A stretch of DNA of 33,807 bases from a virus, in the IMG/VR virus record IMGVR_UViG_3300025102_000129, positions 1-33,807 of that record, one strand, 5' to 3'. The notes beneath the pieces were generated by a model. It saw only the letters and a list, made by a program, of their open reading frames with translations, did not search any database and was not told the origin of the DNA. Positions 1 through 33,807 of the stretch are shown piece after piece. Numbering within the stretch: the first letter of the stretch is position 1; the number at the start of each line of letters is the position of its first letter. Both the position numbers and the translations under genes were made by a program.

Positions 1-850
1 ATTCTAAACCATCTTGACGGACTTGCTCTACTTGATCAGCAGGAACACCTTTCGTATATCCTACCATATATGTTGCAGATACTTTTGGATTGGAAAGGGC
101 TGAAACACGATCACATACAACACGTTGGAAATATGTTTTATTACCACTAATATTAAGGGGCATAATTTTAATACGATCAGTGAAACAATCACCATTAAGT
201 TCTTTTGTTTTTCTTATAACATCAGAAGCATCAAAAGATTCCATACTTGCTTTAGTAGCATTATTCTTTAAAACACTTTCTGCAATTTTTGCTACTATTG
301 AAGGAGTAAATGAATGTGGAATATTATCAATCCAATCTTGACATTCACCTGAAGTGGGTGTTTTATCTTGGATTGAAACCCAACGAGCAAGAGCAGTTTT
401 AAAATCTCCTTGTGTGGCAGGTTTAGATGGTGGATGATTATTAGCACCTAATCCAACCTCATCTCTAACATCATCTTCGGTAAATCCTTCTTTAGGTTCT
501 ACTATATTAAAAACCCAATGTGTAATTCCTAGTGATTCAAATGCATCCAAACGAGTAAATCCATCTACTGGTTCATTGGATTTGGATAATAAAGATGGAG
601 GTTGAGCATCAAGTAATACTCCATTAACTCTTATATTATTTGCAATAGCTAAGTAATTTTCTTTACTTGTTCCTACTTCACGAGCAATATTATTTATTTG
701 CCCATTTTCATTTTCTCTTTCAATGTGATCTAATTGAACTACCTCACGTTTATCACATTTAAACGTTCTTCCTTGAGGGAGATCTAAATCCTTAAACCAG
801 TCTATCTTGGGACAAGAATTTTCCGAAGGTAACCTTCTGTATTTTGGCAT
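1..850 (-). CDS. ParB/Srx-like domain protein, partial (3' end outside the window)
   Basis: An open frame of 283 codons runs from an ATG at 850-848 to the left edge with no stop, so the C terminus lies outside. Residues about 66-118 resemble the ParB/sulfiredoxin N-terminal fold: a helix ending I-R-V-N-G-V-L-L, then P-V-D-G-F-T-R-L-D-A-F at 94-104, which fits the ParB-family D-G-x-x-R-x-x-A signature, then E-S-L-G-I-T. In ParB relatives this fold binds DNA or CTP, or acts as a nuclease. Residues 135-283 match nothing I recognise. An AAGG ribosome-binding element lies about 9 bases before the ATG. The gene follows the terminator after gp23 and probably forms its own unit. The fold call is moderate, and a role in partitioning is not implied. 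Confidence 0.6.
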   Translation of the reverse strand, partial: MPKYRRLPSENSCPKIDWFKDLDLPQGRTFKCDKREVVQLDHIERENENGQINNIAREVGTSKENYLAIANNIRVNGVLLDAQPPSLLSKSNEPVDGFTRLDAFESLGITHWVFNIVEPKEGFTEDDVRDEVGLGANNHPPSKPATQGDFKTALARWVSIQDKTPTSGECQDWIDNIPHSFTPSIVAKIAESVLKNNATKASMESFDASDVIRKTKELNGDCFTDRIKIMPLNISGNKTYFQRVVCDRVSALSNPKVSATYMVGYTKGVPADQVEQVRQDGLE

Positions 851-864
851 AATAACCTTTAGCA

Positions 865-872
865 TATTTACT
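865..872 (-). promoter_or_regulatory. Weak late-promoter-like element before the ParB-like gene
   Basis: The minus strand reads AGTAAATA here, one base away from the NATAAATA late element seen elsewhere in the window. It ends 15 bases before the ATG at 850, closer than the others. The promoter could instead be an unrelated one further upstream in 873-927. Confidence 0.3.
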
Positions 873-927
873 TAAGTGTCAGTTTTTAGCCTAAACTTTA
901 ACCGACTCAACTATAATATCACAAGAC

Positions 928-960
928 AAAAAAAAGTCAACCCCCGAAGGAGTTGACTTT
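928..960 (-). terminator. Rho-independent terminator after gp23
   Basis: The minus-strand transcript forms a 12-bp stem (960-949 paired with 944-933, one G-U pair) closed by a UUCG tetraloop on a C-G pair, followed by a run of eight U (935-928). It lies 21 bases after the gp23 stop and closes the structural gene block. Confidence 0.93.
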
Positions 961-981
961 GTAGAAATATAAGCGTCTCGC

Positions 982-2412
982 TTACATAAGGTTCTTAACA
1001 GCAACACGTCTGTAGTAACGGTTAGCATTAACGTTAAGTACTCCAAGACCTTGATCAAGACCTTCAGCGAATGGGTTAGCAACCAATCCGTATCTTGTCT
1101 TAAAGCCGATCTTAGGCTGGAATGTGTTCTCTCCAACCGCACGAACCATCTGTAGAGGAACGTATGGGCAGTAGAATAATCCAGCGTCATAAGGAGATGA
1201 ACCCTTATAACCAACAACGTAATACTGATTACCAGGACTTGTGTTGTTAGATGCTAGGTTAGCAGAATATGGGTCGATGTAGACTCTATACTTACCTTGT
1301 AATGTTCCAGCAAATGTGTTGCCAGTATCATCAACATTAAGGTTAGCATTAAGTGCAGGTGTGTAATCAAGAACACCAGCCATTGTTAGAGCAGAAGCAA
1401 CGTCTGCGGAACAAAGGATAATGTTACCCTTTCCACGACGAGTTCTCTGTGCGATTGCGTTAGCGTCTCTTTCGATCTGGAATAGAAGACCCTTGAACTT
1501 CTCAACTGACCATCTTCCGTTTGAGTCGATGTCTAGGTCAAATATACCTGGAGTTGCAACGTTCTGAACAGCACCTTGCTCTGCAGTCTTGTAGATAGTT
1601 CTAATAACTTCTCTGTTGATTTCCGCAAGGATCTCAGTAGAAAGGATATTAGCAAGTTCTGCTTCTGCATTTAAGCCATGAATAGCTTTCAAGTCTTGAG
1701 CAAGCTCTAGTGAGTACTCAGCCTTGAGGGCTCTTGACTTAGCAGTAACTGTGACCTTCTCGATTGAGAATGCCATCTGGTTGAACTCATTGGCATTGCC
1801 GTTACCAAGCTTTTCAGCGTGGTCTGTACGCATACCTTGACCAGTAGTATACTGGGTTTGAGAACCAGCAGCACCAACTGGGTTAAGAACAGCAGGATTA
1901 GATCCAGTCTGACCTGTTGTACCCATACCAGCGTTAACGTTTGTTAACCCAGATGTTAAGTCGTGTGCGTTGTTCTGACCAGAGAATGCAGAGTTAACCT
2001 CATCATAGAAGGTCTCCTCACCAGACATATTCTTGTATCTGGAACGCATTGCAAAGATAAGTCCAGTAGGACCACTCATTGGTTGAACACCAGCAAGGTC
2101 ATAAGCGACCAAGTTTGGCATTGCTCTTCTAATCAATGAGATTAGAACTGGGTCGAAACCAGCAACAGGACCACCAGCATCGGCAGAACCACTAAAACCA
2201 GGCTTTCCAGCTACGGTGTTAGTATTGTTTGTTGGTTGCTCGGTGAGCATTGTAGTGCCATTTTCAAATGCACTTTGCTCTCTTAAAAATTTCTCTTGGT
2301 TTTCTAGCAGGACTGCAGTTACCGCCTTTCTATGATTATCCTTAATAGGGTCCATGCCCTCGTAATCTAGAAGTGGTGCCCACTTTTCCTGCAACTGTTC
2401 TGATTGGAACAT
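982..2412 (-). CDS. 23: Major capsid protein gp23
   Basis: This 476-residue protein is the main building block of the icosahedral head (T4 gp23 has 521 residues). The opening M-F-Q-S-E-Q-L-Q-E-K-W-A-P-L-L and the segment around 90-125 (S-L-I-R-R-A-M-P-N-L-V-A-Y-D, then G-V-Q-P-M-S-G-P-T-G-L-I-F-A-M-R) are typical of marine T4-like capsid proteins. The family is matured by gp21, and L-T-E at 56-58 is a plausible cleavage point leaving about 418 residues. The gene follows gp22 after 44 bases, and a strong terminator lies behind it. Unusually, the gap before it holds no exact NATAAATA element and no strong Shine-Dalgarno sequence. Confidence 0.97.
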   Translation of the reverse strand: MFQSEQLQEKWAPLLDYEGMDPIKDNHRKAVTAVLLENQEKFLREQSAFENGTTMLTEQPTNNTNTVAGKPGFSGSADAGGPVAGFDPVLISLIRRAMPNLVAYDLAGVQPMSGPTGLIFAMRSRYKNMSGEETFYDEVNSAFSGQNNAHDLTSGLTNVNAGMGTTGQTGSNPAVLNPVGAAGSQTQYTTGQGMRTDHAEKLGNGNANEFNQMAFSIEKVTVTAKSRALKAEYSLELAQDLKAIHGLNAEAELANILSTEILAEINREVIRTIYKTAEQGAVQNVATPGIFDLDIDSNGRWSVEKFKGLLFQIERDANAIAQRTRRGKGNIILCSADVASALTMAGVLDYTPALNANLNVDDTGNTFAGTLQGKYRVYIDPYSANLASNNTSPGNQYYVVGYKGSSPYDAGLFYCPYVPLQMVRAVGENTFQPKIGFKTRYGLVANPFAEGLDQGLGVLNVNANRYYRRVAVKNLM

Positions 2413-2456
2413 TTGCTTAAAAAATAGTGTTTACGTTTGATTAATTTTGAAATCAG

Positions 2457-3593
2457 TTACTTTGATAAACCACGTAGAGTGTTTAGATATCCAGCCATAG
2501 ATCCTGATACATCAGCACCAGCATGATCTACACCTTCAGATAAACTCTCGGATTTAGCAGTAGGAGATGCACTCTTTGTAGGGAAATAAGATTCCTTAAG
2601 TGTCTCCAATTTTTCACGATAAGATTCTTCACTTGCAAACTCTACACTTTCGGAAAGTGAGGCGAGCTTCTCTTTCTGAGTGTCAGCAAGACCTTCAGAA
2701 ACTGATTCGAGGATTCCTTCTGCAACTGACTCTGCAAGTCTGCTGTTTAGGGAAACGTTCTTCTCAATTTGCTCGTTGAGTTTTGTTTCCATGTCATCTA
2801 GTTTTTCTACCATGCTCTCAAGTACATCATATTTCTCTTCAGGGATAGTTACATAATGTTCTTCAAAAAGACCTTTTAGACCAGTCATAAAGGATTCTGT
2901 TAATTCCTCCTTAAGACCTGCCTCTACTGCAAGTTGGTTCTCAGTGAACCACTCGTCAGAAACATATTCTAGGTAAGAGTCAACACGCTCATTAAGTGCG
3001 TCTTTGATCTCAGTTACTTCTTCAAGAAGTTTTGATTCATATTCAGCATCAAGAACTTCCTTGATCTGAACAACCTTACCTTTGATTGCGGATTCAAGGA
3101 TTGTCTTTGCCTTTTCCTTGAATGCTTCAGAAAGTTCTTCACCTTCTACAAGAGCTTTAACATCATCATCGATGCTTATCTCTGTGTATTCAGGTGCTTC
3201 AGCAACAGGTGCTTCCTCTTCTGAAACTACTTCTTCAGTTGCTACAGGTTCTTCTGCAACTACTTCATTAGTAGTAGATTCTTCCTCTTCTATTACAGGT
3301 GCTTCGGTTTCTTCCTCTTCTTTCATACCCTTCATTGGGTCTGCTCCCTTGGCACCCTTATTAACTACGTCTCTAACTTGCTTCAAAGTTCCGCCTGGTG
3401 GCTTCAACTTTGCAGAGTCGTTAGTTGGACTATAGTTATCTGGAGTAGGTCCACCTAAATCTTCAACATTTGGTGAAGTTCCACCTGTTGTAAGTTTTGG
3501 CATTGGATCCGCCTGGCCTGCGTTAGCGTTAACAGCCGTTTTGGATTGCTTCGTGCCTACTTCCATTTCTTGTAAGTTGTTGCCACTAGACAT
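2457..3593 (-). CDS. 22: Prohead core scaffolding protein gp22
   Basis: This 378-residue, strongly acidic, helix-rich protein lies between the protease and the capsid gene, where T4 carries scaffold gene 22 (269 residues). Residues 1-90 are low complexity with many P, G, T and N. Residues 90-145 form an E/V/A-rich acidic stretch. Residues 150-345 are predicted coiled coil with many E, K, L and S. In T4 this protein forms the assembly core inside the prohead and is degraded by gp21; several L-x-E type sites are present. The extra length compared with T4 lies mainly in the acidic N-terminal third. A perfect TATAAATA element lies 45 bases before the ATG. The identification rests on position, composition and the cyanophage-like C terminus. 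Confidence 0.9.
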   Translation of the reverse strand: MSSGNNLQEMEVGTKQSKTAVNANAGQADPMPKLTTGGTSPNVEDLGGPTPDNYSPTNDSAKLKPPGGTLKQVRDVVNKGAKGADPMKGMKEEEETEAPVIEEEESTTNEVVAEEPVATEEVVSEEEAPVAEAPEYTEISIDDDVKALVEGEELSEAFKEKAKTILESAIKGKVVQIKEVLDAEYESKLLEEVTEIKDALNERVDSYLEYVSDEWFTENQLAVEAGLKEELTESFMTGLKGLFEEHYVTIPEEKYDVLESMVEKLDDMETKLNEQIEKNVSLNSRLAESVAEGILESVSEGLADTQKEKLASLSESVEFASEESYREKLETLKESYFPTKSASPTAKSESLSEGVDHAGADVSGSMAGYLNTLRGLSK

Positions 3594-3637
3594 TTGAGTA
3601 ATCTCCGATTTCCTGTATAAAAGTTAAAATCTATATT

Positions 3638-3645
3638 TATTTATA
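3638..3645 (-). promoter_or_regulatory. Late promoter TATAAATA for gp22
   Basis: An exact match to the T4 late promoter element on the minus strand, 44 bases before the gp22 start at 3593. It lies in the gap after gp21, so gp22 and gp23 can be transcribed separately from gp21. Confidence 0.8.
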
Positions 3646-3655
3646 AACGCAGTAT

Positions 3656-4309
3656 TTACAATGAGTTAATAAACTCATTAAAAAGACTTAATTTATGTTC
3701 TTCGAGTCTTTTTTGGGTTACAAGTGACTCAATCTTATTCTTTGTTTCGGCAGCACGTTGCTCACGAAAACTATTTCCTTCCCATATCCATTCCTTACCT
3801 TCCATAATACCCTCAACAAATGCATCGGGTGCAGAAGGATCAGCGACTATATCTGCTGCTGTTGCTAACATAAAGTCATCACCAACAACATTAAATCCCT
3901 CTTTGGTTGGTTTTAATGAACCAATACCACGAGAGGAAACACCGAGTTTTACGCCCTCTTTAATTAAAGAAGATGCAATGGAACCCATTGGTGTATCTAA
4001 AATCTTTGCCCTACCAACAAAATTAGAACCACTTTCTTTAAGTGAAACAATTTTATGAGAAACTCTATCTAGATTTACAGTTGGACCATCAGGATGACCT
4101 AACTCTCCAAGTGCTCTTCCAGAAGTAATATTAGATTCGTTATATCTGGCAACTTCACGCTGTAAAGTTTCCATAGGATACATTCTACCATTACGGTTTT
4201 TAATGTTTCCTTGCAGGAAAATACCCTCTATATAAAGGTTCTGTTTCCCATTTTTTAATTTTTCAGTAATAAATTCTACTGATTCTATTTCTTCTCTAAT
4301 AAGTTTCAT
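3656..4309 (-). CDS. 21: Prohead core serine protease gp21
   Basis: This 217-residue maturation protease is close to T4 gp21 in length (212). It cleaves scaffold, capsid and internal proteins inside the prohead and then itself. The U9/S77 family layout is visible: I-K-N-R-N-G-R-M-Y-P at 36-45, the catalytic His in G-E-L-G-H-P-D (His72), the catalytic Ser in G-V-S-S-R-G (Ser125 or Ser126), and D-I-V-A-D-P-S-A-P-D near 153-162. The C-terminal helix (183-217) is probably removed on activation. The ATG at 4309 is set by a TATAAATA element 27 bases upstream. Its substrates here probably include gp22, gp23, the gp67-like protein and perhaps the 94-residue protein at 12737-13021. Confidence 0.96.
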   Translation of the reverse strand: MKLIREEIESVEFITEKLKNGKQNLYIEGIFLQGNIKNRNGRMYPMETLQREVARYNESNITSGRALGELGHPDGPTVNLDRVSHKIVSLKESGSNFVGRAKILDTPMGSIASSLIKEGVKLGVSSRGIGSLKPTKEGFNVVGDDFMLATAADIVADPSAPDAFVEGIMEGKEWIWEGNSFREQRAAETKNKIESLVTQKRLEEHKLSLFNEFINSL

Positions 4310-4336
4310 CGGGAATCATTTACGTCCTATAAACTT

Positions 4337-4344
4337 TATTTATA
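4337..4344 (-). promoter_or_regulatory. Late promoter TATAAATA for gp21
   Basis: An exact T4 late element on the minus strand, 27 bases before the gp21 start at 4309. It lies directly after the stop codon of the gp67-like gene. Confidence 0.8.
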
Positions 4345-4345
4345 A

Positions 4346-4609
4346 TTACTGATCAGCTGATGCCTTTTCAGCAGCAACTTCTCCACTAATATGAGCAGCA
4401 TTATCAGCAACAGCATCCTGAACTTCCGCTTCGGATTCTGCTTCTGCTTCTGTATCTGCACCAAATGTTTTTGCCGCAATGTCGGGTGTAGCAGCATCAA
4501 TTTTTTCTGCTGATTTAGCAAAAAGAATATCTTTAATTTTATCACTTACTGCTGATGGTGATTCATCTGCAATAATCATATCCATTAAATCATTAGTTAT
4601 TTCAGGCAT
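4346..4609 (-). CDS. Prohead core protein, gp67-like
   Basis: This 87-residue acidic protein lies between portal gp20 and protease gp21, the place of the T4 genes 67 and 68. Residues 5-50 form an amphipathic helical part (N-D-L-M-D-M-I, then K-I-K-D-I-L-F-A-K-S-A-E-K-I-D), followed by an acidic Ala/Glu tail. T4 gp67 (80 residues) has the same plan: a short helical head followed by an acidic tail. In T4 it is part of the prohead core and is cut by gp21. Sequence identity to T4 is low, so the assignment leans on position and composition. It has its own TATAAATA element. Confidence 0.68.
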   Translation of the reverse strand: MPEITNDLMDMIIADESPSAVSDKIKDILFAKSAEKIDAATPDIAAKTFGADTEAEAESEAEVQDAVADNAAHISGEVAAEKASADQ

Positions 4610-4633
4610 GGTAAAATAATAGTGTCGCCAGTT

Positions 4634-4641
4634 TATTTATA
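4634..4641 (-). promoter_or_regulatory. Late promoter TATAAATA for the gp67-like gene
   Basis: An exact late element on the minus strand, 24 bases before the ATG at 4609. It overlaps the stop codon of the 75-residue gene upstream, so the promoter is embedded in coding sequence. Confidence 0.8.
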
Positions 4642-4864
4642 CACTATCCGCAGCGTTGAAATTCGATTCCATAATCATTGCAAATAAAATACTCTTCATA
4701 TGCTGCAAATCACTTGTCGATTCTTGTTGACTAGGTGGTCTATCACCTGATAGTGGTCTCTTTTCATGATAAAAGACCACTGCATTATACAGTAGTCTTA
4801 TCTCACTTTCTCTTAAATTTACTTGAAAAATATGATCATCACTTCTATCTCTAGGGATGGGCAC
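4637..4864 (-). CDS. Small conserved-looking protein after the portal gene
   Basis: This 75-residue protein has no family that I recognise. It starts at GTG (4864-4862), and that GTG shares its first G with the TAG stop of gp20 (TAGTG), an arrangement that suggests coupled translation. No in-frame ATG occurs before residue 56, which supports the GTG. The middle part (about 14-33, N-L-R-E-S-E-I-R-L-L-Y-N-A-V-V-F-Y-H) looks like an amphipathic helix, and the C terminus holds a second helix. No membrane segment or cysteine is present. Its place between portal and core genes suggests a role in head assembly, but that is only inference from position. Confidence 0.72.
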   Translation of the reverse strand: MPIPRDRSDDHIFQVNLRESEIRLLYNAVVFYHEKRPLSGDRPPSQQESTSDLQHMKSILFAMIMESNFNAADSV

Positions 4865-6573
4865 TAGATTTCTCCACCTTTAGGTTTAACTATATTTGCA
4901 TCCATAGTTGTTGCTTTAGCATCTACATCCATTGATCTTAATGCACCATCTGGTTCTGCTTCAGTAGCACCAAGTTGAGTTGGATCAACTGGTCTCATTC
5001 CACCACTACCCTCTGGATCGAGCATCATTTCTTGGTCAATTGCCATTGGATCTGCAATAATACCATCCTTAATTTCTTTTTTAATTATCTTATCTTGTTC
5101 AATAATTTCCTCATCAGTTTGACGTAATACTCTACGACGAATCCAATCTTGAGAATAATACTTACCAACATAAGGTTCAACAGTAGCAAGCAAACCTAAT
5201 CTTTCATTCATTAGTTCTGCTTCTTTTAATTCAGTAAAGTGATTATCGTATAAGAAATCAAACTGAATATGCTCACTCATTATCTCCCAGTCTTCTGGGG
5301 TAACAATGTTCTTAAGCAATAACTGCGTTCTCAACATGTCTATGAATAGACCAGAGAATCTCTTTCTTAAACGTCCAACAAACTTACTAAATTTAACCTC
5401 ATCTCTTAATATCTCTGAGGATCGTCCCAAGTTGAATCCTCCTTCTCCGTCCATTCTTGATGAGGGTACATTGAGCGACCTATATAATTTCTTTTTGAAG
5501 TACTCAATATCCGTGATCTCCCCCAAGTTTTGACCTCCAGGAAGAGTAGAAATTTCAGTTCCACGCCCTCCCTCTCTTCGAGGTAGCCAGAAATCTTCCA
5601 GCATCGCCATGTACTTTTTGTCATCTCGGATCTCTCCTGTGCCAGCGTCGTATACAAGTTTGTTACGATATCTCATCATCACGTCACGGAGATATTGCTC
5701 TGCCTTTACTTTCGGTAGATTACCAACATCAATATAAAAAATTCTTCGTTCTGGAGCACGAGATAATCTGTAGATAACCAGACTATCCTCAATCATTCTA
5801 AGTTGATTGAGTGACTTAATTGCTTTGTGTAGATATGATAGAGTTGTTCCGTTGTTTCTGTTTACTAGTCCACTTGTAGCATAAGCAACTGAATCCTTTG
5901 TCATTTTAATTCCAGCAGTTGCGGAATTACCACTAATGCTACCTGTTGGGTAACTAATTTTAGGATTGTAAATAAAGAATTCTTCTGTTTGAGGAAACTC
6001 AAAATCCATTGGATTATCAGTATCCACTCTCATAGGATTCTTATACCTATCTTTATTAGTCTGCTTTTGCTTCTTCACATAACGCATTTTCATTGCGTCA
6101 ATATAACGAATTTCTTGAAGACCTTCATGAGGTTTCTTCAAATCAATCACTTTATGATAATAAATTCTTCCATCAATATACCAGTTTCTATAAATTTCAT
6201 GGGCTTTCTTATCGAAATCCATTAAATCTAGAATATACTTAAACTCATCTCTAATCTTTTTCTTAATACCATCGCTGGCATTTAGATGATCTAAATCGAG
6301 TTGTACTGGTGTATCATTACTATCAGAGACTAATGCCTCATTGACAATATCTTCAATAGCACTATCCGCTTCAGGATGAAGTGCCATTTCACGATACCTT
6401 TTAATCAAATCAAATTCAGTTCGATATACCCCTTCAAGGTCTATCGACTGACCAAAAAAACCACTACTCATATAGAAGTCATTCCCGTCCTCACTATTAG
6501 GAGCGACGGGAGAGACTGCTGATGGAGATAGTGGTTCTGTGTCCTCTATCGAGAACCCAAATAACTTAGCCAT
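4864..6573 (-). CDS. 20: Portal vertex protein gp20
   Basis: This 569-residue portal protein (T4 gp20 has 524) forms the dodecameric ring at one vertex through which DNA is packaged and ejected. Typical stretches are F-Y-M-S-S-G-F-F-G at 33-41, E-F-D-L-I-K-R-Y-R-E-M-A near 53-64, P-E-A-D-S-A-I-E-D-I-V-N-E-A near 67-80, R-A-P-E-R-R-I-F-Y-I-D-V-G-N-L-P around 278-293 and L-P-G-G-Q-N-L-G-E-I near 350. The same gene region is widely used as a marker for cyanomyoviruses. The C-terminal 70 residues are variable and rich in M, P and D. The ATG at 6573 has a GATAAATA element 23 bases upstream. Confidence 0.97.
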   Translation of the reverse strand: MAKLFGFSIEDTEPLSPSAVSPVAPNSEDGNDFYMSSGFFGQSIDLEGVYRTEFDLIKRYREMALHPEADSAIEDIVNEALVSDSNDTPVQLDLDHLNASDGIKKKIRDEFKYILDLMDFDKKAHEIYRNWYIDGRIYYHKVIDLKKPHEGLQEIRYIDAMKMRYVKKQKQTNKDRYKNPMRVDTDNPMDFEFPQTEEFFIYNPKISYPTGSISGNSATAGIKMTKDSVAYATSGLVNRNNGTTLSYLHKAIKSLNQLRMIEDSLVIYRLSRAPERRIFYIDVGNLPKVKAEQYLRDVMMRYRNKLVYDAGTGEIRDDKKYMAMLEDFWLPRREGGRGTEISTLPGGQNLGEITDIEYFKKKLYRSLNVPSSRMDGEGGFNLGRSSEILRDEVKFSKFVGRLRKRFSGLFIDMLRTQLLLKNIVTPEDWEIMSEHIQFDFLYDNHFTELKEAELMNERLGLLATVEPYVGKYYSQDWIRRRVLRQTDEEIIEQDKIIKKEIKDGIIADPMAIDQEMMLDPEGSGGMRPVDPTQLGATEAEPDGALRSMDVDAKATTMDANIVKPKGGEI

Positions 6574-6596
6574 AATTTATGTTCTTTTCTTACTTC

Positions 6597-6604
6597 TATT
6601 TATC
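6597..6604 (-). promoter_or_regulatory. Late promoter GATAAATA for gp20
   Basis: A NATAAATA element on the minus strand, 23 bases before the gp20 ATG. It overlaps the gp19 stop codon. Confidence 0.72.
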
Positions 6605-7193
6605 AACCGTTAGGAGATCCAGTTCCAGTAAGATTTAGAGACTGAACCTGGAATTCTACATCAAACTCCTCGATTGTGTCACCTGTGTCGTAACTTAACG
6701 CAATCTCACCAACTGTAGTTGGGAATATATCAATGAATTCATACTCTTTAAGAACTGCATTTGCAGATCCACTTGAATCCTTACTACTCTTACTTGATCC
6801 TCTACCTAATTGGAATACCTTTGCATTTGTCATATATGCAGCTGGATCAGTAGCACCAAGATTATTAGTTAATCTTGCAATTTGCTCTGTCCACTGTTCC
6901 ATTGCATTCCTTAAAGCAAAACTCTCATCGTTGATGATAGTAACAGTCCATGTATCAATGGTTCTGTCTCCAGCAACTTTAAAAATACGACCTCTAAATG
7001 GAACATCAATTGCTGCAATGTTTTGAGCAGGTAATGCTGCTGCCTTTGCCATAAATCTAAAGTTTTCTGCATCCCACTCTATCCCTGCAGGTAGAGTGGT
7101 TAACTCTACCTCAAACAGATTAGGTCTTGCACCGCCACCTATAAGTGCCGACTTAAATTGAGAGATTGATTTGTTGTCTCTACTTGTAGCCAT
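6603..7193 (-). CDS. 19: Tail tube protein gp19
   Basis: This 196-residue protein (T4 gp19 has 163) polymerises into the inner tube of the contractile tail. Recognisable parts are the start with S-Q-F-K-S-A-L-I-G-G-G-A-R-P-N-L-F-E-V, the P-F-R-G-R-I-F-K-V-A-G-D-R near 65-77, the T-W-T-V-T-I-I-N-D-E-S-F-A-L-R-N-A-M-E-Q-W segment near 81-101, and the C-terminal I-F-P-T-T-V-G-E-I-A-L-S-Y-D with a Ser/Gly loop before it. A strong Shine-Dalgarno sequence AGGAGG lies at 7204-7209, about 10 bases ahead of the ATG, fitting a highly made protein. It follows the sheath gene with a 36-base gap. Confidence 0.96.
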   Translation of the reverse strand: MATSRDNKSISQFKSALIGGGARPNLFEVELTTLPAGIEWDAENFRFMAKAAALPAQNIAAIDVPFRGRIFKVAGDRTIDTWTVTIINDESFALRNAMEQWTEQIARLTNNLGATDPAAYMTNAKVFQLGRGSSKSSKDSSGSANAVLKEYEFIDIFPTTVGEIALSYDTGDTIEEFDVEFQVQSLNLTGTGSPNG

Positions 7194-7213
7194 GATTGGT
7201 TATCCTCCTGTTG

Positions 7214-7221
7214 TATTTAGA
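7214..7221 (-). promoter_or_regulatory. Late promoter-like TCTAAATA for gp19
   Basis: The minus strand reads TCTAAATA 20 bases before the gp19 ATG, in the same place as the NATAAATA elements elsewhere. gp15 has the same CTAAATA variant. Confidence 0.55.
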
Positions 7222-7229
7222 TTATGAAA

Positions 7230-9404
7230 TTAAACTCTACCAACTACTTCCTCGAAGCTAACACCAGTTCTGGTGGCAACAAAGGTAAGTGTTACGTAGT
7301 TAATTGACTTCGCAGGCTTCAGGAAGATGTCTGCTCGGAATTCATTATTATCAATAACATCAGGTGTGTTATTTGTGCTGTCGCAAACAACAAGGAATCC
7401 GAAAAGTCCTCTCTTTGCTTCAACATCACGTAGGTATGGTTCCACAATATTGCGGAAGTTTGCTCTTGTTAACTCATCGTTGAGTTCAAATAGTTGAGCC
7501 TGTGCTGCTTTTTCAAGTGCTTGCTCAATTGTAAGGAACAAACGACGAACGTTAATTCTATCGAATGCAGATGCGTAACCAAGTCCTGTCTTATCTCCAA
7601 AGAGAAGTGTTCCAGTTCCTGGTTGAGTGATAACGGAGTTAATTCTTGCAGGATAAAGCTTATCTCTTTGTGCCTTATCTGGATTGTATGCAAGTTTAAT
7701 TGCGTTATTAATAATACCACGCTGCTGACCAGCAGGTGAGAACCAAGGATATGCAACAATATTTGTGCGAGTCATTAGACCAGCGATATCTCCATTACAT
7801 GGAACGTAACGGAACTTATTGTTGAACCTATCATACATGTATTTGTATCCACTATCGAATACACAGTATGATGAAGATGATAGTGTGCTAAAGAAATCAA
7901 TGACATTAGATGTCTGTGTATCATCATTAGTTACACCAACAACATCTCCTCTATGAGGACTGATTGTTGCAACACAATCTTTTCTCTCATTTGCTACTGA
8001 AATTATATAATTTGCCTTTGCTTGTGACTCTGCTTTAGTTCCACAACCTGGACCGTTAATAATGTAATCTACTTCTACTTCATCCTTATTAGCGAACTTA
8101 CCGTAAGAAGTAATTATATCAGATAATGCTGCACTCATTCCGTTTGTGGAAGAATAATCAACACCTGCAGTCAATGTGTATGTTGCTTTACCTATTGCAG
8201 TAAAGGTTACTCCTTGTGCATTTTGACCCCATAGACCTTGTGCAGTTGTATTCTTTGTGAATCCTGCAGAGAATCCAGTTGATAATGGTGTAGTGCCCCA
8301 ATTAGCATCATCTGCAGCACTTGGGTTTGATCCAGCATATACATTATCAGAGAAATCTGCTAAGAATTGCTCATACCAGATCTTCTGTGGTGAATTGACA
8401 TCAGATACTGCATCTAATGCTTTAGAAAGATTTGTATGCTTCTCAAGGATTTGACCTTGGATGCCTGTTACATCTCCTAAATCATCAACAACTACAACAT
8501 GAATTCCGTCGTTCTTACCGTTTCTATCTAATGAATATTTGTTTGTCTTTGGCTTACCAGCAATTGATTTCCAAAATACTACTGAATTAGTTAATCCTAG
8601 AGTTTGCTGATCATACCAGTCAACTTGTGAACTAACTGTATGAGCAACACCAAGTGCTGTTCCGTTGTTCTGAATAACTCTTATGTCATCAGCAGCTCCG
8701 AATGCTGCATAATCAGTTCCTTCTGCATAATCAATCTTTGTTTCTGTTCCGTCAGTTGCGACTCTTGAAACAATCTTAACATCTACAGTTTTATTAGTAA
8801 GATTAACACCAGTGATGATTGACTTAAGGTATCCAGTGAATGCGGAAGTTGAACCTGCACCAGGAACTACAACACTATCAAGTTCAGTTGTAACACCCAT
8901 GCCAACAACAGTTGAAGCATTGATTCCACTTAAAGTAAGTGTCTGGTCTGCTGCATCATCAATAACACAAATCTTTAAGTTGTTTGCCCAAGAACCAGGA
9001 TTCTTTGCGGCATATGTAAAGTTTGTTGCTTCAGAATGATTCTGAATATAATCATCATAGTTGTCAATTCTATCAGCACCAGTCAATGTTGCTGCTGCTT
9101 GTCCAACACCTGCATTTGCATTTGCTAGAGTTGTTCCTGCAGTTCTTACAACCTTGAGAACTCCTCCGTAGGAAAGGTAAGATGATGCTGCCATCCAATA
9201 TTCATACTGAGCATCGGTAGACTTTGGTTCACCGAATACATTAATAAGGTCTTGCTCTGTAGAAATGTCTGTTGCCTCATCAACTGGTCCAATTGCAAAT
9301 GGTCCTGCAATTGCTCCAATGTTATCTAATACATTCTCAGCTCTTCCTACTGTTAAGTCAACCTCCCTGGTTAACACACCAGGAGATAATTGAGGAGTCG
9401 CCAT
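7230..9404 (-). CDS. 18: Tail sheath protein gp18
   Basis: This 724-residue protein (T4 gp18 has 659) forms the contractile sheath around the tube. The start (P-Q-L-S-P-G-V-L-T-R-E-V-D-L) and the segment I-G-A-I-A-G-P-F-A-I-G-P-V-D-E-A near 29-44 are classic. The C-terminal part carries the conserved polymerisation region, with F-L-T-I-E-Q-A-L-E-K-A near 627-637 and the final F-V-A-T-R-T-G-V-S-F-E-E-V-V-G-R-V. Residues about 90-430 are the variable outer region and account for the extra length. The ATG at 9404 is preceded by GGAG and, further up, AATAAATA. Confidence 0.97.
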   Translation of the reverse strand: MATPQLSPGVLTREVDLTVGRAENVLDNIGAIAGPFAIGPVDEATDISTEQDLINVFGEPKSTDAQYEYWMAASSYLSYGGVLKVVRTAGTTLANANAGVGQAAATLTGADRIDNYDDYIQNHSEATNFTYAAKNPGSWANNLKICVIDDAADQTLTLSGINASTVVGMGVTTELDSVVVPGAGSTSAFTGYLKSIITGVNLTNKTVDVKIVSRVATDGTETKIDYAEGTDYAAFGAADDIRVIQNNGTALGVAHTVSSQVDWYDQQTLGLTNSVVFWKSIAGKPKTNKYSLDRNGKNDGIHVVVVDDLGDVTGIQGQILEKHTNLSKALDAVSDVNSPQKIWYEQFLADFSDNVYAGSNPSAADDANWGTTPLSTGFSAGFTKNTTAQGLWGQNAQGVTFTAIGKATYTLTAGVDYSSTNGMSAALSDIITSYGKFANKDEVEVDYIINGPGCGTKAESQAKANYIISVANERKDCVATISPHRGDVVGVTNDDTQTSNVIDFFSTLSSSSYCVFDSGYKYMYDRFNNKFRYVPCNGDIAGLMTRTNIVAYPWFSPAGQQRGIINNAIKLAYNPDKAQRDKLYPARINSVITQPGTGTLLFGDKTGLGYASAFDRINVRRLFLTIEQALEKAAQAQLFELNDELTRANFRNIVEPYLRDVEAKRGLFGFLVVCDSTNNTPDVIDNNEFRADIFLKPAKSINYVTLTFVATRTGVSFEEVVGRV

Positions 9405-9439
9405 GTTCTTTTTCTCCGAGTTTATCTTTTATCTGAAAA

Positions 9440-9447
9440 TATTTATT
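9440..9447 (-). promoter_or_regulatory. Late promoter AATAAATA for gp18
   Basis: A NATAAATA element on the minus strand in the 79-base gap between the NifU-like gene and gp18, 35 bases before the gp18 ATG. The rest of this gap shows no convincing terminator. Confidence 0.72.
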
Positions 9448-9483
9448 AAAAAGGCTATTTTCGGAGGGGAAACCGTGAATGAA

Positions 9484-9771
9484 CTACAATACCTGCACAA
9501 CTCCTACCACATCTGGTATCTCCATCATCAGTTTCTTTTCTATACCCTGTTTCAAAGTCATGGTGCTCATAGCACATGATTCACACGCACCACCCAGTCT
9601 TACTCTGACATATCCAGTTTCCTCCTCTATATCTACAAGTTGAAGAGATCCACCATCTGCTTCAATATAAGGAAGAAGTTCTTCTAGAACCTTAATTACA
9701 TTTTCTTCTGTTAATTCCATGTGTGTTGCTAAGTAATGTTGTCTTTTAAGATATTCATGGTAATGATCCAT
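9484..9771 (-). CDS. NifU C-terminal domain (Nfu-type) Fe-S scaffold protein
   Basis: This 95-residue protein belongs to the NifU C-terminal (Nfu) family, which assembles or carries a 4Fe-4S cluster and passes it to target proteins in the cytoplasm. The core at 18-95 has the family hallmarks: E-L-L-P-Y-I-E-A-D-G-G-S-L-Q-L-V at 31-46 and the cluster-binding G-A-C-E-S-C at 61-66 (Cys63, Cys66), followed by S-T-M-T-L-K-Q-G-I-E. I chose the ATG at 9771 because it overlaps the gp17 stop by one base (TAATG). Alternatives are an upstream GTG at 9786 and an internal ATG at 9720, where free-standing cyanobacterial Nfu proteins would start. The position between terminase and sheath means it is probably translated with gp17. 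Confidence 0.88.
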   Translation of the reverse strand: MDHYHEYLKRQHYLATHMELTEENVIKVLEELLPYIEADGGSLQLVDIEEETGYVRVRLGGACESCAMSTMTLKQGIEKKLMMEIPDVVGVVQVL

Positions 9772-11420
9772 TACATATATTCCCACATGTAAGAACGATC
9801 TCCATATTCATCAGTATGCCACCTATCTCCTTGATCATCTACAAAACTAGTATCATCTAATCCATCTGACATGAATCCAAATGGAGCCATATCTTGTTCT
9901 ATCTGATTCTTTTGCTCATCATACAATCTTTTCCTTACATCCTGATCAGTAAGTTCCTTAAAGTAATCTTGAGCAACTAACCATGCATATATGACAAGAC
10001 ACATAGCAAGGTCATCATTACAACCTTCTTCTGCCTCAAATGAGTTGCCCTTTTGAATAAAGGTAGTCAACTCACTCATTATTTCATAATCACATGAAAG
10101 TAGTTTATCAGATTCTATTAAAGTTTTCAAGTTAAGAGAACCCACCTTCTTAACTGTTTTAGACATCTTAAGACCAAGTTGAGTTTTCTTACCAGAGAAT
10201 CCTTGACCAACAACTTGACCTGCTCTTCCTCTCATGGAACACATAAGAAGGTTTTTATATTCTAAATCATAGTTTAATATAGCAGCAACCTGATCTCCCA
10301 CATCATTTACTTCACATAAAACAAATGCATCATTATAACTTTTACCAACATCATTAATGACATTAGGGAAAAGCATTGGTTTAATATCATTATTCCTATA
10401 CTTTGCAACCACAGAATGAGGAAACTCTGTAATATCAACAACTACAAATGCAGAGAAATCTTTTCCTACTCCTCTTGCAACGTCAACAGATATAACATAA
10501 TCATGATCCTTTTGAGGATCTACATATACATCTAGTCCAGCACTTGTCTTTTCTGGTTGCTGATATATCATATTCCTCAACTTACTAGGAGCAATAAGAG
10601 TATCAACAGATCCTAAGAACTCACACTCAAACTCAATCTTAAACTGCTGTTCAGAAGTGTTAGCAATAGTCTGCTCTTTCCAAACATCATCCCTACCAGG
10701 AACTTCTGACCAATGAACATCGGTTGGTATATATTCATTCTTTCCTCTCTCTGCATCATGCCAATATCTATAGAAGTGGTTCATCCCGTGAGGGGTTGAA
10801 ACCATTATTACTTTAGTGCTTTTACCAGAAGTAATAGTAGGATAAACACTAGCAAAGAAAGAGTCAGCGATGTGATTGGGAACAAAAGCAAACTCATCCA
10901 AGAAGAGGATGTTGAAAGACATACCCCGAACAGCACTAGCACTAGTGGAAGCTGCCAAGATTTTACTACCATTTTCTAACTCCAATGAACCTTTATTCCA
11001 TGATATAATTCCTTGCTGCATCCACTTAGGAAGATTCTCATAAGCAGTCTGCAATCTACCCAGTAAGTCTCTGGCAGTTGCTGCTTTGTTAGCAAGAATA
11101 CCTATATTTACATTGTCATTAAAGACAGCATAATGTAATAAGTATGATACCGAAGTCGTAGACTTACCAGTCTGACGAGGCATCTTACATATATTGAATC
11201 TATTATCGTGGAAATTTTGTATTAATCTTTCTTGAAAATCATAAGGTTTGAAAGGAACAAGACCTTCATCCAAACTCACAATCTTTACATGATTTTTTGC
11301 AAAATATACGGGATCATTCTTACATGCCATGAACTCAAGAATTTGTTCTTTAGTAAATTCTTGTTGAACATTGGCTTTCTTTAGGAGGGGATTACCAAGA
11401 TATACTTCTTCAAGAGTCAT
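9771..11420 (-). CDS. 17: Large terminase subunit gp17
   Basis: This 549-residue DNA-packaging motor (T4 gp17 has 610) couples ATP hydrolysis to DNA translocation at the portal and cuts the concatemer. The ATPase half shows Walker A at 80-88 (M-P-R-Q-T-G-K-S-T), Walker B at 171-176 (I-L-F-L-D-E) and the coupling motif S-T-P at 208-210. The RNase H-like nuclease half shows acidic residues at Asp313 (I-S-V-D-V-A-R-G), Glu370 (L-C-E-V-N-D-V-G-D) and Asp469/470 (C-N-D-D-L-A-M). The gene starts four bases after the DUF192 gene and overlaps the NifU-like gene at TAATG. Small terminase gp16 is about 6 kb upstream instead of adjacent. Confidence 0.97.
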   Translation of the reverse strand: MTLEEVYLGNPLLKKANVQQEFTKEQILEFMACKNDPVYFAKNHVKIVSLDEGLVPFKPYDFQERLIQNFHDNRFNICKMPRQTGKSTTSVSYLLHYAVFNDNVNIGILANKAATARDLLGRLQTAYENLPKWMQQGIISWNKGSLELENGSKILAASTSASAVRGMSFNILFLDEFAFVPNHIADSFFASVYPTITSGKSTKVIMVSTPHGMNHFYRYWHDAERGKNEYIPTDVHWSEVPGRDDVWKEQTIANTSEQQFKIEFECEFLGSVDTLIAPSKLRNMIYQQPEKTSAGLDVYVDPQKDHDYVISVDVARGVGKDFSAFVVVDITEFPHSVVAKYRNNDIKPMLFPNVINDVGKSYNDAFVLCEVNDVGDQVAAILNYDLEYKNLLMCSMRGRAGQVVGQGFSGKKTQLGLKMSKTVKKVGSLNLKTLIESDKLLSCDYEIMSELTTFIQKGNSFEAEEGCNDDLAMCLVIYAWLVAQDYFKELTDQDVRKRLYDEQKNQIEQDMAPFGFMSDGLDDTSFVDDQGDRWHTDEYGDRSYMWEYM

Positions 11421-11424
11421 AATT

Positions 11425-12120
11425 TTATTCAGGTACTTGTATTAATGGATCTCCTGGTTTGTAATCTGAAATTTCATAATTCCAAAGTTTGCATCCAGGA
11501 TAAACTTTCTGGAGTTGTGTAAGAACTTCCTTCCTAGAAGGTTTCTTTATATGGGGGAAGAACATCTGTAGCATGAAGTTCTTCCCCCTCCACCTTAAAT
11601 ATGTATCTACAATCTGACCATTCCTTTTTATAGGAAGTTTCTTTGCTTCTGACATATCTTCCCATTCAAGAGACGATTTTGGAGAAACGATTGGGTCTGG
11701 TTTTATAAGATCAGTAAACTCATACTCTGTTGGTTTAAAATCAGATTTCCAATCAGAAGTGTCTATATCTTCAGTTACTTCATTATCAATAATCTTATCA
11801 CCTACATTCACATTATGTTCAGCAAACCAACCTCTATTAACTTCTAATGCATAAAGAACTTCTCCATCTGATGCAACAGGGAGAATATTGTATGGATTTA
11901 ATTCTTTGATACTTTCTATTATTCCATCTTCTTTAACAAATGCTATATCTAAAGGAATTTTGGTATCCTTCATATGAAAGAATCTTTGCTCTACTTCTTC
12001 AAATATAAAGAGCATTCCACTATCTTCTTCCAAACTTTCTCTGAACATAAGTCCCAACTTGAACTTTGTTGGGGTGTTTGGAACTTCTATATTGAGTGGA
12101 AGATTAACAGTTAAAGTCAT
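11425..12120 (-). CDS. DUF192 domain protein with phage-type C-terminal extension
   Basis: From the ATG at 12120 this is a 231-residue protein. Residues about 8-115 match DUF192: K-L-G-L-M-F-R-E-S-L near 20-29, G-M-L-F-I-F near 35-40, H-M-K-D-T-K-I-P-L-D-I-A-F-V near 49-62, and Y-A-L-E-V-N-R-G-W-F-A-E-H near 89-101. The function of DUF192 is not established. After an acidic linker, residues about 151-231 form a second block (L-P-I-K-R-N-G, Y-L-R-W-R-G-K-N-F-M-L-Q-M-F-F-P, R-K-E-V, V-Y-P-G-C-K) that I associate with marine T4-like phages but cannot name. The frame extends to a TTG at 12159, but a GATAAATA element at 12144-12151 and a GGAG sequence downstream of it favour the ATG. No signal peptide is seen, although many bacterial DUF192 proteins are exported. 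Confidence 0.82.
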   Translation of the reverse strand: MTLTVNLPLNIEVPNTPTKFKLGLMFRESLEEDSGMLFIFEEVEQRFFHMKDTKIPLDIAFVKEDGIIESIKELNPYNILPVASDGEVLYALEVNRGWFAEHNVNVGDKIIDNEVTEDIDTSDWKSDFKPTEYEFTDLIKPDPIVSPKSSLEWEDMSEAKKLPIKRNGQIVDTYLRWRGKNFMLQMFFPHIKKPSRKEVLTQLQKVYPGCKLWNYEISDYKPGDPLIQVPE

Positions 12121-12143
12121 TGTAGAACACAGGTCTCCAACAA

Positions 12144-12151
12144 TATTTATC
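12144..12151 (-). promoter_or_regulatory. Late promoter GATAAATA for DUF192 gene and gp17
   Basis: A NATAAATA element on the minus strand 23 bases before the ATG at 12120. It overlaps the Ycf35 stop codon and argues against the TTG start at 12159, which would lie ahead of the element. Confidence 0.7.
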
Positions 12152-12533
12152 AGACCCAACGTGTTGCAACTATTTCTACATTATTATCTACATTTCTTTT
12201 CTTACTTTCCATCTCAAATCCTTCTCTTTCAATCTCTCTTGCTATTAATTCTATAGCATATTCTTGTGTTATTTTTTCAACCATTCTCTGTGGTGGAGTA
12301 GGATGTTTCCACGTTTGTATATCAGTTACTAACTCATAATTTCTTGTTTGTTTATTTAAACGAAATCCAATATCAGTTCCTAAAGTAATATCACACATTA
12401 CTTTTGCATGGTCATGTCCAACAGGATTTTCCAATTCCTGATTGACATCTACAGGAAGTCCCATTGTTAATAATGCTTTTAACAGGATTTCCTTTTCTCT
12501 TAGTTTAGTCTTGATGGTGCTGAAGTGTGACAT
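12150..12533 (-). CDS. ycf35: Ycf35-family (DUF1257) protein
   Basis: This 127-residue protein begins M-S-H-F-S-T-I-K-T-K-L, the signature start of Ycf35, a family encoded in cyanobacteria and some algal plastids whose function is unknown. The full family layout is present: K-E-I-L-L-K-A-L-L-T-M-G near 14-25, a central beta-rich part with D-I-G-F-R-L-N near 56-62 and Y-E-L-V-T-D near 68-73, then Q-E-Y-A-I-E-L-I-A-R-E-I-E-R-E-G-F near 90-106. The frame extends upstream to 12608, but homology sets the start at the ATG at 12533. It overlaps the end of the DUF2997 gene by 29 bases, so the two are probably translated together. I infer acquisition from a cyanobacterial host. The family identification is strong. 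Confidence 0.9.
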   Translation of the reverse strand: MSHFSTIKTKLREKEILLKALLTMGLPVDVNQELENPVGHDHAKVMCDITLGTDIGFRLNKQTRNYELVTDIQTWKHPTPPQRMVEKITQEYAIELIAREIEREGFEMESKKRNVDNNVEIVATRWV

Positions 12534-12711
12534 TTTCTTGTGTAGTATTAGTTTGGTAGAATTCTGGTTTCTTTTCTCTATAAGAGATTTCTCCCAGTGT
12601 TTCCTCAATTTTTTTGGTCAGTTCTTGACAACTATCGCCAATGATACCGATAACTTCTTCAGTTACAGTACCATCTTGGCGAATAGTAAATTTAAGTTTT
12701 TGTTGTGCCAT
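12505..12711 (-). CDS. DUF2997 family small protein
   Basis: This 68-residue protein has the DUF2997 pattern: a beta strand K-L-K-F-T-I-R-Q-D-G-T-V at 5-16, then E-V-I-G-I-I-G-D-S-C-Q-E-L-T at 19-32 with a single Cys, and a helix leading to E-T-L-G-E-I. As I recall, cyanobacterial DUF2997 genes commonly lie beside ycf35, which is exactly the arrangement here. The last residues (about 47-68, rich in Q, T and N) run beyond the family core and overlap the start of ycf35. No function is known. The ATG at 12711 lies behind an AATAAATA element, which makes this the first gene of a short late unit. Confidence 0.82.
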   Translation of the reverse strand: MAQQKLKFTIRQDGTVTEEVIGIIGDSCQELTKKIEETLGEISYREKKPEFYQTNTTQENVTLQHHQD

Positions 12712-12733
12712 TTGTTACATAATAAGGTTAATC

Positions 12734-12741
12734 TATTTATT
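12734..12741 (-). promoter_or_regulatory. Late promoter AATAAATA for DUF2997-ycf35
   Basis: A NATAAATA element on the minus strand 22 bases before the DUF2997 ATG. It overlaps the last codons of the Gly/Asn-rich gene. Confidence 0.72.
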
Positions 12742-13021
12742 CTCCCCCTCCACCGCCATTCCCACCACCATTACCACCGTTACCGCCATTAGCACCACCG
12801 TTACCAGCTCCATTACCATTACCTCCATTAGAGTTGCCATTGCCGTTACCATTACCATTTTTATTATCATCGTCATTATCCTGTGCCAAATATCCACTTC
12901 TACCTACATGATATCCACGAGGGATCTTCTTACATTTCTTATCTTGAAAACACCAATATTGTCCATTGGGACATGACTTTGCCTCTTGTGCTTCACTTAC
13001 AAATTGAGAGAATTTTTTCAT
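12737..13021 (-). CDS. Gly/Asn-rich protein with a capsid-targeting-like N terminus
   Basis: A 94-residue protein in three parts. Residues 1-11 read M-K-K-F-S-Q-F-V-S-E-A, which resembles the T4 capsid-targeting sequence M-K-T-Y-Q-E-F-I-A-E-A of internal head proteins; there gp21 cuts after the Glu. Residues 16-45 hold Cys17, Cys24 and Cys30 in a compact basic segment (S-C-P-N-G-Q-Y-W-C, then K-K-C-K-K-I-P-R-G-Y-H-V-G-R). After an acidic Asp stretch, residues 54-93 are almost only Gly and Asn. The ATG overlaps the stop of the 56-residue gene upstream (ATGA). The likely role is a packaged internal protein or a minor virion protein; the first is inference from the N terminus. It is not a family I can name. 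Confidence 0.75.
   Translation of the reverse strand: MKKFSQFVSEAQEAKSCPNGQYWCFQDKKCKKIPRGYHVGRSGYLAQDNDDDNKNGNGNGNGNSNGGNGNGAGNGGANGGNGGNGGGNGGGGGE
12743..12862 (-). repeat. Low-complexity Gly/Asn codon repeat
   Basis: About 40 codons of irregular GGT, GGC, GGA, AAT and AAC triplets encode the Gly/Asn tail of the 94-residue protein. The repeat could vary in length between related phages by slippage. Confidence 0.8.
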
Positions 13022-13188
13022 AGTCCTATGATTGTTAGTGGATCTGAGGTGACAGTTGCAATACCAGTTGCACTCAATTTAACTCTATTGCTTTGGAAGT
13101 TTAGTTCACTCATGTTACCAAGGCTGGTTCCATCACTAGCAATACCTACTTGCCCAGAACCATTAATTTGACTTAATAGTCTAGGCAT
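13018..13188 (-). CDS. Small 56-residue ORF between structural genes
   Basis: A complete frame of 56 codons runs from an ATG at 13188 to a TGA at 13020-13018 and fills what would otherwise be a 159-base gap in a tightly packed unit. Its ATG overlaps the end of the 110-residue gene by 8 bases, and its TGA overlaps the ATG of the next gene (ATGA); both are signs of a real coupled gene. The protein starts M-P-R-L-L-S-Q-I-N-G-S-G-Q-V-G-I-A and continues with short beta-strand-like segments (L-N-F-Q-S-N-R-V-K-L, A-T-G-I-A-T-V). The composition, rich in S, G, T, N and L, resembles the fibre proteins nearby. No family is recognised; a minor virion component is a guess. Confidence 0.7.
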   Translation of the reverse strand: MPRLLSQINGSGQVGIASDGTSLGNMSELNFQSNRVKLSATGIATVTSDPLTIIGL

Positions 13189-13513
13189 TTGCAGTCTCCA
13201 ATACAGAAAGAAGAACTTTTAATGTGCTATTAGCACCTGCTTCTGCAATAACAGAATCACTTGTTTCTAATACTAACTTTCCATCCAAAGGAATGTAAGC
13301 ATCAGCAACAGGAACACTTGCTCCTTTAATAATTTCTGTTGTAGTGCTACTTCTCCTATGTGACATTGTAAGAGTAGTTGCTGCTGCAGCATAGTTGGTT
13401 ACATGTGCATAAAGAATGATCCCAGTATATCCTGTGGGTGCAGTATATACAACTTGACTGGAAGTAGTCAATTCTATAGTGACTGTTTTAAATCTGTTGA
13501 GTGCGAGTGCCAT
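13181..13513 (-). CDS. Small beta-rich virion-type protein
   Basis: This 110-residue protein is predicted to be all beta: V-T-I-E-L-T-T-S-S-Q-V-V-Y-T-A-P-T-G-Y-T-G-I-I-L-Y-A near 11-36, then Y-I-P-L-D-G-K-L-V-L-E-T-S-D-S-V near 73-88, then L-K-V-L-L-S-V-L-E near 98-106. The Y-T-A-P-T-G turn followed by hydrophobic strands recalls small jelly-roll or sandwich proteins found next to phage fibre genes. Its start lies two bases after the stop of the 1275-residue fibre-like gene, so the two may work together, for example as a fibre cap or attachment protein. That role is inference, and no named family is recognised. Confidence 0.75.
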   Translation of the reverse strand: MALALNRFKTVTIELTTSSQVVYTAPTGYTGIILYAHVTNYAAAATTLTMSHRRSSTTTEIIKGASVPVADAYIPLDGKLVLETSDSVIAEAGANSTLKVLLSVLETANA

Positions 13514-13514
13514 A

Positions 13515-16500
13515 TTAACTTAATGCTAGGATAAACGGAGTCATTTCTGAGAACAAACTCTTACTAAAGGATCTTCCGCTAATTGTACCAGTTTCTTGGT
13601 TTATTTGCAAATCATCACCAATTCTGAAGTTACCTGCTTGGTCTGTGCTGGTATAAAGAACCTTACCTCCCGTCTCAGTAACAACTTCATTTTCTTGATT
13701 GGTTACACCACCACGTTTTGGTGTAGCAGTGACAATCTGATTACCTGCTCCAACATACTCAAAAGTATGAGAACTAGCAACAATTCTACTTCCTTGTGAG
13801 AAGAATGCTGTAGAACCAACTCCGACTGCACTTAATAAATTAGTAGCAAGAGTTAGAGTAGATATACCTGAAGATACAGGTGTCGAACTATTTATTGTAT
13901 AATAAAGATCTTCCATAACTGCTGTTCCAGTTGCAGTATTAGAACCTTCTTCAGGAGCAGAAATGGTTATATTTGGTGCAGATTCATATTGAGACCCACT
14001 ACTAATAATCGTTATAGATGCAACACTATCTCCTTCTAAAGTTGCAAATGCAGTTGCCCTTTCACCATTTGGTCCAGTAGGAGCATCAACTGTTACTGTT
14101 GGAGTAAATGAATACCCTGTTCCACCTGACCCTACAGTGATCTTATTAACATCCTTATACAATCTATCAAAGAAGACTAATTGACCGTCATAGGGACGAT
14201 CTACGTCTATCTTGGCAGTGCCTCCAGACACATATGTATGTCCAACAGTTGAAATACCTACGTTAATTACAAATGATGTTGTAGATGGAATAGAATCTAC
14301 ATCAAATACAAAAGGTTTCTTGGATGGATAAGTCTTACTTCCATATATGCATGTTACTCCAATACCAGATACTGTAACTCCCATCCCTACTTGGAATCCA
14401 TGAGCAGCAGTTGTTGTAACCGTTGCTATTCCAGAAAGATGATCATATACAAAATTATTAATGTTTAACGTAGGAGTGCTTACATTTACTTTGATATTCG
14501 CTTGAGAAGCAGCAGCAGTTGTAGTGACTATACCTGTATATTGAAGATCACTTACTCCTCTAGAAACTAAACCAAAAGTACCAAAACTACAATTACTGTT
14601 TGCTATATCTGCTTGACCCCCTTTATCACAAGTAACCGCTTCATTTGTGCAAATAGTGAATAGTGAAACTAACTGTGCAAATCCACCATTAGTAACAGCA
14701 ACACCAACTCCACCTTGATTATATTGAGTGTATGAGTCAACGTTCATAGAACTCAATGATCTTGCTTGATCTCCATCAACATACAATCCAGTTCCTGTTG
14801 TTGTATCACTAGTGCAGTTCTGAATATATGGTCCTTTCCACTTACCACCACCTACATTTTCTGCAATCTCATCTTTAGGGAATGATACAGCAGCTGCAGG
14901 AGCAAGATGACCAGTAAAAGTCATGTTTGCAATTTTGGATGCTTTTCTTACATGAAAGATATCACTTGTTGTATTGCTAGGGATAACAGTAACTGCTCTT
15001 TGGTCATCTCCTACAACTGAAACAAAGGCAGGGATTTCAATAGGATTCGCTTCTTCATATCTACCTGAAAGAACTTTAATTGTTGTTCCTGATTGAGCAA
15101 TACCAACTGCTGCTTTAATTGTTAGTTTAGCATTGTCAATTGATGTTCCATTATTTGTATCTACACCATCTTTTGCAACATATAGAACATTAGGACAAGA
15201 GTTAATACCAGATGCAGCAGCACTAATTGTTACACCAGCACCAATAGTAACCGCAGAATTGGTAATAGTAACACCGTCTTCACCATCAATTGTGCTACCA
15301 ATAGAAATCTCTTCTTGTTCACCATCAATAATAATAGATGAAGTACCAATAGTTAATATTCCAACAATCCTAGTATTACCAGTAACTACTAAATCTTCTG
15401 GGAATGTAGTTCCTCCACCAACATGCATTTTTGCAGCAGTTGCCACACCAGATATATTCCAGTTACGTGCAGTTGCTTCATCATATTCGAGGTCTCCCTC
15501 AACACCCATCTTACCAGCAACCCATAATGCATAGTCGGATTTAGCAGATGTAGTGTTAATACCTACATTTCTAGTTGTATGAACACCAATTGTATTAGAT
15601 GCCCAAGTTCCAGCACCACCAACATTACCTGTCTTTGCAATCCACTTGGAAGTTGCTGAACTGTATTGAATAATATAATTATCATCTAGACCACCAGTTA
15701 CATCAACATCTTCTAGATCATCAAGACGAACAGCACCACCGCCACCAAAGGTTGATAGTTGTTGCTGAACTCTATTGACAAATAATCTGTAATGCTCTGA
15801 CAGTTGATCAAGAGTTACATATCTCTTATCTAATGGTGTTAATGGATCAGAGTTATCAACATCAGGAGGAATATTTAAAAGACCCTCTGATAGAATTTCT
15901 TTCTGATCAAACTTCTCTAATACTTCTTCTAATTGTCTAACTTTACCAGTAAGTTCTTTACTCTTTGCTGCTATTTCATCTACATTTAATTTCTCTACAA
16001 CATCCTCAAACTCTTTACGAATACCGTTAATATGCTTTTCATTTACAGTAAAGTTAATTTGTAAATCTTTTAACTTATCAGATAAAGTTTCTTCAAACTG
16101 CTCTACATTAGTTTTTAAATCATCATGATACTTTGTAGTGCTAGTATCTAAATTCTCTTGTAGTTCGCATATGTTGTCTGATAGATTTGATTCTAATTCA
16201 GTTATCTTTGATGCAAAAGAAGTTAAAGTATTTGCATACTCTTCTAACTTTTTATCACTAGAAATCTCTCTATTCTTAAAGTCTCTCTTTACAGTGTCAG
16301 AAAGAACTTTTGATTCCTTTACCAGGTTCTCAATTTTAATTATCCTTTCAGATAATACTTTATCAACTTCAGATTCTTTACCTTCTACTCTTTCATGAAC
16401 AGCAGTAACACCAGTATCGAGAACAACAAGTCTTTCATCAAGAGTAACAATATCCTGTGCTAACTCTCTGAATAACTTGTTAATACCCTTTTCTGTCTTT

Positions 16501-17342
16501 ATCTTTGATTCGGTTAAAGACTTTCTATGTTGCTTTATATCCTTCTCAATTCCTTTAATTCCTTGCTTATAATTTTCTTCAACCTTCTTTAATTTCTCAT
16601 CTACCAACTCTTCATTTTCTGTTAGTCTATCTTCAGTTTTTAATTCAGTCTCTGCAAAGAACTTCTTATACTCTGGCAGTTCTTTCTCTACTAATGTTTT
16701 AACTTTATTACCAATACCCTTTACATCTTCTTTAATACCAGAAAGGTTTTCTTCATTAATACCTTTAAGGTTATCTGCAATATTAGAAACCTCTTCTTTA
16801 ATATCAGTTCCTAAAGTTTCAAATACATCAGTTACTTCTTCCTTAAAATCACCAAATCTACTATCAACTCTGGTTTCAGAATCTACAATTAGTTTCTTAT
16901 ATGCAGGAACTTCCTCACCTAAAAACTCAGTTACCTTTTCAGATAATGTATTAAATTCTTCCTTTACTTCAAATAAAGTATTTGTATTAACTGTTTTTAC
17001 TTTATCTTGAACATTTCTTATCGACTCTTCTACAAATAGAAGATGAGCCATCATAGAATCATCAAGATCTTTCTTACTGATTAGATCTTGAATATTTTCT
17101 CGTATCTCTTCTACAGCACTTGATAAACCTTCTACCTTTTCTACATTAGACTTGAAAGTATTGAAAGTTTCTGTAAAGTCAGAAAGAGATTGTATATTAT
17201 TTAAATTACTTTTAAACGAATCAAAAGCTTCAGAAATTCGCTCTACCTTTTCAGGTGTAGCATTTTTCAACTCTTCCTTTACATCATCAAATGATGAATT
17301 AGGATTTTTTTCGTAAAATTCTGATGGCTTCTTAAGTGGCAC
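13515..17342 (-). CDS. Large coiled-coil and beta-helix fibre-like structural protein
   Basis: A 1275-residue protein. Residues 1-480 are a long coiled coil rich in E, K, L and V. Residues about 505-560 form a hinge (H-Y-R-L-F-V-N-R-V-Q-Q-Q-L, then G-G-G-G). Residues 580-710 are short fibre-like beta repeats. Residues about 716-960 look like a parallel beta-helix starting C-P-N-V-L-Y-V-A-K-D-G-V-D-T-N-N-G-T, as in pectin-lyase-like folds. Residues 1067-1145 hold two G-x-G-Y type repeats. Residues 1230-1275 are a C-terminal domain (T-D-Q-A-G-N-F-R-I-G-D-D-L). The start is GTG at 17342: an ATG just upstream is followed at once by a stop, and AATAAATA and GGAG lie ahead of the GTG. It is probably a trimeric tail or head fibre. 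No catalytic residues could be assigned. Confidence 0.85.
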   Translation of the reverse strand: MPLKKPSEFYEKNPNSSFDDVKEELKNATPEKVERISEAFDSFKSNLNNIQSLSDFTETFNTFKSNVEKVEGLSSAVEEIRENIQDLISKKDLDDSMMAHLLFVEESIRNVQDKVKTVNTNTLFEVKEEFNTLSEKVTEFLGEEVPAYKKLIVDSETRVDSRFGDFKEEVTDVFETLGTDIKEEVSNIADNLKGINEENLSGIKEDVKGIGNKVKTLVEKELPEYKKFFAETELKTEDRLTENEELVDEKLKKVEENYKQGIKGIEKDIKQHRKSLTESKIKTEKGINKLFRELAQDIVTLDERLVVLDTGVTAVHERVEGKESEVDKVLSERIIKIENLVKESKVLSDTVKRDFKNREISSDKKLEEYANTLTSFASKITELESNLSDNICELQENLDTSTTKYHDDLKTNVEQFEETLSDKLKDLQINFTVNEKHINGIRKEFEDVVEKLNVDEIAAKSKELTGKVRQLEEVLEKFDQKEILSEGLLNIPPDVDNSDPLTPLDKRYVTLDQLSEHYRLFVNRVQQQLSTFGGGGAVRLDDLEDVDVTGGLDDNYIIQYSSATSKWIAKTGNVGGAGTWASNTIGVHTTRNVGINTTSAKSDYALWVAGKMGVEGDLEYDEATARNWNISGVATAAKMHVGGGTTFPEDLVVTGNTRIVGILTIGTSSIIIDGEQEEISIGSTIDGEDGVTITNSAVTIGAGVTISAAASGINSCPNVLYVAKDGVDTNNGTSIDNAKLTIKAAVGIAQSGTTIKVLSGRYEEANPIEIPAFVSVVGDDQRAVTVIPSNTTSDIFHVRKASKIANMTFTGHLAPAAAVSFPKDEIAENVGGGKWKGPYIQNCTSDTTTGTGLYVDGDQARSLSSMNVDSYTQYNQGGVGVAVTNGGFAQLVSLFTICTNEAVTCDKGGQADIANSNCSFGTFGLVSRGVSDLQYTGIVTTTAAASQANIKVNVSTPTLNINNFVYDHLSGIATVTTTAAHGFQVGMGVTVSGIGVTCIYGSKTYPSKKPFVFDVDSIPSTTSFVINVGISTVGHTYVSGGTAKIDVDRPYDGQLVFFDRLYKDVNKITVGSGGTGYSFTPTVTVDAPTGPNGERATAFATLEGDSVASITIISSGSQYESAPNITISAPEEGSNTATGTAVMEDLYYTINSSTPVSSGISTLTLATNLLSAVGVGSTAFFSQGSRIVASSHTFEYVGAGNQIVTATPKRGGVTNQENEVVTETGGKVLYTSTDQAGNFRIGDDLQINQETGTISGRSFSKSLFSEMTPFILALS

Positions 17343-17366
17343 GTATTTCTACTCCATCTACAAGTA

Positions 17367-17374
17367 TATTTATT
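17367..17374 (-). promoter_or_regulatory. Late promoter AATAAATA for the fibre-like gene
   Basis: A NATAAATA element on the minus strand 24 bases before the GTG start at 17342. It overlaps the end of the gp16 gene and helps fix that start. Confidence 0.72.
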
Positions 17375-17796
17375 CAGTCTTTTTTAGGGGTTTCTCCCTT
17401 TATCAGTTTTGCAAGATCTGCAGTAGATCCAACAAAAAGTGCATTATTGACTGTGGATGGTCCTTTTGATACTTTTTCTTCATTGACATCCTTCAGTTTT
17501 TTCTGAAGATCAATCAATTTATCAGTAGCATCAGAGACACTTTTTATGAGTTGACCAGCAACTTCATATGCTCTAGGCATCTCACTTTCTTGAGCAATCT
17601 CAAGAATACCATTTATTGCCTCTTGTCCTTTCTCTATTATACTATAAAGATTGCCTCTTGTATACTCATAATCTTTCGTAATATCATCCTGTGTAAGTCT
17701 AGCAGGTTTTTCTGGTTTAACAACTTCAGTCTTCTCTTCTACCACTTCGGGAGTGATATTAAAGGATTTATCTAACTTATTATATTCTTTATCCAT
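17374..17796 (-). CDS. 16: Small terminase subunit gp16
   Basis: This 140-residue protein (T4 gp16 has 164) recognises viral DNA and stimulates the large terminase. The central part, about 39-103, matches marine T4-like gp16: I-T-K-D-Y-E-Y-T-R-G-N-L-Y-S-I-I-E-K-G, Q-E-A-I-N-G-I-L-E-I-A, then R-A-Y-E-V-A-G-Q-L-I-K-S-V and a coiled coil that in the family drives ring formation. The charged N-terminal 35 residues and the G-P-S-T-V-N-N-A-L-F-V-G-S-T tail are also typical. It starts directly after the gp15 stop. In T4 gene 17 follows directly; here seven other genes intervene. Confidence 0.93.
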   Translation of the reverse strand: MDKEYNKLDKSFNITPEVVEEKTEVVKPEKPARLTQDDITKDYEYTRGNLYSIIEKGQEAINGILEIAQESEMPRAYEVAGQLIKSVSDATDKLIDLQKKLKDVNEEKVSKGPSTVNNALFVGSTADLAKLIKGETPKKD

Positions 17797-18801
17797 TTAG
17801 AGGAACCCGTCTACAGTGCCATCAAATCCAAAGTCATCCCCTTCTTCGATAAGAACATTATCAGCAGCAGCAATAGACTTAACTTCAGCACCTTTCAAAT
17901 GAGAAGCGGCAACAGTTTGATCTTGTCCTCTTTCAACAGTTATACTATTACCCTCAATTTTCTTGACATACAATTCCTCATCTCCAATATTAATATAAAG
18001 TTTCTTAGATGATGATAGTGCAGGAATTTTACTTCCATCAACCAAAGGAATTATAACATCACCTAAACCAATATTCTCATCAAGATTGGTAAGAACATCA
18101 CCTGTGTAATTCTTGGTTGCTCTTGGAGTAACTGTGTAGGAAATATCCCGCATAGTACTCTTGGAATCTCCAGAAATGTATGTAGTCTTGACCTTCTTAA
18201 TGATGTCCTTAGTAGCAGAAGTAACAGGACCAAACATGTAGGTTTTAGCAGTAAACCTTAATGTATAAAGAAGAACTCTTCTTGAAGTAAAGTCTCCTTC
18301 ATAATCATCCTGCATTGTAATATTTTCTAATACAATAGGAATATCTCTTTTCTCATTAATAGCACCAACCAAATTTACTGATACGTTATATGCTGGTTGG
18401 AAATATGGTAATATTTGTTCTGTAATCTGCAATGCATCATCATTCAACTTACACATAATAGCAAGTTCAAATTGCATATTATATGGAACAGGCATATATG
18501 TCTTTTTTGATTCACTTCCATCATCTGGATCTTTTACTGTATATTGTTGTGTTGTAGTAACCTTTCTACTAGGATCATATGTAAGACCAGTAAACTCAAA
18601 CGACATCCTTGGAAGAGTAATCGCAGTGCTCTTATTCAAGTCTGGTGCTTGTTCTAATCTTGCAAGAAACTTTTGAGTTGGACCGTATGCCAAAGGAACT
18701 CTTATAGTCGAATCCGTTTGCTTAACAGTAATACCATTAAACAAAGTTCCGAACGCAACAATGGTTCTCCTCAATATCTCGTTATAAAAATACTCAAACA
18801 T
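17797..18801 (-). CDS. 15: Tail sheath stabiliser and completion protein gp15
   Basis: This 334-residue protein (T4 gp15 has 272) caps the finished tail and joins it to the neck. The opening Y-F-Y-N-E-I-L-R-R-T-I-V-A-F-G-T-L-F-N, the P-L-A-Y-G-P-T-Q-K-F-L-A-R segment near 37-49 and the L-P-R-M-S-F-E-F near 63-70 are diagnostic. Residues about 235-315 are an added domain with I-N-I-G-D-E-E-L-Y-V-K-K-I-E-G-N-S-I and V-E-R-G, a motif repeated in the large DUF4815 protein at 21753-29276. The final residues are acidic and end G-F-D-G-T-V-D-G-F-L. The start is supported by a CTAAATA element upstream. Confidence 0.94.
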   Translation of the reverse strand: MFEYFYNEILRRTIVAFGTLFNGITVKQTDSTIRVPLAYGPTQKFLARLEQAPDLNKSTAITLPRMSFEFTGLTYDPSRKVTTTQQYTVKDPDDGSESKKTYMPVPYNMQFELAIMCKLNDDALQITEQILPYFQPAYNVSVNLVGAINEKRDIPIVLENITMQDDYEGDFTSRRVLLYTLRFTAKTYMFGPVTSATKDIIKKVKTTYISGDSKSTMRDISYTVTPRATKNYTGDVLTNLDENIGLGDVIIPLVDGSKIPALSSSKKLYINIGDEELYVKKIEGNSITVERGQDQTVAASHLKGAEVKSIAAADNVLIEEGDDFGFDGTVDGFL

Positions 18802-18822
18802 GGTTATTATCCTCGTAACTTA

Positions 18823-18830
18823 TATTTAGG
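18823..18830 (-). promoter_or_regulatory. Late promoter-like CCTAAATA for gp15
   Basis: The minus strand reads CCTAAATA 21 bases before the gp15 ATG, overlapping the gp14 stop region. It is the same CTAAATA variant as at gp19. Confidence 0.5.
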
Positions 18831-20259
18831 GAATACCGAATGGGTTCTGTTCCGTAAAGTCTAATATCTTATCTGCTTCTGTTTCTATATTAAAGTTATC
18901 AGCATATCCATCATCAGTAGGATCCTCATCTACTACCCTTAAGGCATGTGATGCAAGAGATGTCTGACCAATTATCTTCTCACCCATAACAAATGTGCCA
19001 TTGATAGAAGCAACTTCTAATATATTGGTTGTAGAATTCCAAGATCTAACTCTACCAGTTGCATTACTATTTTCACCCTTGACTTGCTCATTAAAGATAT
19101 AATCTCCTGTAGAATCCATCGATGGATCGGATATTGATATGGTAGGTGCAACAGTATATCCTGCACCAGCATTAGTAATGTTGATAGAAGTAATAGTTCC
19201 ACCAGCACTAATAATTGCAACAGCAGTAGCTGTTGTTCCTACTCCAATAGGACCAGAGAATGTAATTGTTGGTGCGGTAGTAAATCCAGAACCAGTTGCA
19301 GTAAGTGTTACAATACCAACTGTTCCATCACCTATGAATGCAGTTCCAGCAGCACCTGTTCCTTCACCACCAGTTACCTGAACTAGAGGTGCTACAGTAT
19401 ATCCAGAACCTGGATTTACCAAGTCTATATTCTGAACAGAACGTGCTCTCTCATTAACGTTCTTATTACACGCTACAATGCCTCCAATCATCCTTACAGT
19501 GGCAATACCTGTTACGCCGCCTGTAGGGGCAGAGGAGAACCCTACAGAGGGACTATAGATGTATCCACCACCTCTATTGGTTATATCAATATATCTTATA
19601 GCACCAGAGGTTATTATTCCAGTATATGCAGCAGCAGTTATTCCCACACCAACTACAGTAAGTGTTTGAGTTGGACCAAGTATTGTTGGAATACCGTCTT
19701 CTGTATCTCCATCCAAATTATCTCCGACTAACTCATTATCAATCTCATCAACACCTGTATCGATGATTTCATCTTCGTAACGGAAGAGTTCACATCTTAA
19801 TTCATAAACATAATTCTTTTGTAACTGGTAGAAAGGTTTCTCATGCTCTACATACTTGATCTCAAATAACCTATCTCCCAATGGAAAATAAACTAGATCT
19901 CCTTCCTTGGGTCTAGTTGTTAGTTTTACATCTGCCTCATTTTTCATCAAAGGTGAGATATAATTCTCAAATCTTTCTTTAGAAATAGTAAGTGTTATCT
20001 CATTCGTCTGTTCAATACCAAACTTTGATAATAGAGTTGGATTATCTCCATACCCATCAAAGGTATCAACATATGCCTCAATAGGATATGCATCATCAAA
20101 TCTAGATGCTACTACTTCTCTTATTACTTTATTTTCTGTCACATACTTACGAGGTAGATAATGCACCTCAACACCATACATCCTCAACTGTTCGTTGATT
20201 AGATCCTGAACTAAATTCTGTTCTGATCGAGCACCTTGCTGGAAGAATGGGTTAAGCAC
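18826..20259 (-). CDS. 14: Neck protein gp14 with a repeat-domain insertion
   Basis: This 477-residue neck protein joins head to tail; T4 gp14 has about 256 residues. Residues 1-195 are the conserved core (M-L-N-P-F-F-Q-Q-G, L-I-N-E-Q-L-R-M-Y-G-V-E-V-H-Y-L-P-R near 20-37, D-G-Y-G-D-N-P-T-L-L-S-K-F-G-I near 68-82). The C-terminal tail D-K-I-L-D-F-T-E-Q-N-P-F-G at 463-475 is also conserved. Between them, residues about 205-445 are inserted: four G-x-G-Y/F repeats (228-378) and then a G-E-K-I-I-G-Q-T-S segment. The start is GTG at 20259, four bases after the gp13 stop. The matching N terminus supports it, since the next Met is residue 27. Confidence 0.94.
   Translation of the reverse strand: MLNPFFQQGARSEQNLVQDLINEQLRMYGVEVHYLPRKYVTENKVIREVVASRFDDAYPIEAYVDTFDGYGDNPTLLSKFGIEQTNEITLTISKERFENYISPLMKNEADVKLTTRPKEGDLVYFPLGDRLFEIKYVEHEKPFYQLQKNYVYELRCELFRYEDEIIDTGVDEIDNELVGDNLDGDTEDGIPTILGPTQTLTVVGVGITAAAYTGIITSGAIRYIDITNRGGGYIYSPSVGFSSAPTGGVTGIATVRMIGGIVACNKNVNERARSVQNIDLVNPGSGYTVAPLVQVTGGEGTGAAGTAFIGDGTVGIVTLTATGSGFTTAPTITFSGPIGVGTTATAVAIISAGGTITSINITNAGAGYTVAPTISISDPSMDSTGDYIFNEQVKGENSNATGRVRSWNSTTNILEVASINGTFVMGEKIIGQTSLASHALRVVDEDPTDDGYADNFNIETEADKILDFTEQNPFGIP
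19126..19578 (-). repeat. Tandem G-x-G-Y protein repeats inside gp14
   Basis: Four related units encode N-R-G-G-G-Y-I-Y-S-P-S-V, N-P-G-S-G-Y-T-V-A-P-L-V, A-T-G-S-G-F-T-T-A-P-T-I and N-A-G-A-G-Y-T-V-A-P-T-I. Each is preceded by an I-x-I or L-T-L strand and followed by a Gly/Ala-rich strand. The pattern suggests small repeated beta units, and similar units occur in three other proteins of the window. Confidence 0.85.
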
Positions 20260-20263
20260 TATA

Positions 20264-21124
20264 CTAACCTATCATGTCTAATGGTGGCATTTCATACATA
20301 TTGGACATCTGTTCTCGGATGATTTCAAGATCTTTCTCTCCATCATCATAAATTTGCCGTCCATTTAACTCAACACCACCAGGAAGTTTAACTCCTTGGA
20401 ATTTAAGTAAATTTTGACCCCACTGCCTTTTCATAAGAGCAGTTGAGTATCTCTTTAAGAATGAATCATTCCATACTCTAGGGTAATCATTTGGATCTAA
20501 TAATCTAAAACAATCAAGTATTAGCCAATCTCCTTTACTAACACTACTCCAATCAATATCAATATACAATCTATCCATTCTCTGGTTAAATCTTATTTGC
20601 TTCTCTGTAGTCAATAAAAAATTAATATCTTCTAGATAAGTTCTAGTCATTGCATAACTTAAAAGACCCTGATAACCAAGGTTAAATGCAACATCATTTA
20701 AGAATAACTGATACTTAACACTAAACATGTTATTAGTAACAGTATTTGATCCATCAAAATGAAAAAGTTTTGTTACTCCAATTACTTCTGGAGGCATCTG
20801 TAAGAAATTTCCATTCTCATAGAAATTGAAAGATGTAGATACACCAGCAATCTTTGTTTCAGATGTTGTAGTTGATATACCAGTAACTTTATTACCCTCA
20901 CCTGCTTCCATTGTTGCACTTCCTCTATCAATATCGTCTTGAGTAATTTGATATTTAAGATAGACTTGAGAAACACCATCAAAATGCCTTTCATTAAAAA
21001 ATTGAATGGCATCGTCAACGATGTCTTCAACTTGCTCATCGGCAATATTGATTTCCAGCACTGGAGCACCCAGTTGCCGTTTACAATAATCTATAAATTC
21101 TCCTCTGGTTCCTGGTTGTGCCAT
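20264..21124 (-). CDS. 13: Neck protein gp13
   Basis: This 286-residue protein (T4 gp13 has 309) forms the ring under the portal together with gp14. Typical parts are the start with P-G-T-R-G-E-F-I-D-Y-C-K-R-Q-L-G-A-P-V-L-E-I-N-I, then D-D-A-I-Q-F-F-N-E-R-H-F-D-G-V near 36-50, and D-W-S-S-V-S-K-G-D-W-L-I-L-D-C-F-R near 195-211. The C-terminal part with K-R-Q-W-G-Q-N-L-L-K-F-Q-G-V near 233-246 is also conserved. The ATG at 21124 has AGGAG at 21136-21140 and a CATAAATA element upstream. gp14 follows with a four-base gap. Confidence 0.95.
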   Translation of the reverse strand: MAQPGTRGEFIDYCKRQLGAPVLEINIADEQVEDIVDDAIQFFNERHFDGVSQVYLKYQITQDDIDRGSATMEAGEGNKVTGISTTTSETKIAGVSTSFNFYENGNFLQMPPEVIGVTKLFHFDGSNTVTNNMFSVKYQLFLNDVAFNLGYQGLLSYAMTRTYLEDINFLLTTEKQIRFNQRMDRLYIDIDWSSVSKGDWLILDCFRLLDPNDYPRVWNDSFLKRYSTALMKRQWGQNLLKFQGVKLPGGVELNGRQIYDDGEKDLEIIREQMSNMYEMPPLDMIG

Positions 21125-21146
21125 TTAGACTATTACTCCTTCACTA

Positions 21147-21154
21147 TATTTATG
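21147..21154 (-). promoter_or_regulatory. Late promoter CATAAATA for gp13
   Basis: A NATAAATA element on the minus strand 22 bases before the gp13 ATG. It overlaps the stop codon of the 128-residue gene upstream. Confidence 0.75.
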
Positions 21155-21536
21155 GTGCTGAAGAAATACCTGCCTGAACCATGATATTTCCATTTAGTAT
21201 ATTATAAGTTGTTTGTCCTACACCAGGACTAATCAATACATTGTACAAGTATCTTCCTTGTGGAATAGATCGAGTATGATTTCGACCTAATGATAATGTA
21301 ATAGATCCTGTGCTAATCCCTGCAGTAAAGGTTGCAGTTGGAACTGTAGTTGCTGCTACTCCAGCACTCTTTTGAAGTTGTGCAGAGACAGACCATGCAG
21401 TTGTAAATCCATATGCAGCATTACCAACGTCTACAACTGTAAAGGTAGCATCAAAAGTAGAACCTCCATATATGGTTAAGTTCGATGCTACAGGAACACC
21501 TGCAGTGGGATCAAATGTAATCTTTTTAGTTGCCAT
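21150..21536 (-). CDS. Beta-rich structural-type protein upstream of gp13
   Basis: This 128-residue protein is predicted to be all beta. After K-K-I-T-F-D-P-T-A-G it has L-T-I-Y-G-G-S-T-F-D-A-T-F-T-V-V-D near 20-36, then W-S-V-S-A-Q-L-Q-K-S near 48-57 and R-Y-L-Y-N-V-L-I-S near 94-102. This order (a G-S-T/D-T strand, then an aromatic-x-x-x-A-Q-x-x-K strand, then a Y-x-Y/Y-N-V strand) recalls the Ig-like N-terminal domains of some phage baseplate proteins. The match is by pattern only. It overlaps the upstream 74-residue gene by 11 bases and ends in the gp13 promoter. A minor neck, whisker or baseplate component is possible. Confidence 0.78.
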   Translation of the reverse strand: MATKKITFDPTAGVPVASNLTIYGGSTFDATFTVVDVGNAAYGFTTAWSVSAQLQKSAGVAATTVPTATFTAGISTGSITLSLGRNHTRSIPQGRYLYNVLISPGVGQTTYNILNGNIMVQAGISSAP

Positions 21537-21750
21537 TGACTAACTCTTTAAGTAGGGATTTAATCTCATTCATTTCATTTTTTAGATTAACAAGATCTTC
21601 TTCAATAGTAGAGACTTGTTTTGTTTTTGCAGTTTTAACTTTTCGACTTGCTACATATTTTTCATAATCTAAATTGTTTACATTAACGATAGATCCTGTT
21701 TTTGGATCTCTTGCCAAATCACTTTGGTCTTTCACTTTGTTTAATGTCAT
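21526..21750 (-). CDS. Small coiled-coil protein
   Basis: A 74-residue protein. Residues 1-35 are polar with D-P-K-T-G-S-I-V-N-V-N-N near 16-27, and residues 45-71 form a short coiled coil (S-T-I-E-E-D-L-V-N-L-K-N-E-M-N-E-I-K-S-L-L). It starts two bases after the stop of the DUF4815 protein and overlaps the next gene by 11 bases, which supports it as a real gene of the same transcript. No family is recognised. Its size and placement would suit a chaperone or small assembly factor for its large neighbour, but that is a guess. Confidence 0.75.
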   Translation of the reverse strand: MTLNKVKDQSDLARDPKTGSIVNVNNLDYEKYVASRKVKTAKTKQVSTIEEDLVNLKNEMNEIKSLLKELVNGN

Positions 21751-21752
21751 AG

Positions 21753-24700
21753 TTATGCTAATGCAAGTACTCTCAAATCCTTCATTCTAGGCACATATGC
21801 CTGATTTTTAGATGTCATAACAATTTTAATTCTATAAGATCTGAATGAAGGTAAGTTATCAGCAGTAAAGGTATAATCCTTATACTCGATATCTTGTGGT
21901 TCAAATCCATATGAATTAGATTTAACGACTAAAGTGTCAGATTGACCATTACTATTTTTAGGTGCTATTACCTGTCCTTGTTTATTGAGGTTATTAAATC
22001 CTGGGAAAGGAGTAAATACAGGTTTGAATCCTTGCTTATCACTAACTGCATAGAATGCTCTTATATCAGCATCAAGATGTATATGAGCACCTAATAAAAT
22101 TTTAATAGATGTAGCAGGATTTTCTAAATTAATTTCTTTAGATAAGTATTGACATGCTGTAGGATCATCTACAAGAGAATTAACTCTTGGATCAGTTGTA
22201 TAATCACCAATAACATCATTAACTCTATTAGATGTAAGTATGGTGCTAACTCTCTGACCATCAATAACAGGACTTATTCTACTATCAGTAGTATTAAGTA
22301 ACATTCTCATATTAAGAGATTTTGCACCTGCAAGATTTGTTAGTTTAGCATCTGCATTTACTTTAGAAGCAATCAATCTAGATGAAGTCATGTAATTTGA
22401 TTCATTAAGTGCAACAGATTCATATCCTGCATCTAGGAAAGGAAGTTCATTTCCACTTAAACTCTTACCTGTAGTAGTTCTTACTTCTGCTGTTAAAGAT
22501 GTTCCCTTAACAGTTAGATTTTGAACAACTGGTGTAATAATTTCAAATGGCATGTTTTGTGTTGCCCTTATATCATATCCACCAGCAGATTTGGTTTGAC
22601 CTACAAATAACTGTGGATATCCAACATCATTACTTCTATCATCATTATTATCATTAAACTTCTCTGACATATCAACTTTAATATTATAGGAATCAAAAGT
22701 GATAGGATCTGATTTAGTAACATCAGATAAATCATGAGTCTTATTAATTCTCATCAAGTTAACATCAGCCAATTCATACTTAAATACTGGAGTTCCAACT
22801 GGGTATGATACTGGGTTTGCCCCTCTTGTAATATTACCACCAATTGAATTACCAGAAACAGATGTGTATTCAATAATTTCTTCACCAATACGAAGGAATC
22901 CCGTATTAGTGGTTCCTACGCCTACATTTTCAAACTCTTCAAAATCTTCTGCTTTAACAACAGAAAGAGGTGATGTTGATGTTGCAGTAAATGCAGCAGT
23001 TAATTTGGTTGGTTTAACATCAGATTGAACACCTGAAATCTCAACTTTATTATCACTGAAATACATACCATGATTTTTATGATTTACCTTAATATGCAAT
23101 CCATCATTATCCTGATTGATTGAAGTAACCTGAACATCTCCACCATTAGCACTATTCAATTCTCTAACAACTGTATTGCTGTCAACAAACATAACAGTAT
23201 TTGCTGCACCAACAACAAAGTTACCTTGAACTTCATTTAAAATAAGTTCTGATGTAGCACCAATAGATGTAATTGTTAATCTAGCATTTCTTCCAACAGA
23301 AGCAATTCCAAGAGTATTAAATCCAACTACATCACCTATCTGATAACCAGATCCACCACTAGTAATTGTTGCTCCATTAGAAACTATAGATCCACTATTA
23401 ATTGTAATAGAACCTACTGCTCCTCTACCGTTACCTGTTATAGTAACTAGATTTACACCCGAATAAGTAATCTGTGATGCTGCAGGAGTATATCCAATAC
23501 CAGCATCAGTAATTGCTAAATTAGGTCCAGCAGCAGTTCCTGCAGTTCCAACTAGATTACCAGTTGCTTGTGTTGACATCTGATAGACAGTATTTCCTAA
23601 TTCAAGATTAGCATCAAATACAGTAGTACCTAATCCAACTCTAACTTCTTTTGATCTTAAACTTAATGAATCTGGCATCAAAATAGGAATTTGATTATTT
23701 CCTTTTGTAAGATCTGGGTTATAGAACTCTACACTTCCTGATTCAATAAAGTCTGCTCTATAAAGAGTAAACTTGAGGTCTTCCCACTGACTTGGCTCCC
23801 ATGTAGAAGCATTTTGAGATTTAAAGAGAGAACCCAAATATGGTTGGTTAGAAATAAAGGTATTAGTAAGAAGGTCTTCTTCACCAATACGAGAAATATA
23901 AACACTATACTTGGTAGAGTTAGATGCTAAACAAATTGCATACTCTCCACCATTTTCCAAATATACTGGAGACTTAAATTCTATAGTAGTAGCAACTGAT
24001 CCATCACCTGAAATATTAACCTGATTAGGATTTAATACAATCTCAGAGAAAGGTATAACCTTTTGTGTTGGGAATCCTCCCTGCATTGTCCTCAACTGGA
24101 AGACTACAGGAATGTCCATATCATCCTTTGTGCGGAAGAATATATCACATTTTGTAAGGAATACACCAGTTTCTTCTTCAACCAAGAAAGATTGTGCAAG
24201 AGGGTCAAACCAACCTACATCTCTTTCTTCAAGTGGTCCTGCAGTTATAGCAGTAGAAACAGTTTCTGAACCCAATGTTCTATTAACATTACGTTGCTGG
24301 AATTCTTGTTTCTGCTCAACTCTAGCATTTCTAACTGAAATAATAGTCTCTTGAACTGTTTCTAATGCACCAGCAGCAGTATAAGATTCTTCTGCAATAG
24401 TAACTGCTTCATTATGATTATTGTCCTTATCACTAACAAGAGTAAAGACACTACTACCAGTTTCAAATCGTGGGAAGTTAACTCCATTTGGATTTGGAAT
24501 GAAGTAACTACCAGCACAGAAAGCAGATAAGTCTGAAATCAATCTAACATTAGTAATTTTTGCTTGTGCTCCACTACTTTTTCCAGTAAGAACCATTCCA
24601 GATTCTACAAAACCAAAGAATTGACCTTGCGTTTCACTTTGAAGTGAAAATGTATCAATATTCAATGTAGTTGAGGTAGATGTATATGTTGCAGGAACTG

Positions 24701-27700
24701 GTTTTTGTGTATAAGGACTTGAAGCATAAGTTACTGAAGGTGCATTATATTGTCCTTCTTTATGATTAGACTGAGCAGCCCTAAAGGTTATGCTTGGTCT
24801 TGTATTACTAAAGTTATCTCCACCAAGTCCTGTTCCTTGGACATTACCAATAACAGTTTCGCCAACTTGGAATGTTCCAGATGTCATTTCTATTTCTAGA
24901 AGTTTTGGAACACAGAACTTAGTAACATCTTCTCCATCAAAGAATGCATAGAGTTGAGTTATTGGTTTCATTCTCTTAGAAACGAATTCAACGTTTCTAG
25001 ATCTCATATAAGGAATGATATCTCTATTAACAACCTTCTCTCCTTGAGACTGTCTATCAAATACTTCACTAACAATAGTTCTAACGCCCTGTCTGGACTC
25101 TACACCCCTCTGAATCGTTTCTCTTATTTCTTCTCTAACTGTAGTAGTTTGACGCTGCTGAATCCATCTGGCTGGGTTTGTAGAAGGATCTCCATTTGGC
25201 CACCCACCTCTACTAAATCTTGCACCCCACTGACCACCATTTTGAGTTACTCTGGTTGTATCTACAACATCTATACCAGTCCAATTAGTCTGCCATGCAT
25301 TCCATAGAACAGGTGCAAATCCTGTTTGAGGATCTGTTCCAAAGTTTCTACTTGCTGCTGCCATTGTTTCTGCATAATTACCTTCTGTTTGAATAACTTT
25401 TGCTTCTAATCTAACAGTGTCTACCCAGTTATCACTTGCTGGAGTTAATTCTACAGTTCCTTGCCAGAAACTAATAAGGAAAGGAGTTACGCTTTCTGTT
25501 CTTGTAGCAAAACTTTGCTTTAACCACTCAACATCAGCATAATCTAGAGTTATAGCATCGTTGTTCTTTCTTACATTGATACCTTCAATAGGACTGAATG
25601 CCAAATCTGTAGTAGGATCTACATCAGTAACAGGACCAAAAATCAAATCTACTGAATTAGTATAATGCTTTGGTCTGAGTTCTTTGACTGATCTATCAAT
25701 ACTATTTTTAATACCTATTCTATCTTCTTGTGGTAAGAATGAATCAAAGTTATCAACGAAGAATCCTGACTTAAATCTATTAAGTCCATCAGCATCTGAA
25801 ACAAATAGATTAGCAGTATTAGTTTCTAATAAAGTTAATGCAGTATAATATTCTAAATTCTTAATTCTATTCTCAAGATTCTTAATGTCAACCATTTGGA
25901 ATCTCTTATATTCATGAGAACGAATATCTGCCTGTTCAGGATTAAAGAGGAATGGTGGTAAGTTTATAGTTGCCACTTCAAGAGCAGCATCTACATTACC
26001 AGGTTTATCTGGTTTTTCTGCAGGAGCACCATACTTAACTTGAAACTCTCCAGTTTTTGTTAAGAAAATTCTATCAATTCTTCCAAGGAAATGTGAGAAA
26101 GAAGCAATAATAGCTTCATCAGATGCTAGAATATTAGAGGCAGTTTGACCTTCATTGTTAAAGGTTCTTCCATAAAACTCTAATGGAGATCTAGTGCTTT
26201 CAGAAACTATGTAATCTGCAACTCTAGGTCTAATATCAATAATGTCTGCATTAGAGATACCATCAATTCCCATGATATCTTCAGCATAATCAAAGTTATC
26301 ATATGAATTTACTGTTGTTATGTCTCCATCATCAGTAGAATCATAGAATGCATTTTCAAAATAAACTCTAATCTTCTTATTTGGTGCATCTGCTTCGGGT
26401 CTTCGTGTTATAGATCCATAATCATATATTGTTTTTTCTTGACCAGTGCTAAATGTATATTCACCACCAATTTCAAAACTAGTTGCATCTAATGTTGTAA
26501 CAGTTCCTTGTATTTCAGATTCTTGGAATATTACTGGTTCTCCTTCAGCAAACACAAAATCATTCTTGTAAATGAATGTAATTTGACTGTCTGTCAATCT
26601 TTCTGCATAAATCGCTACTGCTCCACTATTTTGACCAATAAGATGCTCTCCAACTGTTAATTCAGTAGTAGTTGTAGACTGACTATTGATATCAGAAAGA
26701 ATCATCTTAGGTGCTGATGGAACTTCTACACCAGCAGATTCATATATTCCATGAATCTTCATAACATCAGCAGAACCTAATGTTAGAATCCTATCTTGAA
26801 CTCTTGTTCCATAAGGATAAGATCCGTGTGTTAAACCATCATTTGTTGTGGTAGATCCGATACCAGATGCAGGATTTGTAGATTTATCAACAATAATACT
26901 ATTAACTCTATTCTTAATTTTCTTCTTCGCTTTTGGTTTTTGCTTTGTAAGTGTAGCTGTTAATTGAGCACCAGCATCATTTGTTCCTAAATTATAAATT
27001 TGAAGTGCTTTACCATCTAAACTAATTTCTATCTGATCAGTAGATAATGGTTCAGTGCTACCATCAACACGAACTAATGAATATCTCTCTTCATCAAATG
27101 GAAGGAAGAACTCACTGGATCCAGCAGAAACTGATTGTGCTAACTTGTTATTTACAATATTAACAGTAAATACTTTTCTTATAGAAAGAGTAGCATTAGT
27201 TAAATCTACATCTGAGATATAATCCTTTGGCAATCTAGTGAATAAAGTATTATCAGAAGATGCTGCTAATTGTGTAGTTATAACTTGTAAATCTGTTACT
27301 TCTCTTGCTACAGTTGGTAGACTTCCATTTGCTATTCCATCTACATCTGCGACATTAGCAATTGTAATTGAACTCTCGCCAACAACAGTTATTCTTCCGT
27401 ATGTTGGGTCATTAGATTTAGCAGGATTACTGAATTGAACTAGATTGTTTACCTTTACTAGTCCATTACCAGGAAATACATCACTACTTGCACTAGTTAC
27501 AGTGCTTACTCCACCTGAAGCAGCAGTAACAGTTGCAATTCCGACAAAGAGTGATGGGGACTGAATGACATCTGCATTAAATGTTCCAGCAGTACCAACT
27601 GTTCCATCATTAGTAGCAAATACTGATTTAACATCAGAGATATTGTATGCAGTAACTGCTATTGCAACTCTTCCATTCTGAACTCCATTGAATATCAATG

Positions 27701-29276
27701 CTTCATTTTCTATAAAGTCACCTTCCCTTTCATAAAGATTTAAAGCAGCACTATTAGTAACAGTATCTTTAAGGAATGCAGTTGCTCCACTATTAGCACC
27801 TTCCACAAAAGTTGGAGTAGGTAAACTATCAATGGGTTGATTTAAACTTATCTTGGTAACTGTCTGAACATCATATAAAGATAAATCCCACTGATTTAAA
27901 TTAGAAATATTATTATATGATCCAGTTTCTAAACTATAGTCATAAACTCTAGCAAGACCAATTTCAGAACCAGGAACTGTTGTCTGATCAGCACCTCCTC
28001 TTTGATCTCTTAAACTTAAAATATAAGTATTACCAATACCTATAGTAGGATTTCCATAGGTTCTATTTAACTTTAATGTTGCACCTGTATTGTAAATTAT
28101 ATTCTGACCTTCTAAAGTCTTTGTTGTCCTTGGTTTTGGACAATCTAAAAAGACAGGAGATGTAGTTTCTATCTCATATCCTCTTACATATGCTTTACCT
28201 GGAGAAAGTTTATAAACAGCAAGATCCTCTGCTGGTATAGTTCCACTATAGGTAAACTGACCTTCTTTAAAAATACCTCTATTACCAACATTATCATTTA
28301 ATGAATCTCTAGTAGTAACATTAAATGGTCTTACATAATAGTCTCCAGACTCGTCATAAGTTCTACGTGCAAGTTCATCAGAAAGACCTTTATATGCACT
28401 AGTTCTTACTTTAGACTTAAGAACACCTTCAACAACTGATGCTTCTTCAACGAAAGCATTATCATCAAAATCATCTAACGGCTTCTTGAAAAGACTAAGT
28501 GTAATTTTTAATCTATCAGCACCTGGAGCAGAATAGTTATTAAATCCCTGCGAATTATCATTCAGGGTTTCATCCATATCAGAGTTTATAATCTCCTCAT
28601 TTACTGCTAAACCAACTCTATAATTTCCCTTATTATTATACTGTTCTAGTATAAGAGTCTGTTGTTCTACTTTAACAAACTGCCCTCTAACGAAATATAC
28701 ACCTTCTTGAATTTGAAAAGATGATCCAGTAGCAGCAGCATTTTTTGCTAATGTTATTGCAAATGGACTTCCTGAAGTGATAGAACTATTACCTAATAAA
28801 CCAGAACTAATACTAGTGTTAGATGTTAATTCTTCACCATCAGCAAAAGTTTGTGTTGTATTATTTGAAGTGCTTGAACCAATATAAGCAACATATAAAG
28901 TTAAATTTCCTCTTTCAGAATCTTCTGCTAATAAAACATTATCTACAACTGCAGTTACACCAGATGTTCTTCCTGTTATTTGCGTTCCAACTAATTGATC
29001 AACATATGCCGCTACAGGAATTCCTTGAAAAGTATTTTGAAGTTGGATATTATAGTATAACTTATTATATCCAGTATTACCAGGTATTACCTTTGCACCT
29101 TCTTTGAAAAAATGTTGGCCAAACTTTTCAATCTGATTTTGTAAAATAGATTGGAGATTATTAAGTTCTCTTGCCTGAACAGGAGTTCCAGGTTTAAACA
29201 GCACCTTATGATAACCACTATTATCTGAATAGTCGTCAAAATATGGCGATACGTTTAAATTCGTTTGCTGTGGCAT
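21753..29276 (-). CDS. Giant DUF4815-type virion structural protein
   Basis: A 2507-residue protein. The N terminus (S-P-Y-F-D-D-Y, H-K-V-L-F-K-P-G-T-P-V-Q-A-R-E-L-N-N-L-Q-S-I-L-Q near 23-46, V-I-P-G-N) is the DUF4815 signature of large T4-like phage structural proteins. A conserved middle block (R-D-I-I-P-Y-M-R-S-R-N-V-E-F and F-F-D-G-E-D-V-T-K-F-C) is encoded near 24900-25040. A later block with W-F-D-P-L-A-Q-S-F-L-V-E (near 24190-24220) leads into a jelly-roll-like domain common in phage baseplate and fibre proteins. Two G-x-G-Y units (23340-23520) and a gp15-like motif (near 22800-22910) follow. It fills the gp8-gp13 interval where T4 has gp9-gp12 and wac, so a peripheral baseplate or fibre-anchor role is likely. 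No catalytic motif was seen. Confidence 0.88.
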   Translation of the reverse strand: MPQQTNLNVSPYFDDYSDNSGYHKVLFKPGTPVQARELNNLQSILQNQIEKFGQHFFKEGAKVIPGNTGYNKLYYNIQLQNTFQGIPVAAYVDQLVGTQITGRTSGVTAVVDNVLLAEDSERGNLTLYVAYIGSSTSNNTTQTFADGEELTSNTSISSGLLGNSSITSGSPFAITLAKNAAATGSSFQIQEGVYFVRGQFVKVEQQTLILEQYNNKGNYRVGLAVNEEIINSDMDETLNDNSQGFNNYSAPGADRLKITLSLFKKPLDDFDDNAFVEEASVVEGVLKSKVRTSAYKGLSDELARRTYDESGDYYVRPFNVTTRDSLNDNVGNRGIFKEGQFTYSGTIPAEDLAVYKLSPGKAYVRGYEIETTSPVFLDCPKPRTTKTLEGQNIIYNTGATLKLNRTYGNPTIGIGNTYILSLRDQRGGADQTTVPGSEIGLARVYDYSLETGSYNNISNLNQWDLSLYDVQTVTKISLNQPIDSLPTPTFVEGANSGATAFLKDTVTNSAALNLYEREGDFIENEALIFNGVQNGRVAIAVTAYNISDVKSVFATNDGTVGTAGTFNADVIQSPSLFVGIATVTAASGGVSTVTSASSDVFPGNGLVKVNNLVQFSNPAKSNDPTYGRITVVGESSITIANVADVDGIANGSLPTVAREVTDLQVITTQLAASSDNTLFTRLPKDYISDVDLTNATLSIRKVFTVNIVNNKLAQSVSAGSSEFFLPFDEERYSLVRVDGSTEPLSTDQIEISLDGKALQIYNLGTNDAGAQLTATLTKQKPKAKKKIKNRVNSIIVDKSTNPASGIGSTTTNDGLTHGSYPYGTRVQDRILTLGSADVMKIHGIYESAGVEVPSAPKMILSDINSQSTTTTELTVGEHLIGQNSGAVAIYAERLTDSQITFIYKNDFVFAEGEPVIFQESEIQGTVTTLDATSFEIGGEYTFSTGQEKTIYDYGSITRRPEADAPNKKIRVYFENAFYDSTDDGDITTVNSYDNFDYAEDIMGIDGISNADIIDIRPRVADYIVSESTRSPLEFYGRTFNNEGQTASNILASDEAIIASFSHFLGRIDRIFLTKTGEFQVKYGAPAEKPDKPGNVDAALEVATINLPPFLFNPEQADIRSHEYKRFQMVDIKNLENRIKNLEYYTALTLLETNTANLFVSDADGLNRFKSGFFVDNFDSFLPQEDRIGIKNSIDRSVKELRPKHYTNSVDLIFGPVTDVDPTTDLAFSPIEGINVRKNNDAITLDYADVEWLKQSFATRTESVTPFLISFWQGTVELTPASDNWVDTVRLEAKVIQTEGNYAETMAAASRNFGTDPQTGFAPVLWNAWQTNWTGIDVVDTTRVTQNGGQWGARFSRGGWPNGDPSTNPARWIQQRQTTTVREEIRETIQRGVESRQGVRTIVSEVFDRQSQGEKVVNRDIIPYMRSRNVEFVSKRMKPITQLYAFFDGEDVTKFCVPKLLEIEMTSGTFQVGETVIGNVQGTGLGGDNFSNTRPSITFRAAQSNHKEGQYNAPSVTYASSPYTQKPVPATYTSTSTTLNIDTFSLQSETQGQFFGFVESGMVLTGKSSGAQAKITNVRLISDLSAFCAGSYFIPNPNGVNFPRFETGSSVFTLVSDKDNNHNEAVTIAEESYTAAGALETVQETIISVRNARVEQKQEFQQRNVNRTLGSETVSTAITAGPLEERDVGWFDPLAQSFLVEEETGVFLTKCDIFFRTKDDMDIPVVFQLRTMQGGFPTQKVIPFSEIVLNPNQVNISGDGSVATTIEFKSPVYLENGGEYAICLASNSTKYSVYISRIGEEDLLTNTFISNQPYLGSLFKSQNASTWEPSQWEDLKFTLYRADFIESGSVEFYNPDLTKGNNQIPILMPDSLSLRSKEVRVGLGTTVFDANLELGNTVYQMSTQATGNLVGTAGTAAGPNLAITDAGIGYTPAASQITYSGVNLVTITGNGRGAVGSITINSGSIVSNGATITSGGSGYQIGDVVGFNTLGIASVGRNARLTITSIGATSELILNEVQGNFVVGAANTVMFVDSNTVVRELNSANGGDVQVTSINQDNDGLHIKVNHKNHGMYFSDNKVEISGVQSDVKPTKLTAAFTATSTSPLSVVKAEDFEEFENVGVGTTNTGFLRIGEEIIEYTSVSGNSIGGNITRGANPVSYPVGTPVFKYELADVNLMRINKTHDLSDVTKSDPITFDSYNIKVDMSEKFNDNNDDRSNDVGYPQLFVGQTKSAGGYDIRATQNMPFEIITPVVQNLTVKGTSLTAEVRTTTGKSLSGNELPFLDAGYESVALNESNYMTSSRLIASKVNADAKLTNLAGAKSLNMRMLLNTTDSRISPVIDGQRVSTILTSNRVNDVIGDYTTDPRVNSLVDDPTACQYLSKEINLENPATSIKILLGAHIHLDADIRAFYAVSDKQGFKPVFTPFPGFNNLNKQGQVIAPKNSNGQSDTLVVKSNSYGFEPQDIEYKDYTFTADNLPSFRSYRIKIVMTSKNQAYVPRMKDLRVLALA

Positions 29277-29282
29277 GATTTT

Positions 29283-30836
29283 TTAGAACTGCAAAATAAC
29301 TTTGATATCTTCTTTTTGATTTAATGACCTTGTTATGGATGGTCTATTATCAATGTAAATAATATTTCCAGAATACTTTTTAGATTCAGGATTAGCAATG
29401 CCATTATTAAATGACTGCCCAAGGTAATACGTCTTACTATTTATTACGGTTGAGACACCTGTAAAGGACGTATCTATTGCTAAATTAGATCCCGTAGAAG
29501 GAATGATAGTAAGACTACCATTACCACTTGGAGTGCTAGTAAATTGATTTAAGTTATATCCAAAAGGAGGATTTGTTTGAGCAGTTCCTACAGTATTAAA
29601 TCCTGCCATAGTTCTGTCTTGCCAGAACTTTAAAACTCCTGTAACTTGATCATAACTAATGACTTTACCTAGAGCAGTAGAACCTGTTCCAATAGTTTGT
29701 TTTATTAATGCATCAGCAGTAAATGTAGCAGAACTATATCCAGCACCAGTCAAACGAAGAGCAGGAACTGCACTTGCTTTGTCTAGTGTTAATAAGTTAT
29801 TAGATCCAAATCCTTTAGGATCTTGAACAACACCAATTCTTGCTACTTGATTTCCTGTAATAAAATCAGGATTTTCTGCATCATTTTCTATTCTAGAATA
29901 GAGCAAAACATTATATGCACCCAATTCCTCATAGATATCAGATCCATGTCCTCCTTGAGGTGGAATAACAACATCAAATGTTGGAACTGTGGTTCCTGTA
30001 GGAACTCCACCAGAAACTAAATCAACATTACCGTAAGAATAACCAGATCCTTGACTAGAAACAGTTATAGAATCAACTGTTTGGTCATTAGACATAATGA
30101 TAGTGCATTCTGCACCACCCCCATCACCTTTAATTGGAACTCTTGTATAAACAGCACCAGCAGTTCCTAAACCAACTCCTCTATTAGTAATAGTAACTAT
30201 CTTAATAGATCCATCTACTGCATTATCTCTTACTGCAGCATCATCAGCAGAAGTTTCCCAGTTTGGAGGAACTGGAATAAAATCAGTTGATTCAAATTTT
30301 ACAATATCACTTGGTTTAATAGTATAAAGATATTTCCATACATACCCATCACCACTACTTCCTGCAGTCTTTGGTTCTAGATCAGTAAATGTTGGTTCAT
30401 CTAATGATGGTCTACCATTAGGATTTTCTGGATCAGTTCCATTTTGCAAACACTCATAAACTCTATAATCACTATTCAATACATAATAACTTGCAGAATA
30501 TAAATTTGTAGCACCTGAAACATTAGCAGTATTTGATCTCGTATAATCACCACGATACATATCATATGTCGTTCCTGAAGTCCACAATCTCTTTTGAACT
30601 ACCTGTCTTACATCTGAAGAAGAAATTTTCTTCAAAGCAATCATAGTATCCCAATAACTATTCTCCTCATTAAAACTATCTTTAGGAGAAGGAGGAGAAG
30701 TATCCCAATCAGATTGTTGTTCTGTAGGATTAGGTAATCCAATAAAAGAATAATATGCGTTGCTAGTAGAATTTACACCAGCAATGAAATTCTTTGCATT
30801 TAATATCCTAATCTTATCAGTTATGATTGCAGCCAT
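29283..30836 (-). CDS. 8: Baseplate wedge protein gp8
   Basis: This 517-residue protein matches the gp8 of marine T4-like phages (T4 gp8 has 334), a dimer in each baseplate wedge. Characteristic parts are D-K-I-R-I-L-N-A-K-N-F near 7-17, Y-Y-S-F-I-G-L-P-N-P-T near 28-38, M-I-A-L-K-K-I-S-S-S-D-V-R near 65-77, Y-D-M-Y-R-G-D-Y near 91-98, and G-Y-V-W-K-Y-L-Y-T-I-K-P-S-D near 164-177. The C-terminal half carries extra domains, including S-S-Q-G-S-G-Y-S-Y-G and L-T-G-A-G-Y-S-S-A units like those in gp14. The ATG at 30836 lies behind overlapping AATAAATA elements. It overlaps nothing and precedes the DUF4815 gene by six bases. Confidence 0.9.
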   Translation of the reverse strand: MAAIITDKIRILNAKNFIAGVNSTSNAYYSFIGLPNPTEQQSDWDTSPPSPKDSFNEENSYWDTMIALKKISSSDVRQVVQKRLWTSGTTYDMYRGDYTRSNTANVSGATNLYSASYYVLNSDYRVYECLQNGTDPENPNGRPSLDEPTFTDLEPKTAGSSGDGYVWKYLYTIKPSDIVKFESTDFIPVPPNWETSADDAAVRDNAVDGSIKIVTITNRGVGLGTAGAVYTRVPIKGDGGGAECTIIMSNDQTVDSITVSSQGSGYSYGNVDLVSGGVPTGTTVPTFDVVIPPQGGHGSDIYEELGAYNVLLYSRIENDAENPDFITGNQVARIGVVQDPKGFGSNNLLTLDKASAVPALRLTGAGYSSATFTADALIKQTIGTGSTALGKVISYDQVTGVLKFWQDRTMAGFNTVGTAQTNPPFGYNLNQFTSTPSGNGSLTIIPSTGSNLAIDTSFTGVSTVINSKTYYLGQSFNNGIANPESKKYSGNIIYIDNRPSITRSLNQKEDIKVILQF

Positions 30837-30849
30837 TTTTGGAACTTTT

Positions 30850-30861
30850 TATTTATTTATT
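30850..30861 (-). promoter_or_regulatory. Overlapping late promoters AATAAATA for gp8
   Basis: The minus strand reads AATAAATAAATA, two overlapping NATAAATA elements, 13 bases before the gp8 ATG and in the 32-base gap after the protease gene. The spacing is the shortest of the series. Confidence 0.65.
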
Positions 30862-30868
30862 AAAGGTT

Positions 30869-32536
30869 TTATGAAGGTTTAGTCACAAGACTATTTACCC
30901 TTGGATATTTTACACCATTAGGCCATAGATCTCTATTTCCATGATTATCATGAGGGAACGCAGTTCCACTTTGAGGTCTTTTAAAGACATAAGATACATA
31001 TCGATTATTACCATCACCAAAACTTGTATAAGGACTTTGTGTTGGAGGATCCTCACTAGTAGTTGCAATTTGTGCTTTAGCACCCTCAATCAAATATTGA
31101 AGTGCATCTGCTTGCCTCATATTGGGATATTGTTCAGCAGCACATGCTAAAAGTCCACATACTTGAGGTGTTGCCATACTAGTACCACTAGCAGACGCAT
31201 TATAATAATTAGAATCTCTTGAATCTGCTACCTGATTACCATAACCAGAAGAGGTATTTTTCACGGATGACATAATATTACGACCAGGTGCATATACATC
31301 AACTCTTTCTTCAAAATTACTAAAAACTGCTTTAGTTTCTGATACTGTTGCTGCTGTTGCACCAACGTTTATCATATTAGTTGTAGTGCCTGGTGTTCCT
31401 CCTCTAATTGGATAGTATGTTACTCCACTAACAGTTACACTATTATTATAGTCTTCACCACCATTAACATCAGTTGGCATATAATCATTTCCAGCAGCAG
31501 AACAAAAGATCACACCATCATTCATAGCATCTATTATATCTGCGTCAACAGATGCTACAACTTTATTAAAATTAGGAATAGTGGAACTACCTGGAACAGG
31601 AATTCTTTTCGATTGTAATGTAGTTTTCTTTTGTGAATCAGTTTGACCACTAAGGTTTGTTGAATACTCGGTTCTATACTTTACTGCATTAACTGCTGAT
31701 AGATTTGGTTCATCACTAAACTCTACAAAACTCCAACTATTATTAACAATTGTTGGATTCCTTCTACCAGTTGCAGCATTTATTGGTTTATTATTATGAA
31801 AATGTCGAATATATTCAAACATAATATTATACCAAAATAAACCACTTATACCATTACCACCACCAGCATCCGATGCAAATGACATATTGTAAATATTAGC
31901 ATCTCTTGCCCAACCTTGAGTATTTCCTGCAACTGTACCTGCTACATGAGTTCCGTGACTACTGTTACCACCAGTATAAACATATGTTGCTGCAGTATTA
32001 CCACTGTAACCTAGAGTGGCACTATATTGAAACCAATTAAATTCAACTGCTCTATTGCTTCCAGTTCCATTTGGATTTGCTTTAAACTCTGGATGACCAA
32101 AATTAATATGACTATCAACAATTATCACATCTACATTTTTACCAGAACTTGTTGTATTAACTTGTTCGGTGTAGTCACTTGATCCATTAGTTCCCCAGTT
32201 TGCAGTTGCTTGTCCATTAATTAATCTTTTAATACCCCAATTTTTATCACTAGCATCGTCGGGACTCTTATCCCAAGAAGCTTGTTGAGAAGATGACCAT
32301 AACTCTTTAGTATTCAATGCAACATTTTCTTCACATGCTAAAACTCTAGAATCATTCAATAATTCAGTTGCTTCAGCATCAGATAAAGTAAAAATTGTAT
32401 TTCTACTTTGAGGTCTCATCAAATCACATGTACATGCCCTACTAGGAACAGAACCACTTCCACTAGAAGCAGTCATTTCATTACAAAAAGATGTTTTATC
32501 AGAAAAATTATTAAGGGTGACTGTATACTCTTTCAT
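30869..32536 (-). CDS. Subtilisin-like serine protease (S8 family)
   Basis: A 555-residue protein with a complete subtilase catalytic set: Asp141 in V-I-I-V-D-S-H-I, His194 in S-S-H-G-T-H-V-A-G-T, the oxyanion Asn350 in S-A-A-G-N-D, and Ser453 in S-G-T-S-M-A-T-P. Residues 1-75 (T-V-T-L-N-N-F then L-S-D-A-E-A-T-E-L-L-N-D-S-R-V-L-A-C-E-E) resemble an I9-type inhibitor propeptide, which folds the enzyme and is then cut off. No signal peptide is visible, so export is unlikely, and activity in the virion or in the host cytoplasm is more plausible. The ATG at 32536 has a strong GGAGG sequence and starts one base after the stop of the fibre gene. The position between fibre and baseplate genes suggests a virion-associated enzyme. 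Confidence 0.93.
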   Translation of the reverse strand: MKEYTVTLNNFSDKTSFCNEMTASSGSGSVPSRACTCDLMRPQSRNTIFTLSDAEATELLNDSRVLACEENVALNTKELWSSSQQASWDKSPDDASDKNWGIKRLINGQATANWGTNGSSDYTEQVNTTSSGKNVDVIIVDSHINFGHPEFKANPNGTGSNRAVEFNWFQYSATLGYSGNTAATYVYTGGNSSHGTHVAGTVAGNTQGWARDANIYNMSFASDAGGGNGISGLFWYNIMFEYIRHFHNNKPINAATGRRNPTIVNNSWSFVEFSDEPNLSAVNAVKYRTEYSTNLSGQTDSQKKTTLQSKRIPVPGSSTIPNFNKVVASVDADIIDAMNDGVIFCSAAGNDYMPTDVNGGEDYNNSVTVSGVTYYPIRGGTPGTTTNMINVGATAATVSETKAVFSNFEERVDVYAPGRNIMSSVKNTSSGYGNQVADSRDSNYYNASASGTSMATPQVCGLLACAAEQYPNMRQADALQYLIEGAKAQIATTSEDPPTQSPYTSFGDGNNRYVSYVFKRPQSGTAFPHDNHGNRDLWPNGVKYPRVNSLVTKPS

Positions 32537-32537
32537 T

Positions 32538-33807
32538 TTATGCCTCCGCTTGTATTACATCCATTGTAACTTGAATAGCCCGTGCTTGACTATCCTTGTT
32601 GGTCACTTTAGCAAGTATAGCGGTTGTTCCGCTTCCATTCCAACCAAAAACGCCAGGTGACATCAAGAATACAGTTGATCCAGCAGTAGATGTTAAAACT
32701 TCTGCAATTACACCTGCACCTGGTAATGGATCTGTCCCCTCTGTTCTACTAGCATCAGAAGTTCTAGATGCAGCATCAACATAAAGTCTAACCCAAGCAG
32801 GATGATTAACTGATACTTTAAGTAAATGATATGCTTTATATCCAGTTATTGATAAATCTCCAGAAGCAGCAGCATTAAGACTAGCAGTAGTTGCTGATAC
32901 TGTTGTTCTAGATGCTAATGATCCACCACCACCAGCAATAGTAATTGTTTTTACTGCACCAGTTCCACTTGCTACAACACCAGATCCAACAAAATTAAGA
33001 GTTGTGCCACTAGTTGATAATGATGAACCTTCATCCTGAACTATTATTCCAGAACCACCTGTACCATTAGATGCTGAAGTTATTCTACCTTGAGCATCAA
33101 CTGTAATACTTGTATTTGTATATGAACCCGCACTAACTGCAGTATTTGCAATATTTAAAGTTACATCTCCTGACGCTCCACCACCAGATAATCCAGTTCC
33201 AGCAGTAACTGCAGTAATATCACCTCCTCCTCCACCACCGACACCAGTTAAGTTTGATCCGTCACCATAGAATGTATTAGCAGTAACAGAACCACCAGCA
33301 GAAACAGTAGTAGTAGTTAGAATACCAGTAGTGGCAATCAAACCACTAGCATTAGCTTTGAGGAAGGTAATAGAATTATTCTTACTATTAATGCTAGTGA
33401 TATCAGAAAGAAGATCTAATGAATTATTATTATTTTTAATATAACTACCACTACCAGCAGTATGTAATAGTTCTAAATCATCATCATTCCCAAGAAACAA
33501 ACTTGTATTATCAGGAAGATTTACAGTATTTAAATTAGAATTACCAGCAGCATTTATAATATTAAAGTAAGATGTTCCTGTAGTACTAATACCTGCAATA
33601 CTTCCACCACCACCTCCACCACTAGTAGCGTTAATGGTAACTGCACCAGTAGAACCAGATACCGTTACATTATTTCCTGCAACTATAGAAGTTACAATTC
33701 CTGACAATAAATTAGTTCCATCACCAACCAAATTATAAACTTCATCGAAATTAGAATTTATCGCATTTGCACCTGCCAAGAGAGTGCTTCCATCTCCTGC
33801 ATTTGGG
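32538..33807 (-). CDS. Tail-fibre-like structural protein, partial (5' end outside the window)
   Basis: The frame is open to the right edge with no stop and no convincing start, so the N terminus is missing. A TTG at 33779 is the first possible start inside the window but lies within a conserved motif. The visible start (G-D-G-S-T-L-L-A-G-A-N-A-I-N-S-N-F-D-E-V-Y) matches the N-terminal motif of many phage fibre and short-tail proteins, so only a few residues are probably missing. The middle is made of short beta repeats with Gly runs (G-D-G-S-N-L-T-G-V then six Gly). The last 110 residues form a compact domain with W-V-R-L-Y-V-D-A-A-S-R-T and G-V-F-G-W-N-G-S, probably a receptor-facing or trimerisation domain. 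It is followed by the protease. Confidence 0.85.
   Translation of the reverse strand, partial: PNAGDGSTLLAGANAINSNFDEVYNLVGDGTNLLSGIVTSIVAGNNVTVSGSTGAVTINATSGGGGGGSIAGISTTGTSYFNIINAAGNSNLNTVNLPDNTSLFLGNDDDLELLHTAGSGSYIKNNNNSLDLLSDITSINSKNNSITFLKANASGLIATTGILTTTTVSAGGSVTANTFYGDGSNLTGVGGGGGGDITAVTAGTGLSGGGASGDVTLNIANTAVSAGSYTNTSITVDAQGRITSASNGTGGSGIIVQDEGSSLSTSGTTLNFVGSGVVASGTGAVKTITIAGGGGSLASRTTVSATTASLNAAASGDLSITGYKAYHLLKVSVNHPAWVRLYVDAASRTSDASRTEGTDPLPGAGVIAEVLTSTAGSTVFLMSPGVFGWNGSGTTAILAKVTNKDSQARAIQVTMDVIQAEA

What the first reader, a model, noticed from the sequence alone, without database searches (positions are those of the whole stretch)
12737..13021. Small Gly/Asn-rich protein carries a T4-like capsid-targeting sequence
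The N terminus M-K-K-F-S-Q-F-V-S-E-A matches the T4 internal-protein targeting sequence M-K-T-Y-Q-E-F-I-A-E-A in length, in its hydrophobic and acidic positions and in the final S/A-E-A where gp21 would cut. If this is right, the protein is loaded into the prohead, trimmed by the gp21 encoded in the same window, and injected with the DNA as an early effector. The mature part would be a three-Cys basic head with a flexible Gly/Asn tail, unlike the known T4 internal proteins.
Basis: partly seen in the sequence, partly recalled or inferred. Interest (0 to 1): 0.75.

Follow-up and report, generated by a model that had tools for sequence, protein, structure and literature searches.

The report
Cyanophage protein with capsid-targeting leader
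A small protein of a marine cyanobacterial virus carries the same short N-terminal address tag that phage T4 uses to load proteins into its head, and the same tag sits in front of dozens of unrelated proteins of ocean phages, several of which other groups have already found in virions.

Summary
ORF 12737-13021 (minus strand) encodes MKKFSQFVSEA, a three-Cys module and a Gly/Asn tail, in a T4-like cyanophage fragment that also encodes gp21, gp22 and gp23. The leader has every residue class T4 needs: aromatic 4 and 7 (targeting), hydrophobic 8 and Glu10 (processing). It is more than chance. (1) In ten T4-like genomes the motif occurs 12 times near protein N termini, never at 9,065 internal Met, and recovers T4 IPII and IPIII. 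(2) In IMG/VR a degenerate DNA version hits at least 120 stretches, permuted controls 13 and 7; 112 of 114 contigs are T4-like; 37 unrelated, mostly basic families follow the leader. (3) In cyanophage S-CREM2 the anchored leader is in four ORFs, all in the published virion proteome. Standalone relatives lie behind gp21-gp22-gp23 or in the fibre-gp17 slot, as here. Loading into the prohead is therefore likely, trimming by gp21 plausible; injection and an effector role are inferred only. The Cys module is also a building block of large mosaic virion proteins whose modules are preceded by gp21-like hydrophobic-x-Glu sites, suggesting a polyprotein variant.

The parts
12737..13021 (-). Gene of the small internal-protein candidate, 94 aa, stop included
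   Evidence: relatives align over the full length
12989..13021 (-). Leader MKKFSQFVSEA (capsid-targeting-like); presumed cut between Glu10 (codon 12992-12994) and Ala11 (codon 12989-12991)
   Evidence: F4, F7, hydrophobic 8, E10, A/G11 conserved in standalone relatives; both codons used at F7 and E10; predicted helix 4-13
12881..12973 (-). Cys module, residues 17-47: CPNGQYWCFQDKKCKKIPRGYHVGRSGYLAQ (CX6CX5C)
   Evidence: C17, C24, C30, K31, P34, G36, G43 invariant in 25 aligned sequences; small beta module, pLDDT 73-83
12740..12880 (-). Acidic stretch and Gly/Asn-rich tail, residues 48-94; serves as a linker where the module is fused to others
   Evidence: sequence; pLDDT below 50 from residue 51; fused forms
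13018..13188 (-). 56-aa ORF (MPRLLSQ...LTIIGL) overlapping the gene start by 4 bases (ATGA), likely translational coupling
3656..4309 (-). gp21-type prohead protease, the presumed processing enzyme
   Evidence: PHROG 207 head maturation protease, E=5e-82
982..2412 (-). gp23 major capsid protein; propeptide site MLTE58|Q aligned with the T4 FLTE|A site
   Evidence: PHROG 138, E=4e-172; alignment
2457..3593 (-). gp22-type scaffold (prohead core) protein, presumed docking partner of the leader
   Evidence: PHROG 237, E=3e-107; docking is inference from T4
11425..12159 (-). Separate ORF with DUF192 and a WRGK module; in relatives these are parts of the mosaic protein that also carries the Cys module
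   Evidence: Pfam DUF192 E=2e-28; the same domain in Bellamy gp123 and SSM2_109

Best explanation
The ORF encodes a T4-type internal head protein of a marine cyanophage. The first ten residues form a short amphipathic helix that docks the protein onto the gp22 core of the prohead (F4 and F7 for docking). gp21 then cuts after Glu10, the leader is lost, and the mature piece (a small Lys-rich three-Cys module with a flexible Gly/Asn tail) stays in the head with the DNA and leaves with it at infection. Shown here: the ORF, the leader with every residue class T4 needs, its conservation, its presence before many unrelated proteins of T4-like phages, and its association with published virion proteins. 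Inferred: docking on gp22, cleavage, ejection. Unknown: what the mature module does; DNA contact in the head is my first guess because it is Lys-rich, an early effector role the second.
For: Leader motif 12 near-N-terminal against 0 internal in ten genomes, recovering T4 ipII and ipIII. 37 unrelated families behind the leader; 82% of mature parts have pI above 8.5 against 22% of cyanophage proteins, 70% counting one per family. The free positions lean to T4's letters (T/S3, Q/E6). Published virion proteomes: S-CREM2 4 of 4 anchored leaders detected (Fisher p=0.002); S-SCSM1 NMNAT MKSFLQFLKEA (PMC9602691); S-SM1 T4-GC190 MKKFSAFLNEA (PMC3037559). Standalone relatives lie shortly behind gp21-gp22-gp23 or in the fibre-gp17 slot. 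In T4, residues 4 and 7 target and 8 and 10 govern processing (PMC9026906): these are the conserved positions here. A Cys-module protein at the same place, S-SCSM1_29, is annotated as a virion protein.
Against: No virion or cleavage data for this protein or any standalone relative. Residue 8 is Val, rare in the family. S-SCSM1_29 and other fused forms (MAKKCPPG...) carry the Cys module without an N-terminal leader, so the module can reach the virion, or be kept, without it. S-SCSM1_30 has the leader (MKTFKQFMSES) but is not marked as a virion protein. The whole mature part is only weakly basic (pI 7.9).
Confidence: 0.78

Rival explanations
1. The protein is a virion protein but sits on the tail or fibre, not inside the head; the leader-like N terminus is a docking helix for another structural partner.
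For: In the window the gene follows a tail fibre gene and a 110-aa ORF resembling virion protein S-SCSM1_27; mosaic Cys-module proteins at this place are virion proteins of unlocated position.
Against: Most standalone relatives with the same leader and module lie behind gp21-gp22-gp23 rather than by the fibre. The same leader precedes virion-associated enzymes (NMNAT, SAM hydrolase) that have no obvious role on a tail.
Confidence: 0.08
2. The leader is a general N-terminal helix with no head-related role; the likeness to the T4 sequence is convergence on an amphipathic helix.
For: Amphipathic N-terminal helices are common; only 5 of 11 residues equal T4.
Against: Fixed spacing with E10 and A/G11, absence from internal Met, rarity of permuted patterns, restriction to T4-like contigs, basic cargo, virion enrichment.
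Confidence: 0.05
3. The protein is packaged into the prohead but is a core helper like T4 gp67/gp68 that is cut and lost during maturation, so nothing is injected.
For: Encoded beside gp22-gp23 in many relatives; T4 core proteins are cut by gp21 into short fragments that largely leave the head (PMC5694885).
Against: The only leader-type site in this small protein is at Glu10, and the conserved part lies behind it. The module persists in a large virion protein.
Confidence: 0.09

Closest known systems
T4 internal proteins IPI, IPII, IPIII with capsid targeting sequence (CTS)
   Same: 10-residue leader with the residue classes needed for targeting (4, 7) and processing (8, 10); small protein; phage encodes gp21 and gp22; variable cargo behind a shared leader
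   Different: Cargo unrelated in sequence (three-Cys module, Gly/Asn tail); host group and phage family (Kyanoviridae-like) far from T4; Val at residue 8; cleavage not shown
Cyanophage virion NMNAT/cytidylyltransferase (T4-GC190; S-SCSM1_91; S-CREM2 ORF154)
   Same: Same leader (MK[KSN]F..FL.EA); found in virions by mass spectrometry
   Different: An enzyme of about 290-410 aa, encoded elsewhere in the genome; the leader is not remarked on in the passages I read
Mosaic proteins of cyanophages (Bellamy gp123, SSM2_109, S-SCSM1_29; DUF6321, DUF192 and other modules)
   Same: Contain the Cys module; same gene slot between fibre/gp16 and gp17; hydrophobic-x-Glu before modules
   Different: 500-1,000 aa, many modules in one chain; often no N-terminal leader
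Polyvalent effector proteins (discussed in PMC9503650)
   Same: Multi-domain virion proteins thought to be injected with the DNA
   Different: Large proteins with enzymatic domains, often fused to MuF or portal; no gp21-type sites between domains described in what I read

Membership tests
T4-type internal proteins (CTS proteins) | N-terminal leader of about 10 residues, aromatic at 4 and 7, hydrophobic at 8, Glu at 10 | tested here: met
   MKKFSQFVSEA; conservation in relatives; T4 roles from PMC9026906
T4-type internal proteins (CTS proteins) | Phage encodes gp21 protease and gp22 core | tested here: met
   PHROG 207 and 237 in the window
T4-type internal proteins (CTS proteins) | Shared leader with unrelated bodies behind it | tested here: met
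   37 clusters behind the leader in IMG/VR
T4-type internal proteins (CTS proteins) | Mature part small and basic | tested here: inconclusive
   84 aa; head part pI 9.5, whole mature part pI 7.9
T4-type internal proteins (CTS proteins) | Present inside the virion head | not testable with these tools
   No proteome of this phage; other leader proteins are in virions
T4-type internal proteins (CTS proteins) | Cut after Glu10 by gp21 | not testable with these tools
   Only site likeness: cyanophage gp23 site [L/I]xE, VSE|A here
T4-type internal proteins (CTS proteins) | Ejected into the host with DNA | not testable with these tools
   None
gp21-processed polyprotein (proposed, for the mosaic relatives) | Protease-type sites at module boundaries more often than chance | tested here: met
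   64 of 81 module starts have [LIVMF]xE within 14 aa upstream, 17 at random places, 27 after shuffling; [LIVMF]xE[AGS] 54 against 26; instances are not fully independent
gp21-processed polyprotein (proposed, for the mosaic relatives) | Separated modules found in virions | not testable with these tools
   Needs semi-tryptic peptides from cyanophage virions

The most novel reading that the evidence does not exclude
Marine T4-like phages carry a large, exchangeable set of head-packaged proteins addressed by one T4-type leader. The basic Cys modules exist both as single leader-tagged proteins (as in this window) and concatenated into polyproteins that gp21 cuts at hydrophobic-x-Glu sites into many small internal proteins inside the prohead.
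Probability: 0.4. Interest if true: 0.85.

Novelty: new variant of a known kind. Interest (0 to 1): 0.68.

Why it matters
How enzymes such as NMNAT, SAM hydrolase or a kinase get into cyanophage virions is not explained in the papers read here. A ten-residue leader that can be read from sequence gives a direct, testable answer and a way to list the probable head cargo of ocean phages. It would also show that the T4 head-loading system, studied mainly in coliphages, works in phages of Synechococcus and Prochlorococcus, and that the leader is the conserved part while the cargo is free to change.

Tried and rejected
Pfam has no family for the small protein; the PHROG hits are of unknown function. 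PDB sequence search gave chance-level matches only; the AlphaFold model has a usable module (pLDDT up to 83) but Foldseek found nothing (best E 1.8). A T4-type late promoter TATAAATA is not near the gene, and its count in the window is at chance. The module is not cellular in the collection searched: the three genome hits are T4-like phage contigs in marine MAGs. A CCCH zinc finger was considered and dropped because the His is not invariant. The idea that some leader proteins are ADP-ribosyltransferases (HGT...GxGVY) was not confirmed by PDB search. The S-CREM2 relaxed pattern (6 of 6, p=8e-5) was widened after I had seen those N termini, so I rely on the anchored one; even that one admits a GTG start and Leu4. 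With the earlier wide MK pattern it is 3 of 3.

Full report
What is there. The window is a 33.8-kb virus record from a marine T4-like cyanophage: gp23, gp22 and gp21 are recognised by PHROGs, and the nearest records are Synechococcus and Prochlorococcus myoviruses. The ORF 12737-13021 is real in every respect I could test: relatives align from residue 1, and the start overlaps the stop of a 56-aa ORF by ATGA. In transcription order the genes are tail fibre, 110-aa ORF, 56-aa ORF, this gene, two small ORFs, DUF192 ORF, gp17.

The leader. T4 ipII and ipIII begin MKTYQEFIAEA. According to a review of Lindsay Black's work, residues 4 and 7 of this sequence direct targeting and residues 8 and 10 direct processing (PMC9026906). 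Of 46 unique relatives with a start Met 15 or 16 residues before the first Cys, 41 have the pattern [FYLI]4-[FYL]7-[ILVM]8-E10. Four of the five exceptions are shifted by one residue. In 42 genes selected for the motif, Phe7 is written TTT or TTC and Glu10 GAA or GAG, so the constraint is on the protein, not the DNA. The window protein has F4, F7, V8, E10, A11. AlphaFold gives a helix at 4-13, a small beta module at 21-47, and a disordered tail.

Is it more than chance? In ten T4-like genomes the pattern M[KR]x[FY]xxF[ILVM]xE occurs 12 times within the first 31 residues and never at 9,065 internal Met. The hits are T4 IPII and IPIII, T4 61.1, cytidylyltransferase/NMNAT-type proteins of cyanophages, and a few small proteins, one of them a standalone member of the present family. 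Whole-record DNA scans gave 16 hits and 0 for the reversed control. Of 114 contigs with the leader, 112 match T4-like proteomes and 90 share at least four genes with one reference genome; for control contigs it is 11 and 4 of 20. The 115 proteins behind the leader that are long enough fall into 37 unrelated clusters. Pfam names among them are cytidylyltransferase, adenylate kinase, acetyltransferase, DUF6321 and DUF6267. Their mature parts are basic (pI above 8.5 in 82% against 22% for cyanophage proteins; 70% when each cluster counts once), as expected of internal head proteins. Positions not fixed by the pattern also lean to T4's letters (T/S at 3, Q/E at 6).

Link to virions. In S-CREM2 the authors list 52 virion proteins (PMC10665884). 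The start-anchored leader pattern finds four ORFs in that genome, and all four are in the list: SAM hydrolase, APH/ChoK-like kinase, cytidylyltransferase and a 78-aa protein (Fisher p=0.002). A relaxed pattern finds six, all in the list (p=8e-5), but I relaxed it after seeing the sequences. S-SCSM1_91 (NMNAT, MKSFLQFLKEA) is a virion protein by mass spectrometry (PMC9602691), and T4-GC190, which is SSM1_190 (MKKFSAFLNEA) in S-SM1, is a virion protein in Sullivan et al. (PMC3037559). S-SCSM1_30 has the leader but is not marked as a virion protein. For five leader proteins in three proteomes, at least 4 of 5 in virions has p=0.005 by base rates.

Genomic place. Of the standalone relatives with context, 23 follow gp23 at a median gap of 583 bases, and others sit in the fibre-gp17 slot as in the window. 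The closest relatives by sequence (L010, L011, L014) share the window's gene order. The protease site in gp23 is kept in cyanophages as [L/I]xE followed by A, Q or T, matching T4 FLTE|A, so the local gp21 very likely has T4-like specificity. In this protein the site reads FVSE|A; Val in place of Leu/Ile is a conservative but rare change.

The mosaic relatives. The Cys module also occurs in proteins of about 500-1,000 aa, such as Bellamy gp123, SSM2_109 and S-SCSM1_29, which lie between the fibre/gp16 genes and gp17. S-SCSM1_29 is annotated as a virion protein. These proteins are strings of small modules (DUF6321, DUF192, CYHKVK, CWxGY, SYGLYKGSG and others). Before most modules there is a hydrophobic-x-Glu, often followed by Ala, Gly or Ser: 64 of 81 module starts have one within 14 residues upstream, against 17 for random places in the same proteins and 27 for shuffled upstream stretches; other spacings are near their shuffled values except P4, which is also raised. 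[LIVMF]xE[AGS] occurs 54 times against 26 expected. Modules are homologous between proteins, so these numbers overstate the independence. Some linkers still look like leaders (SFQQFQE|KCWPGY), as if leader-tagged genes had been fused. The reading that gp21 cuts them apart is attractive but unproven. In the window the DUF192 part is its own ORF, so this phage has the separated arrangement.

What remains open. No cut product, head location or ejection was observed for this protein. The function of the module is unknown: no PDB or fold match. It was not found in cellular genomes apart from three contigs in marine MAGs that are T4-like phage DNA. In the held literature I found no paper that applies the capsid-targeting idea to cyanophages; the only papers holding those words together are on T4 or SPN3US. 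The library covers open-access papers only, so I do not claim that nobody has noticed.

Noticed in passing
S-CREM2 (OR473000) 7704-10313, minus strand: The virion-detected nuclease annotated as CRISPR-Cas9 has a leader-like PLRFASFMAEA at residues 16-26; the true start may differ.
   Followed up: partly
L204:3736-4149, L253:1085-1591, L308:3515-3958, L219:1211-1858: Leader-tagged small basic proteins with HGT...GxGVY-type motifs that look like ADP-ribosyltransferases, which would parallel T4 Alt. PDB search with one of them found nothing.
   Followed up: partly
window 9484-9786, minus strand: 100-aa ORF between gp17 and gp18 that reads like a NifU C-terminal domain (GGACESCAMSTMTLKQGIE); judged by eye only.
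   Followed up: no
window 12150-12711, minus strand: DUF1257 (Ycf35-like) ORF overlapping a 68-aa ORF of an unknown PHROG family, right behind the gene; possibly host-derived.
   Followed up: no
window 30869-32536, minus strand: 555-aa subtilisin-like protein (PHROG protease match E=5e-24) in the structural gene region.
   Followed up: no
L345, L346, L347 (marine MAGs): Contigs binned as Gammaproteobacteria, Rhodospirillaceae and Euryarchaeota are T4-like phage DNA.
   Followed up: yes
S-CREM2 12843-13331 and 128342-129235: Two virion proteins: one with CPEGYKWNKKLGKCEP resembling the Cys module behind MNFSEFNES, and ORF160 with CYHKVK and CWPGY modules.
   Followed up: partly
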